Positions 1 through 54,103 of a stretch of 54,103 nt of DNA are shown here, piece by piece (position 1 is the stretch's first letter; every line of letters starts with the position of its first letter). Under the pieces are notes generated by a model, which was not told where the DNA came from, did no database searches, and was given only the letters and a program-made list of their open reading frames with translations. The stretch covers positions 1-54,103 of the forward strand of contig MWCM01000008.1 in assembly GCA_002070055.1 (NCBI GenBank). Reading direction: 5' to 3'. The translations under genes and the position numbers were made by a program. This DNA is from a bacterium ADurb.Bin212. GTDB lineage: Bacteria > Patescibacteriota > UBA1384 > XYA2-FULL-43-10.

Positions 1-708
1 GTGCAAAGTAGTAAACACCAAGTGCCCAGTCTCAGCAAGTGTTAGAGCGGCATCAATTGTTTCTAAATCTCGCATTTCACCAACTAAAACAACATCGGGA
101 TCTTCGCGCAAACAGGAACGCAAGGCTCGGGCGAAGGTGTTTGTATCTTGGCCAACTTCTCGCTGTGAGATAATACTCTTTTTATGTTCGAAAACATATT
201 CGATAGGGTCTTCTATAGTAATAATATGCTCTCTGCGCTCTTCGTTGATTTTATCGATCATGGCAGCTAAAGTTGTGGATTTGCCGCTACCCGTTGGCCC
301 TGTAATGATTACAAAACCTTGACTGTGTTCAGTAAACTTTTCCAATATGGGCGGTAAACCCAAATCTTTAAAAGGTCTAATGCTTGAAGGAATTAAACGG
401 AATGATGCGGCGATATTGCTCTTTTGATAATACAAATTAACCCTAAAGCGCATGTCTTTATAGCCGAAAGAGAAGTCGACCTCCTTTTTTTGCTCCAGAG
501 CAGTTAAAAGATCATCATCTGCAACGCCTGCTATTATCTCTTTGGCCTTACTTGGCGTAAGTGGCTCAACATCGGGTATAGAGAATAATTTACCATCAAC
601 CCGCAATGTTACCGGTATGCCAACATTAATATGAATATCTGAAGCATGCTTAGAAACGGCATAGTCTAAATATGCGCTGATCTCCGAGTTAGATTTAACC
701 TCAGCCAT
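1..708 (-). CDS. pilT: Type IV pilus retraction ATPase PilT (3' end outside window)
   Basis: Open from the ATG at 708 to the window edge, giving 236 codons. It starts behind a clear ribosome binding site (TAGGGAGGG, 3 nt before ATG). The N-terminal PAS-like region reads SKHASDIHINVG, typical of PilT. A Walker A motif (GPTGSGKSTT) follows around residue 140, then the acidic Asp box (ITIEDPIEYVFEHKK) and a Walker B/His-box region (REDPDVVLVGEMRD, TGHLVFTTLH). The family is a hexameric cytoplasmic ATPase that depolymerises pili and so powers twitching and DNA uptake. It lies 71 nt after pilB in the same direction and is probably cotranscribed. The C-terminal part, including the AIRNLIRE-type motif, is not in the window. 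PilT and PilB are related, but this one lacks the tetracysteine zinc site of PilB. Confidence 0.95.
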   Translation of the reverse strand, partial: MAEVKSNSEISAYLDYAVSKHASDIHINVGIPVTLRVDGKLFSIPDVEPLTPSKAKEIIAGVADDDLLTALEQKKEVDFSFGYKDMRFRVNLYYQKSNIAASFRLIPSSIRPFKDLGLPPILEKFTEHSQGFVIITGPTGSGKSTTLAAMIDKINEERREHIITIEDPIEYVFEHKKSIISQREVGQDTNTFARALRSCLREDPDVVLVGEMRDLETIDAALTLAETGHLVFTTLH

Positions 709-779
709 TTTCCCTCCCTAATAATTGTTCTAATAAAATTATACCTAGACTATTTTAAGCGGTCAATATGGCAATAGCG

Positions 780-3338
780 CTAGCCTGAAGTAGCTCTGTA
801 AACCTCATCTACAGTGGTAACACCCTCTAAGCACTTAAGTAAACCGTCGTGTCTCATTGTAATCATGCCATCCTCAATAGAAGCGGCTTGTATGTCGTTT
901 GCGCTTCGCCTATCTATGGCTAATGCCTCCACCTTTTCGGTCATGCGCAAGACTTCAAATATACCGACTCTGCCTTTGTAACCGTTATTACACTCACTAC
1001 AACCGACTCCATGAAAGAATTTGAATTCTGGCTTGATTCTGGATAAATCCAGCTTATTGTTTTTTGGAATTGTATCAAGCTCTCGCTTAATCGCATCAAT
1101 TAATGATTGCGGAATCTTAACCTCTTCTTTGCACTTTGGGCAAATTCTCCTTACCAACCTTTGAGCAATAATTTCGTTAATTGAGGAGGTAATTAAAAAC
1201 GGTTCAATTCCCATATTGGTTAGCCTTGGCAAAGCACCGGAGGCGTCGTTTGTATGTAGGGTAGATAGCACCAAGTGACCAGTAAGAGCGGCATGAGTAG
1301 CCATAGCAGCAGTTTCTGCGTCCCTAACTTCACCGACCATCACTACGTTCGGGTCTTGCCTTAGCACGCTTCTAAGACCCTCAGCAAAAGTAAAGCCGAT
1401 GGCGGGCTTAATTTGGCACTGATTCACTCCTTGAATCTCATATTCAACAGGATCCTCCAATGTAATGATATTTACCGAAGGAGTGCTAATTCTATTTAAA
1501 ATGGCGTAGAGAGTGGTAGATTTACCACTTCCAGTTGGCCCAGTCGAGAGAATAATACCATATGGCTTTGCAATATTTTCTACGGTAATTTCAAAAGCTC
1601 TACCTACCATACCCAAATCTTCGAGAGATAAAACACTTTGATCCTTGTCTAAAACTCTAAGCACCATCTTTTCGCCGTGAACCGTAGGCAATGCCGAAAC
1701 TCTGACATCCACCTGCTTGTGTTTAAACATCACGTCGAAGCGACCATCTTGGGGGATTCTGGTTTCATCAATTTTCATTTTTGCCAGAATCTTAATTCTA
1801 CTAATAACCGGAGGATGCATCTCCAATGGAAGCTTAGCGATGTCGCGAAGAATACCATCAACCCGATATCTGATTCTTAAGTCTTTTGCCCCTGCTTCGA
1901 TATGAACATCAGAACTTCTTAAGAACAATGCGTAATTAATAATCGCAGCTACAACTTTTGGTATATACTTTTCAGCCAATATTGTTTTGAGGTCTGCATC
2001 ACTCTTGATGTCGTTATCTAATAATGATCCAATTTCCATTTCTCCGTCGAAGGACTGTCTTTGTGTTTTTGGCTGTTCCACCTCAGCTGTGTTGTCCCCC
2101 TCAATAGTAACAGGCTCAGTGTCAACAATATCCTCTTTCTTGATTTCGAGATTCTCTAAATCCTGAATAATGTTTGCAGTGCCAGAATCTTCAGCCCTAT
2201 CTTCCTCTAGGGTCTCTGAGGGTAGCTCTTCTTTGGTATCATCGGCCTTGGGTGTTTGCTCGATCTGATCTTCGGTTGCCGTAGAAAGATCACCACCAAC
2301 CAAAGGACTTGCGTCTGAATCGGGCTGGTCATCTTGCGGCTCGGTGCTATCAACAGTTAATACAGGACCAGAGTTTTTTTTATTTTTTAAACCCGAGAAA
2401 AGACCGGAAAATGTTATTTTTTCTTGACTAGAAGTTGTATCTGGCTTTGTTTCTTCGGTTTTTGGGGAGTCTGTGGGCTTAGCTTCTTCCACTGTGGGGT
2501 TTTCACCTGAAATATCGTCATTTTTTTCTAAAACCTCATCTGCAATCTCCTGCGGATCAGAATAGTGCTTAACAATATAATCAATGTCATCTTTTGAAGT
2601 GGCCATGAGTTGAATAATAACCTTATTCTGTTTCTGAATATAATCAACTGCTCTGCGTACCTCAGAGTCATCGGGCCTTTCGGCCGCCATCAAAAAAAGA
2701 TTTTCTCCTCTTTGATCAAAAATTATTGCGCGGTGTTTCTCTATAAAACTTTGTGGTAATTTTTGAATTAAGTTTTTAGGGATATTTTGATTGCGCAAAA
2801 AGACGACAGGATAACTTGAGCTCTTAAGTTTTGAGTCTATACCACGCCCACTATATTGTTTTATTGCTTCATTAAAATCTGAAGGGCTGGTAATAAATAA
2901 CGAAATAACATAGGGTTTGTTCGCCATTAAAGACTCTATACCGGTTCGAAAGGCGGCATTCAGCTCTAAAGGTTTGGCAACCGCTAGTTGAAGTATGTTC
3001 CCGTTTAAACCAAATGCCACCACGGAGTATTTTTGAGCTACCTGTTTTGGAATAATATTAAGAACTTCTGTATCAATTTTTGTATCTAACAGAGAAACAT
3101 AAGGAATCTTCAAAATAATGCTATAAGCCTTATTAATACTCTCTCTGGTGGCTACTTTATTGCTAATTAAAATATTTTCTAAATCTCGATTTGTTTTATA
3201 TCTATTTTTTAAGCTCTCTGCGTCACTCTGTGATATCAAGCCCTGAATTACAAAAACATCCAGTACCGATTGCACCGAAATATCATGGGCTGTTTGACCA
3301 GCCGGGAAAACATTATTTTGAAAAATCTGGTTTGGCAT
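780..3338 (-). CDS. pilB: Type IV pilus assembly ATPase PilB/GspE
   Basis: Hexameric motor ATPase that drives pilin polymerisation at the inner face of the membrane. About 852 aa from the ATG at 3338; an in-frame GTG at 3374 would add 12 residues and cannot be excluded. In order: an N-terminal MshEN/GspE-N type domain (roughly residues 20-240), a very acidic low-complexity linker (about 245-455), and the ATPase core with Walker A GPTGSGKST near residue 600, VEY(E) Asp box, GEVRDAETA and TGHLVLSTLHTND. Then comes the four-cysteine zinc site CPKC...CSEC that separates PilB/GspE from PilT. Family members are usually 550-600 aa; the excess is the linker. It follows the pilN-pilO-small membrane protein genes and precedes pilT. 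Confidence 0.95.
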   Translation of the reverse strand: MPNQIFQNNVFPAGQTAHDISVQSVLDVFVIQGLISQSDAESLKNRYKTNRDLENILISNKVATRESINKAYSIILKIPYVSLLDTKIDTEVLNIIPKQVAQKYSVVAFGLNGNILQLAVAKPLELNAAFRTGIESLMANKPYVISLFITSPSDFNEAIKQYSGRGIDSKLKSSSYPVVFLRNQNIPKNLIQKLPQSFIEKHRAIIFDQRGENLFLMAAERPDDSEVRRAVDYIQKQNKVIIQLMATSKDDIDYIVKHYSDPQEIADEVLEKNDDISGENPTVEEAKPTDSPKTEETKPDTTSSQEKITFSGLFSGLKNKKNSGPVLTVDSTEPQDDQPDSDASPLVGGDLSTATEDQIEQTPKADDTKEELPSETLEEDRAEDSGTANIIQDLENLEIKKEDIVDTEPVTIEGDNTAEVEQPKTQRQSFDGEMEIGSLLDNDIKSDADLKTILAEKYIPKVVAAIINYALFLRSSDVHIEAGAKDLRIRYRVDGILRDIAKLPLEMHPPVISRIKILAKMKIDETRIPQDGRFDVMFKHKQVDVRVSALPTVHGEKMVLRVLDKDQSVLSLEDLGMVGRAFEITVENIAKPYGIILSTGPTGSGKSTTLYAILNRISTPSVNIITLEDPVEYEIQGVNQCQIKPAIGFTFAEGLRSVLRQDPNVVMVGEVRDAETAAMATHAALTGHLVLSTLHTNDASGALPRLTNMGIEPFLITSSINEIIAQRLVRRICPKCKEEVKIPQSLIDAIKRELDTIPKNNKLDLSRIKPEFKFFHGVGCSECNNGYKGRVGIFEVLRMTEKVEALAIDRRSANDIQAASIEDGMITMRHDGLLKCLEGVTTVDEVYRATSG

Positions 3339-3460
3339 CTTTTGTAACAATAAACTTCCCGTGGCGACTACCACAGGGTATCTACTACGTTTTGTGGCCG
3401 CCTGTGACGACTTTATTTACATTAAACAAGATACTTGTTTGTATAGACCGCAAAAAGAGA

Positions 3461-3727
3461 TTACTCAGGATCAGTAAAGGGATTAGTTTTACCCATCTTG
3501 GCCACAGGCACAGGAATCGGAATGCTTGCGTTATTTTGATAGCCACTGATGATTTTTACCGCTTGAGTCTTTAAACTGGAAATATCAACAGGAGTATAGC
3601 TCTCTGCGGTACTGTATTGTTCAACGCTTTGAACTTTTGAGGAGCTATTCCATATAAGAAAAATAATAATAAAAGATGCCACCATAAATAATATCGATCC
3701 AAGAGTTGATAACGTTGATTTTGTCAT
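3461..3727 (-). CDS. Small single-pass membrane protein in pilus operon
   Basis: 88 aa. The ATG at 3727 is preceded by AAAGGAGAC-type Shine-Dalgarno sequence. One N-terminal membrane segment (about residues 11-27) is followed by a short extracytoplasmic tail ending in GKTNPFTDPE. It sits between pilO and pilB in one transcription unit. The position and the C-terminal NPF motif resemble small inner-membrane alignment proteins (PilP-like) or minor pilus components of Gram-positive-type pili, but the similarity is too slight to name it. I infer a pilus-assembly role from context only. Confidence 0.75.
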   Translation of the reverse strand: MTKSTLSTLGSILFMVASFIIIFLIWNSSSKVQSVEQYSTAESYTPVDISSLKTQAVKIISGYQNNASIPIPVPVAKMGKTNPFTDPE

Positions 3728-3757
3728 GTGCTGTCTCCTTTTTCTCTTATAAATACC

Positions 3758-4354
3758 CTATTGGGCCACAGAGCCATCGGCTAAGGTGTCAGGTACGGTT
3801 CTTGAATATGCTCGGATATTCAAAGACAGGCTTAAACCACCCTCTTCAGAAAAGGCATAATTCATGTCTTGAATATTGAAGAACTTTACAGATTTTTCCA
3901 GTGATGTGATAAATTCATTTAACTGATCAAAACTGCCCGCAACGTTAAGAGAGACACTAATAGGCGTGCCCACTGCTGGCAAAGTAGAAACTTCATCTCC
4001 GGTTGCGCCAGAGGCAGCAGCTACCGAGTCCGAAGAAATCGAAATGCTAGGTAGAGCAATGCCGTTTTTGACTGCAATTGCCTCTAGCTCAGTGATTAAG
4101 TTTGGCTCATCGGTACCATCTGGCACAGCAACAGAAATTATATTGTAAGCTGAATCTATTGAGGACAAATCACTACGTGTCTTATCTAGAGACTGAAGTT
4201 TTGACTGAGCGTTAGCAACCTCAACATCCAATGTTTTTAGCTTTTGCGTATTTGCTGCATAGGAAGGAGAGATAAGCTTCCAGCCTATTACTAATAACCC
4301 GACTGTTAATATGACTGCTAACAAATTAAGAGCGGAGGAATCATTATTTTTCAT
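3758..4354 (-). CDS. pilO: PilO-like type IV pilus inner-membrane alignment protein
   Basis: 198 aa. A single N-terminal membrane helix (residues 9-28) is followed by a coiled-coil stretch (about 35-65, TQKLKTLDVEVANAQSKLQS), then an alpha/beta domain of the PilO/GspM ferredoxin-like type, with typical wording such as EPNLITELEAIAVKNGIALPSISIS and FITSLEKSVKFFNIQDMNY. In the family PilO pairs with PilN and links the cytoplasmic motor to the pilus. It starts 14 nt after pilN ends, which fits the usual pilN-pilO order. The identification rests on architecture and position; sequence conservation in this family is weak. Confidence 0.85.
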   Translation of the reverse strand: MKNNDSSALNLLAVILTVGLLVIGWKLISPSYAANTQKLKTLDVEVANAQSKLQSLDKTRSDLSSIDSAYNIISVAVPDGTDEPNLITELEAIAVKNGIALPSISISSDSVAAASGATGDEVSTLPAVGTPISVSLNVAGSFDQLNEFITSLEKSVKFFNIQDMNYAFSEEGGLSLSLNIRAYSRTVPDTLADGSVAQ

Positions 4355-4368
4355 ACTTTGCCTGAATA

Positions 4369-5088
4369 TTAATTATATGTGTCCATAGGGTCTAATTCAT
4401 CATCCGAACTTTCCTCTTCGACCTCGTAGCTATCTTCTTGGCCAGATACCTCTGTGGTATCTGTGGTATCTGTGCTATCAGAGTCGCTAATGTCTGTTTC
4501 AATGGGAGTTTCTTCAGCCACGACAGCCTTTTGGGCAGTATCCAACTTACAATTAACCGTAAATGAAACAGATTTATTACTAGCAACACCTTCTCCATTG
4601 GCAACAGATACGCTACCAAGTGTTATATTGCTAATCCTTTCGTAGCTTTTTAGAGCGGTCATAAAATCTGCCACAGCCCTATAGCTTCCGGTATCTCCAT
4701 CCACAACCAAAGAGCCGTCTGCCGACAAGGCCAAATTGCGAATAAATACATCTTTTGTGAAGTATTTATAAAGCTCGGTCAATAACTCCTTTTTGGGGAC
4801 TTGCGTCCCGCTGATTTGAGTTAATATGTTGTATGCTTCTTTGAATCCGTTAGCCTTTTCTTCAATTTGAATATATGAGGGGGTTGAAAGTTGTGCCACA
4901 ACTTCATCTCTGGTTGCTTCTTTATCTAGGACCGCATTTTGCACGGAACGACTTTGCATATACAAAAATACAGTTGCCAGTGCAACAACTGCAAAAGTTA
5001 TCCACAACAAAACCGTGCTTATTTTAGAACCCGAATTTTTATCAACGCTTATGCCGACGGCGGCGTTACCTGGAAGCTTATCGTTCAT
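4369..5088 (-). CDS. pilN: PilN-like type IV pilus assembly protein
   Basis: 239 aa with a good ribosome binding site (GAGGGGAG) ahead of the ATG at 5088. A short cytoplasmic N terminus carries the PilM-interacting style start MNDKLPGNAAV. One membrane helix (about residues 27-44), a coiled coil and a ferredoxin-like domain (about 85-185, LLTELYKYFTKDVFIRNLAL...FMTALKSYERISNITLGSV) follow. The last 45 residues are an acidic Ser/Thr/Asp-rich tail (DSDSTDTTDTTEVSGQED...), which is unusual. It pairs with pilO downstream. A pilM gene, the usual upstream partner, is not in the window; the gene upstream is the VWA surface protein. Confidence 0.85.
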   Translation of the reverse strand: MNDKLPGNAAVGISVDKNSGSKISTVLLWITFAVVALATVFLYMQSRSVQNAVLDKEATRDEVVAQLSTPSYIQIEEKANGFKEAYNILTQISGTQVPKKELLTELYKYFTKDVFIRNLALSADGSLVVDGDTGSYRAVADFMTALKSYERISNITLGSVSVANGEGVASNKSVSFTVNCKLDTAQKAVVAEETPIETDISDSDSTDTTDTTEVSGQEDSYEVEEESSDDELDPMDTYN

Positions 5089-5154
5089 CTCCCCTCCGCT
5101 AATTACATATTCATTATAATATATTCAAACAATAATACAATACTAAACAAAACT

Positions 5155-8100
5155 CTAAGGCTTGGTAGAAACCGGAATGGGCATTTTGAAGAATTTAAAT
5201 CCCGGTGGCCACTTTTCACCGATTTTATAATCGTAGGTTATCTTATTGCCATGTTTATTTTCCATGTTTTGATAATCGCTTGCCAATATAGAACCTTTAA
5301 TGTTGATGTTGTTACCATCGAAATATACATTCCCTATGCATAAAATGTTGGCATCTATTTCTGAGCCCTCTTGTAAATGTAAATCACCTAGAACTATTAG
5401 CCCAAGAGAATCATTGCCGGAACTAATCTTTTGAATCTTGGCTCCACTTGTTATCGTAAGATTATTATTAAAAATAACTGTTCCTATGCCAGAATAAGAG
5501 ATATTCCCATAACTATGATATCCTGTTTCATATCTCCAAACCTTGCCTTCTGGAAATATCTTGCGCTGAGAGTTGGCTGCAGAGTCAATTGCCAAGTTTT
5601 GTAAGTTCCAACGATTCGAAGGAGTATTTAGAGTGTTGGTTGTTGCGGCTTCGTTATTCATTGACTTAATTCTTTCTAAGTATTCTGTTACGTCATCTTT
5701 TGACATCTGACTACTTGGATTCTCTGAATAAGCATCTACATTCCAAGATATTTCATTTTCATCATTTGAATTAATACTTAAGTTTTTGCCTCTAAAAACA
5801 TAATGATTTAAATAGTCTCCCATATTAAAGACATCGCCTGCTACTTCATTGGGGATAATATTCATACAAATAGAAGGTGTTAATACATAATTTGGCGGAA
5901 TATATGGCCCACTCGGCAAATATGTAACCAGTGATCTAACATTGTCGGGGTTGCCTACAATACCATTCTCATCACACTGTGAGTTTTGATCAATGTCTGT
6001 CCAACCGGGAGCAACATTATTAATATTAAAAGAAAAACGAATTACAAAAATATTATCTGAAGCGACCATGTCTTCATTATAATATCCAGAGCCAACACTA
6101 CAACTCAACTTATTTGTATCTAAAATAGTACAAGGAGTACCAGAAAGAAGCTCTTCACTGCCACTTGGCGTTATTCTATGTATTTCTGGGCCAGCCACAA
6201 TTTCTGCTCCAGGAGGCAAAGTTTCGTCAAACACAAAACTCATACCTTGTCCGCTTTGTGTGATTACATCTAAAATATCATTAAATATGTCAACAAGTCC
6301 AAGATCGCCATAAGTGTTATACTCGTAAAAGGTAGGCGTATCCTCGTCCATATACGTTGGCTGTTCGATAGACATGTACTCAAGATAATCCTTAAAAACA
6401 CCGGAAACACCGACACCGATAGTAAATAATGATATATCACCATCAGAGCGTAAACGATTAAGAGGATAACCCGCCTCAATATCGTCAAGCGGGCTAGGAA
6501 GTGGACAATCCCACTTATTGGCATCAATCTCTGGTGCTTCAATACCAGGTCCAAAAGTACAGGGATGCTGTTTTTCTTCTCCATCAGTAACCAAAATAAT
6601 ATGCTTTCTTTTAGCTGTTGATTGTTGTGATTGTAATATATCAATTGATCTGTTCAAACCCGCTCCGGTTGGAGTAGAACCATCAGCCGTTATGCCTCTT
6701 ACATAGCTATCTATCGAATCAGAAAGTCCTAGTAAATCATTGCGAGAGGAGAATAGGGTTGTGCCTGCTTTTGAGTATAATGTTGAACCTTGAACTGAAG
6801 TCGGATTATCAGGTGGCGGAAGAACACCATAGCCACTGAAGGTTACTAAACCAATCCTGATCAGTGGACCGTATCTTTCATTTAAAGAATTCGCCGTAAC
6901 AAGAAATTGATGGATTGCTTCTTTTAGATTCTTTAATCTAGTTTCTGGGTTGGGACAGACGATATCTCCCGCAGACGGATCGGAGCAATAATTCATAGAT
7001 CCGGACAAATCTGTAGTTAATATTACATCTATCGGCTGTCTTATCCTAACCGAGCTATCTGCTGCTCCTTTTATTCTAAGTTCCATAGCAACCTTATCGC
7101 CATAATACAATTTATCTAGAACTCCGTCTCCATCAATATTGGAACCGCGGCCATTAACCGTAATGGTCTTCTGAGGTATAAGATTTTCTACGCCAATATC
7201 TTGTGGAGAAACACCAACTTCTACATGTATGCCTCCGTCCGCCCCCAAGAAATCAGTATTTGATTCCCTGCCGCCAGAACAGTCGATAATTCCTATTAGT
7301 TCCGCTTCTGTGCCACCAATATCACCATCTTTTAGGAAGTCTTGAACTACCACCTTAACATAACCACCGGCTCCACCAGACGAGTTAGCATGGTTATACA
7401 TGCCACCAGTGGAAAAGAAATACTCTTTTGTAATATTATGGACATCTAAATTTCTTGCGCCGATAGATATTGAGCCTCCAGACCCACCAGCAAAGTAGTT
7501 AGAATGCCCTGAATATATACCGATCCCATCGGAACCGGAAACATCAATAAATGAGCTGTTGCTACTTATTTTTACAGTGTCGGCACTAACAGCAACTACT
7601 CCCCCCCCATCACCACCAATATTCGGAGGTAGGGCACCGTTGTAACTAGCACCACCACCAGAGCCTGGCGTGTCAGACTGCAATACATCACCATAAGTGT
7701 TTGTATTATTGCCAGTATAGTTTCCAGTAGTTGTGTCGCCTGCCCCTCCATAATAGCCATGAGCCGCAGACTGAGGCCTTAAGTCGGTTGATAGGCCACC
7801 ACTATTAGGGGTTGTTTGGTAACCTGCGCCCCTCTTATTGCCAAATAGAGTAACAGCGTTACTATCTGTCCCCCGACGTAATTCAAAATCATACCCCGGC
7901 AAGCCTTTTCCTTTTAAATCAATAACTCCGCCATTTAGTTCTAAGCTGCCACTTATTGAGAGACGTAAACCTAGGCTTTGGTAACGGCTCCCCTGCTCCA
8001 TGTTGGGATTAATGGTTTTGGTTGAACGGATATATGAATACTGGGCTTCTTCGGAGAAAACCGTTGATGTGCCCTTTGCAAATGGAGAAGAAGCATAAGT

Positions 8101-9231
8101 TGCATCATATGCATTGATGTTTGTGTTATCATCAAAAATCAAATCGAATAGACCGCTGGTCTTGCGACCGTAACCGGCGAAAAAAGTGTTAAAGCTTAAT
8201 TCATTGTTGGAGTATGTGGCATAAGCATTAGATAGGTCGTCTAATATCCAACCCTGTTCAGGATTGGCCTCTGTGGCCACATAATTATCCAGCAGATAAT
8301 AATTAAATATTGCCTTACCAGAATAAGTGATATCCACGAATCCGTTCGAGGCTGGACCATAAATATTGTTAAGAGGCATGGCTACTTCCGAACCGGCAAC
8401 AATATTATTTAAAGAGTCTCTTAAAACAACAGCCATCGATTCATTGCGCTCGTCACGATTATCATTTTTGAATCTAATTCTTAACGGATAGTATCTCTCT
8501 ATCCCACTGGAGTTATCAATGTATGGAGCCGCCGGTATGGTATACCTAAGCTGATTGAAGGTGGTTGCATCTGCCTGCCACACTTTGTCCATTGTGACCC
8601 AATCATCAATCTCACTAATCATCTTTGAGCCATCGTAAGTTTCGGAGTATTCAACAATGCAACCATTACCCATTTGGTTACTTGCATCAACGTAGTAATC
8701 AGTAGGACAGGTAACTTTTCTGGTTTGGCCGGCAGGAACCTTGAGATAAGTCAGAAACTCGATGGCCCACTCTTGATCTGAATATTGTATGGCATTAATA
8801 TTACCGCTTCTATCGGGCTGTGGCTGTGAAACAGTACCACCGTTTAATGTTAAATTTGCCAGCTGCTGTACCCCCTCCATTAAAACAACAGCGTCGCCAT
8901 TTACAATTACATTCTTTCCCTTAATGTTTGTGCCAGTAATGGGCCTTGATAGATACGATAAATGGGAATAAGATTTTAAGGTGTCAGGCGTGTTTTGAAT
9001 AACAGAACCATCTTTTTCATATACATTGCCCAAGGTGTCTACCGTGTAAAAACCGGAATTAAACGAGATTGTGTTACCGCCATCGGTGATCATAAAACTT
9101 GCCACAACCTCACTTTTTTGAGGTTTTAATAGCAACCACAAGCTGGTCACCAATAAAATGCCAATTACAAAAGGTATTGACCGCTTTAGAACAATTTTAT
9201 GATAAAGTGAGAGTTTTTTAGGAAACTTCAC
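5155..9231 (-). CDS. Large membrane-anchored VWA-domain surface protein, candidate pilus-associated adhesin
   Basis: 1358 aa, starting at a GTG (9231) about 7 nt behind GGAGGG. An N-terminal membrane segment (residues 19-36) is followed by about 400 residues of beta-rich sequence. Next is a Gly/Ser/Asn-rich region (about 440-690, with runs such as GGSGGSISIGARN and GGAGGYVKV) that looks like beta-helix or elastic surface protein. A von Willebrand A domain (about 730-960) has an intact MIDAS motif (DLSGS) and LVTDGEE, followed by a conserved-repeat/DUF11-like domain. The C-terminal region (about 1260-1358, GTVIFNNNLTITSG, ILCIGNVYFDG) resembles polymer-forming modules seen after pilus tip proteins. 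It heads the pilN/O/B/T operon. In other pili VWA proteins sit at the tip (PilY1, RrgA), so an adhesin is likely, but no orthologue is recognised. Confidence 0.85.
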   Translation of the reverse strand: MKFPKKLSLYHKIVLKRSIPFVIGILLVTSLWLLLKPQKSEVVASFMITDGGNTISFNSGFYTVDTLGNVYEKDGSVIQNTPDTLKSYSHLSYLSRPITGTNIKGKNVIVNGDAVVLMEGVQQLANLTLNGGTVSQPQPDRSGNINAIQYSDQEWAIEFLTYLKVPAGQTRKVTCPTDYYVDASNQMGNGCIVEYSETYDGSKMISEIDDWVTMDKVWQADATTFNQLRYTIPAAPYIDNSSGIERYYPLRIRFKNDNRDERNESMAVVLRDSLNNIVAGSEVAMPLNNIYGPASNGFVDITYSGKAIFNYYLLDNYVATEANPEQGWILDDLSNAYATYSNNELSFNTFFAGYGRKTSGLFDLIFDDNTNINAYDATYASSPFAKGTSTVFSEEAQYSYIRSTKTINPNMEQGSRYQSLGLRLSISGSLELNGGVIDLKGKGLPGYDFELRRGTDSNAVTLFGNKRGAGYQTTPNSGGLSTDLRPQSAAHGYYGGAGDTTTGNYTGNNTNTYGDVLQSDTPGSGGGASYNGALPPNIGGDGGGVVAVSADTVKISSNSSFIDVSGSDGIGIYSGHSNYFAGGSGGSISIGARNLDVHNITKEYFFSTGGMYNHANSSGGAGGYVKVVVQDFLKDGDIGGTEAELIGIIDCSGGRESNTDFLGADGGIHVEVGVSPQDIGVENLIPQKTITVNGRGSNIDGDGVLDKLYYGDKVAMELRIKGAADSSVRIRQPIDVILTTDLSGSMNYCSDPSAGDIVCPNPETRLKNLKEAIHQFLVTANSLNERYGPLIRIGLVTFSGYGVLPPPDNPTSVQGSTLYSKAGTTLFSSRNDLLGLSDSIDSYVRGITADGSTPTGAGLNRSIDILQSQQSTAKRKHIILVTDGEEKQHPCTFGPGIEAPEIDANKWDCPLPSPLDDIEAGYPLNRLRSDGDISLFTIGVGVSGVFKDYLEYMSIEQPTYMDEDTPTFYEYNTYGDLGLVDIFNDILDVITQSGQGMSFVFDETLPPGAEIVAGPEIHRITPSGSEELLSGTPCTILDTNKLSCSVGSGYYNEDMVASDNIFVIRFSFNINNVAPGWTDIDQNSQCDENGIVGNPDNVRSLVTYLPSGPYIPPNYVLTPSICMNIIPNEVAGDVFNMGDYLNHYVFRGKNLSINSNDENEISWNVDAYSENPSSQMSKDDVTEYLERIKSMNNEAATTNTLNTPSNRWNLQNLAIDSAANSQRKIFPEGKVWRYETGYHSYGNISYSGIGTVIFNNNLTITSGAKIQKISSGNDSLGLIVLGDLHLQEGSEIDANILCIGNVYFDGNNINIKGSILASDYQNMENKHGNKITYDYKIGEKWPPGFKFFKMPIPVSTKP

Positions 9232-9271
9232 TAAATCCCTCCGTTTTAATCTGATTTATACCAACAAGAAC

Positions 9272-9299
9272 ATTATATAATATTAACTAGAATAGACAA
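9272..9299 (-). promoter_or_regulatory. Candidate sigma70 promoter of the pilus operon
   Basis: On the minus strand TTGTCT (9294-9299) and a perfect TATAAT (9272-9277) are separated by 16 nt, about 40 nt before the GTG start of the VWA gene. No other gene lies between this site and the operon. Confidence 0.55.
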
Positions 9300-9400
9300 G
9301 AGGGCAGTAAACAATTAAATATATCTGATCTTTTATTAAAACAACGACCAAACAATAAGGCTTGATCGTTTATTAATGTATGTGCCATATTTATGATACA

Positions 9401-9474
9401 TGGCAGGCCCTAGAGGAGTCGAACCCCTGACTACGGTTTTGGAGACCGTCGTTATACCGTTTAACTAAGGGCCT
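9401..9474 (-). tRNA. tRNA-Trp (CCA)
   Basis: Cloverleaf on the minus strand. Acceptor AGGCCCT pairs with AGGGCCT, the discriminator is G, and CCA is encoded. The anticodon stem ACGGT/ACCGT closes the loop CTCCAAA, giving anticodon CCA. The T arm reads GGGGTTCGACTCC. It lies downstream of rpmG, as tRNA-Trp does in many bacteria (where secE usually follows; here it does not). Confidence 0.95.
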
Positions 9475-9546
9475 ATAAATATAAAGGTAGATCGTATAAC
9501 ATAGAAACTCTAATGCCTCTATGTAATATTATCTACCTCATTTTTT

Positions 9547-9714
9547 CTACTTGGTCTCTTTGTGCAAAGTTTGCTTATTGCATTTTGGGCAATATTTCTT
9601 AAGCTCAATTCTTTTTATCACATCCTGGCCCTTAAGTCTTTTTTCGGTGTGATGATTGCGCTCTTTGCAAACACTGCACTCAAGAGTAACAATTTCTCGG
9701 GCATCTTTTGCCAT
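9547..9714 (-). CDS. rpmG: 50S ribosomal protein L33
   Basis: 55 aa, starting with ATG at 9714 (MAKDAREIVTLEC) and ending YCPKCNKQTLHKETK. The two CxxC pairs (CSVC, CPKC) show that this is the zinc-binding form of L33. It is a component of the large subunit near the E site. The gene sits between tRNA-Thr(GGT) and tRNA-Trp, a common arrangement that is consistent with co-transcription of the tRNAs and rpmG. Its length is normal for the family. Confidence 0.95.
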   Translation of the reverse strand: MAKDAREIVTLECSVCKERNHHTEKRLKGQDVIKRIELKKYCPKCNKQTLHKETK

Positions 9715-9740
9715 AATATTCCTTATCTATAGTAATAAAA

Positions 9741-9816
9741 TGGAGCCGTTGGGCGGACTTGAACCGCCGACTTGCTCCTTACCATGGAGCTACTCTACCA
9801 ACTGAGTTACAACGGC
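9741..9816 (-). tRNA. tRNA-Thr (GGT)
   Basis: Minus strand. Acceptor GCCGTTG pairs with CAACGGC, the discriminator is T and CCA is encoded. The anticodon stem GCTCC/GGAGC holds the loop ATGGTAA with anticodon GGT. The T arm GGCGGTTCAAGTCCGCC is intact. Confidence 0.95.
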
Positions 9817-9828
9817 AAAGCCTGACTA

Positions 9829-9915
9829 TGGTGCTGAGGGCAGGATTCGAACCTGCGAAGGCACAAGGCCGACAGATTTACAGTCTGTTGCGTTTGACCG
9901 CTTCGCTACCTCAGC
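9829..9915 (-). tRNA. tRNA-Tyr (GTA)
   Basis: Minus strand, 87 nt, class II with a long variable arm. Acceptor GCTGAGG pairs with CCTCAGC, discriminator A, encoded CCA. The anticodon stem ACAGA/TCTGT holds CTGTAAA with anticodon GTA. The extra arm (CGGCCTTGTGCCTTCG region) separates this from the class I tRNAs on either side. Confidence 0.95.
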
Positions 9916-9962
9916 ACATAAATTCAAGTTTTTTGATTTTTAATTATTATTTTTTGGTTTTT

Positions 9963-10037
9963 TGGAGCCACCTGAGGGACTCGAACCCACAACCTACTGT
10001 TTACAAAACAGTTGCTCTACCATTGAGCTAAGGTGGC
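9963..10037 (-). tRNA. tRNA-Thr (TGT)
   Basis: Minus strand. Acceptor GCCACCT pairs with AGGTGGC, discriminator T, encoded CCA. The anticodon stem ACTGT/ACAGT holds TTTGTAA with anticodon TGT. It is first in the Thr-Tyr-Thr-rpmG-Trp cluster. Confidence 0.95.
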
Positions 10038-10122
10038 AATACAACAAAGAATCATCTGGTTGTGAAGTCCAAAATATCCCCAAAAACATTAATACTATAT
10101 ATTAAAACACCCAATTAATCAA

Positions 10123-10875
10123 TTACTTGGACCTAAAAACATGGGAATGGCTCATCTGTTTCTCTTCAGCAATTGACGCCAACCTTCTATATTCTCTGTT
10201 ATCAATGTCTAGACCAGATGCTCTTTTAAATGCTTTTGCAGACTTGGCGTATTGTCGCACCTCCAAATATGCTTGACCCAATAAGCCGTACCAGCTTGCC
10301 ACATTTCTGTCTAACATAACTGCTTTTAGTAAGTTGTCAATGGCTTCGCTATATTTCTCCTTAACCAAATATAACTCACCCAACACCGCATAAGACATTG
10401 CATTGCTTGCGCTACATTTTAATGCTGTTTCTGCAGCGGTTTTGGCATTTTCGAGCTCTCCCCTTTTTAACGCAACGTACGCGATAAAGGCGTATGCCAT
10501 ATCACAATGTTTATCTTGAGAAATGGCTTCTATGGCCTTTTCCTCTGCTGCGGCGTAATCGTTAGAATTGATAGCTTCATTAATTTCAAATAGCAACTTG
10601 GCTAACGCCGGGTCTTCCGCGTCGTAGTTCTCTTTGGCGGCTTCTATGTCTTTTGGGGAAACAATATTTTCTTGATCTGCAACAATTGCTTCAATAATTT
10701 GACTCTCCTCGACATGTTTTTTTCGAGCAAAGACTCGCTTAAAAGAGGGCATAATATACCTCTTCGCTTGTCTCTTTTTACTAAAAAGTTTAGCCCCGGA
10801 GCCACCAGACGGGTATTTACGAATCAATAATACTGCTATGGCGCCAATACATATTACTATTAGCCACTCAATCAA
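10123..10875 (-). CDS. Membrane-anchored TPR-repeat protein
   Basis: 250 aa. An N-terminal membrane helix (residues 4-18) and a basic stretch (SKKRQAKRYIMPSFKRVFARKK) are followed by a helical region. From about residue 90 there are at least four tetratricopeptide repeats (ALAKLLFEINEAINSNDYAAAEEKAIEA, AYAFIAYVALKRGELENAKTAAETAL, AYAVLGELYLVKEKYSEAIDNLLKAV, YGLLGQAYLEVRQYAKSAKAFKRA regions). TPR arrays are protein-binding scaffolds. The start overlaps the end of ricT by 4 nt, so the two are translationally coupled and follow holB in one unit. The partner is unknown. Confidence 0.85.
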   Translation of the reverse strand: MIEWLIVICIGAIAVLLIRKYPSGGSGAKLFSKKRQAKRYIMPSFKRVFARKKHVEESQIIEAIVADQENIVSPKDIEAAKENYDAEDPALAKLLFEINEAINSNDYAAAEEKAIEAISQDKHCDMAYAFIAYVALKRGELENAKTAAETALKCSASNAMSYAVLGELYLVKEKYSEAIDNLLKAVMLDRNVASWYGLLGQAYLEVRQYAKSAKAFKRASGLDIDNREYRRLASIAEEKQMSHSHVFRSK

Positions 10876-11684
10876 AATACCTCCACTATGTTACCGCTTT
10901 CAAATAGTCTAACATTATAGCTATTTTTTAAAGCATTATGCCCTATTACCTTGCCTTTTCCTTCCTTAGTTTTCACCTCTGAACCAATTTCCGGCAACTT
11001 TTTTTTGGCCTCTTGATAGGTCTCTAACTCGAATTTTAGACAACACATCAACTTCCCGCAAGCCCCAGTAACCCGATTCGACCCCATTTGGGCCAGGTTC
11101 TGATCAACAGCCATATCTAAAGTCACGCTCTCAAGGTTGCCTTTCAAAAACCTCTTGCAACATAAATGTTGGCCACACCTGCCAACCCCGCCGAGATATC
11201 TTGCCTCGTCTCGCGCGCCGACCTGTTGTAACCGAATAACTTTTTTAAAGGTATGAGCAAGATCAGAAACCAAAATTCGAAAATCGACTCTGCTCGGGGC
11301 TGTGAAATAAAAAGCGATCTTTTTTTCGTCAAAAGATAAATCCGCATCCAATAGTTGCATCGGCAATTTATACTTCTCAATTTTTTTTCTACATTCTTCT
11401 AAATATTTTTTGGATTCCTCTTTTAATTTTTGAAGATGCTCTTGGTCTTTTTCATTAAGCTTTCTGACGAATTGATATTCTTCCTGAGTATTTTGCTCCC
11501 CGTCACTCGGCTCGCGATCCACAACAGCTTCTCCTGAGTTGGGCTTACAAGGTAAAACACAACCAACTTCCGCCCCACCTTTCGATTCAACCAAAACCTC
11601 TTCGCCGGCGTTGAGCTGATGATTATGCATTTCAACAAAACATAGTTTATTATCCGTTTTTAGACGTACAGCAATTTTAGACAT
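10872..11684 (-). CDS. ricT: PSP1-domain protein RicT/YaaT
   Basis: 270 aa. The N-terminal half has a central helical insert (LNEKDQEHLQKLKEESKKYLEECRKK). The PSP1 core carries the family's conserved cysteines: ARYLGGVGRCGQHLCCKRFL and GACGKLMCCLKFE. A KOW-like C terminus (GSEVKTKEGKGKVIGHN) closes the protein. In Bacillus RicT works with RicA and RicF in an Fe-S complex that supports RNase Y-dependent mRNA maturation. Following holB is the standard order (holB-yaaT) and supports the call. It overlaps holB by 8 nt. No ricA or ricF is visible here. Confidence 0.9.
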   Translation of the reverse strand: MSKIAVRLKTDNKLCFVEMHNHQLNAGEEVLVESKGGAEVGCVLPCKPNSGEAVVDREPSDGEQNTQEEYQFVRKLNEKDQEHLQKLKEESKKYLEECRKKIEKYKLPMQLLDADLSFDEKKIAFYFTAPSRVDFRILVSDLAHTFKKVIRLQQVGARDEARYLGGVGRCGQHLCCKRFLKGNLESVTLDMAVDQNLAQMGSNRVTGACGKLMCCLKFELETYQEAKKKLPEIGSEVKTKEGKGKVIGHNALKNSYNVRLFESGNIVEVF

Positions 11685-12363
11685 TGTATTTAAACTTTAA
11701 GATTAATGATTCTATTATCAGCCTGTCGCTAACATTGTTATTTAATTCCTGTTTTATTTTTATGACTTCTTTAATGCGCTTAACATTAGTTGCCCGTTGC
11801 GAACCCGATGTTTGGCTAATTAGATACTTTTCTATGCCATTCAAGAACTCCGACGTCTGTTGGCTATTCGATATTTTTTCGGCAAGTGCCGAAATCTGCC
11901 AAAATGGACTATTAATTATGCTTCCGTAATCATATATTGAACCGGAATCTCTATTATGTTTTAAGCTAATAACACTACATCTTGAGATAATTGTTGGTAA
12001 AAGTTTTGCGTTACGAGAAGTCAGAATAATTATGGCATACAGAGGTGGTTCTTCCAGCATTTTTAACAGAGCATTAGATGCCTCTTTATTCATCAATTCA
12101 GCCCGCTCAATGATTAAAGCTTTGATCTGACTGTTTGGCGTTAAACCGATGAAGTGTTGTGCCTCTTTTATTTGTTTGATACTAATTATATTCTCTTTGC
12201 CACTGGAGTCCTCGGGCAAAATTCTTAGCGTATCAAAACTATACACTGCCAAATCAGAGATAATATCCGCCACTTTTTTTTGGGTTTCCATCGCGTCCCC
12301 AATCAACAAAACCGATGATGGAACTTTATACATCTTGGAGTTGTTGTTTTTGAGTTTCTCCAT
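11677..12363 (-). CDS. holB: DNA polymerase III delta' subunit-like clamp-loader protein
   Basis: 228 aa, shorter than the usual 300 or more. It has the AAA+ clamp-loader hallmarks SNALLKMLEEPP (about residues 97-108) and the SRC sensor (TIISRC, about 127-132) and the early phrase VLLIGDAMETQKKV where a P-loop would be. The P-loop is degenerate (no GKT), as expected for delta', which does not hydrolyse ATP. It also lacks the zinc-finger cysteines found in many homologues. Its position directly before ricT agrees with holB. Function: clamp-loader subunit that loads the beta clamp at replication forks. Confidence 0.85.
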   Translation of the reverse strand: MEKLKNNNSKMYKVPSSVLLIGDAMETQKKVADIISDLAVYSFDTLRILPEDSSGKENIISIKQIKEAQHFIGLTPNSQIKALIIERAELMNKEASNALLKMLEEPPLYAIIILTSRNAKLLPTIISRCSVISLKHNRDSGSIYDYGSIINSPFWQISALAEKISNSQQTSEFLNGIEKYLISQTSGSQRATNVKRIKEVIKIKQELNNNVSDRLIIESLILKFKYNV

Positions 12364-12459
12364 GGCAATATTAATCTAACAAAAGAAGCAGCCTATTACA
12401 ATGGCAATTATTGCTGATTGCTGATAGAATATTACTTGTTATACCAAAGAGGAGAATTT

Positions 12460-12801
12460 ATGGGAAAATCCAAAATCAAAGAGTCGCAGTTAGAGGACAA
12501 ATTGTTAATGTGCAAAGACTGCGGAGAAAAATATGTTTGGACTGCCGGTGAGCAGAAATTCTTTTTGGACAAAGGGTTGCAGAATATACCAAAAAGATGC
12601 AAGGTCTGCACCGCAAAATACAAAGATAAACTGCGCGAAAAACATCCTCTGTTTTGGGTTAAGTGTAAATCTTGCAAGAAAAAAGCCGAGGTTCCCTTTG
12701 AGCCAAAATCTGATGATGTTTACTGCGAAGAGTGTTTTAACAAAAAAATCGCCCAAAGAAATGAAGCGATTCTTAAGCTTGGTGAAAACATCCCGGAGTA
12801 G
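12460..12801 (+). CDS. Small zinc-ribbon protein
   Basis: 113 aa from the ATG at 12460, which sits behind AGAGGAG; the longer frame from 12418 is unlikely. It contains CKDCGEKYVWTAGEQKFF followed by CKVC, and a second pair of CxxC motifs (CKSCKKKAEVPF, CEEC). This is the pattern of the probable zinc-ribbon family (Pfam zf-trcl), whose biochemical role is unknown. It is convergent with rpmB, 1 nt apart (the stops nearly touch), and divergent from holB. It is probably a nucleic-acid or protein binding module; nothing more can be said. Confidence 0.8.
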   Translation: MGKSKIKESQLEDKLLMCKDCGEKYVWTAGEQKFFLDKGLQNIPKRCKVCTAKYKDKLREKHPLFWVKCKSCKKKAEVPFEPKSDDVYCEECFNKKIAQRNEAILKLGENIPE

Positions 12802-12975
12802 CTAGGCTGCTTCTGTTTCGGCCACCCTTCTGATGGAGCGTAAACATTTAGTACACAAAACAATACCGTTAACTTTTTGCAAATTCGGTTTAAATTTTCT
12901 TTTTGTATGAACTTGTGAATGTGATACGTTGCTACCACTTACAGCTTTTTTGTCACATATTGCGCATCTTGCCAT
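12802..12975 (-). CDS. rpmB: 50S ribosomal protein L28
   Basis: 57 aa, ATG at 12975 behind AAGGAGA. It reads [20 protein letters not shown], then [13 protein letters not shown] and [14 protein letters not shown], which is characteristic of L28. The CAIC and CTKC pairs mark the zinc-binding variant. It is an essential-type structural protein of the large subunit. It stands alone here, without the usual rpmG neighbour. Confidence 0.95.
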
Positions 12976-13061
12976 TTTTTATCTCCTTATTTCGAGTCGA
13001 TTTGAAGTATTTGAAAATACGCCTAACATGGTATCATATAACTAATAATTAATCAATTGTT

Positions 13062-13715
13062 TTGAGTATGTTAATAGCAAATTTAATTCAAAACCCATTA
13101 CTGCTTATCACTTTTATTATATCAATCTTATTAGCAATAACAGTTCACGAATTTGCACACGCCTATACTGCTTTAAAAGCGGGAGACCCAACTGCAAAGG
13201 TAATGGGAAGAGTAACATTAAATCCGATTGCCCATCTAGACCCAATGGGCACTATTTTTCTTTTCTTGGTTGGGTTTGGCTGGGGTAAACCAGTGCCCAC
13301 AAACCCGAGTAACTTTAGAAAAAAGAGTGATGAAATATTGATTGCACTCTCGGGAATAATCGCCAATCTAATTTTTGCAGCCGTTCTGGCAATACCCTTA
13401 AGAATTGCAAGTCTTAAAGGGATTACATTGGATTCAAACCTCTGGTTGAATATGTTAAGTATTGCCGTGGATATAAATATTGTGCTGGCAGCATTTAATA
13501 TTTTGCCGATATCTCCTTTAGACGGCTCACACGTAGTAGAATATTTTATGAGCGAAGAAAGTAAAATAAATTTCAGAACCTACGGTCCGTTTATCTTGTT
13601 GGGTATACTAATTATCGACCGAGCCAGCAATCTCTCAATATTATCTGGAATTATGGAGCCTATAATCAGAATTTTCTCAATAATTGTTAAAGGTACATTT
13701 TCTTTCTTCATCTAG
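13062..13715 (+). CDS. Site-2 protease family (M50) membrane metalloprotease
   Basis: 217 aa; an ATG at 13068 is an alternative start. The HEFAH zinc-binding motif (about residues 28-32) lies within the first hydrophobic region. The third ligand motif is NILPISPLDGSHV (about 148-160). Four to five membrane segments cover most of the protein, with no PDZ domain and a glycine-rich FLFLVGFGWGKPVP loop. This is the small SpoIVFB/Rip3-like 'YdjM/FtsH-independent' class of intramembrane protease often annotated simply as M50. It cleaves membrane-embedded substrates; the substrate here is unknown. It stands alone, divergent from rpmB. Confidence 0.88.
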   Translation: MSMLIANLIQNPLLLITFIISILLAITVHEFAHAYTALKAGDPTAKVMGRVTLNPIAHLDPMGTIFLFLVGFGWGKPVPTNPSNFRKKSDEILIALSGIIANLIFAAVLAIPLRIASLKGITLDSNLWLNMLSIAVDINIVLAAFNILPISPLDGSHVVEYFMSEESKINFRTYGPFILLGILIIDRASNLSILSGIMEPIIRIFSIIVKGTFSFFI

Positions 13716-13738
13716 CAAACAGCGAAATAATCAGCTAA

Positions 13739-13744
13739 TATAAT
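13739..13744 (+). promoter_or_regulatory. -10 box of candidate ncRNA
   Basis: A perfect TATAAT ends 3 nt before the first base of the terminal helix of the structured RNA, placing the start of transcription at or within the first bases of the helix. The expected -35 position reads CAAACA, a weak match. Confidence 0.5.
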
Positions 13745-13747
13745 ATT

Positions 13748-13936
13748 GTTCTGTCTGCGCCCTATAAATTGGCTAACATCATATTTTTTGGGACTTATGC
13801 ACATCTTATGTAGTGATATATATTATGGGAGCATAAGCGAGTTTTGCTCGATCCAATATTTTTGTCGCCCGAGGGAGACAAGTGCGGACGCCCACTTGGT
13901 TATTTAAGACCAATTTTATAGCAAGCCAGACAGAAC
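13748..13936 (+). ncRNA. Unclassified structured RNA (about 190 nt)
   Basis: No reading frame of note. The first ten bases, GTTCTGTCTG (13748-13757), pair perfectly with CAGACAGAAC (13927-13936). Inside, CTATAAATTGG (13762-13772) can pair with the segment ending TTTTATAG (13910-13921) with one bulge. Further stems are CTTATGC/GCATAAG (13794-13800/13831-13837), CGAG/CTCG around 13838-13850, TTGTC/GACAA around 13862-13880, AAGTG/CACTT around 13880-13897 and TTGGT/ACCAA around 13897-13913 (an alternative to the second helix). A TATAAT box lies immediately upstream, and tRNA-Pro begins 25 nt downstream. The size suits 6S RNA but the branched fold does not obviously match; the conserved cores of SRP RNA, tmRNA and RNase P RNA are not seen. 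Confidence 0.6.
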
Positions 13937-13961
13937 ACTTTGTTGTCTTATTTATCTTTGT

Positions 13962-14037
13962 CAGGGTATGGCTTAGTTGGTAAAGCGCCGGGCTGGGGGT
14001 CCGGAGATCGTCGGTTCAAGTCCGACTACCCTGACCA
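13962..14037 (+). tRNA. tRNA-Pro (GGG)
   Basis: Acceptor CAGGGTA pairs with TACCCTG, with the C1-G72 pair typical of bacterial tRNA-Pro, discriminator A and encoded CCA. The anticodon stem CCGGG/TCCGG holds CTGGGGG, giving anticodon GGG. The T arm GTCGGTTCAAGTCCGAC is intact. Confidence 0.95.
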
Positions 14038-14128
14038 AAAATAAGCTGAGACAACACTGGTGCATATCAGTTTTTTGTTGATAATGTGATTTCGATGTTG
14101 GGTGAGCTTTTAAAATGTGAGGGAAGTA

Positions 14129-14557
14129 GTGGCTACAACCAAAATAATATCAACATTATTCGTAAAAGTTAGTTTATTGTTTATAACTATTGCTTTATTG
14201 TCATCATATTTATTATTGAATCGAGACGGAAACGTTCTAAACCAGACACAAGATGGGTTCGCCATCAGTCAAGCGTTATTTTATACAATAATGTCAATTC
14301 CCTCTTTTCTCGCATTTGTTATGCTGTTCTCACAATCAACATACAGATACGTTTATTCCTCTGCATTGATTGTCGGCATCTTAATCGAAACGTTTTTTTT
14401 CAGACTCTTCTTCTCCTCTTCTATTGTATTTTCTGGAGTCGATGCCGTTAACCTTGTATCCGCATTGTTTGTGTTGGGTGTAATATGCTATCTGTGTTTA
14501 CATAAATCGCCCACACTGCATCAAGGCAAGAATCGGCATGAACACAATCATATTTAA
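14129..14557 (+). CDS. Hypothetical four-helix membrane protein
   Basis: 142 aa from a GTG at 14129, chosen because GAGGGA stands 4 nt ahead of it; a GTG at 14117 is the longer alternative. Four hydrophobic segments are evident (roughly residues 10-28, 50-70, 78-98, 107-125), with a short histidine-rich tail (HQGKNRHEHNHI). I recognise no family. It lies 40 nt ahead of the phosphatase-like/propeller gene on the same strand and may be cotranscribed with it. Confidence 0.7.
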   Translation: MATTKIISTLFVKVSLLFITIALLSSYLLLNRDGNVLNQTQDGFAISQALFYTIMSIPSFLAFVMLFSQSTYRYVYSSALIVGILIETFFFRLFFSSSIVFSGVDAVNLVSALFVLGVICYLCLHKSPTLHQGKNRHEHNHI

Positions 14558-14596
14558 TTGTTATGTCATTATAGTTTTGATAAAATGTAGTTGCTT

Positions 14597-16741
14597 ATGC
14601 AAAATTTGCCGGTGATTAAAAAAGCATTTCTTGCAACTAAAAACGTTGCAGCAGATATGTTTCTGTTGACAGAGAGGCACGAGAAGGAATCTGGAGCCTC
14701 TTTTGTGTTTTTTATAATTGAGTGTAACAACGAAAAAAACGGAAAAAGAATTCACAAACAAATCAACTCGTTGTTAATTAAAGATTATTTATCCGCCCAA
14801 ATCTTTTCTCTGTCTCTGTTTGAGAATTCTCTTAATGATATTAATAAATACTTGCAAAGTGGCGATATTGTTGGAAGCAATGGTAATACTTTAAACATAT
14901 TCATAGGTCTATGCGACAACCAAACTCTGCATCTATCTATGATAGGCAACATAGAAGGATATTTATTCCGCAAAGGCAAAGTTAACTCCCTGACAGAAGG
15001 GCTAGGCAATAATCAGGAGATGCAATTCTCAAATATCACATCAGGAGAAATGAAGCAATCTGACACAATAATAATTGGAAACAGGAACTTCTTCGACCGC
15101 ATGTCTTTAGATCGCATAAGAAAAACCCTCGAACTGTTCTCACCTAGCCAAGCGATAAAAGATTTTTTCAAGATATTCAAGAAAAATAGATATCTGGATT
15201 GCAATGCAGTTGTAATTAGAGCCAGCAGCGCGCAAGAAGCCAGAGAAGAAGATGAATCTCCTGACATGATATACCTTGACGAGATCGAGGAAAGCAAAGT
15301 TATAAAAATATACAAAAAAGCCAAGCCAACCTTGGATAAGACCAAAAATATTTTTTTTGAATACCTATCAAAATTTTCGAAATTTCTCAGCGGTATTTTC
15401 TCTGCCTTGCAAAACAAATGGCAATCTGAATACAAGCAAAAGACGAAAGAGATTGTTAGTAAAACCTCCAGTAGCGCCAAGATTGGATTATCGAACATCA
15501 CAAGCAATATTGAGAACAATTATCGGAGTAAAAAGAGTGGCATAAAGGTCAAATCTTATAATAGTTCTGATTCACAATTTGGACAGAAAATTTCGTTTTT
15601 TTTCAGACAAGCAGTTTCTTTCTTTAAGAAAGCCGCAAAAAAAGAAAATCGGAAGTATCTTTACATCGCGATAATTATAATATTCGTGCTTATTTCGTAT
15701 ATAAAGATCTCGTCAAATGATAAAAATCGCGATGTAATTAAAAAACAGAACGACGCCGAGTTTGCAGTCGAAAAGGCGCAGGAACTTCTGAAAACCGCTA
15801 ACGAAGACATATCGCTTGGCAGGTCAAACGGGGTAAGCCAACTAAATGATGCTTTAAATTATGCTAAGAGCGCTCTCGAAATACCCTCGACCCAAGAGAA
15901 AGCAAAAAACATAATTGATCAAGTGCTAGTGAAGATGGATGAGATTACTCTCACCACCCGCATAAGGCAAACGGAACCGATTTTTTCATTTAAAAACAAA
16001 GCTAGTGTATCTGCGATTACCGGGTCAATTATCTACGGAATTACTGAAGATGGTAAAATTTACTTCTCTGACGCCCGAGAAAAAGACCCCCGCCTGATTA
16101 GTGCCGTAGATGCGGTCTATGGCAAACCGGTTTCAGCGGTTTTTTCAGAAACCTCTAATCTGCTTTATATATTAACTGACAAACCTTCAGTTTGGGCTTT
16201 TGATCCTCTATCTCAATCTGGCGCTGAAGTGCGCACCGAGGGATTCTCATGGGAAAACGGTAGCGCCATCTCGACTTATAGTAGCAATTTGTATATTCTC
16301 GACCCAATCCAAGGAAAGATTTGGAGGCACAACAAATCAGGAGACTCGTATAATAAGGGCGTCTCTTTTGCTGGTGCAAATAACGAAGAAGCAAAAAATG
16401 GTATATCCATGGCTATTGACGGCAGTATATTCATACTAAAAACTGAGGGAAAGATTGTTAAGTTCTCTCATGGAACCTCTGATTCATCATTTAACTTAAA
16501 AAATCCTCCTGATCCGCAAAATAGTATTAACGGATCGACTCAGATTTACGCAGACGCCGATTCACAAAACATCTTCCTGTTAGATCAAACCAATAATCGA
16601 GTCTTGAAATATGCCAAAGATGGCGAATTTATTCGCCAATACACAATAGATGATAAAAAAATATCTAGCTTTTTGGTTAATCCTCGAATACAGAAAATGT
16701 GGTTTGTTTGCGGTGAAGAGGTTTTTGAGCTAGACATTTAA
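14597..16741 (+). CDS. Membrane protein with degenerate PP2C-like N domain and C-terminal beta-propeller-like domain
   Basis: 714 aa from the ATG at 14597 (an upstream TTG at 14591 is possible; neither has a good ribosome binding site). The N-terminal 210 residues have the layout of a PPM/PP2C phosphatase: SGASFVFFIIEC, GNTLNIFIGLCDNQTLHLSMIGNIEGYLFRKGK, SDTIIIGNRNFFD. The metal-binding aspartates expected in the DGxGG and DN motifs are not evident, so it is probably non-catalytic. A basic/Ser linker and a membrane helix (about 351-368, YLYIAIIIIFVLISYIKI) follow, then a helical segment (380-450). The C-terminal region (465-714) has repeating beta-propeller-like strands (ISAVDAVYGKPVSAVFS, LYILTDKPSVWAFDP, NIFLLDQTNNRVLKYAKDGEFIRQY), NHL-like. 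The role is unknown; envelope signalling or scaffolding is a guess. Confidence 0.7.
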   Translation: MQNLPVIKKAFLATKNVAADMFLLTERHEKESGASFVFFIIECNNEKNGKRIHKQINSLLIKDYLSAQIFSLSLFENSLNDINKYLQSGDIVGSNGNTLNIFIGLCDNQTLHLSMIGNIEGYLFRKGKVNSLTEGLGNNQEMQFSNITSGEMKQSDTIIIGNRNFFDRMSLDRIRKTLELFSPSQAIKDFFKIFKKNRYLDCNAVVIRASSAQEAREEDESPDMIYLDEIEESKVIKIYKKAKPTLDKTKNIFFEYLSKFSKFLSGIFSALQNKWQSEYKQKTKEIVSKTSSSAKIGLSNITSNIENNYRSKKSGIKVKSYNSSDSQFGQKISFFFRQAVSFFKKAAKKENRKYLYIAIIIIFVLISYIKISSNDKNRDVIKKQNDAEFAVEKAQELLKTANEDISLGRSNGVSQLNDALNYAKSALEIPSTQEKAKNIIDQVLVKMDEITLTTRIRQTEPIFSFKNKASVSAITGSIIYGITEDGKIYFSDAREKDPRLISAVDAVYGKPVSAVFSETSNLLYILTDKPSVWAFDPLSQSGAEVRTEGFSWENGSAISTYSSNLYILDPIQGKIWRHNKSGDSYNKGVSFAGANNEEAKNGISMAIDGSIFILKTEGKIVKFSHGTSDSSFNLKNPPDPQNSINGSTQIYADADSQNIFLLDQTNNRVLKYAKDGEFIRQYTIDDKKISSFLVNPRIQKMWFVCGEEVFELDI

Positions 16742-16778
16742 TCGCTACAAATTCAGCCCGTCAACGCCGCCCCTGATA

Positions 16779-17060
16779 TTACTTAATTTGTGACTTTTGC
16801 CAAATCTGCTTAAACCAAGGTAGGGCCAGAGTTGATATCAAAAAACCAAGCGTTGGAACCACCGCATTAAGCCATGGACTTGGAACATTAATCGCCCACA
16901 TATAGATAGCAATCGGCAGATAAGTGAATATTGCTACAAACGTTCTTCTCAAATAACTAGTCTCCCACCCTTTGTCTGCCTCAACTTTTTTATTTCTCGC
17001 AAGGATCTGACTAACCTCTTCTTCAATTTTTTGAATTCTTTCTTCAAGAGTCTTGTCCAT
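16779..17060 (-). CDS. Small coiled-coil membrane protein
   Basis: 93 aa, ATG at 17060 behind a GGGG-containing leader. An N-terminal coiled coil (LEERIQKIEEEVSQILARNKKVE, residues 4-26) is followed by two membrane segments (about 38-58 and 63-82). It starts 13 nt after the DAHP synthase gene and is probably cotranscribed. No family recognised. Confidence 0.7.
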   Translation of the reverse strand: MDKTLEERIQKIEEEVSQILARNKKVEADKGWETSYLRRTFVAIFTYLPIAIYMWAINVPSPWLNAVVPTLGFLISTLALPWFKQIWQKSQIK

Positions 17061-17073
17061 AATTATCCCCTAA

Positions 17074-17781
17074 TTACAAATTGCTAATTATTGAATTGTA
17101 TTCATCTGGCTCTAACGCCTGATCCCCATCGCATTTTGCCGAAACGGGGCAACAGTGAGATTCAATCATGACACCATCAAACCCCGCGGAATGGATTGCC
17201 CTGACCATTGACGCAATAAGGTCTTTGCGACCTGTGGCGTGAGAAGGATCGACAAAAACCGGAAGTCCGTATTCAATTTTTGCCAACATAGCGCCTGCCA
17301 AATCTAAAGTAAATCTAGTCGAATCCTCAAAGGTCCTAATCCCCCGCTCGCAAAGAATTACCTTGGAACCACCAGCTGAAACATACTTTGAGGCCATAAT
17401 CCACTCCGAGACCTTGGCAGCCAACCCTCTTTTTAACACAACAGTTTTGCCAGTTTTACCAACTTCTTTGAGAAGCTCATAGTTATGCATATTGCGCGCT
17501 CCGACTTGCAGATAATCTGAATATTTATTCACCAAAGATACATGCCTTGTATCTAGAACCTCGGTGATGACCGGCTTTCCTATCTCCTTCCCGACGCGAT
17601 TCAATATTTTTATTCCCTCTTCGCCTAGGCCTTGAAAACTATTTGGATTAGTCCGCGGCTTAAAGGCGCCAGCCCTTAAAATATCGATGTTATCTTTTAT
17701 TGCCTTGGCAGCATGAATCATCTGCTCATAACTTTCAACAGCACAAGGACCGGATATTTTTGTGAATTTAGTCTTGTTCAT
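17074..17781 (-). CDS. aroF: 3-deoxy-7-phosphoheptulonate (DAHP) synthase, type I-beta
   Basis: 235 aa without the N-terminal regulatory domain. It catalyses condensation of phosphoenolpyruvate and erythrose 4-phosphate, the first step of the shikimate pathway. Core motifs of the DAHP/KDO8P synthase TIM barrel are SGPCAVES (about 10-17, metal-binding Cys), RAGAFKPRTNPNSFQGLG (36-53), QVGARNMHNYELL (92-104), LKRG, CERGIRTFE and DPSHATGRKDL. The last metal-binding segment reads IESHCCPVSAKCDGDQAL, where homologues usually have VHPxPxxALSDGxQSL. The family includes KDO8P synthase; the RTNPxSFQG and GxQAL wording favours DAHP synthase. No other shikimate gene is nearby. It is divergent from the glycosidase-like gene. 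Confidence 0.85.
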   Translation of the reverse strand: MNKTKFTKISGPCAVESYEQMIHAAKAIKDNIDILRAGAFKPRTNPNSFQGLGEEGIKILNRVGKEIGKPVITEVLDTRHVSLVNKYSDYLQVGARNMHNYELLKEVGKTGKTVVLKRGLAAKVSEWIMASKYVSAGGSKVILCERGIRTFEDSTRFTLDLAGAMLAKIEYGLPVFVDPSHATGRKDLIASMVRAIHSAGFDGVMIESHCCPVSAKCDGDQALEPDEYNSIISNL

Positions 17782-17851
17782 CTTCTTAATCTGTCCTAAA
17801 TATAATTATGTGATATGATAATTCTGTTTTTATAATCTAAGGATATAATAT

Positions 17852-19006
17852 ATGAACGAAATAATTTCTCAAGCCTTAGAAATTGCCAAAAGAGATCTTA
17901 GAAGGTGCTATTCAGATCAAGGCATATTGACCGGATCAAGAAATGTATACTGGAGCTGGGATTCTTTCTACGCTAGCCTGGGTTCATTAGAAATTGGCGA
18001 CTATCAAGTTGTAAAAAATAATTTGCTATTATATCTCAAGCATCAAGATAAGAACGGCAACTTACCTAAGCGTATTGCCAATCCATTTTATCCACTAAAA
18101 TATATCGGACTTCCGGTATCAGAGCATCACACAAAACAAAGACCAAGCTATTCCAGCCCCTACTATACCGGAAGAAGTGTTTCACAATGCCCCGTGTTTA
18201 TTATCGCTTTGTATTCATATTTAACAAAAACCAACGATTGGGAATTCGCCAAAAAACACAAACAAAAATTGAGAAAGATTTTAGAGTATATATCCAGCAG
18301 AAGATATAAAAACGGACTAATAAAAGAGAATTTAGGCGGCGGATGGGCAGAAAGCATTCTTAAAAGAGGCGCCGTCACTTATACCAATGTCTGCTATATC
18401 CAAAGTTTAAAATTGGCAGCTGAAATATTTTGCAAGATTGGAGAAGAAAAGCTTAGCCAAAAATACATGGATGAGCACAGGAAGATTAAGAAAACAGTCA
18501 ATGAAAGGCTATGGATAAGAAAAAGTAATGGATACTACAGCGACTGGCACGGAGTATTCTATCACAAGCAATTCAGCTGTGATGGCAATGTTCTGGCCGC
18601 CATTTGGGACATAGCCGATATAAAACAAATTAGACAAATCGACAAACATTTGAATCTTGCGCTAAAAATATCTGAGCCACCGTTAGCTGCAAGCGTTGGT
18701 CGTTACAGCTACTTTAGAGTATTTATTATAAATAGGCTTGGCGGGATTAAAAACTACCACATCGGTTTCTCATGGCTCTGGCTGGGAGCCATTGCCGCAA
18801 TATTTAAGAAAAAAATAGGGAAACTCACAGAAGCAATCAACATTTTAGAAAGCATCTCAGAAACAATTGTGAAATTCGACTCAGTCTACGAAGTATATTA
18901 CAACAAAAAACCGGTTAAAACGATCTTTTATAAGAGTGAAAAACCTTGGGCATGGAGCGCCGGAATGTTCATTCATGCCTGCCACATAGTTTTTAAAAAG
19001 GAATGA
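17852..19006 (+). CDS. Six-hairpin glycosidase-like protein (trehalase/GH63-related fold)
   Basis: 384 aa, ATG at 17852 behind AAGGATAT. Features of the (alpha/alpha)6 toroid glycosidases: YWSWDSFYASLGSLEIGDYQVV at the start (compare WDSxF in trehalase/amylo-alpha-1,6-glucosidase), GRSVSQCPVFIIALYSYL, NGLIKENLGGGWAESILKRG with the DW/GWAES-type acidic segment, and EKPWAWSAGMFIHACHIV at the end. There is no signal peptide, so it is probably cytoplasmic. Substrate unknown; a glycogen-, trehalose- or oligosaccharide-processing role is inferred from the fold. It stands alone between divergent aroF and convergent ddl. Confidence 0.8.
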   Translation: MNEIISQALEIAKRDLRRCYSDQGILTGSRNVYWSWDSFYASLGSLEIGDYQVVKNNLLLYLKHQDKNGNLPKRIANPFYPLKYIGLPVSEHHTKQRPSYSSPYYTGRSVSQCPVFIIALYSYLTKTNDWEFAKKHKQKLRKILEYISSRRYKNGLIKENLGGGWAESILKRGAVTYTNVCYIQSLKLAAEIFCKIGEEKLSQKYMDEHRKIKKTVNERLWIRKSNGYYSDWHGVFYHKQFSCDGNVLAAIWDIADIKQIRQIDKHLNLALKISEPPLAASVGRYSYFRVFIINRLGGIKNYHIGFSWLWLGAIAAIFKKKIGKLTEAINILESISETIVKFDSVYEVYYNKKPVKTIFYKSEKPWAWSAGMFIHACHIVFKKE

Positions 19007-19019
19007 GTGCGAGACTATA

Positions 19020-19949
19020 CTATCTATTTAGTGCTAAAAGAATTATCTTTGTTATTAGCTTTTTGTAGTTAATGCCACTTGCAGCCATTAGCTTTGGAAA
19101 CATGCTAATTTTGGTAAATCCCGGAAGTGTATTAATTTCATTAATTATCAACTCTCCGTTAATATCGATAAAAAAATCTATTCTTGCATAGCCCATGCAG
19201 CCTGTAATCATGTAAGATTTTCTTGCCCAGGATCTAATTTTTCTAGACATACGATCAGAGATTCCCTGAGCCACATCAATAGTTTTAAATCCTCCTTGAT
19301 ACTTGGCTTCGTATGAATATATATTACCACTTCCCAATACCTCACCTGGTGCAGAAATGGTTAGTTTTTTGTTCCCCAAAACCGCCACCTCAATTTCGCG
19401 AGATATCAGAATTTTCTCTTCGATTATGATATTATGAGATACTTTGGAGGCCAAGTTTATTGAGTGCTTAAGTTCTTTTAGATCATTTGCTTTTGATATC
19501 CCGATAGACGAACCGCCATTAACTGGTTTAACAATGACTGGATAACCAAAACAACGATGAATGTCTGCATCTATTAAATAAATATCGTCTTCCGCCAAGA
19601 CTGACAGGTGTCGAGCAACCTTTAAACCCGCGCGTGCAAAATAGCTTTTTTGCAATACTTTATCCATATTGATTCTACTTGCCTCAACACCAGATCCTGT
19701 GTATTTAAGACCAACCGACTCCAGATATTTTTGGAAAGAACCATCTTCATAATTCTCGCCGTGAAATGCTAAAAATACTACGTCGACATCTTTTAGGGAT
19801 GAACGATTAAACAATCCTTGTTTATCAACAAAGATTTCAAACACTTCAAATTTCTTACGATCTATGTGATTGAGAATAGATTCCGCAGTCATACACGATA
19901 CTTCGTGCTCGCAAGAATTTCCACCATATATAACAGCGACTTTTTTCAT
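19020..19949 (-). CDS. ddl: D-alanine--D-alanine ligase
   Basis: 309 aa. An ATP-grasp enzyme that joins two D-alanines for the peptidoglycan stem peptide that MurF adds. The N terminus MKKVAVIYGGNSCEHEVSC carries the family's GGxSxEHEVS pattern. Others are FLAFHGENYEDGSFQKYLE, GYPVIVKPVNGGSSIGI, EIEVAVLG, and near the C terminus ARIDFFIDINGELIINEINTLPGFTKISMFPK with the Mg-binding D, E and N. Length is normal. It is separated from argS by 82 nt that contain an imperfect inverted repeat (CGCTATT...AATAGCG), and it converges on the glycosidase-like gene. Confidence 0.95.
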   Translation of the reverse strand: MKKVAVIYGGNSCEHEVSCMTAESILNHIDRKKFEVFEIFVDKQGLFNRSSLKDVDVVFLAFHGENYEDGSFQKYLESVGLKYTGSGVEASRINMDKVLQKSYFARAGLKVARHLSVLAEDDIYLIDADIHRCFGYPVIVKPVNGGSSIGISKANDLKELKHSINLASKVSHNIIIEEKILISREIEVAVLGNKKLTISAPGEVLGSGNIYSYEAKYQGGFKTIDVAQGISDRMSRKIRSWARKSYMITGCMGYARIDFFIDINGELIINEINTLPGFTKISMFPKLMAASGINYKKLITKIILLALNR

Positions 19950-20031
19950 AGAGTTATACTGCCCGCTATTAAATTATCATTTAATAATAGCGATTAACAA
20001 TTAAATGTAGTTTTAAATCACCAAATTTGTA

Positions 20032-21678
20032 TTACATCTTCTCGGGAGAAGTAATATCCATAATTGAGAGAGTATTTCTAATTACAATTTTTGTTGCATA
20101 GCACAACATTAGTCTAGATCTTTCTAGCTCTGAGTCTCCACTAATAATTTGGTGCTTATTGTAAAATTCATGGAAGAGTGATGCCAGATTATACACATAT
20201 CCGGCAAATATTTGCATCTGAAAATCGTTGCTTGCCTGCTCAACCACATCAGGAAATTTAATCAGCTCTTTAATAAGAGATAATTCCTCTTCGCTTTTTA
20301 ATTTTTCTAAATCAGCTTTAAAATAGCTATCTTCCTTTTGAAGACTTTTCTTAAGCAAAGAACAAATCCTGGCGTGAGCATATTGAATATAATAGACAGG
20401 GTTTTTATCGCTTTTGTCTTTTGCCAACTCAACGTCAAAATCTATCGGAGTATTATTATTTTGAGCTAACACGTAGTATTTAAATGCGTCGGCTCCGACC
20501 CCGTACTTAATAACATCGGAGAGCAATATGAAGTTACCCTCTCTTTTGCTCATCTTGATAATTTCTTCGCCGTTTTTGACTCTAACATTTTGATACAAAA
20601 TGATTTTAAGCCTATCGGAATCAATCCCAATTGATTGCATAGCCGCTTTCATTCTGGAGACATGACCATGGTGATTGGCCCCCCATATGTCTATCATGAG
20701 ATCAGCACCTTGATCGTGTTTATATTTATGACAAGCTATATCATCTGCAAAATACGTATATGTGCCACAACCATCGCTCTTCCTTAATACATTATCTCCA
20801 TCGTTTTTTGATTCCCCTTCATACCTGAACCACAAGGCTCCTTCTCGGTCAATGGTGGCTCCCCTATCCTTTAAAATCTCAATAACCTCTTCAGTGTTCT
20901 TATCTTCTTCCAATTTGCTCTGATATATAAATTCATCATATTTGATCCCCAACAACAAAGCATCCTTTTGAATCAAATCAATCATTTCCTTGACGCCGTA
21001 ATTTTTGAAAAAATCGATAAAATCATCTTTTTCTGAAATTTTATCAAGTTTGTTTTTGTGCTTTCTCGAGACACGGACCGCCGCCTCTTTTACATAATCT
21101 CCAGGATAACCGCCATCAGGAAATATCGCGTCCTTTCCAATTTCAAGTAAATACCAATAATAAAAAGACTCTGCCAGTTTATTGATTTGCCCACCAATAT
21201 CATTAACATAAAAAGATCGCCTCACTTTGTATCCACAGAAATGAAGAAGATTAGAAATTGCTTCGCCGATTGGGCCACCTCTGGCATTGCCAATATGCAC
21301 AGGACCTGTTGGATTAGCAGATATATATTCCACATTCACAGTTTTGCCACTGCCAACATTACTTCCACCATAACTATTTTTATGGGAGATAATCTCCAGA
21401 AATTTTGAGAGAATTATTTCTTTGGTCAAAAAAATGTTAATAAATCCCGGACCGGCAATTTCTGCCTTTTTAATCACCTTACTATCAATATTTGAAATTA
21501 TTTCTTTTGCACATGATTGCGGTGTTCTTCCACAGCTCTTTGATATTAGAATCGCAACATTTGTCGCATAGTCACCGAATTCTTTCTTGGGCGGTTCTAA
21601 TATATCAAAGCCCACCGGAACTGGATAGCCGGATTTTTCAATCGACTCAACAATTATTGACCTAATCAAGCTCTTCAT
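20032..21678 (-). CDS. argS: Arginyl-tRNA synthetase
   Basis: 548 aa. Class I enzyme that charges tRNA-Arg. It has the Add-1 domain N terminus (MKSLIRSIIVESIEKSGYP), SANPTGPVHIGNARGGPIGEAI with the HIGH-type HIGN motif (about residues 126-141), YAHARICS in the Arg-specific region, and a KMSK signature (EEIIKMSKREGNFI). A DALR anticodon-binding domain forms the C terminus. It starts 4 nt after tyrS and is clearly cotranscribed with it. Confidence 0.96.
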   Translation of the reverse strand: MKSLIRSIIVESIEKSGYPVPVGFDILEPPKKEFGDYATNVAILISKSCGRTPQSCAKEIISNIDSKVIKKAEIAGPGFINIFLTKEIILSKFLEIISHKNSYGGSNVGSGKTVNVEYISANPTGPVHIGNARGGPIGEAISNLLHFCGYKVRRSFYVNDIGGQINKLAESFYYWYLLEIGKDAIFPDGGYPGDYVKEAAVRVSRKHKNKLDKISEKDDFIDFFKNYGVKEMIDLIQKDALLLGIKYDEFIYQSKLEEDKNTEEVIEILKDRGATIDREGALWFRYEGESKNDGDNVLRKSDGCGTYTYFADDIACHKYKHDQGADLMIDIWGANHHGHVSRMKAAMQSIGIDSDRLKIILYQNVRVKNGEEIIKMSKREGNFILLSDVIKYGVGADAFKYYVLAQNNNTPIDFDVELAKDKSDKNPVYYIQYAHARICSLLKKSLQKEDSYFKADLEKLKSEEELSLIKELIKFPDVVEQASNDFQMQIFAGYVYNLASLFHEFYNKHQIISGDSELERSRLMLCYATKIVIRNTLSIMDITSPEKM

Positions 21679-21682
21679 ATTT

Positions 21683-22852
21683 TTAGCTCACAATCTTCCA
21701 ATGCTTTCTTTTCCCAATTTGCACGATCATACCATCATGAACGGAGATGCGCGCCTTTTCATCATCAATCTTTGCGCCATCCACTTTTACGGCCCCCTGA
21801 TTGATAAGACGCCTTATCTCAGAATTAGACAAGTCGGGAGATAAATTATTAACTAGTAATAATAAATCGTAATCTCCAGAAATTTTAATCTCTTCAATAT
21901 TCTCAGGAAGCTCTTTTTGCCTAAACTGTTTAATGAAAGCCTCTTTTGCCTTTTCGGCTTCTTTTTTACCATGGTAAATAGTTACTATCTCCATTGCCAA
22001 AGCCTCTTTATAATCTCTTGGATTAGCCCCTTGAGACATCTCGGCAACAGATCTTTTCAAAACCTCTTCATCAACACCGGTGCAAAGCTCAAAATATTTA
22101 ATAATTAGTTCGTCTGGAATAGACATAATTTTTCCAAACTGATCATTTGGTTTTTCTGCTACTCCTATGTAGTTTCCCAAAGATTTTGACATCTTTTCTT
22201 TTCCATCTAGACCAACAAGTAATCCGGTCATTATTACTTCTTGTGGAGTTTGCCCGATCTTCTTTTGTAATTCACGACCAGCCAACATGTTAAACATCTG
22301 ATCCGTCCCGCCGATCTCAACATCTGCCTCAAGCATTACCGAATCATAAGCTTGCATCATAGGATAGAACAACTCGTGCATTGATATTTCAAGACCGTTT
22401 TTGAGCCTCTTTTCGAAATCATCTCTCTCAATAATCGAAGCAACAGAAAAGTTCGATCCTAGACGAATTAGGTCCTGCATATTAATCTTTTTGAACCACT
22501 CCGAGTTTCGTCTAACTTCAATCTTATTTAAATCCAAGATCTTTGCCACCTGATCGAGATATGTTTTGGAGTTTGATAAGATTTGATCTTCAGTAAGTAC
22601 GGGCCGAGTCTTGTTCTTTCCAGAGGGATCACCAATCATAGCAGTATAGTCGCCGATTAAAAAAATTACTTTATGACCCGCATCTTGGAATCTCTTTAAT
22701 TGCCACAATGCAACGGCGTGGCCCAAATGTATGTCTGAACTGGATGGATCGACGCCATACTTAATTCGTAGTTTTTTATTACCTTTAATCCTCTGTTCTA
22801 AAGACTCTGAGGATATTACCCTTTCAACTCCCTTGCCTAAAATGTTTAGCAT
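21683..22852 (-). CDS. tyrS: Tyrosyl-tRNA synthetase
   Basis: 389 aa from the ATG at 22852, preceded by GAGAAAGG; an in-frame ATG at 22897 would add 15 residues unlike the family. Class I synthetase with the HIGH motif as DIHLGHAVALW, the tyrosine pocket motifs GDYTAMIGDPSG and DQMFNMLAGRELQK, and KMSKS (KEKMSKSLGNYIGV). A C-terminal S4 RNA-binding domain (LSNSEIRRLINQGAVKVDGAKI) is present. It is the TyrRS-type with HLGH and FxxSK. Upstream is a divergent promoter region shared with the class A PBP gene. Confidence 0.96.
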   Translation of the reverse strand: MLNILGKGVERVISSESLEQRIKGNKKLRIKYGVDPSSSDIHLGHAVALWQLKRFQDAGHKVIFLIGDYTAMIGDPSGKNKTRPVLTEDQILSNSKTYLDQVAKILDLNKIEVRRNSEWFKKINMQDLIRLGSNFSVASIIERDDFEKRLKNGLEISMHELFYPMMQAYDSVMLEADVEIGGTDQMFNMLAGRELQKKIGQTPQEVIMTGLLVGLDGKEKMSKSLGNYIGVAEKPNDQFGKIMSIPDELIIKYFELCTGVDEEVLKRSVAEMSQGANPRDYKEALAMEIVTIYHGKKEAEKAKEAFIKQFRQKELPENIEEIKISGDYDLLLLVNNLSPDLSNSEIRRLINQGAVKVDGAKIDDEKARISVHDGMIVQIGKRKHWKIVS

Positions 22853-22924
22853 AATAGCCTTTCTCTTGTACCACAATCCTTGACAAAATGTAATCAAGAC
22901 ATTAGAATTCTCTAGTTTTTACAT

Positions 22925-22953
22925 TTTACATATTAACAATCTAGGACTATAAT
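22925..22953 (+). promoter_or_regulatory. Sigma70-type promoter of the class A PBP gene
   Basis: TTTACA (22925-22930), a 17-nt spacer and a perfect TATAAT (22948-22953). A strong Shine-Dalgarno (AAGGAAGGAGAG) follows directly, about 8 nt before the ATG at 22976, so the leader is very short. Confidence 0.7.
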
Positions 22954-22975
22954 GTAAAGGAAGGAGAGCTATAAA

Positions 22976-25798
22976 ATGAAAAGAAAAAAATCGATATTAT
23001 CCAGATTTAAAAATCCCCTAAAGATTCGCAAATTACTCACTCCACAGAAAGCCAAAAAGAATATATGGAAGAAGATTGGCAGATACGCAGTGTATGTGTT
23101 GATAGTCTTAATGTTTATGACGGCTTTTACATTTGCATGGTATTCGAAAGACCTGCCAACCCCAGATAAAATTGCCAGAAGAAGCGCTACGCAGTCTACA
23201 AAAATTTACGACAAAACAGGTGAAATTCTTCTGTACGAAACCGGAGAGCAAATCAGAACAATTGTAAAAAGCGACCAGCTTCCTGATGTGCTTAAAGAAG
23301 CCACGATCGCCATTGAAGATGATAATTTTTATAATCATAATGGATTTGATCCAAGAGGTTTAATGTCCGCAGTCTGGCAAAAGGTTTCTGGACAAACCTC
23401 AAGAACACGCGGTGCTTCCACCATAACTCAACAATTTGTTAAAAATGCACTTCTGGACTCTGAAAGAACTTTAGCTCGAAAAATCAAAGAGCTAATATTA
23501 GCAATCGAGCTTGAGGTCATGTATAGCAAAGATGAAATACTCACTATGTATCTCAACGAAATACCTTATGGAGGCAATATTGCAGGCGCAGAGGCGGCTG
23601 CAAGAACTTACTATGGGAAACCGGCTACTGAGCTAAGCCTAGCAGAGGCAGCCACCTTGGCGGCCATACCTCAGTCACCAACATATTACTACCCTTATGG
23701 CACCAGAACCGAAGAACTAATAAGTCGAAGAAATTACGTGCTAAAAAGGATGGTGCAAACAAAATACATAACTCAAGAAGAAGCCGATGCCGCCAAAGAA
23801 ATTGACACAACGACAGTCGGATTAGCACTCAAGCCAAGGAAAAGCACTATTCTGGCGCCACATTTTGCAATGTATGTAATAGAACAAGCCACCAAGGAAT
23901 TTGGAGAAGAAAAAATTAGAAAGGATGGTTTCAAAATTATTACTACTCTAGACTATGATAAACAGAAACTCTCAGAAGAAGCGGTAGCAAAAGGAAGTGG
24001 TAAATTGTCCAGATACGGTGCTTCCAATGCAGCTTTGGTTTCAGTAGACAACTACACCGGAGAGATTTTAAGCATGGTTGGCTCACTGGATTATTTTAAC
24101 ACTGAAATCGATGGCAACGTTAATGTCGCAGATTCCTTAAGACAACCGGGGTCATCCTTTAAGCCTTTTGCATATGCTACACTTTTTAAAGATAAAAATT
24201 ACTCTCCGAGTAAAATATTGTGGGATCTAAGAACAGATTTTGGCGGGGGCTACATTCCCAGAAATTATAATGGCAACTTCAACGGCCCCGTAACGGTTAG
24301 AACAGCACTAGCCAATTCACTCAATATTCCAGCGGTTAAGGCATTGGCATTGGCAGGAATCGACGAAACGATAAAAACAGCCTCCGAGATGGGCATTACA
24401 ACGCTAACCGACCGCGAACGATATGGTCTATCATTGGTCCTGGGCGCTGGAGAGGTAAAACCAGTAGAAATGGCTGGAGCCTTTAGTGTTTTTGCAACCG
24501 GAGGCAAAAAATATGATTTGAAATGTATTTTAAAAATATATGATGCAAAAGGAAAATTAATCTATGAGTATAACAAAGATGCCGACAAGGGCAGACAGGT
24601 AATCGATCGTCAGATTGCATACCAAATATCAAGCATTCTGTCTGACAACCAGGCCAGATCACTGGTTTTTGGCACAAGATCAGCAATTAATTTCCCTGGT
24701 AAAACGATTGCCGCGAAAACAGGCACCACTTCCTCTTTTAAAGACGCTTGGACAGTGGGATACTCAAAAAATATTTCAACTGCGGTCTGGGTGGGCAACA
24801 ACGACTCAACACCCATGAAGAGTGGAGCCGACGGTTCCATACTGGCTGCACCAATATTTAATATTTATATGAATTCAGTAGTGACATCTGACGAACCATT
24901 TGATAAGCCTCAGGAAATTCAAGAACTTACTGTGGAAAAATATTCAAATAAGCTCCCTTCTGAATTATCCCAAGAAACGGTTTCTGACATATTCGCAAGC
25001 TGGCAGATACCAACTGAAAAAGACGATGTGCACGTAAAAGTTAAGGTTTGTAAAGCCAACGGGCTATTAGCAGATGATGGTATCTCAAACGATTTAACAG
25101 AAGAGAGAATTTTTACTAAACTGACTTCAGAAATGCCAAATAATCCCAATTGGGAAGGCCCCTTAAGAGCTTGGGCAAGTGCAAGAGGCTGGGACAATTT
25201 GCCGCCCAAAGATAAATGTGACACTTCTAACATTCCTCTATCAATTCAAATCGTCTCACCTTCCAATAACTCCGAAGTTTCCGGGGCTTTAACAATTAAA
25301 GCCTCTGTATCATCTTCTACACAAGTCAAAAAGGTTACCTTTTTTATTGACAATGTTTCGGTCGGCAGCGACGACACCGCACCCTATGAAATGGTATACA
25401 ACTTCGACAACCTATCTAAGGGCAATCACTCAATTGTCTCGATTGTCGAAGATAGCAGAGGAGAAAATGCGAAAACCACAATCAACATTTCTGTAATTAA
25501 GGACACTACACCACCGGCAATAAGTGATATTACTCAACAAAAGATAAATAGCACAACTTATCTAATTTCATGGAAAACTAATAAACCCGCTATGTCTCAG
25601 GTTATTTACGGCACAAGCTCACAGCCGGGTACTCCATACAACTATGGTCAAAAATCAGAGGTGGATTCCACATTATCAACAGAACATGAGATAGCTATAA
25701 CCGTAGCGGCGGGACAAAAGTATTATTATAGAGTAATATCTACTGATGCCTCCGACAATACCTCAATTTCTGCACCAGAAATAAGTTTTGACTCATAA
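22976..25798 (+). CDS. ponA: Class A penicillin-binding protein (glycosyltransferase/transpeptidase) with C-terminal Ig- and FN3-like domains
   Basis: 940 aa. Bifunctional enzyme that polymerises lipid II and cross-links peptidoglycan outside the membrane. A basic cytoplasmic start and membrane helix (36-56) are followed by the GT51 domain with EDDNFYNH (114-121) and RGASTITQQ (145-153). The transpeptidase has SSFK (393-396), SLN (448-450) and KTGT (581-584). After a linker with GLLADDGISN, about 185 C-terminal residues form an Ig-like domain (about 752-840) and a fibronectin III-like domain (about 845-940, ISWKTNKPAMSQVIYGTSSQ). These extra domains probably bind wall polymer or partner proteins. 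It is convergent with radA; the stops overlap by 6 nt. Confidence 0.95.
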   Translation: MKRKKSILSRFKNPLKIRKLLTPQKAKKNIWKKIGRYAVYVLIVLMFMTAFTFAWYSKDLPTPDKIARRSATQSTKIYDKTGEILLYETGEQIRTIVKSDQLPDVLKEATIAIEDDNFYNHNGFDPRGLMSAVWQKVSGQTSRTRGASTITQQFVKNALLDSERTLARKIKELILAIELEVMYSKDEILTMYLNEIPYGGNIAGAEAAARTYYGKPATELSLAEAATLAAIPQSPTYYYPYGTRTEELISRRNYVLKRMVQTKYITQEEADAAKEIDTTTVGLALKPRKSTILAPHFAMYVIEQATKEFGEEKIRKDGFKIITTLDYDKQKLSEEAVAKGSGKLSRYGASNAALVSVDNYTGEILSMVGSLDYFNTEIDGNVNVADSLRQPGSSFKPFAYATLFKDKNYSPSKILWDLRTDFGGGYIPRNYNGNFNGPVTVRTALANSLNIPAVKALALAGIDETIKTASEMGITTLTDRERYGLSLVLGAGEVKPVEMAGAFSVFATGGKKYDLKCILKIYDAKGKLIYEYNKDADKGRQVIDRQIAYQISSILSDNQARSLVFGTRSAINFPGKTIAAKTGTTSSFKDAWTVGYSKNISTAVWVGNNDSTPMKSGADGSILAAPIFNIYMNSVVTSDEPFDKPQEIQELTVEKYSNKLPSELSQETVSDIFASWQIPTEKDDVHVKVKVCKANGLLADDGISNDLTEERIFTKLTSEMPNNPNWEGPLRAWASARGWDNLPPKDKCDTSNIPLSIQIVSPSNNSEVSGALTIKASVSSSTQVKKVTFFIDNVSVGSDDTAPYEMVYNFDNLSKGNHSIVSIVEDSRGENAKTTINISVIKDTTPPAISDITQQKINSTTYLISWKTNKPAMSQVIYGTSSQPGTPYNYGQKSEVDSTLSTEHEIAITVAAGQKYYYRVISTDASDNTSISAPEISFDS

Positions 25799-27082
25799 AT
25801 ACTTATTAGAAATTTCTCGAATCTCTTTTATATGCTCGCTTGATATCGGCTGGTATCCAATTTTTTTTGATTCACTTATTCTCTCTTTTTGTAGTATTAC
25901 TCTTCTGACTTCTCCCATTAATCCCACCTCTCCCAAAAAACAAGCCTGATCATTATAGGGTTTGTTCTTATATGAAGAGATAATTGCGGCACAAACCGCC
26001 AAGTCAGCTGCGGGTTCTTTAATTTTTATTCCCCCGACAACATTGAGATATATATCGCAGCTCGATAGATCGATTCCAATATTTTTTTGAATTACTGCAG
26101 CCAATAAACTTAGGCGGTTTAAATCATATCCTGAGCAAGTTCGTTTGGCGTAACCATATTTAGTAATAACCGTAATTGCTTGTATTTCAATAAACAAAAT
26201 TCTCTTTCCTTCAACAACAGAACAAATCACGCTCCCGGCCTTGTTTTGCCTCTGAGAAAGAAACATTTCAGAAGGATTTGACACCTCCTGCAAACCTTCC
26301 CCTGTCATCATAAACAGGCCAATTTCGTTTGTTGAACCAAAACGATTCTTTATGCCCCGTATTACCCTGCCCTGATGGTTTTTGTCACCCTCCAAATATA
26401 GAACAACATCAACCAAATGTTCAATAATTTTTGGTCCGGCAATGGTGCCGTCTTTTGTAACATGACCAATAATTAGTGTGACTATGTCATACTTTTTCGC
26501 CATCTTTTGTAAAAATAAACCAGATTCTTTCACTTGGCTAATACTACCGGCGCTGGTGTTTAAATCTGAAATATATACAGTTTGTATAGAGTCAACAATA
26601 ACAAGATCATATCGTTCCTTTTGAACCTTTTTCTCTAGTGCGAGCAAATCCCCTCCAGATGCTAAATCAAGATTTTTATTATCAATTTTTAATCTAATAA
26701 GTCTATCTTTAATCTGAGGCAAAGATTCTTCGGCAGAGAGAAACAATATTTTTTTAGGTAAGTTACAAATCTGGGAAGTTATCGTTGACTTACCAATACC
26801 TGGTTCACCACCCAACAAAATGACACTTCCCCTCACAAATCCTCCGCCCAAGACACCATTTAACTCGGATATGCCAGAATCTATCCTAATATTATTTGTC
26901 AAATCAATATCTGAGATTTTTTTATATTCAAGATTTTCGACATTTGATTTCTGCTCTTCAGACGATACAAATATCTCCTTGAGAGAGTTCCAGCTGTTAC
27001 AATATGAGCACTTTCCAGCCCATGATAACGACTCTTCGCCACAATTATCACAAACATAAATTTTTTGATTTTTTTGCTTCAT
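25793..27082 (-). CDS. radA: DNA repair protein RadA/Sms
   Basis: 429 aa. A RecA-related helicase that promotes branch migration in recombination. The N-terminal C4 zinc finger uses C11, C14, C25 and C28. The Walker A motif GGEPGIGKST is at 91-100 and the RadA-specific KNRFGSTNEIG is near residue 252. A Lon-protease-like C-terminal domain has NVVGGIKIKEPAADLAVCAAI and VGEVGLMGEVRRV. It follows recJ by 12 nt at the end of the long division cluster. Confidence 0.96.
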   Translation of the reverse strand: MKQKNQKIYVCDNCGEESLSWAGKCSYCNSWNSLKEIFVSSEEQKSNVENLEYKKISDIDLTNNIRIDSGISELNGVLGGGFVRGSVILLGGEPGIGKSTITSQICNLPKKILFLSAEESLPQIKDRLIRLKIDNKNLDLASGGDLLALEKKVQKERYDLVIVDSIQTVYISDLNTSAGSISQVKESGLFLQKMAKKYDIVTLIIGHVTKDGTIAGPKIIEHLVDVVLYLEGDKNHQGRVIRGIKNRFGSTNEIGLFMMTGEGLQEVSNPSEMFLSQRQNKAGSVICSVVEGKRILFIEIQAITVITKYGYAKRTCSGYDLNRLSLLAAVIQKNIGIDLSSCDIYLNVVGGIKIKEPAADLAVCAAIISSYKNKPYNDQACFLGEVGLMGEVRRVILQKERISESKKIGYQPISSEHIKEIREISNKYL

Positions 27083-27094
27083 ATCAACATCCTA

Positions 27095-28759
27095 TCACAA
27101 CAGATCCATATCAACTATCTTAATTTGAACATATCTCTTACCATCCCAGAGCTGGTCATCAACATAATAAATAAGGTCAATCTCCGAAAGGTGTTTTGCC
27201 TTCTTTGCCTCGATCGAACAGTTAAAATAGATCGACTTTATTCTTTTATTATTTTTTTCGAGTACAAAAGATAGATGTTTTAAATCTTTTCCAACCAATT
27301 TAGGATGGTGCAGTTTTGATAATCTGGTTAGAAAAAGAGGCTTATTGTTACCTAAACCAAAAGGCTCAAACAGCGAAATATTTTCCAATAATGAAAATGT
27401 AATCTCTTCTAATTCAATTTCTCTATCAATTGTGAAAATCTTTTTTAGATCCAACAGTGAGATTTTCTTTCGAGTAAATTCGATCAGTATTTTTTTAAAA
27501 TCCGCAAAATTGTTTTTCTGAACTGATAACCCCGCAGCACCAGAATGACCACCAAACTTCTCTAATACTTTTGAGGCTCGTGCAATTACCTCCATAATAT
27601 TTATATTATTTATACTCCTAGCGCTGCCAACCAATGTATTGTCTAGGGTTTGAGAAGAAAAAAGTATTGTTGGTCTAGAAAACTTTTCGGCAATTTTTGA
27701 AGCACAGGGGCCGAGTATTCCCTTGTGCCAATTACCACATAGAATAATAATCCTATTGTTAAATAGCTTTTCTTTGTTAATTTCCGCCTCGGCTTCTTTT
27801 AATAGCTTTTCCATTAATCCCTGCCTCTCCGTGTTTTCTCGTTCCAAGTTGTTTGCAAGAACATCAGCCTCTTCTGCATTGTCTGTAGTAAGCAAAAGAA
27901 AAGAATCATGAGGGGTAGAAAGTCTTCCAGGGGCGTTTATTCTAGGAGCAATAACATAACCGATTTCATACGAAGATATTTCTCCAAACTTCAAGTTTGA
28001 TTTTTCAACAATCTTTCTGATACCAAGATTCTTTGATTTGTTGATAACCTTCAAACCGTATTTCGCCATTATTCTGTTTTCTCCGACTAGTGGCACAACA
28101 TCTGATATTGTTGATATTGCAATAAGATCAAGGTTCCACTTTAAAAAACTGTCACTTATCTCAGAAAAGTAATCTTTAAGACCATAAAATAATTTGTATA
28201 TCACTCCGGCTCCAGATAGATCCTTAAAGTCATAGTTTGACTCAGCGATTTTTGGATTGATCACTGCCAGAGCTTTCGGCAATTCCTCTCCAGGCAAATG
28301 ATGATCGGTTATTATCAAATCCACCCCATGGTTTAAAGCATAGTTTGCCTCTTCAATATTCCTAATACCCAAATCGACGGTGATGATTAAGGAACAATTC
28401 TTTTCAACAAGTGAGTCAATGCCTTTCTGGCTAATGCCATAACCTTCATCTCTAGATGGTATATACACTTCAACATCAAGACCCAATAGCATCAAAGCCT
28501 TGTAAAGGAATGCTGCTCCCGGGATGCCATCAGCGTCATAATCCGCGTAAATGGCTACCCGCTCTTTGTGCAAAATAGCTTTTTTAATCCGCGACAAGAA
28601 AATGTCAAAGAAAGGTAGTTTAGAAGGAGAACACAAGCCAGCTTCAAAATCAGGACGGAGAAAAAACTCCTTCTCGGAAACATTTAGCCCCCTGTTAAAC
28701 AGAAGTTGTTCTATTACTCCAGAATCCTGCCTGGGAAGAATTTTCCAGTTATCTTTCAT
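27095..28759 (-). CDS. recJ: Single-stranded-DNA-specific exonuclease RecJ
   Basis: 554 aa from the ATG at 28759, which overlaps the ftsQ stop as TAATG; a GTG six codons earlier is less likely. A DHH-family 5'-3' exonuclease. Motif I is YADYDADG (71-78), the DHH motif is TDHHLPGEE (151-159), and the DHHA1 motif GGHSGAAGLS is near residue 400. An OB-fold region and a C-terminal domain complete a normal-length protein. It acts with RecQ or RadA in recombination repair. Translational coupling to ftsQ ties DNA repair genes to the wall cluster here. Confidence 0.95.
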   Translation of the reverse strand: MKDNWKILPRQDSGVIEQLLFNRGLNVSEKEFFLRPDFEAGLCSPSKLPFFDIFLSRIKKAILHKERVAIYADYDADGIPGAAFLYKALMLLGLDVEVYIPSRDEGYGISQKGIDSLVEKNCSLIITVDLGIRNIEEANYALNHGVDLIITDHHLPGEELPKALAVINPKIAESNYDFKDLSGAGVIYKLFYGLKDYFSEISDSFLKWNLDLIAISTISDVVPLVGENRIMAKYGLKVINKSKNLGIRKIVEKSNLKFGEISSYEIGYVIAPRINAPGRLSTPHDSFLLLTTDNAEEADVLANNLERENTERQGLMEKLLKEAEAEINKEKLFNNRIIILCGNWHKGILGPCASKIAEKFSRPTILFSSQTLDNTLVGSARSINNINIMEVIARASKVLEKFGGHSGAAGLSVQKNNFADFKKILIEFTRKKISLLDLKKIFTIDREIELEEITFSLLENISLFEPFGLGNNKPLFLTRLSKLHHPKLVGKDLKHLSFVLEKNNKRIKSIYFNCSIEAKKAKHLSEIDLIYYVDDQLWDGKRYVQIKIVDMDLL

Positions 28760-29559
28760 TATTTTATGTAAACCCAACCGTTTATGCGCAGATCAATGTA
28801 TTCATGTAATTCACTTCTTTTCTCCATTAAAACGATTTTTAAGTTATCCAACTGCTGGTCATATGATCTGAGAGAGTCAAACTTAATAATTAGGTTTTCC
28901 TTGGTTTTAACGTTTATATCAATGGTTGTTTCATTTACCGAGTATGTTTCTGGCTCCAGATTAGTTTTTGTGTACATATTTTCATCAATGTTCTTAATAA
29001 ACAGAAGAAAATTGTTTGAAACAATTTTATCGCCAATTAAGACTGGCATATTCTTCTCATCAATTACAACCGGCAAATTAGCATATTCAACTTCAGAAGA
29101 AATGGCTTGTTTATATGCTATACCATTAGAATTTAACAGATAATTTGTGCCACTGCTTGACCACAGCAATTGAGGTTCGTTTTCGGTTACGACAATCTTT
29201 ATGGCATTAGGAATACCTTTATAGACCTTAATTTGTGATACTTCTGGAATATTTTTTAATATCACCGGCTCGATTTCTTCGGTCTTTAGCAAGAAAATGT
29301 TTTCGCCTAATTTTAAATATTTTACGATATCCTCAGTCTTCACCTTTTTATTACCGCTTACCTCTATGGATTTTAATGAGAAATATTTTGAATAAAATGT
29401 GAAATATATTAAAATTAAGATTGGCAAAATTATCTTCAATAAAGAAAATATGGGCTTAAAATTATATTCTCGTCTCTTCTGGGTGATCCTGGGACTTGAA
29501 TAAAGAGCCGGGTTTCTGCGAACTATTCTTCTCTTTTTACCACTCCCCAATATATTCAA
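28759..29559 (-). CDS. ftsQ: Cell division protein FtsQ (POTRA domain)
   Basis: About 266 aa. It has a basic cytoplasmic N terminus (GKKRRIVRRNPALY), one membrane helix (about 40-60), a POTRA domain (KYFSLKSIEVSGNKKVKTEDIVKYLKLGENIF, residues 62-95) and the FtsQ C-terminal domain. No ATG exists near the start. A TTG at 29559 is very close to AGGAGGAG, and a TTG at 29550 has more natural spacing; both overlap the end of murB. It recruits and regulates division septum enzymes. ftsA and ftsZ, which usually follow ftsQ, are absent; recJ takes the place. Confidence 0.88.
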   Translation of the reverse strand: MNILGSGKKRRIVRRNPALYSSPRITQKRREYNFKPIFSLLKIILPILILIYFTFYSKYFSLKSIEVSGNKKVKTEDIVKYLKLGENIFLLKTEEIEPVILKNIPEVSQIKVYKGIPNAIKIVVTENEPQLLWSSSGTNYLLNSNGIAYKQAISSEVEYANLPVVIDEKNMPVLIGDKIVSNNFLLFIKNIDENMYTKTNLEPETYSVNETTIDINVKTKENLIIKFDSLRSYDQQLDNLKIVLMEKRSELHEYIDLRINGWVYIK

Positions 29560-30466
29560 TCTCCTCCTCTAAATTTACGTCAAAATTTTCAAGCACCGAT
29601 CGTTTTGCAATCTCTGCCAGTTGTTTTAAATCGCTAGAGCTAGCATTTTTTCTGTTTATCAAGAAATTCGCGTGCTTCTTAGAAAATGCTGCGCCACCGA
29701 ACTTCAATCTTTTAGCGCCAGACCTGTCAAGTAAGTAGCCGGCCGCCTGCTCAGGCAGCTTGCCAGGGTTTTTAAACCAACTTCCACACGACTTCTCTCC
29801 CAGCGGCTGGTTAAGCATTCTGTGGTTTAGGTTATCCTGAATCTTCTTTATAATCTCATCACTCCTCTTTTGTGCCATACGCATCTGAATGGTTAAAATC
29901 ACCAGATCGCTATGAGTCCTTTTTAGCTTTGAGCTTCTATAATAAAAATCCAACCAATCGTGATCCTTGTTTAATATTTTAATCTCTGGACCGGAGTAAT
30001 CGATTAGTGTCACACCTTTCACAAAGTCGCCAATATACTGACTTTTACTACCAGCATTACCATAAACCGCCCCACCTAAAGTTCCTGGAATGCCGGCCAT
30101 AAACTCAATCCCACCGAGCTCTTGCGATGTTAACAGGTTTAGCAGCATTGAAACCAGGATGCCGGAGTCCGCTATTACTTCACCGCCCTCTTTATTAATC
30201 ACGATATTCTTTGAAAGATTTTTTATTACCATGCCTCGAAAACCCTTGTCAGAAAACACAATATTACTTCCTCCGCCTATTACCTTTATCGGTATATTCA
30301 ATTTTTTTGCAACTGTTATGGCGTTAATTAAACTATTGATGTCGGATGCAACATAAAAATAATCACTTTCACCTCCAGTTTGGATTGAAGTATGATTTTT
30401 TAATGGCACAGAGAAAGACAAAGCATCACCCAATCGGTCTTTCATTTCATCTCTAAAGATATCCAT
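29537..30466 (-). CDS. murB: UDP-N-acetylenolpyruvoylglucosamine reductase
   Basis: 309 aa. An FAD enzyme that reduces the enolpyruvyl group to give UDP-MurNAc. FAD-binding motifs are KVIGGGSNIVFSDKG and FMAGIPGTLGGAVYGNAG. The active-site region YYRSSKLKRTHSDLVI holds the conserved Tyr/Arg, and KSCGSWFKNP contains the proton-donor position (Cys/Ser of type I/II enzymes). It starts on the last base of the murC stop (TAATG). Confidence 0.95.
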   Translation of the reverse strand: MDIFRDEMKDRLGDALSFSVPLKNHTSIQTGGESDYFYVASDINSLINAITVAKKLNIPIKVIGGGSNIVFSDKGFRGMVIKNLSKNIVINKEGGEVIADSGILVSMLLNLLTSQELGGIEFMAGIPGTLGGAVYGNAGSKSQYIGDFVKGVTLIDYSGPEIKILNKDHDWLDFYYRSSKLKRTHSDLVILTIQMRMAQKRSDEIIKKIQDNLNHRMLNQPLGEKSCGSWFKNPGKLPEQAAGYLLDRSGAKRLKFGGAAFSKKHANFLINRKNASSSDLKQLAEIAKRSVLENFDVNLEEEIEYIGEW

Positions 30467-31725
30467 TATTTACCCTTTGAAATTAGTTTCTCCAATAACA
30501 TGTATATCGGCGGAATACCGATTGTTAGTATAACACACTCTTCTCGTGATATTTTATCTATCTCATCCAAAATCTCATCATCATCTGTAAACACTATTGC
30601 CTTATTTGAATTATTATTAATCCTATCCGCTAGATCCCGAGATGATACGGCTAATCTTTCGTCTCTCCCGGGAACAAAATATATATCTTTAATGAAAACT
30701 GAATCAGCCAAAGAAAATGAATCGGAAAATTTGTCAATCAGTGGCAATATTCTTTTGTATTGATGAGGCCAAAAAATTACATTCAATTTTCTGCCCGGGT
30801 ATTCCGACTTTAACGCTGATATTGTTGCTGAAATTTCAGTTGGATGGTGTCCATAGTCATCGAATAGCAAAGAGTTGTTGTGTTCTCCCCAAAATTGCAT
30901 CCTGCGATTCGCGCCTTTGAATCGACTAAAAACTTTCTGAATGTGGTCTTGACTGATACCCAGAATATCGCAAACAAGAACAACAGCAGAAGCGTTCGAA
31001 CGGTTATGCTCTCCCTTCAAGGCAAGACTGAATTCTGTTAAATATTCTTTTTTACCATACCAAATAATATTAAGGTCTTTTCTTGCACTTTTTAATACCT
31101 CAATAATATTTTCATCATCACCATTTGCCACAATATAGCCACCGGTTTTTATGTTTTCAATATATTTGGCAAAGGCGTCCTTTATCTCTGGCAATCCGCC
31201 AGGATAAGTGTCTAAATGCTCTTCATCGATGTTGGTTAAAAGTAAGATCTCGGGGTGAAAATCTAAAAAGCTTCTGTCGTATTCGCACGCCTCCAGTACA
31301 AAATATTCTCCACATCCAAGATGATAGGCCCTACCGGAAAACTCTTCAATTCCCTCTCCAACCAATACTGTTGGATCCAGCCCCGCTTCGACCATTATTA
31401 AGCCTAACAGAGAGGTGGTTGTGGTTTTGCCGTGCATCCCAGAAACAGCAATTAGTTTTTTATCTTGCGTAATTTCAGCTATTAATTCCGACCTTTTAAT
31501 AACCCTTATTCCTCGCCTTTCGGCTTCCTCTACCTCTACCCAACCCGGAGAACCCTGATTGACAGCCGAGGTACGAACGAGCACGTCAATATCACTAGAA
31601 ATATTACTTTTGCTGTGGCCAGATAATTTTATATCTGAACCAGAAACTTCATGCCCCATGCTTTTGACAATTTCAGCCAATGCCCCCATAGATACGCCTT
31701 TTATGCCTACAAAATGATATTTCAT
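30466..31725 (-). CDS. murC: UDP-N-acetylmuramate--L-alanine ligase
   Basis: 419 aa. Adds L-Ala to UDP-MurNAc. An N-terminal Rossmann domain begins YHFVGIKGVSMGALAEI. The ATP-binding loop is SGMHGKTTTTS (95-105). The substrate segment EACEYDRSFLDFHPEILLLTNIDEEHLD (about 149-176) is typical of MurC; the DDYGHHPTEI motif of MurC lies near residue 290. Mpl is a relative, but the cluster position favours MurC. It overlaps murG by 4 nt. Confidence 0.94.
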   Translation of the reverse strand: MKYHFVGIKGVSMGALAEIVKSMGHEVSGSDIKLSGHSKSNISSDIDVLVRTSAVNQGSPGWVEVEEAERRGIRVIKRSELIAEITQDKKLIAVSGMHGKTTTTSLLGLIMVEAGLDPTVLVGEGIEEFSGRAYHLGCGEYFVLEACEYDRSFLDFHPEILLLTNIDEEHLDTYPGGLPEIKDAFAKYIENIKTGGYIVANGDDENIIEVLKSARKDLNIIWYGKKEYLTEFSLALKGEHNRSNASAVVLVCDILGISQDHIQKVFSRFKGANRRMQFWGEHNNSLLFDDYGHHPTEISATISALKSEYPGRKLNVIFWPHQYKRILPLIDKFSDSFSLADSVFIKDIYFVPGRDERLAVSSRDLADRINNNSNKAIVFTDDDEILDEIDKISREECVILTIGIPPIYMLLEKLISKGK

Positions 31726-32795
31726 TTTACTCCAAAGAACCTATTAATTTCTTGAACAATTACCGTTGCTCCATCTGTTTTTATCAAATTATTTATATTG
31801 CGTCCCAGAACAGCAGAATTTCTATCATCACTCATAATCAAATTAATTCTCTCAAGTAGAGTGTCAGCTTTCAATAAATCTTGCTTAATCAATATCGTGG
31901 CTCCCACCTTTTCAAGATACTTGGCGTTTTTAACTTGATGATCTGAAGCCGCATACGGGTATGGAACAATAATTGAAGGCTTACCAAGCTTGGCGATTTC
32001 TCCTATCGCGTTGGCACCGGCCCTGCTAATTATTAAGTCCGCATCTATCATCTCAGCCTCAAGCCTTGAATAAGAAAATGGGAATTCTACGTATCTTAAA
32101 ATTTGTTCTTCGGACAATTTGTTCTTTAACTCGGGGGTTATTCCATAGTTGCCTAAACCTGTGCTGTGCACAATAACATAGCGACTTAATAATTCGGGCA
32201 AAATTCCTGTTATTATATCTGATAATGCACGCGCCCCCTGGCTTCCCCCAATTATTAATATCTTTTTACAACTTCGACTGCTTCGATTTTTTGCTGGAAA
32301 ATCACGGATTATCAGGCCGGAATATATCATGTTCGGGTATCTCTTTGGGTAGCACTCAACAGGAAAAGATACAAATATTTTTTTTGCACCATCAGCAAAG
32401 ACACTATTAGAACGACCCATTACAATATCAGATTCATGAATAAAAAAAGGAGCATTAAAGATCTTCGCCCAAAACAGCAAGGGAACGGCGGCGAATCCGC
32501 CCTTTGATATTATAAGGTTTGGCTTTTCTCTTATAAGGAGTAAGGCAGATATTATTGTGGAATACACCACCTTGAGATATTCATATATTGTCCTTGCTAT
32601 ACCCTTGGTATTTGTTTTACCCGAACGAATAATGTGACTCTTAAAGTCAGAAAAAACCTCGTTCTCTATTGCTGATCCAGTATGAACTATTACTACTTCG
32701 TAATTATTATTAACTAGTTTTTTCGCCAACTCAAAAACCGGTAAGGCGTGACCTCCAGTCGAAGAGCTTATTAACAATATCTTTTTTTTGTTCAT
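31722..32795 (-). CDS. murG: Lipid II synthase MurG (GlcNAc transferase)
   Basis: 357 aa. Peripheral membrane GT28 glycosyltransferase that adds GlcNAc to lipid I. The N-terminal glycine-rich loop reads SSSTGGHALPVFELA; the second loop is IIGGSQGARALSDI. The donor-binding C domain has SRAGANAIGEIAKLGKPSIIVPYPYAASDHQ. It overlaps both neighbours (ftsW and murC) by 4 nt each, as in a tightly coupled operon. Confidence 0.96.
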   Translation of the reverse strand: MNKKKILLISSSTGGHALPVFELAKKLVNNNYEVVIVHTGSAIENEVFSDFKSHIIRSGKTNTKGIARTIYEYLKVVYSTIISALLLIREKPNLIISKGGFAAVPLLFWAKIFNAPFFIHESDIVMGRSNSVFADGAKKIFVSFPVECYPKRYPNMIYSGLIIRDFPAKNRSSRSCKKILIIGGSQGARALSDIITGILPELLSRYVIVHSTGLGNYGITPELKNKLSEEQILRYVEFPFSYSRLEAEMIDADLIISRAGANAIGEIAKLGKPSIIVPYPYAASDHQVKNAKYLEKVGATILIKQDLLKADTLLERINLIMSDDRNSAVLGRNINNLIKTDGATVIVQEINRFFGVK

Positions 32796-33922
32796 TTGCC
32801 GCTCTTTTTTAGTGATTTATTTTGGTAGTCGGCATATTTCGATATATTTATCAAAATACCCGTTGCCGCGAGCAGTATAAGCAATGAAGAACCACCATAG
32901 CTGATAAGAGGCAGTGGCACGCCGGTGAGTGGTAAAATGGAAAGCATCGCTCCGATATTTATGAATGATTGCCAAATTATCCACGCTGTAATTCCTGTTG
33001 CCAAAAGAGCCGAGTACATATCTGGGGAGTATTTTGCTACTCTAAACCCCCTAATCCCAACAAAGGCAATAAACAGTATTACTACTAAAGCCCTAACAAA
33101 GCCTAGTTCCTCACAGATTATTGCAAAAATTGAGTCTGTATGAGCCTCTGGTAAATATAAATATTTTTGTTTGCTTTGGCCAAAACCTAAACCGAACAAA
33201 CCGCCAGAACCTATTGCAATAAGAGCGTTTCTAATATGATAACCGCTACCCAAGGTATCGCTTTCCGGATTTAAAAATGTCGTAAACCTTTCCAGTCTGT
33301 ATGGTTCGAGTTTAATCGCGATCCAAAACAAGAACCCTGCCAAGCCACCACCAAAAAGTAAATTAATATAGGATGCGCCAGCAATAATATACATCGTTGC
33401 AGAAACTCCAAGCATTACTGATAATGTACCAAAATCTTTTTGCATCAACATTAGTAGCGAGACTGCGCCCATAATTAAGAAAAAATGTAGGGTTTTGCTG
33501 TTATCTAGCTTGTTGCTGGAAAGCCAACTGGAAAGATAAAAAATCAAGGATAGTTTAGCTAGCTCTGATGGCTGAAATTGTTGACCTGCGATGCTAATCC
33601 ATCTCGTTGAAGAACGCTCGTTGTCGTGTCCAAAAACAATTGGCAAAACGAGAAAAAAGATAGTGGCAAAAAGCATATATTTACTGTTCTTTTGCCAGAA
33701 TCTATAATCAATCGCCTGAAATATGATCCAGACGATCATGCCAATTCCGACCCATTGCAACTGCCGTATTAAAAAATATTTATCATTTTCACCGTCTGTT
33801 ATCTGCAAAGAATAGTATTTCGATACCGAATAAATGGCAACAAGACCAAACATCATTAATATAAATATGGCTACTGCCAACAAATAATCAGGGTGTTTTT
33901 TTCTTAAGTCATTTTTAATCAT
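32792..33922 (-). CDS. ftsW: Peptidoglycan polymerase FtsW (SEDS family)
   Basis: 376 aa with about ten membrane segments. A SEDS glycosyltransferase that polymerises lipid II with its partner FtsI at the septum. Hallmarks are the N-terminal AVAIFILMMFGLVAIYSVSK, the loop with GHDNERSSTRWISIAGQQFQPSELAKL, and near the C terminus LTGVPLPLISYGGSSLLI. The position between murD and murG and the presence of ftsI favour FtsW over RodA. Confidence 0.94.
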   Translation of the reverse strand: MIKNDLRKKHPDYLLAVAIFILMMFGLVAIYSVSKYYSLQITDGENDKYFLIRQLQWVGIGMIVWIIFQAIDYRFWQKNSKYMLFATIFFLVLPIVFGHDNERSSTRWISIAGQQFQPSELAKLSLIFYLSSWLSSNKLDNSKTLHFFLIMGAVSLLMLMQKDFGTLSVMLGVSATMYIIAGASYINLLFGGGLAGFLFWIAIKLEPYRLERFTTFLNPESDTLGSGYHIRNALIAIGSGGLFGLGFGQSKQKYLYLPEAHTDSIFAIICEELGFVRALVVILFIAFVGIRGFRVAKYSPDMYSALLATGITAWIIWQSFINIGAMLSILPLTGVPLPLISYGGSSLLILLAATGILINISKYADYQNKSLKKSGK

Positions 33923-33932
33923 CTATCAACTC

Positions 33933-35342
33933 TCAACCTAATTGATTAACCAGTAATCTATACTTCTCTCCCCGGTCTTTGTAGTTTTTAAACATATCAA
34001 AGGATGCGCAAGCAGGTGAAAATAATACCACATCTCCAGGCTTTGCCAATTTCTTTGACAGCTCTACAGCAGATTGAAAATCATACCCCGCATCAAATAT
34101 TTCTCCTTTAAATTGAAAATCCATAAGAGCTTTTTTTATTCTAACGGACTCATCACCAATTAAAATGACTTTTGCTACAGAAGATTTATTAACCTCTTCT
34201 GCAAGATGCGAAAAGTCTGCTCCCTTACTGCTACCACCCAATATTAAGATGATGTCGCCACTAAAAGATTTTATAGCCGCTATTGTTGGAGATGGATTGG
34301 TAGCGTAAGAATCATTGTAATACAACACCCGATCACGCTCTAAGACAAATTCTATACGATGAGGCAATCCCGCAAAATCTTGTGCGGCTTCAGAAATTGA
34401 TTCTAAGCGTATATTAAAAATCTTTGCTACCAAAGCAGCTGCAGCAATATTTTCTAAATTGTGATCGCCAACAAGCTTAATTTGGCTCTTATCAACTATT
34501 TTCTGCCAAGAATTATCACTTTTTATGCAAACCATTTTTGATCCTGAGTCTATCGGGAAAATGGCTGCATCGGCAGACACATTGTCATTAGCAGAAAACT
34601 TTAAAATATTTGACTTTGCCGGTAAGTAATATTTTGTATTAATACTAGAATTAACAACAAGATAATCGGCATTGCTTTGCGTTTTGAATATATTTTTCTT
34701 GGATTCCATATATTCTTCGAGGTTTGCATGATAATCCAAGTGATCCTGCGATAAGTTGGTAACCACGGCCACATGAGGGCTAATATTGAGATCTTGAAGT
34801 TGAAAACTGGAAAGTTCTAATATCACAACATCTTTCTCTTGAATCTTATCAAGCAGCGAAATAGCAGGGTATCCGATATTGCCAGCTAAGCATACCTTGT
34901 ATTTAAATTCTTTTTCCAGCATTGCCTTTATAAGGGAAGATGTTGTGCCCTTACCTTTTGTGCCCGTCACTCCAATTATCTTGCAAGGGCAAAGGTCAAA
35001 GAAAAGATTAATTTGACTGCTAATCAAAACACCGTGCGATTTAGCCCTTTGCAATTCCGGAAGCAGATATCTTACACCAGGAGAACGAAATATTACATCA
35101 AAATTATCTAAATCATTAAGATAGTCTGAGCCTAACCTATGACCGATTTTCTTGTCTTTTAACAGTGAGAACAATTCTTCATAATATGAGATGCTGTTAT
35201 CAGCCAACAAGGAGTCTTGATCCTTTTGATCCAATAGAGAAATATCGGCACATTTTCCCTTTAAATAGTTACACAAAGCAACACCCTCAACACCAACACC
35301 TAAAACCGCAACTTTTTTTGAAGCTAATTCATTTAATTTCAT
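33933..35342 (-). CDS. murD: UDP-N-acetylmuramoylalanine--D-glutamate ligase
   Basis: 469 aa. Adds D-Glu to UDP-MurNAc-L-Ala. An N-terminal Rossmann domain (KKVAVLGVGVEGVALCNYL), an ATP loop GVTGTKGKGTTSS (124-136), LSSFQL and NLSQDHLDYH in the central domain, and the ligase C-terminal motif YNDSYATNPSPTIAAIKSF. Length and order (mraY-murD-ftsW) are standard. Confidence 0.96.
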   Translation of the reverse strand: MKLNELASKKVAVLGVGVEGVALCNYLKGKCADISLLDQKDQDSLLADNSISYYEELFSLLKDKKIGHRLGSDYLNDLDNFDVIFRSPGVRYLLPELQRAKSHGVLISSQINLFFDLCPCKIIGVTGTKGKGTTSSLIKAMLEKEFKYKVCLAGNIGYPAISLLDKIQEKDVVILELSSFQLQDLNISPHVAVVTNLSQDHLDYHANLEEYMESKKNIFKTQSNADYLVVNSSINTKYYLPAKSNILKFSANDNVSADAAIFPIDSGSKMVCIKSDNSWQKIVDKSQIKLVGDHNLENIAAAALVAKIFNIRLESISEAAQDFAGLPHRIEFVLERDRVLYYNDSYATNPSPTIAAIKSFSGDIILILGGSSKGADFSHLAEEVNKSSVAKVILIGDESVRIKKALMDFQFKGEIFDAGYDFQSAVELSKKLAKPGDVVLFSPACASFDMFKNYKDRGEKYRLLVNQLG

Positions 35343-35377
35343 AGCACTATTTTATCTTATTATTCGATAAAATTAAA

Positions 35378-36391
35378 CTATCCGCGCCCCAAAAGAGCCA
35401 TCATCAACCCAGCAGTTGCCGAAACAGCGCCTATTATCCAAAAACGCATGGTAATCTTTGATTCCGGCCAGCCGATTGCTTCCAGATGATGATGTAGTGG
35501 AGAAGACAAAAAGACTTTTTTCCCACCTCTAAATTTTTTAGAAAAGTATTGAATCAAAAAACTAAGACCTTCAATCGAAAACACTAAAGTGATTACAAAC
35601 AACGGAATAATTGTATTCGTTAATGCTGCAACAACTCCCAAAGTCATGCCCAGTGCCATTGACCCTGTATCACCCATAAAAAACCTTGCCGGCGGAATGT
35701 TAAACCAGAGAAAAGACAGCAACGCCCCCATAATTGTCCCGCAGAAAGCCGCTAACTCCGTTTTGCCCTCAGTTAAACAGACAATTGCGTAGACTGCATA
35801 AGATAGGGCAAAGATTCCGCCCGCCAAACCATCTAAACCGTCGGTTTCATTAGATGAAAACGCCATCCATACTAAAGTAACCACAAAGATCGGCATGTAC
35901 CAGTAACCTATGACATAATCACCTATCGCCGGAATATGGATCACGTTCCAATCCAGCTTAAAATAAAACCACCACGCCCCGACTGCTGCAATAATTGCAT
36001 AAAGTAAGAATTTATCTCTAAATCTCATTCCTCCGCCATTTGGACCCTTTCCTCTAACATTCCAAATATCGTCAAAAGCCCCAACAATGCCAGTTGCAAC
36101 AAGACAGAAAAGAGGCAGCCATGTAGCGCTTCTCTCCAAATTGAAAATCAAGGTTAAGATTGCAGCTGAGACCCAAATTAAGATCCCTCCCATTGTCGGT
36201 GTTCCGGCCTTATGGGCGTGCAACTTTGACATAATTGGAGCTGATTTAGAGTCCCTGATCCTCTTGCCTATTCTGTGTTTGTATAGGAAATCAGTAAATA
36301 GCGGCGTCATAACGAACGAGATTATAAATGACGCAATTGCAAACCATAGCATTCTGGAAACATCTTGAATTGAAAAATTTAATACTTCCAT
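35378..36391 (-). CDS. mraY: Phospho-N-acetylmuramoyl-pentapeptide transferase MraY
   Basis: 337 aa from the ATG at 36391, which has GGGAGAAGAG in front; a farther start at 36433 would overlap murF by 19 nt. Ten-helix enzyme that makes lipid I from UDP-MurNAc-pentapeptide and undecaprenyl phosphate. Diagnostic motifs are KLHAHKAGTPTMGGI, FSSNETDGLDGLAGG, FFMGDTGSMALG and the catalytic SSPLHHHLEAIGWPE. Confidence 0.95.
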   Translation of the reverse strand: MEVLNFSIQDVSRMLWFAIASFIISFVMTPLFTDFLYKHRIGKRIRDSKSAPIMSKLHAHKAGTPTMGGILIWVSAAILTLIFNLERSATWLPLFCLVATGIVGAFDDIWNVRGKGPNGGGMRFRDKFLLYAIIAAVGAWWFYFKLDWNVIHIPAIGDYVIGYWYMPIFVVTLVWMAFSSNETDGLDGLAGGIFALSYAVYAIVCLTEGKTELAAFCGTIMGALLSFLWFNIPPARFFMGDTGSMALGMTLGVVAALTNTIIPLFVITLVFSIEGLSFLIQYFSKKFRGGKKVFLSSPLHHHLEAIGWPESKITMRFWIIGAVSATAGLMMALLGRG

Positions 36392-36414
36392 CTCTTCTCC
36401 CGTATCAATAATTA

Positions 36415-37668
36415 TTACTTTTTTGACAACCAATCGTCCGATTGCCTAACCAAAACATCCTTAGGATCAACACCCTCTTTAAGCATTATCTTAACAAGCT
36501 CTTCAAAATAATTATTATTTTGGCTTGCTTTTATAAGAACCAAATCTCCAGGCAAAATATTTTCATTCAGATGTTTTTCGAAATCTTGTCTGGTTTTATA
36601 TATTACCACCCTATTATCTCCCTTGACTGCTTCGAGCATTTTTTGTGAATTCGGCCCAATAAAATAAATACTATCTAACTCGGAGAGATCCGATATCATT
36701 CTTGCAGTCTCAATATGTATTATTTCAGATTCAGATCCTAATTCATTCATATTGCCCAAGACCAATATTTTTCTACCATTATATTTTAAGTTATGCAATG
36801 TTGTTGCAGCCGCCAAGACCGAGGCAGGGTTAGCGTTATAGGAATCATCAATTATCAAAACATTGTTTTTGCCGGGCAATAAATTCATTCTCCCATTATA
36901 AGATTTTCGTTTATTTAAAGAGTCGGCGATCTCTTTGGCAGTAACACCAATTGCATCGGCTACTCCTGCCGCCGCAATATCAGCATAGATCATCTGTTCT
37001 CCAATTTGCCCATTTTTGATGTTAATTTTTTTGTCACCTAGCGAAAGCGTATAGGAATTCCCATCCAGGGAAAGCTCAATGTTAGAAGCGCAGATCATGC
37101 TATTTATATTGTGAATACCGTAAGAGCAACCACTTGTAATATTATCTGATAAGTATTCATCGTCACAATTGTAAAACAATTTATCTTTCCCAACATAACC
37201 AGCCAACTTTTGTTTCTCTTTTTTCATCTCATCTTCGCTACTAAAGTTTGCGAGATGAGCGGGTGTTGCGGCGGTAATTACCGCAAAAGTAGGCCTTGCA
37301 ATACTACAAAAATATTCAATGTCACCGGGGCGCTCAACACCCATTTCTAGGATTAAGTATTTTGGGAAATTTTCTTCTTTTAGATGCTTAGATATTTTTA
37401 ATAAAAATGCTGGCCATTTTTTTTTCGAAGGTAATTCGCCATAACCAAGGATAGTTAAGGGAATACCGATTTCCGCATTTAAATTTCCTTTTGTAAAACG
37501 GACTTCATCGGCAAACTTATCTCTCATAATTTGTACTAGCGCCTCTTTGGCGGAAGTCTTGCCAACAGAGCCCGTAATAGCGATTACCACAGGTTGATGC
37601 TTGTTGATTACAGCTTTGGCGACATCAGCAAGTCTCTTATAAATTATTTTTAGGATTAGTTGCTTCAT
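36415..37668 (-). CDS. murF: UDP-N-acetylmuramoyl-tripeptide--D-alanyl-D-alanine ligase
   Basis: 417 aa. Adds the D-Ala-D-Ala made by Ddl. The ATP loop ITGSVGKTSAKEAL begins at residue 31, with NLNAEIGIPLTILG, the MurF-type LEMGVERPGDIEYFCSIARPTFAVIT, and LIIDDSYNANPASVLAA in the C-terminal domain. The N-terminal MurF domain before the ATP loop is very short (about 30 residues, replaced by a helix), common in small genomes. It starts on the last base of the ftsI stop. Confidence 0.94.
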   Translation of the reverse strand: MKQLILKIIYKRLADVAKAVINKHQPVVIAITGSVGKTSAKEALVQIMRDKFADEVRFTKGNLNAEIGIPLTILGYGELPSKKKWPAFLLKISKHLKEENFPKYLILEMGVERPGDIEYFCSIARPTFAVITAATPAHLANFSSEDEMKKEKQKLAGYVGKDKLFYNCDDEYLSDNITSGCSYGIHNINSMICASNIELSLDGNSYTLSLGDKKINIKNGQIGEQMIYADIAAAGVADAIGVTAKEIADSLNKRKSYNGRMNLLPGKNNVLIIDDSYNANPASVLAAATTLHNLKYNGRKILVLGNMNELGSESEIIHIETARMISDLSELDSIYFIGPNSQKMLEAVKGDNRVVIYKTRQDFEKHLNENILPGDLVLIKASQNNNYFEELVKIMLKEGVDPKDVLVRQSDDWLSKK

Positions 37669-39398
37669 TATTTATTTGCAGGCAGGCGATAATAAAAATT
37701 TAATAAGAAAGAAGATATCTCTCCAAATAATGGAGCAGCCGTATTCTCGGAGTATTTTGCACTTTTGGGGCGGTCCAGCTTTACCAGCATGGCGTATTTA
37801 GGATTTTCTGTAGGAGCAAAACCAGCTAAAGAATGAATAAAAACACCCAAGCCAGATTCATTTTCTTCATATCCTCCCTCTTTTTTTGGTATCTGAGCTG
37901 TTCCGGTCTTTGCACCGATCGAAAATCCCTCTACCTTAGCCCGCCAAGAGTGTCCACCCTCAACCACCTCTTTTAACATCTTTGCCATAATTTTAGCAGT
38001 GTTTTCCTTTATGACCCTAACACCCTCCTTTTTTTCTATCTTTTTCTCCTGTCCATTAGGCATGATAATTTTATCAACCACTCTCGGGTAAAGATATACC
38101 CCACCATTAGCCATAGTAGCATATGCCGACACAATCTGCATTGGGGTTACGGCAATCCCCTGACCAAAAGAGATTGTGGCACGATTGATGTTTTTCCACT
38201 CTTTAACCGGCTTAGTATAGCCGGATACTTCTGTATCTAAATCAATTCCGGTTTTGTCAAAAAAATTAAAATTCTTAATATATTCATACATGCCCTCTTT
38301 CCCCAGCAATTCAGAAATCCAAACCATAGCGACATTATCCGAGTTTTGTAAGACCTGAGTCATATTCTCCTTGCCAAAGGCCTTCCTTTCAGCTGTTTTG
38401 ATTTCATAATTATCAACCCAAACATGCCAATCAAAGACACCTTCTGTCTCCGGGTTAATTAGCCCTTTGTCTATGGCAGCAGCCATTACGAAGGGCTTAA
38501 ATATACTCCCGGGCTCATAAAGATGTGCAATCGCCGGATTCACAAAAAGTGAAGGATTATCTTTAGCTATGGCGCGATAGTTATTAACGTCGTAATCTGG
38601 TTTACTAGACATTGCCAAAATTCCCCCAGTTTCGATATCCATTACAATTATAGTGCCAGAATCCGCCTGATACTTTTCAATAGCCTCGGATAACTTTTTT
38701 TCAACAAAATATTGAACCGATCTGTCCACAGTCAGAACATAACTCGTGCCGTCCTGAGGACTTTTCTCGTCGATAAGCGAAATAACCCGACCTAACGTGT
38801 CCTTTTCTCCGACCATCTTGCCGCTAGTCCCCACAAGCTCCTTGTTGTAGTGCCCCTCAAAACCGTAGTTGCCTTTTCCTTCCGCGTTTACAAAACCAAG
38901 AAGGTGAGATGCCAAGCTAAACTCAGGATAGTATCTGCTGTTTTCGGGAACCAGCATAATTCCAGACAGTTTCTCAGCTTTAAGCTTTTGGGCAGTATCG
39001 TAATCAACCCCTTTTTTTACCGGTGGAATATATAGTTTATCATTATCGATCTGCGAGAATATATCCTCGAAACTCATGCCGGTTATTAAGGAGAGTGTTT
39101 CTGCGGTTTTTTGTTTATCTTTTATCTGTTTGGGAACAGCCCAAAGTTGATAGGTTTTGATATCAAAAGCGAGGGGATATAAAGACCCCTCCTCTTCAAT
39201 TTGATCATGCGCATAAATTCTACCTCTCTCTGCAATTTCTGTTTTTTCGAATCTTTGTTGTTCTTCTGCAAGAGCAATGTATTTACCATGTTGCAAAACC
39301 TGCTTCTCAAACATTCTGGCAACAATTATGCCCATCAGTAAAATCACCATAATACCAGCGATTTTAAATCGCGATTCAGTTTGTTTGTCTAGTCTCAT
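37668..39398 (-). CDS. ftsI: Division-specific transpeptidase FtsI (PBP2/PBP3, class B)
   Basis: 576 aa. One N-terminal membrane helix (about 12-29), a dimerisation domain and a penicillin-binding transpeptidase domain with SIFK (298-301), SDN (353-355) and KTGT (497-500). No PASTA domains follow. It cross-links septal peptidoglycan made by FtsW. It lies 38 nt after ftsL, which keeps the canonical ftsL-ftsI-murF order. Confidence 0.95.
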   Translation of the reverse strand: MRLDKQTESRFKIAGIMVILLMGIIVARMFEKQVLQHGKYIALAEEQQRFEKTEIAERGRIYAHDQIEEEGSLYPLAFDIKTYQLWAVPKQIKDKQKTAETLSLITGMSFEDIFSQIDNDKLYIPPVKKGVDYDTAQKLKAEKLSGIMLVPENSRYYPEFSLASHLLGFVNAEGKGNYGFEGHYNKELVGTSGKMVGEKDTLGRVISLIDEKSPQDGTSYVLTVDRSVQYFVEKKLSEAIEKYQADSGTIIVMDIETGGILAMSSKPDYDVNNYRAIAKDNPSLFVNPAIAHLYEPGSIFKPFVMAAAIDKGLINPETEGVFDWHVWVDNYEIKTAERKAFGKENMTQVLQNSDNVAMVWISELLGKEGMYEYIKNFNFFDKTGIDLDTEVSGYTKPVKEWKNINRATISFGQGIAVTPMQIVSAYATMANGGVYLYPRVVDKIIMPNGQEKKIEKKEGVRVIKENTAKIMAKMLKEVVEGGHSWRAKVEGFSIGAKTGTAQIPKKEGGYEENESGLGVFIHSLAGFAPTENPKYAMLVKLDRPKSAKYSENTAAPLFGEISSFLLNFYYRLPANK

Positions 39399-39436
39399 AG
39401 GATTATTCTACTATACTAGAGGTGAAAATTACAGTC

Positions 39437-39802
39437 TTAGTTGACCGCAGCCAGATCATAGTTATTTTTCTCAAGATGGTTTACTTTTGAAACTGGCTCC
39501 ATAACGGGTTTTTCTATATTCTGATCTATCTGTTGCAAAGATTGTAAACGAACTTTTTCTATCTCTAGCCGCTCTTTCTTTAATTCCATCTCGGTTTTTT
39601 TACTATTTATGTCTTGTAATTTTAAGCTCCTATTAGCACCCTCTGTTGCTTGAGTTAAGTATGCCAAAGCTAAAACAGTAAAAATTGAGATAACGACATA
39701 TTTTATTGTATTTTGTCCAATTGCAAAATCTCGCTTGATCCCTCTTTTTTTAACACCGAGAGACGACTCCTTTGAATTGGTTATTGTTAACATTCTTCCC
39801 AT
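39437..39802 (-). CDS. ftsL: FtsL-like division protein
   Basis: 121 aa. A basic cytoplasmic tail, one membrane helix (about 34-51, YVVISIFTVLALAYLT) and a strongly predicted coiled coil (about 58-100, SLKLQDINSKKTEMELKKERLEIEKVRLQSLQ). This topology plus position directly before ftsI is the basis for the call; FtsL sequences are poorly conserved. It would bridge FtsQ and the FtsW-FtsI synthase. GGGG precedes the ATG by about 4 nt. Confidence 0.8.
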   Translation of the reverse strand: MGRMLTITNSKESSLGVKKRGIKRDFAIGQNTIKYVVISIFTVLALAYLTQATEGANRSLKLQDINSKKTEMELKKERLEIEKVRLQSLQQIDQNIEKPVMEPVSKVNHLEKNNYDLAAVN

Positions 39803-39824
39803 AATTCCCCACCATTTTAATTGA

Positions 39825-39997
39825 AACTCATATTAATCAGCAGCCAGCATGTTTTTTATTTTGTTACTTTTTGATATACTTTATTGGTAGCAGAGCCTTC
39901 CAGAGAAATCTGGGAGGTTTATTTTTTTGTTTTTGATAGAGCTTTAAGCCTATTGCCCCTCCGGTATTTTGGCCCTGGCTGCTGATTGATATGAGTT
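39825..39997. repeat. 173-bp element bounded by 23-bp inverted repeats between mraZ and ftsL
   Basis: The arms 39825-39847 and 39975-39997 (both with the core CAGCAGCCAG/CTGGCTGCTG) are complementary over 23 positions with a single difference. That difference is a G-U pair in plus-strand RNA but a C-A mismatch in minus-strand RNA. Between the arms there is no ORF. On the plus strand CCTTCCAGA-GAAA-TCTGGGAGG (39896-39917) followed by TTTATTTTTTT forms an intrinsic terminator with a GNRA loop. This is where rsmH normally lies. It may be a mobile remnant (MITE-like) or a structured leader of the ftsL operon; no target-site duplication is clear. Confidence 0.7.
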
Positions 39998-40006
39998 GTT
40001 AAAGTT

Positions 40007-40438
40007 CTAAAAACCCAGCTGATCCAAATTTTCTGCTACCTCTTCGGAGTTATCTTCCATCTCTTTCTTGAATTCTTTCCACTTCTGTTCTGGCCAAATC
40101 TCAATACGATCGTAAACACCATTAACGCTAACTTTGCTGCCAATACCTGCGTACTCAATCAGATATTTCGGCAAGACCACTCTGCCGCTCTTGTCGATTT
40201 CCAATTCAGTTGCTCCGGCTAACATTAATCTGGAAAAACTTCTGGCATTCTTCTGTGTAATAGGAAGTTCGGAGATTTTTTCAGCCAGCTGATTAAATGA
40301 TTGCGCCGGGTAAATCCACAAACAATGATCCAGGCCTCTTGTTACTACACAGCCGGAGGCCAAAGAGGCTCTAAATTTGACTGGAATAGACAGCCTGTTC
40401 TTGTCGTCCAAAGTATGTGAATGTTCCCCGATAAACAT
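40007..40438 (-). CDS. mraZ: Transcriptional regulator MraZ
   Basis: 143 aa from the ATG at 40438 (MFIGEHSHTLDDKNRLSIPVKFR); an upstream TTG would add six residues. Two tandem AbrB-like domains: the first has DDKNRLSIPVKFR, the second DKSGRVVLPKYL (about residues 82-93). MraZ is a ring-shaped DNA-binding repressor of the division/wall cluster. The predicted operator with 10-bp periodic GTGG repeats lies about 145 nt upstream. It heads the dcw cluster as usual. Confidence 0.95.
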   Translation of the reverse strand: MFIGEHSHTLDDKNRLSIPVKFRASLASGCVVTRGLDHCLWIYPAQSFNQLAEKISELPITQKNARSFSRLMLAGATELEIDKSGRVVLPKYLIEYAGIGSKVSVNGVYDRIEIWPEQKWKEFKKEMEDNSEEVAENLDQLGF

Positions 40439-40488
40439 AAGCCAGCGACTGTTCAATAATTAAATATCAAATAGTTTCACCAATAAAC

Positions 40489-40524
40489 AAAAAGAGAACG
40501 GATTTTTGAGCCTTTTCTCTTTTT
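40489..40524 (-). terminator. Terminator-like hairpin in the mraZ leader / after glyS
   Basis: AAAAAGAGAA (40489-40498) pairs with TTCTCTTTTT (40515-40524) around a 16-nt loop, with T-runs on both strands. It lies between the MraZ operator and the mraZ start codon. It could end the glyS transcript or act as an attenuator for the dcw cluster. Confidence 0.5.
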
Positions 40525-40581
40525 AATATGCATTTTTGTTTTAGAACTAAATTTGTTTTGTTTTTTGTAGATTATGCGTTT

Positions 40582-40627
40582 CCCACATATTCCCACTTTC
40601 TACCACGCAATACCATTTTAGACCCAC
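40582..40627 (-). promoter_or_regulatory. Predicted MraZ operator
   Basis: On the minus strand GTGG units occur at 40583-40586, 40593-40596 and 40603-40606, exactly 10 nt apart, and a fourth GTGGG at 40623-40627. This matches the GTGG direct-repeat operators known for MraZ. A CATAAT -10-like box follows about 10 nt downstream (minus direction), so binding would cover the promoter. This site accounts for most of the 355-nt stretch between mraZ and glyS; the rest is AT-rich and holds only the hairpin at 40489-40524. Confidence 0.75.
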
Positions 40628-40793
40628 TTATCGCTTTGGTCAAAGCAGATAAAGAGTTTTTTGTGGATAAAGCTGTGGATATATACTAAATATGCATTTT
40701 ATTGTTTACAGGCGATGATATTTATAAAATAAAATATGCCTATAACATTTGAATATAGACATATTTAACAATTGAGATTATAAGTTGTGAGTT

Positions 40794-42170
40794 TTAAGCA
40801 ATCTTCTGATTAATGTAATCTTTGAGCTCTTTTGAACTTATTCTAATTTGTTCAAGTGAATCCCTGTCCCTGATTGTAACAGTGTCATTTTCTAGTGTGT
40901 CAAAATCTACAGTAATACAAAACGGCGTTCCGATTTCGTCCTGTCTTCGATATCTCTTACCAATATTACCATTATCATCAAATTCACAAACAAAAGATGT
41001 TTTAAGATTGTCAAAAACTTGTTTTGCCACGCTAACAAGCTCGGGTTTATTCTTTAATAGCGGGAAAATTGCCGCCTTAACCGGGGCAACTTTTGGAGGG
41101 AATTTCAACACAACTCTTTGCTCACCGTTAACCTCCTCTTCGCAATATGCGCTATCTAAAGCAACCAGAATGCTGCGATCCAATCCAAAAGTCGGTTCCA
41201 AAACATGTGGTATATACCTCTGGTTAGTTGCCTCATCAAAATACTCAAGCTTCTCCCCGCTCTTCTCTGAATGAACTTTCAAATCAAAATCACTGCGGTG
41301 AGCCAGGCCATAGAGTTCCTTAAAGCCAAAAGGATATTCATACTCAATATCAACAGTTTTTTTAGAATAATGTGATAACTTCTCCTTGGGATGTTCATAT
41401 CTTCTAAGTTTATCTTTCTTTGCACCAAGCTCCATAGCAAACTCCTCCTGAAGTACTAGCCAATCTTCAAACATGCTTTGCCAATCACAATCAGGAGCAA
41501 TAAAGTTCTCGATTTCCATCTGCTCAAATTCTCGAAGCCTGAAGATAAAATTCCCAGCCACAATTTCATTTCTGAAAGCTTTGCCGATTTGTGCCACTCC
41601 AAAAGGAATCTTTTGGCGCGTAGAGTCTAAGATATTTTTAAATTCGATAAAGATAGCACCAGCAGTTTCCGGCCGCAAATATGCTACCGCTTCGTCACAT
41701 ACACCGGTGGTATTCATGCTGGTCTTAAACATCATATTAAAGTTTTTAACATCGCTCCAATTCCTTTTGCCGCAATTTGGACAATTAACCTTTTCGTCCA
41801 ACAACTGTTTCATTTGCTCTAGTTTACCCTCTAAATCCTGCCCTGTAGCATCTTCGACAATATTGTCAGCCCTGAATCTGCTTTTGCACTCCTTACAATC
41901 CACCATAGCATCGTTAAAACTGGTGGTGTGACCACTGGCTTCCCATAGTTTTGGGTGAAGAATAATGGGACCGTCGATACCAACAATATCCGATCGGTTG
42001 TTTACAAATTTTTTCCACCATAAATCTTTGATATTCTTTTTTAACTCTGAACCATAAGGACCGTAGTTATAAGAGTTGGCAAAACCGCCATATATCTCTG
42101 AAGCGCTATTTACGAAGCCTCTCCTCTTACAGAGAGATACAATTTTTTCCATCCTGTCTTGAGCTGCCAT
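40794..42170 (-). CDS. glyS: Glycyl-tRNA synthetase (homodimeric class II type)
   Basis: 458 aa. The alpha2-type enzyme: start DRMEKIVSLCKRRGFVNSASEIYGG, motif 1 region NYGPYGSELKKNIKDLWWKKFV, zinc-binding-like pairs (CKECKSRF, CPNCGKRNW), motif 2 FRNEIVAGNFIFRLREFEQMEIENF, motif 3 EPTFGLDRSILVALDSAY. A C-terminal anticodon-binding domain ends the protein. In many bacteria recO precedes glyS; here a GC-rich gene pair separates them. Confidence 0.96.
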   Translation of the reverse strand: MAAQDRMEKIVSLCKRRGFVNSASEIYGGFANSYNYGPYGSELKKNIKDLWWKKFVNNRSDIVGIDGPIILHPKLWEASGHTTSFNDAMVDCKECKSRFRADNIVEDATGQDLEGKLEQMKQLLDEKVNCPNCGKRNWSDVKNFNMMFKTSMNTTGVCDEAVAYLRPETAGAIFIEFKNILDSTRQKIPFGVAQIGKAFRNEIVAGNFIFRLREFEQMEIENFIAPDCDWQSMFEDWLVLQEEFAMELGAKKDKLRRYEHPKEKLSHYSKKTVDIEYEYPFGFKELYGLAHRSDFDLKVHSEKSGEKLEYFDEATNQRYIPHVLEPTFGLDRSILVALDSAYCEEEVNGEQRVVLKFPPKVAPVKAAIFPLLKNKPELVSVAKQVFDNLKTSFVCEFDDNGNIGKRYRRQDEIGTPFCITVDFDTLENDTVTIRDRDSLEQIRISSKELKDYINQKIA

Positions 42171-42237
42171 ATTTTTCCTCTTTAATATTCTAGCCAGATT
42201 TTATCCTATTTTGTGCCAAACGTAAACAAAGGGCACT

Positions 42238-42265
42238 GGTGCCCCGACATCGTTATCGGGGCACC
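42238..42265 (-). terminator. Terminator of the GC-rich 53-aa gene
   Basis: GGTGCCCCGA (42238-42247) and TCGGGGCACC (42256-42265) form a perfect 10-bp stem with an 8-nt loop, 16 nt past the stop codon on the minus strand. The tract after it is T-rich but interrupted. Confidence 0.6.
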
Positions 42266-42281
42266 ACGGCTCGAACCGTCG

Positions 42282-42443
42282 TCAGCGCAGACGTTTTTCG
42301 ACCTTTGCCATGACCAGGTTGTAGTTAGCAAGGGCCTTTAGGCAGTAGTTATGCCGGCGCAGTGCAGCAAGTGCTTGCCGTTCGGCGCTTTGCGCTCTTT
42401 CTATCTTGCCACTGTTGCGAGATTCTACCTTCTGTTGAGTCAC
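42282..42443 (-). CDS. GC-rich orphan small protein (53 aa)
   Basis: GTG start at 42443 with GGGAGG about 9 nt ahead. The product MTQQKVESRNSGKIERAQ... is basic and helical (SAERQALAALRRHNY, NLVMAKVEKRLR) with a single Cys. No family recognised. Codon use is GC-rich (CTG, CGC, GCC) in contrast to flanking glyS. It has its own promoter (-35 TTGACG 42685-42690, -10 TAATAT 42662-42667), a long leader with an intrinsic terminator, and its own downstream terminator. It is divergent from the 284-aa GC-rich gene. Size and lack of homologues make it less certain than neighbours, but the signals are complete. Confidence 0.6.
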   Translation of the reverse strand: MTQQKVESRNSGKIERAQSAERQALAALRRHNYCLKALANYNLVMAKVEKRLR

Positions 42444-42503
42444 GGTTCTTCCTCCCTTGTTTTTGTTCCGGGATGACGAAAATTCACCAACCCAGGCAAA
42501 AAC

Positions 42504-42568
42504 AAAAAAGCCGCCGGTAGATTTGGCGGTTTTAATGTTTGATTAAATCAAAAAGCTACACTAAAACC
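42504..42568 (-). promoter_or_regulatory. Attenuator-like leader of the 53-aa gene
   Basis: On the minus strand an intrinsic terminator, stem 42510-42515 (RNA GGCGGC) with 42525-42530 (RNA ACCGCC), is followed by a T6 run, about 60 nt before the GTG. Just upstream RNA GGTTTTAGTG (42559-42568) can pair over 10 positions with CATTAAAACC (42528-42537), which shares three bases with the terminator's 5' strand. A nested palindrome TTTGATTTAATCAAA (42538-42552) supports the alternative hairpin. Confidence 0.5.
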
Positions 42569-42661
42569 AGCCACTTACCCACGACCACGCCACAAACTAG
42601 AGCATCTGCTTGCATCAAGTTATTTTCGGCTATATTTTGTGACAAATATTCCATTTGTATT

Positions 42662-42721
42662 ATATTATCAACCAGCGCTTCCTGCGTCAACCTTGACAGA
42701 AAATGACATATATGTTATGGA
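42662..42721. promoter_or_regulatory. Back-to-back divergent promoters of the GC-rich pair
   Basis: Minus strand: TTGACG (42685-42690), 17-nt spacer, TAATAT (42662-42667). Plus strand: TTGACA (42693-42698), 17-nt spacer, TATGGA (42716-42721). The two -35 boxes are only 2 nt apart. The remaining intergenic DNA (42569-42661) holds the upstream part of the minus-strand leader and no gene. Confidence 0.6.
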
Positions 42722-42766
42722 TTAGGTGGCTGCATACACCAAGGAACCTGTGTCAGAGGTGAGATC

Positions 42767-43621
42767 ATGAGAGTCAGCGAATACCTAGTAAGCGACGAAC
42801 ACCGAGATCTGATTGAGTCGCTGGGGTTGCCCAACCCGTTGGACAACACTCAGCGCTTCGTCCTGGCCACATACCAGCTGGACGATCGGTATGTGCTCAG
42901 GGAAGGAGAAGAACCGCTAGTACGCTGGCGTCTTGAGGGTATCGTGCCCTCAGGCATCACGCCTGAGCAACACGACGCGATCAACAAGGTCGCCACCCGA
43001 CTCGGCATGAACCACGGCTCCAAAAGTCCATTCGGTGCCTATGCCGGCATGGCTTTCCTTGGTGCCGCACGTATGGCGCCGCGCGACCGTCTGGAGCACC
43101 TGCTCAAGGCTCTCCGAAGTGGCCACGCCACCACTGATTGGCTTGGCGGCGTTGGCTCCGGCCGCGTCTTGAGCGATGAGGAGCAGAAGATCGTCGAGAG
43201 CTATGCCAAGGGGGCCAAGATCGAGTCCGACTTGATTCAGGCGGCCTGGAACGACCTCCGAGGCGAGTATGGGGATGTGGCCGGAACTGTTAACATCCTG
43301 CGCGTCGAGAGCCAAAGCGCCCGCAACATGGATGTGATGCGCTTGGTCATGGAGACCATGCGCCAGGAGCACCTGCTGCATGACGAAGCGGTGGTCACAT
43401 TCTCCACCAACAGGATATACGAGGCGTTCACCACCGTGGACGCAGCGATCCTGAACCTCGACTACCCCGGCGTCCTGATTGAAGTCGTCAGTTGCCCGGC
43501 CAGCGAAGTTGCGTTGAAGGCCCGGAACGATGGGACATACCGGAGTGAGATCATGCGCACATACCGCGCGATGATCCAGGCCTTGGAGCTCGGGCTCGAC
43601 CCCGAGCTCCCCGCCGCTTAG
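42767..43621 (+). CDS. GC-rich orphan gene, unknown function (284 aa)
   Basis: ATG at 42767 behind AGAGGTGA. A soluble, mixed alpha/beta protein without signal peptide, membrane helices or cysteine-rich motifs. Visible phrases are VLATYQLDDRYVLREGEEPLVRWRLEGIVP, NHGSKSPFGAYAGMAFLGAARMAPRDRLEHLLKALRSGHATTDW and AWNDLRGEYGDVAGTVNILRVESQSARNM. I recognise no family. Codons end mostly in G or C, with a base composition far above that of glyS and recO, so transfer from a GC-rich source is likely. It has its own promoter and a strong terminator at 43663. An antisense frame of 227 codons is a by-product of the GC-rich third positions. Confidence 0.8.
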   Translation: MRVSEYLVSDEHRDLIESLGLPNPLDNTQRFVLATYQLDDRYVLREGEEPLVRWRLEGIVPSGITPEQHDAINKVATRLGMNHGSKSPFGAYAGMAFLGAARMAPRDRLEHLLKALRSGHATTDWLGGVGSGRVLSDEEQKIVESYAKGAKIESDLIQAAWNDLRGEYGDVAGTVNILRVESQSARNMDVMRLVMETMRQEHLLHDEAVVTFSTNRIYEAFTTVDAAILNLDYPGVLIEVVSCPASEVALKARNDGTYRSEIMRTYRAMIQALELGLDPELPAA

Positions 43622-43662
43622 CTGTTGCGGCACTACCCCCCAACAACCACACAGCTGTACCG

Positions 43663-43695
43663 AACGAGGCGACCCCGCATGGGGCCGCCTCGTTT
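43663..43695 (+). terminator. Terminator of the 284-aa gene
   Basis: AACGAGGCG-A-CCCC (43663-43676), loop GCAT, GGGG-C-CGCCTCGTT(T) (43681-43695). Thirteen base pairs with one mismatch. It is also positioned to stop minus-strand transcription from recO. Confidence 0.8.
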
Positions 43696-43715
43696 CACAT
43701 TCTAGAGCAAACCAT

Positions 43716-44441
43716 TTACAAATATTTTCTACTCTTAAGCTCTTTTTCTAGAGCATTTTGCAGATATTTCTCGAGTATCCCCTCGACTTCCTTGATGTGA
43801 CTAATATCACATTTGATTTTATCACAAACCCCGACACCGTTTTTCTGCAAAAGCCTTAGAAGTTTAATAACACCGTCCTCGATTTTAGTGGCGGCGCCGA
43901 AGTGTTCGCCACATCGTGCACAAAGTAAATGTCCGGAGATATTACTTATATAATTTTCACCTGATTTTAGGCTATTTTTACATGAGGAACACAGATATAA
44001 ATCCGGTTGAAAACCAGCTTGAGATAGTATTTGCAGCTCAAATAACCTAAGTGGCAAATTATTTTTGGTTCTATGTAATTGACTTAAAGCGCTTACAAAC
44101 AGTTCAAATGCATTAATATTTTTTTCTTCATCTTCAAACATCTTGTCAATAATTTCTGAAGCGTAAACTGCTTTTGTTGAACCGGACAACATGCCGTTAC
44201 AATTATAACTGGAAATCAGCTCAACTCCGGTAACAATATAAAACGATTTTCCTTCGTGTAGTTCCAGTTGTATTAGATTGTATGGCTCCAGACTGCCTGC
44301 CATTCTTGAGGGTATTTTACGCACACCTTTGGCAATTGCTTTTATCTTCCCAAGATTATCAGTAAAAATGGTCAGAATTTTATCTGCCTCGTTAAAGTTC
44401 AAACGCTTTATTACCACGCCTCTTGTTTTAATTCTACGCAT
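43716..44441 (-). CDS. recO: DNA repair protein RecO
   Basis: 241 aa. Recombination mediator that loads RecA onto SSB-coated DNA. The N-terminal OB fold reads RRIKTRGVVIKRLNFNEADKILTIFTDNLGKIKAIAKGVRK; a helical domain and a zinc finger (CSSC...CARC, about residues 153-180) follow. The length is typical. It is separated from glyS, its usual neighbour, by the GC-rich pair. Confidence 0.95.
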   Translation of the reverse strand: MRRIKTRGVVIKRLNFNEADKILTIFTDNLGKIKAIAKGVRKIPSRMAGSLEPYNLIQLELHEGKSFYIVTGVELISSYNCNGMLSGSTKAVYASEIIDKMFEDEEKNINAFELFVSALSQLHRTKNNLPLRLFELQILSQAGFQPDLYLCSSCKNSLKSGENYISNISGHLLCARCGEHFGAATKIEDGVIKLLRLLQKNGVGVCDKIKCDISHIKEVEGILEKYLQNALEKELKSRKYL

Positions 44442-44513
44442 AACAAAATGTGAAATGAAATAATGATCTTTCTTTTACAACAATAACAGATATTTTCACA
44501 TAATATTATATTG

Positions 44514-45263
44514 TTAGCTACGGGAAGACAGAATGTTTTCCGCCTCTTTTAGCTGTTCGGGGTTATTCACGCCTAACACCTCTTCCTCACTAGACACCTT
44601 TACTGCAATTATCTTCTTGCCTTGATCTTTGGCAATTTTTATTAGATCTGTAAGGTAATATTCTTTTTGGGCATTGTTTGTGGAAAGCTTATCAAAGTTT
44701 TGCCACAACCATTCTGCATCAAAAATATAAAACCCGGGGTTTGATTCCGAGATCTGCTTTTGTTCCTCAGTGCAATCCTTTTGTTCAACAATTTCGGAAA
44801 CATAGCCATCTTCATCGCGCAAGATCCGGCCGAATGCCCAGAAATTTGGATCGGCAAAATCAACCGATAGCATAGCAATAGTCGGTTGTTCATTTTGATA
44901 CTCTTGAATCAGATTTTTGATCGTTTCGGGCTTGAATAAAGGCATATCCCCATAACAAACAACCACAGCGTCAACCAGACCTCTAAGATTCTCTCTTGCC
45001 ATCATAGCAGCATGGCCAGTTCCAAGCTGCTCCTCCTGAACCGCATATTCTATTGAATTAGTAAAGTAATTCCTTACTAGCTCTTGTTTGTAGCCGACAA
45101 CAGCGACTACCCGCTCGATTCCGGCATCTTGCACATTTTTTATAGCATAGTAAAGCAATGGTTTACCATTTGCCTCAAACATTACCTTTGGTATAGGGGA
45201 AGCAGAACCCTCATTCATTCTTGTCCCCTTGCCGGCAGCCAATATAACAGCAGCTAAATTCAT
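44514..45263 (-). CDS. glmU: UDP-GlcNAc pyrophosphorylase, stand-alone GlmU N-terminal half
   Basis: 249 aa. The nucleotidyltransferase domain starts NLAAVILAAGKGTRM, the dinucleotide signature. QEEQLGTGHAAMMA and VVVCYGDMPLFKPETI hold the uridine-binding and Mg-binding (GDMP) residues. NPGFYIFDAEWL and NAQKEYYLTDLI (the latter a GlmU hallmark) follow. It ends just where the hexapeptide domain should begin; the acetyltransferase half is encoded by the gene immediately upstream. It makes UDP-GlcNAc from GlcNAc-1-P for the wall pathway. Confidence 0.9.
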   Translation of the reverse strand: MNLAAVILAAGKGTRMNEGSASPIPKVMFEANGKPLLYYAIKNVQDAGIERVVAVVGYKQELVRNYFTNSIEYAVQEEQLGTGHAAMMARENLRGLVDAVVVCYGDMPLFKPETIKNLIQEYQNEQPTIAMLSVDFADPNFWAFGRILRDEDGYVSEIVEQKDCTEEQKQISESNPGFYIFDAEWLWQNFDKLSTNNAQKEYYLTDLIKIAKDQGKKIIAVKVSSEEEVLGVNNPEQLKEAENILSSRS

Positions 45264-45275
45264 TTCGTTCTCCTC

Positions 45276-45965
45276 TTAATCTTTCAAATGATCTATAATT
45301 TTTGAATTATCAGCGATTAATCCTCTATGGCTTTTAAAGCCACCCAGCACACACCTCTTACCGATAAAAGTTCCAGGATTAATTAACGTTTTACAACCTG
45401 TTTGGCTACCATCGCCCAGAATACTGCCAAACTTTAGTAATCCGGTATCATAATATTCGCCATCCGATTTAATTCCAATTGTTTTAGGGTTTTCGTCAAA
45501 AAAATCAAATCTTATGTTGGCGAATATGGTGCTGGCCGCAATATTGGTGTTATTACCGATTATAGAATCACCCACATAATTAAAGTGAGACGTCCAAGCT
45601 TTGTTAAGCATTATGGAATTTTTTATCTCGCAGGAATTGCCGATAATACATTCATCTCCAAGAATTACATTTTCCCTAATAAAGGCACCTGGACGGATTT
45701 CGCAATTATTGCCGATAATCACGTTGTCTCCCACATATGCACCTGGATATATTTTTGTGCCCTCTCCAACGTAAATATGCTCCCCTTCCATAAATGCCCT
45801 AGGAAAACGACCTCCAAGATTCTTGGATTGTTTTTCCTTAAAAAACATTATTATATATTGTTCGATATTTTTAACCGTCTCCCAAAGTGGCTTATTTTCA
45901 ACAAAAACTTCCTTGAACTCAAAATCGCTTAAATCAAAATATTTTTCAGCAAAAAATCTTTCCAT
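45276..45965 (-). CDS. Left-handed beta-helix acetyltransferase, candidate GlmU C-terminal half
   Basis: 229 aa. An N-terminal region of about 60 residues (MERFFAEKYFDLSDFEFKEVF) is followed by hexapeptide repeats (YVGEGTKIYPGAYVGDNVIIGNNCEIRPGAFIRENVILGDEC region). The segment SHFNYVGDSIIGNNTNIAASTIFANI matches the GlmU acetyltransferase segment [20 protein letters not shown], including the catalytic His. A later PKTIGI keeps a Lys-Thr pair. It lies 12 nt before the uridylyltransferase gene. The two together would perform the GlmU reactions; a different acyl acceptor cannot be excluded. Confidence 0.82.
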   Translation of the reverse strand: MERFFAEKYFDLSDFEFKEVFVENKPLWETVKNIEQYIIMFFKEKQSKNLGGRFPRAFMEGEHIYVGEGTKIYPGAYVGDNVIIGNNCEIRPGAFIRENVILGDECIIGNSCEIKNSIMLNKAWTSHFNYVGDSIIGNNTNIAASTIFANIRFDFFDENPKTIGIKSDGEYYDTGLLKFGSILGDGSQTGCKTLINPGTFIGKRCVLGGFKSHRGLIADNSKIIDHLKD

Positions 45966-46032
45966 TCAATATCCTTTGTTAATTTAGCCAAAGTCTACCA
46001 CTACATTAAAGCGAAAAATATGGAAAAAGAAA

Positions 46033-46060
46033 AGTCCGCGCCTATGCTTTGGCGCGGACT
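46033..46060 (-). terminator. Terminator overlapping the end of the GC-rich 115-aa gene
   Basis: AGTCCGCGCC (46033-46042) and GGCGCGGACT (46051-46060) form a perfect 10-bp stem with an 8-nt loop; a T-rich tract follows on the minus strand. The stem includes the last codons and the stop of the gene. Confidence 0.85.
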
Positions 46061-46389
46061 TGCGGCTTCCTCCTCGTCTCGGACCAACGCCCGCGGTTGC
46101 CTCCCTTGGGGGTGCGGGAGGCGTAGACGGAAGTTCTCTTGCAGGCGCTGGTGAGTGCCTGCTTAGTGGCCAAAGCCACTTGACGGAGAGAGGTTAACTC
46201 CGCCGTTCCACGATACTCGACGCCAGCGGCGGAAAATGAAACCCCTATCATTGTCCGACCTTTGTTGCGCCGGCTGGGAGCTGGCCACTCCTCGACCTTG
46301 AGACAAGACGGGTGAAACCACATCTTGCCGTCAGAGGGCGACAAGGCGTCTTCACCCACCGGCTTCTGGCAAACAAAACACTCGGGCAT
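46042..46389 (-). CDS. GC-rich orphan gene with LIM/treble-clef-like zinc finger (115 aa)
   Basis: 115 aa from the ATG at 46389 behind AAAGGGG; an in-frame farther start (46443) would run into the leader terminator and is rejected. The N terminus has CFVCQKPVGEDALSPSDGKMWFHPSC, a Cx2C...HxxC arrangement like treble-clef or LIM half-fingers. The rest is basic, rich in Arg/Lys/Ser (PSRRNKGRTMIG, RTPKGGNRGRWSETRRKPQVRAKA), which suggests nucleic-acid binding. Codon use is GC-rich against AT-rich neighbours. It has a separate promoter, a leader with terminator and antiterminator, and its own terminator. Function unknown. Confidence 0.75.
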   Translation of the reverse strand: MPECFVCQKPVGEDALSPSDGKMWFHPSCLKVEEWPAPSRRNKGRTMIGVSFSAAGVEYRGTAELTSLRQVALATKQALTSACKRTSVYASRTPKGGNRGRWSETRRKPQVRAKA

Positions 46390-46440
46390 ATTGACACCCC
46401 TTTCGTGCTGTATTGAAAAGCTATTGCCCTTCAAGCAGAA

Positions 46441-46496
46441 CAAAAAAACCGCCTTTTGGCGGCTGATTTCATTAAAAATTTGAAAAAATCAACCGC
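46441..46496 (-). promoter_or_regulatory. Terminator/antiterminator leader of the 115-aa gene
   Basis: Minus-strand RNA GCCGCC-AAAA-GGCGGT (46448-46463) followed by a T7 run (46442-46448) is an intrinsic terminator about 55 nt before the start codon. Upstream GCGGTTGATTT (46486-46496) can pair over 11 positions with AAATCAGCCGC (46459-46469), which contains the 5' strand of the terminator. The two structures exclude each other, as in riboswitch or attenuator leaders. Confidence 0.65.
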
Positions 46497-46554
46497 AGGG
46501 CGGGAAAAGTAGAATTACACTAACAACAAATGATTCAAATCGCTTCATGTGTAT

Positions 46555-46583
46555 ATTATAGCATATATTGTAACAATTGTCCA
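46555..46583 (-). promoter_or_regulatory. Promoter of the 115-aa GC-rich gene
   Basis: Minus strand: TGGACA (46578-46583), a 17-nt spacer and a perfect TATAAT (46555-46560). Transcription from here would read through about 80 nt before meeting the leader terminator at 46463-46442. Confidence 0.75.
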
Positions 46584-46610
46584 TATTTTCCGGTTACCCA
46601 TTATTATATT

Positions 46611-47075
46611 TTACATATTATTGATTTGGTGTTTTGTTATCTTATAGTATTTATCGAACCAAAACTCGCCAGTGAAATACTCTTTCTTTAAAAACATTGG
46701 CAACCAAAACCTATCATTTGGCCACATTTCTTCATACGGAATATCAGCAATTGCAAACCAAGCATTTTCCATCTCGTCTGATTCTGTAGGCCCTCCCTCA
46801 TAAGTGAGCACTTCGTAATAATGAACTTCCATGTCCGGATCATTTACATAGTGGAAAGTTAAAACTCCACGCTTTTCATAGTTATTAACAATTATCCCCG
46901 CCTCCTCTTTAAACTCCCTAGTCATCGCCTCTTCGACAGTTTCACCCAGCTCAACCTTACCGCCAAAACCAAGCCACTTACCCTGGCCAAATCCATTTTT
47001 CTTGCGCCGTCCAAGAAGCACCTTACCGTCTTTAACAATCAACGCCTCAGTCATGATTTTTGGGATTTTTGTCAT
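46611..47075 (-). CDS. Nudix hydrolase, MTH1/MutT-like (8-oxo-dGTP diphosphatase candidate)
   Basis: 154 aa from the ATG at 47075; a later ATG at 47054, overlapping the upstream stop by 8 nt, is also possible. The Nudix box reads GGKVELGETVEEAMTREFKEEAGI (about 38-61), intact with REFKEE. LLGRRKKNGFGQGKWLGFGGKV and a C-terminal EMENAWFAIADIPYEEMWPNDRFWLP region resemble MTH1, whose WxPDDxYW segment binds the oxidised base. This suggests sanitising of oxidised nucleotides, complementary to mutM nearby. Start overlaps the small membrane protein gene. Confidence 0.85.
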   Translation of the reverse strand: MTKIPKIMTEALIVKDGKVLLGRRKKNGFGQGKWLGFGGKVELGETVEEAMTREFKEEAGIIVNNYEKRGVLTFHYVNDPDMEVHYYEVLTYEGGPTESDEMENAWFAIADIPYEEMWPNDRFWLPMFLKKEYFTGEFWFDKYYKITKHQINNM

Positions 47076-47364
47076 TGTTGACAACAAACTTATTTCGTTT
47101 AAATATGGATGAAATTAATAACAAGAGCAGAAACCAAAATAGTATGTTTAGTATGATTGCGACCCAGTTTGTTGAGCAGAGGCAGAGATATTCTAAGGGC
47201 GGACATGATGACACATTAAAAGGAAATCCGACGGGAGCATCGCCACAACCTACACCCCAACCAAAACTTAGCCTAATTCCGCTCCATGTAGATGTATAAT
47301 TTGTTAATACTACTGGCAACACAACCAGATATAAAATAATAAATATTGACCTTAATACTCTCAT
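47047..47364 (-). CDS. Small two-helix membrane protein
   Basis: 105 aa from the ATG at 47364 behind GGAAAG; the longer frame from 47421 would overlap mutM. One helix near the start (residues 4-22), an extracytoplasmic loop with several cysteines (GCGDAPVG, NVSSCPPLEYLCLCS) and a second helix (about 70-88), then a basic tail. No family recognised. It lies between mutM and the Nudix gene and is probably cotranscribed. Confidence 0.65.
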   Translation of the reverse strand: MRVLRSIFIILYLVVLPVVLTNYTSTWSGIRLSFGWGVGCGDAPVGFPFNVSSCPPLEYLCLCSTNWVAIILNILFWFLLLLLISSIFKRNKFVVNNDKNPKNHD

Positions 47365-47380
47365 TTTCTTTCCATAATAA

Positions 47381-48271
47381 TTACTTCTGGCATTTTGGGC
47401 ACCAATGAGTGCCACGGCCACCGATTACGGTGCGCTCGATGACTCCTCCGCAATTATTGGGGCACTTTTTGCCAGTTCTCCGATAAACCAATAAATGTTC
47501 ATGAGCTTCGCCTTGCTTGCCAAAGGCGTCAACAAAATTTTCGCTTGAGGAGCCCCCATATTTAATCCCCTGCTCTAAGACCTCACGTATTGACTTGATT
47601 AGTTTGAGCCATTCACTATTTTTAATATCTTTTGCCAATCTCATGGGAGCAATCTTTGCAACATACAGAGACTCATCGGCGTATATATTACCAACACCCG
47701 CAATAATCGATTGGTCCATAATAAATTGCTTAATCTTTCTATTGGAAAATCTTTCGGCCATCTCAGCTAAATACTCGGGCGTGAGCTCTCCCTCTAAAGG
47801 CTCTACTCCAATATTATTAAACAGGGGCCCATAATTTTGATCTTTGATCTTTGATCTTTGAATTACCTTAATCCAGCCAAATCTTCTAATATCGTTAAAA
47901 TAAAGCACGCTTTCATCATCAAAATAAAATATGGCCCGAGTGTGTTTATTGGGCAACTTTTCGAGCCAAGCGCTATCTGGGTGCCCGCCCCCTCTACGGT
48001 TCCTAAGACAAAAATCTCCCTCGCCCTCACACTTCTCCCATATCAGTTGTCCAGTCATTTTTAAGTGAAATATTAGGGCGGTATCATTTTCCAAATCAAA
48101 TATTATGTTTTTTGCCCTTCGCCAAACTCTTTCAATTCTAATATTATTGACATCTTTTTCGGTAATTTGAACAACTTTTTTATCGCGATCATCAAAAGAG
48201 AGAATTTCTCTGTTCTCAATCTTTTTTCTAAGCCCCCTTACCACAGTTTCGACTTCTGGTAATTCAGGAAT
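47381..48271 (-). CDS. mutM: Formamidopyrimidine-DNA glycosylase with ATT start codon
   Basis: 296 aa. Bifunctional glycosylase/lyase that removes 8-oxoguanine. The family begins with Met-Pro-Glu, the Pro being the nucleophile after Met removal. Here the only codon before CCT-GAA (Pro-Glu-Leu-Pro-Glu-Val-Glu) is ATT, at 48269-48271, with AAAGGAG five nt in front. In-frame upstream there is a TAA and no ATG, GTG or TTG. The next GTG (48244) would delete the catalytic Pro and Glu. Further motifs: HLKMTGQLIW (catalytic Lys), ADESLYVAKIAPMR, and a C-terminal zinc finger CPNNC...CPKC, with three residues in the first pair instead of the usual two. Confidence 0.9.
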   Translation of the reverse strand: MPELPEVETVVRGLRKKIENREILSFDDRDKKVVQITEKDVNNIRIERVWRRAKNIIFDLENDTALIFHLKMTGQLIWEKCEGEGDFCLRNRRGGGHPDSAWLEKLPNKHTRAIFYFDDESVLYFNDIRRFGWIKVIQRSKIKDQNYGPLFNNIGVEPLEGELTPEYLAEMAERFSNRKIKQFIMDQSIIAGVGNIYADESLYVAKIAPMRLAKDIKNSEWLKLIKSIREVLEQGIKYGGSSSENFVDAFGKQGEAHEHLLVYRRTGKKCPNNCGGVIERTVIGGRGTHWCPKCQK

Positions 48272-48333
48272 TCTTACTCCTTTGTATCTGTGTTAATTTG
48301 TATAATGAGTTCGTGTAGTTGAATACTTCTGGC

Positions 48334-48359
48334 AATTCCGGCATAATTCATCCGGAATT
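48334..48359. terminator. Perfect inverted repeat between mutM and HAD gene
   Basis: AATTCCGG (48334-48341) and CCGGAATT (48352-48359) around a 10-nt loop; it can act as a terminator after the HAD gene. The T-rich tract lies on the plus side, so its direction is unclear. Confidence 0.45.
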
Positions 48360-48376
48360 TTATATTTTGAATTATT

Positions 48377-49009
48377 CTACAAGTATTTTATCGCCTCTGG
48401 TAAACTTTTTATTTTAATACCGCTGTAAACCTCTTTATACATAATTGCAGCATCGTCAATATCCAAGTCTTGCCTTACTATTTGCATACAAAGTGATTTG
48501 TGAAATTTTGCTTTTACTTTTTCCAAAGTATCAGCTCTATCGTCAATTAATACAAACTCTTCCCTAGAAGAAACAATGTTTTGTAAATAATCCCATTTTT
48601 GAGTATCTGTTACATATATGTGTTGAAACTTTTCAGCAATACCAGACCTATCCACTTTTTTTTGTTGAAATCCGATATCTCCAAGTGTCAACATATTAAT
48701 CTCATATTTATTTCTATTGATTTTGTCTAAAAATTCCGTTGTGTCCGAATAAAGATACTTTGTAATATTTTTGTAAAGATTCTCTATCCTGGCAAGAGCT
48801 AATTTGTGATTGGTTGGCTTAATTTTCTGTAGTTTATCCAAATGTCCCTCCGGATTGTATTTATAATCCATACTTTCTAAAACATAAGTAGATTTTATGT
48901 CAGGAAGCGTATAGCCACACCTAAAAAACGCATCGAACATCTCATTTTTAAACTCAGAGGTGTCAAATATCGTTCCATCAAAATCAATAAATAATTTAAT
49001 TTTAGCCAT
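48377..49009 (-). CDS. HAD-superfamily hydrolase
   Basis: 210 aa from the ATG at 49009 (MAKIKLFIDFDGTIFDT); the longer reading frame upstream (to 49159) is AT-rich, hydrophobic and overlaps a terminator, so it is rejected. Motif I DFDGTIFD (residues 8-15) has both catalytic Asp. Motif II is MLTLGDIG (Thr), motif III is the Lys in QKWDYLQN region, and motif IV is FVLIDDRAD. Phosphatase of unknown substrate. It is not obviously coupled to neighbours. Confidence 0.85.
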   Translation of the reverse strand: MAKIKLFIDFDGTIFDTSEFKNEMFDAFFRCGYTLPDIKSTYVLESMDYKYNPEGHLDKLQKIKPTNHKLALARIENLYKNITKYLYSDTTEFLDKINRNKYEINMLTLGDIGFQQKKVDRSGIAEKFQHIYVTDTQKWDYLQNIVSSREEFVLIDDRADTLEKVKAKFHKSLCMQIVRQDLDIDDAAIMYKEVYSGIKIKSLPEAIKYL

Positions 49010-49166
49010 AATACCAACCAAACATTTACCCCAATCAATATATAAATTATAATTTGACAAATAAACTGCTATTAGATAAAGTAAAAATACAACATCCATC
49101 GAGGCAATAAAAATAACAATTATTTCTCGCTTGGCTATATCATAAAACAAAAAAGGCAATAAAACA

Positions 49167-49193
49167 AAAAAAGGCTCAAAGTAAGGCCTTTTT
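49167..49193. terminator. Bidirectional terminator-like hairpin
   Basis: AAAAAGGC and GCCTTTTT pair around a 10-nt loop between the HAD gene and padR. It has A/T runs on both sides and could work in either direction. Confidence 0.55.
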
Positions 49194-49212
49194 GTTATTA
49201 ATGGCTACGTAA

Positions 49213-49557
49213 ATGGATCTCGATAACCCACGATATTGGAAAAAATTAATCAATCAGGGACTTATAAAGTTCTTTCTTCTTAAGGTTCTTTATAAAGACA
49301 AAGAATCTTACGGCTATAAAATTGTTAAACGCATCGAAGAACTCTCCGAGGGAGTCTGCAGACCAACCGAGTCGACAATTTATCCAGCCTTAGACCAACT
49401 GATGAAGGGCAAGTATGTCGATGTGCACGAGGTATCAACAGGATTACGCACCAGAAAAATATATGCTCTAAATGAAAAGGGTCGGGCCGCTTATCGCGCT
49501 TCAGCCAAAGCTTATGGCGAGATAATTCCCCTGTTACGCGAATCAATAATGCTCTAA
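49213..49557 (+). CDS. PadR-family transcriptional regulator
   Basis: 114 aa. The winged helix-turn-helix of PadR: LIKFFLLKVLYKDKESYGYKIVKRIEEL, then ESTIYPALDQLMKGKYV and TGLRTRKIYALNEKGRAAY. The C-terminal dimerisation helix is short, typical of the PadR-s1 type. Regulators of this class often control neighbouring PspC/LiaF-like membrane stress genes; such an operon lies 1.5 kb away, so a link is plausible but not shown. The start lacks a good Shine-Dalgarno. Confidence 0.9.
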   Translation: MDLDNPRYWKKLINQGLIKFFLLKVLYKDKESYGYKIVKRIEELSEGVCRPTESTIYPALDQLMKGKYVDVHEVSTGLRTRKIYALNEKGRAAYRASAKAYGEIIPLLRESIML

Positions 49558-49635
49558 ATTTGGCTATTTAGGCATTAGCTTTTTAGCTTATTAAGAAAAT
49601 GTTTTTTGTTGGAACGATGAATGGTGAGTGATGAG

Positions 49636-49681
49636 TTAATCATATTCATAACCATTATTCATTATTCTTTATTCATTATTC
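49636..49681. repeat. AT-rich tandem repeat before the U32 gene
   Basis: Repeats of the unit ATTATTC/ATTCATT fill the leader up to the start codon at 49682, leaving no Shine-Dalgarno sequence. Slippage-prone. Confidence 0.5.
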
Positions 49682-50962
49682 ATGCAACCGGAACTTTTAA
49701 TGCCTGCGGGCGATTTAGAAAAGGCCAAAATTGCCTATCAATTTGGTGCCGATGCTTGCTACGGTTCAACTAGCGCTTTTAGTATGCGCACCCGAGAGAT
49801 CGGATTTAACTACAAAACCCTAAAAGAAGCGATTGATTATGCTCATTCTCTCGGCAAAAAGTTCTATATTACACTAAACACCTATCCTCATGAATATGAG
49901 CTAACAAAAATCAGGACTCACGCCCGCAAATTGATAAATATGAATCCAGACGCCATTATTTTGGCAGATCCGGGCATTATTGCAATAGTCAATAAGGAGA
50001 TTAATAAAGCAAGAAGTCAAAAGATAAAGGCCAAAACAAATAGTAAAACCGGCACTTACAATCTAGCAATTAAGCAACTCAACAATATTGAATTACATCT
50101 ATCAACGCAAGCAAATGCCACAAATTCTGAAGCCATAAAATTCTGGGCCCAAAACGGAATCTCCAGAATAGTTTTGCCTAGAGAGCTTTCAATTAAAGAA
50201 ATTGCCGAGATTAGAAGAAGGTTACCCAAAAAAATTATGTTGGAGGCTTTTGTTCATGGTGCTATGTGCAATTCGGTTTCGGGGCGCTGTAATCTGTCGA
50301 ATTATTTAAGCTACAGAGATGCAAATAGAGGCGCATGTGTACAAGCCTGTCGCTGGAAATACTCTCTTGTCGAGGAAAAAAGACCGGGGCAATTCATTCC
50401 AGTCGGTGAAGACGAAAACGGTTCATACATTTACAATTCAAAAGATTTGAATATGATTGAACATCTCAAAGATTTGCACAACGCCGGGATCGAATCATTC
50501 AAAGTAGAAGGTCGCAACAAAAGTATATATTACTGTGCCATTGTTGCCAGGGCTTACAGAAAAGCAATCGACAATTTGTCTCAGTCAAGGAATCAAGACA
50601 TTATAGAGCTAAAGAGAGAATTAGAAACCGTTACTAATCGTGGTTATTCTACCGGTTTTTACTATGGCCGTCCAACCGATGCTGACATTAATTATGAGAC
50701 TTCGCGCCCTTCTTCCGACTGGCAATTCGTTGGTCTAGTTAAGAAACAGCTATCTAGTAAGTGCTATCTAGTCGAAGCAAGAAACGAACTAAAGGTTGGT
50801 ACAGAAGTGGAAATCGTTACACCTTCAGACATTTTCAAAACTAAGCTTAAATCAATTGCTGACCAAAATAACAATATTGTGCAAAAAGTTAATCCAAACT
50901 CTAAGTTTATTTTGAATCACAAAATGGAACTGCCTATTAACACATTTTTAAGAGCAAAATAA
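49682..50962 (+). CDS. Peptidase U32-family protein (tRNA/rRNA hydroxylation type)
   Basis: 426 aa. N-terminal TIM barrel: PELLMPAGDLEKAKIAYQFGADACYGST. The family signature is EAFVHGAMCNSVSGRCNLSNYL, with CVQACRWKY after it, four cysteines likely to bind an Fe-S cluster. FKVEGRNKSIYYCAIVARAYRKAID and a C-terminal beta-barrel with VEIVTPSD follow. Known members with this layout are TrhP (tRNA U34 hydroxylation) and RlhA (rRNA C2501 hydroxylation); which applies is not decidable by eye. It was once named a collagenase-like peptidase. Confidence 0.92.
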   Translation: MQPELLMPAGDLEKAKIAYQFGADACYGSTSAFSMRTREIGFNYKTLKEAIDYAHSLGKKFYITLNTYPHEYELTKIRTHARKLINMNPDAIILADPGIIAIVNKEINKARSQKIKAKTNSKTGTYNLAIKQLNNIELHLSTQANATNSEAIKFWAQNGISRIVLPRELSIKEIAEIRRRLPKKIMLEAFVHGAMCNSVSGRCNLSNYLSYRDANRGACVQACRWKYSLVEEKRPGQFIPVGEDENGSYIYNSKDLNMIEHLKDLHNAGIESFKVEGRNKSIYYCAIVARAYRKAIDNLSQSRNQDIIELKRELETVTNRGYSTGFYYGRPTDADINYETSRPSSDWQFVGLVKKQLSSKCYLVEARNELKVGTEVEIVTPSDIFKTKLKSIADQNNNIVQKVNPNSKFILNHKMELPINTFLRAK

Positions 50963-51032
50963 ACCGGGAAGAAAACCCATTCTGCTGGTTAACTACACAT
51001 AAGTAATTATTTTTAAACAGATTATAGCAAGA

Positions 51033-51920
51033 CTAATATCTTTTAAGCTCTAAATTTGAGACACCAGACTCGAAATTAATATTGACAACTTTATCGTTGA
51101 GTTTATAATCACGGCTAAGCCATGTCTCTCCCTCTTTGTCTAGCCCAAAAGCACTAAAGTTATTGCCTGATAAACCCGACTTATTAACTACCTTTACTGC
51201 AAAACCTTCCGGAATTTGTATTTGAAAATTGGACGCACCACATGAAATGTTTACATCTACTACGTTTACTTTTTCTCCCAAGACAATAATTGATGAGGTT
51301 GCGCCACTATCAATGTCCAAAGACTCCAGCATTACCGCTTTTAAATTAAGGTCAATTTTTGAAGCACCGGAGTCGATGTCTACGCGCACAGGGAGATCGC
51401 TTCGAGTTTTTAAATCGATGCGGTTTGAATAATTCGGCCCGATCATAAAACTATTAAAAGGCAGCTGGTTGAGTCTAACTGTTTGAATTTTGGCATCAGT
51501 TGAATTTGATATTTCAACACCACTGATTGTTTCTGATTGGCCGCAAAGAAGACAATCATCTCCTCCGGAGAGAGAAAAATTTACTGCTCCCAATGCAAAA
51601 AACAAACGGCCGGATTTTACTCCTTCGGAAATAGTTTCATGTATCTCTGTGCTTTTTTGGACTATGCTTTGATTGCGATAAATCAGTGCAAATGCAGAAA
51701 ATGCAGCACCAATAATAATAATTGATAAAACCAGAAACCAAAATGACTTAAACCCGCTTTTTAAAAAGAGAATAGAAACACCCCAAAGTATGATTATTAT
51801 CGGCCACAACCTCCAAGCTTGATACCAAATAGCAGAAGGCAATATACCTAAATTTGACAACAGCCACAATAAACCGAAACAAATCGCCAGAGTCGCCCAA
51901 AATATCCTATTTACTGACAT
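51033..51920 (-). CDS. LiaF-like membrane protein with C-terminal toastrack domain
   Basis: 295 aa. Four N-terminal membrane segments of the DUF5668/LiaI-LiaF type (ATLAICFGLLWLLSNLGILP, WRLWPIIIILWGVSILF, WFLVLSIIIIGAAFSAFALIY). A beta-repeat domain (about 145-295) follows with alternating short strands (VRVDIDSGASKIDLNLKAVMLESLDIDSGATSSIIVLG, VVDVNISCGASNFQIQIP), as in cell-wall stress sensor proteins. It begins 1 nt after the PspC gene ends. Likely function: envelope-stress sensing. Confidence 0.8.
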   Translation of the reverse strand: MSVNRIFWATLAICFGLLWLLSNLGILPSAIWYQAWRLWPIIIILWGVSILFLKSGFKSFWFLVLSIIIIGAAFSAFALIYRNQSIVQKSTEIHETISEGVKSGRLFFALGAVNFSLSGGDDCLLCGQSETISGVEISNSTDAKIQTVRLNQLPFNSFMIGPNYSNRIDLKTRSDLPVRVDIDSGASKIDLNLKAVMLESLDIDSGATSSIIVLGEKVNVVDVNISCGASNFQIQIPEGFAVKVVNKSGLSGNNFSAFGLDKEGETWLSRDYKLNDKVVNINFESGVSNLELKRY

Positions 51921-51921
51921 T

Positions 51922-52377
51922 CTACTCCTCCTTTCCGCTCATAGGGAGAAGCAAAACCACACCGATTAACACTAAAAGAAGCGGCCATGATTTCCCGAAA
52001 GAAAGTGATGGAAATAGATTATTTAACAAAACGAGTGCACCTACAATAATTAAACCGTAAGCAAAAACAGTTTCTCCCATGCTGTTTTTGGCAACTTTTT
52101 TAATATCGCCAACCGCCTGCTTTGCCCCGCTTTTTATTTTTTCTTTATTTTCTTCAGCAAACTCATTTTTAATTTTGTCGGCTATCGAATTGCCTTTTTC
52201 CTCTGGCATTACAATTAATAGAATAATATAGATCGCAGCACCTACGCCATCGGCAAGCAACAAAACAACAAATATTAACCTGACAATTACCACATCAACT
52301 TTGAAATAGTTGGCAATGCCCAAGCAAACCCCAGCGATTATTTTTCCTTCTTTGGGCCTAATAAATTTTGATTCCAT
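51922..52377 (-). CDS. PspC-domain envelope-stress protein
   Basis: 151 aa. The PspC domain opens the protein (FIRPKEGKIIAGVCLGIANYFKVDVVIVRLIFVVLLLADGVGAAIYIILLIVMPEE, residues 5-59). A charged linker (NEFAEENKEKIKSGAKQ) and two further membrane segments of LiaI-like type follow (about 103-122, 130-145, NLFPSLSFGKSWPLLLVLIGVVLLL). Part of a four-gene membrane stress-type operon. Confidence 0.88.
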   Translation of the reverse strand: MESKFIRPKEGKIIAGVCLGIANYFKVDVVIVRLIFVVLLLADGVGAAIYIILLIVMPEEKGNSIADKIKNEFAEENKEKIKSGAKQAVGDIKKVAKNSMGETVFAYGLIIVGALVLLNNLFPSLSFGKSWPLLLVLIGVVLLLPMSGKEE

Positions 52378-52392
52378 AATTAATCTCCAAAA

Positions 52393-52554
52393 TTAATCAT
52401 GATATAGATCGCGAAACATCATTCCCAGCCCAATGATGATTATTATAATTGGCCAGATTATATTAAAATTAAAAATTGGAATAAAGTTGCCCAAAAAAAG
52501 GACTATTCCCACAAAAACCAACACTAATGATAGTAATAATTTTCTTTCGTTCAT
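52393..52554 (-). CDS. Small two-helix membrane protein (LiaI-like)
   Basis: 53 aa: MNERKLLLSLVLVFVGIVLFLGNFIPIFNFNIIWPIIIIIIGLGMMFRDLYHD in two hydrophobic helices. The GNFIP...WPIIIIIIGLGMM wording matches the DUF5668/LiaI membrane hairpin found in the two larger proteins downstream. It lies 15 nt before pspC and 9 nt after the next gene. Confidence 0.75.
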   Translation of the reverse strand: MNERKLLLSLVLVFVGIVLFLGNFIPIFNFNIIWPIIIIIIGLGMMFRDLYHD

Positions 52555-52563
52555 ATACTTCTA

Positions 52564-52797
52564 TTAATAGTCGTCACTTTTAGAGGCAAAGACAAAAAAA
52601 GCTGTCATAACACCAACAGCAATTAGCGCAATCCCCAAGACAAAAGATGCAATTAATACCATGCTATCATCGCTTCGATTGCTTATTGAATCAGCTCCAA
52701 CAGATATGTATTCGTTGGTTGAAGCGTAAATCAACCCGCCGCCCAAAGTTAGAGATAGTATCGACAAAAGCGTTTTAACTTTTCTATTTTTTATCAT
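52564..52797 (-). CDS. Small membrane protein at head of PspC operon
   Basis: 77 aa. Two hydrophobic segments (about 9-25 and 45-70); first one may be a signal sequence (MIKNRKVKTLLSILSLTLGGGLIYAS). No family recognised. It is the promoter-proximal gene of the stress-type operon. Confidence 0.65.
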   Translation of the reverse strand: MIKNRKVKTLLSILSLTLGGGLIYASTNEYISVGADSISNRSDDSMVLIASFVLGIALIAVGVMTAFFVFASKSDDY

Positions 52798-52880
52798 ATG
52801 CCTCCAATCACGCTAATTAGAATACCTTAATAATAGCACTTTGAAAAAAATTATCAAAAAAAGAGCTTTTAAAAATCTCT

Positions 52881-53000
<120 letters not shown>

Positions 53001-53234
53001 GCAAATTTTTAAAAGCTCACATTTATATTCTGTTTGTACAATCTGATAGAGTGCGAGAAATAAGAACTCTCGCACCCGTATCAGGTAATACAGTTTAAGC
53101 AAGATCCAGATACAAGATTCTCCCACTTTTGGCGGGATACTACCGGCATCAGGTATCTTATCGCTTAAGATTTTCTGGAATAATCCAGTAATCGCTAGTC
53201 AAACGCTTTTTTCAGTTGAAAAAAGAAACCAATA
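53001..53234 (-). other. 23S-5S intergenic spacer
   Basis: 234 nt with no tRNA and no ORF of note. CTTTTTTCA-GTT-GAAAAAAG (about 53209-53228) is a hairpin next to the 23S end and may belong to the RNase III-type processing stem. Two similar segments beginning ATCAGGTA occur (about 53081 and 53139). Confidence 0.6.

Positions 53235-54103
<869 letters not shown>

Follow-up and report, generated by a model that had tools for sequence, protein, structure and literature searches.

The window, by which we mean the whole stretch of DNA analysed (54,103 nucleotides), is contig C8 of a Patescibacteria genome (G000; 1.22 Mb in 74 contigs, 40% GC), relatives of which within its order have been deposited under the name Candidatus Berkelbacteria. 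Between recO and glyS, which Pfam confirmed as the neighbours, lie two ORFs of 284 and 53 amino acids, at the place given in the original prediction (Table 1). Sliding-window analysis bore out the proposed compositional contrast, with a maximum of 61% GC at 43001-43500 and values of 35-42% over most of the window. The 284-aa ORF has a GC content of 0.61 and a GC3 of 0.76, against a GC3 of 0.32 for recO and 0.38 for glyS. G/C-ending codons had been ascribed to both ORFs, and this holds for the larger one but not for the 53-aa ORF, which, with a GC3 of only 0.55, is not strongly GC-ending. Each ORF is followed by a terminator hairpin of its own, as had been proposed, with a folding energy of −26.6 kcal/mol (z −4.9) for the 284-aa gene and −29.1 kcal/mol (z −6.2) after the 53-aa ORF; the T-tails of both are short. 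The back-to-back promoters were likewise found, their −35 boxes separated by 2 nt, although the one on the plus strand has a poor −10 element and did not appear in the output of a consensus scan.

Table 1. Features of the recO-glyS spacer, its flanks and a second GC-rich unit, in window positions
Feature	Position	Strand	Details
glyS (glycyl-tRNA synthetase), slot flank	40794..42170	−	Pfam PF00587/PF03129
Hairpin terminator 3′ of 53-aa ORF	42238..42265	−	
53-aa ORF	42282..42443	−	GTG start; Shine-Dalgarno GGGAGG; coding status uncertain
Intrinsic terminator between divergent promoter and 53-aa ORF	42507..42533	−	T-rich tail; leader or attenuator
Divergent promoter arm facing 53-aa ORF and glyS	42662..42690	−	−35 TTGACG (42690-42685), 17 nt, TAATAT; TG ahead of −10
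Promoter of 284-aa gene	42693..42721	+	−35 TTGACA (42693-42698), 17 nt, weak −10 TATGGA
284-aa GC-rich ORF	42767..43621	+	ATG start; Shine-Dalgarno AGAGGTGAGATC; predicted YdcF/DUF218-like fold
Terminator hairpin of 284-aa gene	43663..43694	+	14-nt arms, 93% complementary; abuts recO 3′ end
recO, slot flank	43716..44441	−	Pfam PF11967/PF02565
133-aa ORF, second GC-rich single-gene unit	46042..46443	−	weak PHD/zinc-finger-like N-terminus

The two ORFs had been tentatively read as a pair. An intrinsic terminator that the original prediction did not include lies between the minus-strand promoter and the 53-aa ORF, and the two ORFs are, therefore, not simply a divergently transcribed pair; this terminator would halt most transcripts ahead of the 53-aa ORF. 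Moreover, no relative of the 53-aa ORF was found in any of the 54 other genomes of the class (it is present in one genome of 55), and the other slots described below carry a single gene of this kind, which speaks against a pair. The 53-aa ORF, found in G000 alone among these genomes, lies behind the terminator and is intermediate in composition. The best reading of it is a small, later insertion on the glyS side, distinct from the 284-aa gene and not its partner; it is possibly non-coding. The minus-strand leader within 42500-42660 folds unusually well (−44.8 kcal/mol, z −3.4, for 42500-42640) and ends in the terminator, which makes it a possible candidate for an attenuator or a small RNA. A search with Rfam gave no leader or riboswitch near the two ORFs above threshold or chance.

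Homologues of the 284-aa protein were found in three of the 55 class genomes searched, G047 (30% identity), G051 (28%) and G052 (31%), all belonging to the same order. Their genes are GC-rich as well (GC 0.58-0.62, GC3 0.69-0.77), the median ORF GC of their genomes being about 0.43-0.45. In G047 and G051 the homologue sits between glyS and recO, antiparallel to both, as in G000, and in G052 it lies outside the recO-glyS slot. Strain variants of one such unit, with 95% identity across 394 nt, stand at the ends of two G052 contigs, C29 (L007 end) and C20 (L043 start). When 380 genomes of the phylum were searched with a profile, a more distant member emerged, a 319-aa protein of G131 encoded in a region of about 38% GC. 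A weak match to a larger, 693-aa protein of G302 (L025:967-3048) with a Peptidase_M15 domain (E 2e-6) was not accepted as a family member; in this protein, a weakly similar N-terminal region is fused to the D-Ala-D-Ala peptidase domain. Pattern scans with the single 284-aa protein found nothing in genomes or viral contigs, and scans with the family alignment returned only the three relatives already known and no viral match. A tblastn search against phages and plasmids was also without a match. Overall, neither the plasmids, phages and viral contigs searched nor the named genomes from beyond the order yielded a close relative.

A DUF218-like D-x-V-I-x-L-G-G motif was noticed in the family alignment before the fold searches. 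The AlphaFold2 model of the 284-aa protein, made from a four-sequence input, is a confident one, with a pLDDT of 87.7 and a pTM of 0.87 (the pLDDT of the G051 member is 90.3). Among the viral protein models of BFVD, its top match belongs to the YdcF family (E 8e-4, probability 1.00, TM by target 0.62), and DUF218 proteins take ranks 10 and 26. Matches in the PDB were weak (TM about 0.3), none being confident, and YdcF was absent among the 50 matches listed. HHalign aligned the family with Patescibacteria DUF218 proteins such that the first motif, the one expected, coincided (P 0.0024), but with a probability of only 12%. For this soluble protein, which belongs to a family of Patescibacteria, the models predict an alpha/beta fold like that of YdcF/DUF218. 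With YdcF/DUF218 proteins (PF02698; E. coli YdcF, SanA and ElyC) the family would have in common this fold and a GG/R motif past the first sheet strand, as well as solubility in the case of the cytoplasmic YdcF. Unlike them, it has an extra N-terminal helical region; the PF02698 profile matched none of five family members, and a genome-wide DUF218 scan listed other loci and not the 284-aa gene. Nor does the family keep the full Thr/His/Glu triad that has been reported for DUF218 (PMC12176290): the residues invariant among four family members include T214, E153 and E261 but no histidine. The protein looks like a DUF218 protein, but given the lack of a PF02698 match and of an invariant histidine it is only a candidate member. 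YdcF is reported to bind S-adenosylmethionine, and its fold resembles that of adenine nucleotide alpha-hydrolases (PMC12176290, PMC3879167); by analogy, the 284-aa protein may be cytoplasmic and bind a ligand similar to a nucleotide or to SAM.

One hypothesis for the origin of the locus, which builds on the self-contained acquired module suggested originally, is a two-gene module of a toxin-antitoxin or defence type that came recently from a GC-rich donor. The composition and the separate promoters and terminators are in keeping with this, and the 284-aa gene does form a self-contained transcription unit. However, the 53-aa ORF is not conserved, and neither ORF has a significant match in PADLOC, NCBIfam, Pfam or PHROGs, so that profile searches assigned no family, defence and toxin-antitoxin families included; the structure prediction points instead to a YdcF-like fold. 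A recent date is not supported either. Homologues that are 25-40% identical, in other families, keep the site, the orientation and the high GC, and relatives are missing from the plasmids, phages and viral contigs searched. That the divergent homologues are GC-rich, and that two of them occupy the same site in the same orientation, makes a single recent acquisition unlikely. With so much divergence a foreign signature would be expected to fade, and recent acquisition is, therefore, not the simplest reading. We regard the two-gene module as very improbable.

Comparison of nine recO-glyS junctions, all from fragmented genome assemblies, showed that a GC-rich ORF is present at seven of them, in each case antiparallel to recO and glyS. 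It is the YdcF-like gene in G000, G047 and G051, and genes of 237 aa in G001, 127 aa in G046, 72 aa in G050 (where it adjoins an IS-type transposase gene) and 70 aa in G052. The two junctions without a GC-rich gene measure 99 bp (G048) and 308 bp (G054). In the congeners G046 and G047 the flanks of the slot align at 78-80% nucleotide identity, and the 0.7 and 1.1 kb between the flanks do not align. In sister genomes the site is almost empty or occupied by GC-rich genes of no relation to one another, in keeping with a variable site, and the pair is not carried by all of them with matching composition. A relative of the 237-aa slot gene of G001 is found at another location in G051 with about 49% GC, which indicates that high GC is not strictly kept.

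Other genes were seen at these junctions or beside recO. In G050 (L059), a 285-aa IS-type transposase gene with TTTTCGGATTCACAG-type ends and an apparent CTAG duplication lies between the promoter of the accessory gene and glyS. A PaaX/Cas2-like gene adjoins recO in G047 (L002:2395-3150) and also in G046, flanked by copies of a palindromic repeat of about 44 nt of the AACATCAATAAAATCAAACGATCGTTTGATTTTATTGATGTT type, and a PaaX-type ORF is present within the G001 junction as well.

The arrangement of the minus-strand promoter arm recurs at the glyS promoter in G001, G046, G047, G051 and G052. Of the six genomes, four have a gap of 2 nt between the divergent −35 boxes, by reading, and the other two have gaps of 3 and 4 nt. 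Because the consensus scan is too insensitive for back-to-back promoters, similarity between genomes was measured as a direct alignment score against 1000 shuffles. The divergent promoters at the slot of G000 and G001 gave a score of 50 (shuffles: mean 20, maximum 41; none of 1000 reached 50), those of G046 and G047 a score of 55 (shuffle maximum 43; again none of 1000), and those of G051 and G052 a score of 38, which was reached by two of 1000 shuffles. Within each of these pairs the accessory ORFs are unrelated by profile and BLAST comparison. These results indicate that related genomes of a pair keep the promoter and differ in the body: content varies at a fixed site and in a fixed orientation. 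Across families, promoter similarity by the same measure was mostly weak, non-significant or absent, and the comparison does not, therefore, show that one promoter was ancestral to the entire order.

The layout of the 284-aa gene is not unique, there being a second such unit in the window, with a good promoter (46583-46555) and a strong terminator (46061-46032) of its own, and dozens elsewhere in the genome. A survey of 827 kb of G000 picked out 37 ORFs that have a Shine-Dalgarno sequence and exceed the median GC by 0.12; the Shine-Dalgarno sequence was a selection criterion and hence is not evidence by itself. A strong hairpin lies 3′ of 59% of 68 GC-rich ORFs from seven genomes of the order, compared with 1% when the same DNA is shuffled and 7% for ordinary genes. 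The GC content rises from 0.39 at 100-200 nt upstream to 0.57 within the ORF, is still 0.54 over the first 60 nt beyond it and is back to 0.40 at 80-120 nt downstream, and this profile indicates that the shift in composition is confined to the transcription unit. Codon use and amino-acid composition are both shifted. Among 20 unit proteins tried, 12 had no Pfam match at E 0.01, and the remainder included a radical SAM protein, an amidase, an M23 peptidase, UbiA, HAD and thymidylate kinase-like proteins. Samples of 42-80 kb showed a GC-rich tail in several further genomes belonging to the order, though not in the parts of G049 and G054 read, and in two of four others from the class. Presence and absence were also seen at other junctions of the congeners, where units of G047 are missing from G046: one junction measures 0.57 kb in the former and 42 bp in the latter, and another 0.75 kb and 21 bp.

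At G047 L107:6232-8011, two tandem GC-rich units, by eye one lipoprotein-like and one phosphoglycerate-mutase-like, lie upstream of a phosphoglycerate-kinase-like gene, and the congener G046 has neither. At G047 L114:2330-2900 and G046 L141:3320-3900, one site with a similar promoter holds very different GC-rich ORFs, whose C-termini may be distantly related, as fast divergence or exchange would produce.

Given an observed protein family with its synteny, empty and exchanged sites, alike promoters in related pairs and a genome-wide class of GC-rich units, we consider it probable that the recO-glyS spacer is a variable accessory-gene slot with a fixed divergent promoter and an exchanged body, which at present holds a YdcF-like protein. 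According to this model, the divergent promoter would be kept, one arm serving glyS and the other the accessory gene, and the body behind the accessory arm, a GC-rich ORF with its own hairpin terminator, would be lost or exchanged between related lineages, the G000 unit being one of the dozens of monocistronic GC-rich units in its genome. Once DNA has been taken up, homologous recombination between the AT-rich flanks might exchange the bodies, or an integrase as yet unknown might do so. Their high GC might come from a GC-rich gene pool, from selection or from local GC-biased conversion in a recombining slot. Searches at the slot found no recombinase or attachment site, and no integrase or attC-type array nearby.

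Alternatively, the YdcF-like gene could be a fast-evolving orphan that was present in the slot of the order's ancestor and was inherited vertically, the unrelated genes elsewhere being later replacements, each of independent origin, or de novo ORFs and the GC being kept by selection or GC-biased gene conversion and not by import. Three families carry the YdcF-like gene at the same site and in the same orientation, and the unrooted tree of the family has the same split as the recO plus glyS tree for four genomes of the order. The protein also evolves faster than its neighbours (pairwise identity of 26-38%, against 39-46% for recO and 46-55% for glyS in the same pairs), and the two congeners share a further unit that is GC-rich in each, with 49% protein identity. 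Vertical descent alone, however, does not explain why, in three pairs of genomes, one promoter should drive unrelated GC-rich ORFs, nor the clean presence or absence at other junctions, and the amino-acid composition is shifted too. For these reasons we think it unlikely, though deserving of some weight.

Another scenario is that the units are phage-type "moron" genes or remnants of a known class of element, such as integron cassettes or IS-borne genes. A single gene with its own promoter and terminator and a foreign-looking composition would fit, as would the IS-type transposase gene at the G050 junction. On the other hand, the units lie at housekeeping-gene junctions, the YdcF-like family has no phage or viral match, and no common end or terminal repeat was seen, either in a repeat search of the locus or by inspection of the unit flanks and four compared junctions. 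We therefore judge this origin improbable.

If the slot reading is extended beyond this locus, one could envision that Patescibacteria carry undescribed interchangeable single-gene cassettes, in which a dedicated exchange process would set GC-rich bodies downstream of the AT-rich promoters already resident in fixed intergenic slots, the bodies staying GC-rich over order-level time; this extension is tentative, and we hold it to be rather doubtful. The literature searched contained no description of GC-rich cassettes in Patescibacteria. A 2025 study of genetic exchange in Patescibacteria describes many genomic islands and individually transferred genes (PMC12455944), and a search of its text by term gave neither cassettes nor intergenic hotspots. 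Our results suggest many single-gene expression slots, with a fixed promoter and a changing gene, in the small, reduced genomes of uncultured Patescibacteria. If this is true, then such slots would be a concrete and testable route by which these bacteria gain orphan genes. They also pose a puzzle of composition, namely transcription units near 60% GC in 40% GC genomes across order-level divergence.

Among known systems, genomic integration hotspots, which are flexible regions flanked by conserved genes, resemble the slot in having fixed core flanks and differing accessory genes in related genomes, some of them empty. They differ in that the slot, at which no integrase or tRNA target was seen, takes one gene at a time, in one orientation in seven of seven cases, and apparently keeps its promoter. 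Phage morons are single transcription units with their own promoter and terminator and an aberrant GC content; the slot units have the single-unit layout and the aberrant GC in common with them, but they reside in chromosomal housekeeping junctions, with no phage relatives found. Integron gene cassettes are, like the slot units, interchangeable single genes, whereas the slot units carry their own promoters and are scattered rather than arrayed.
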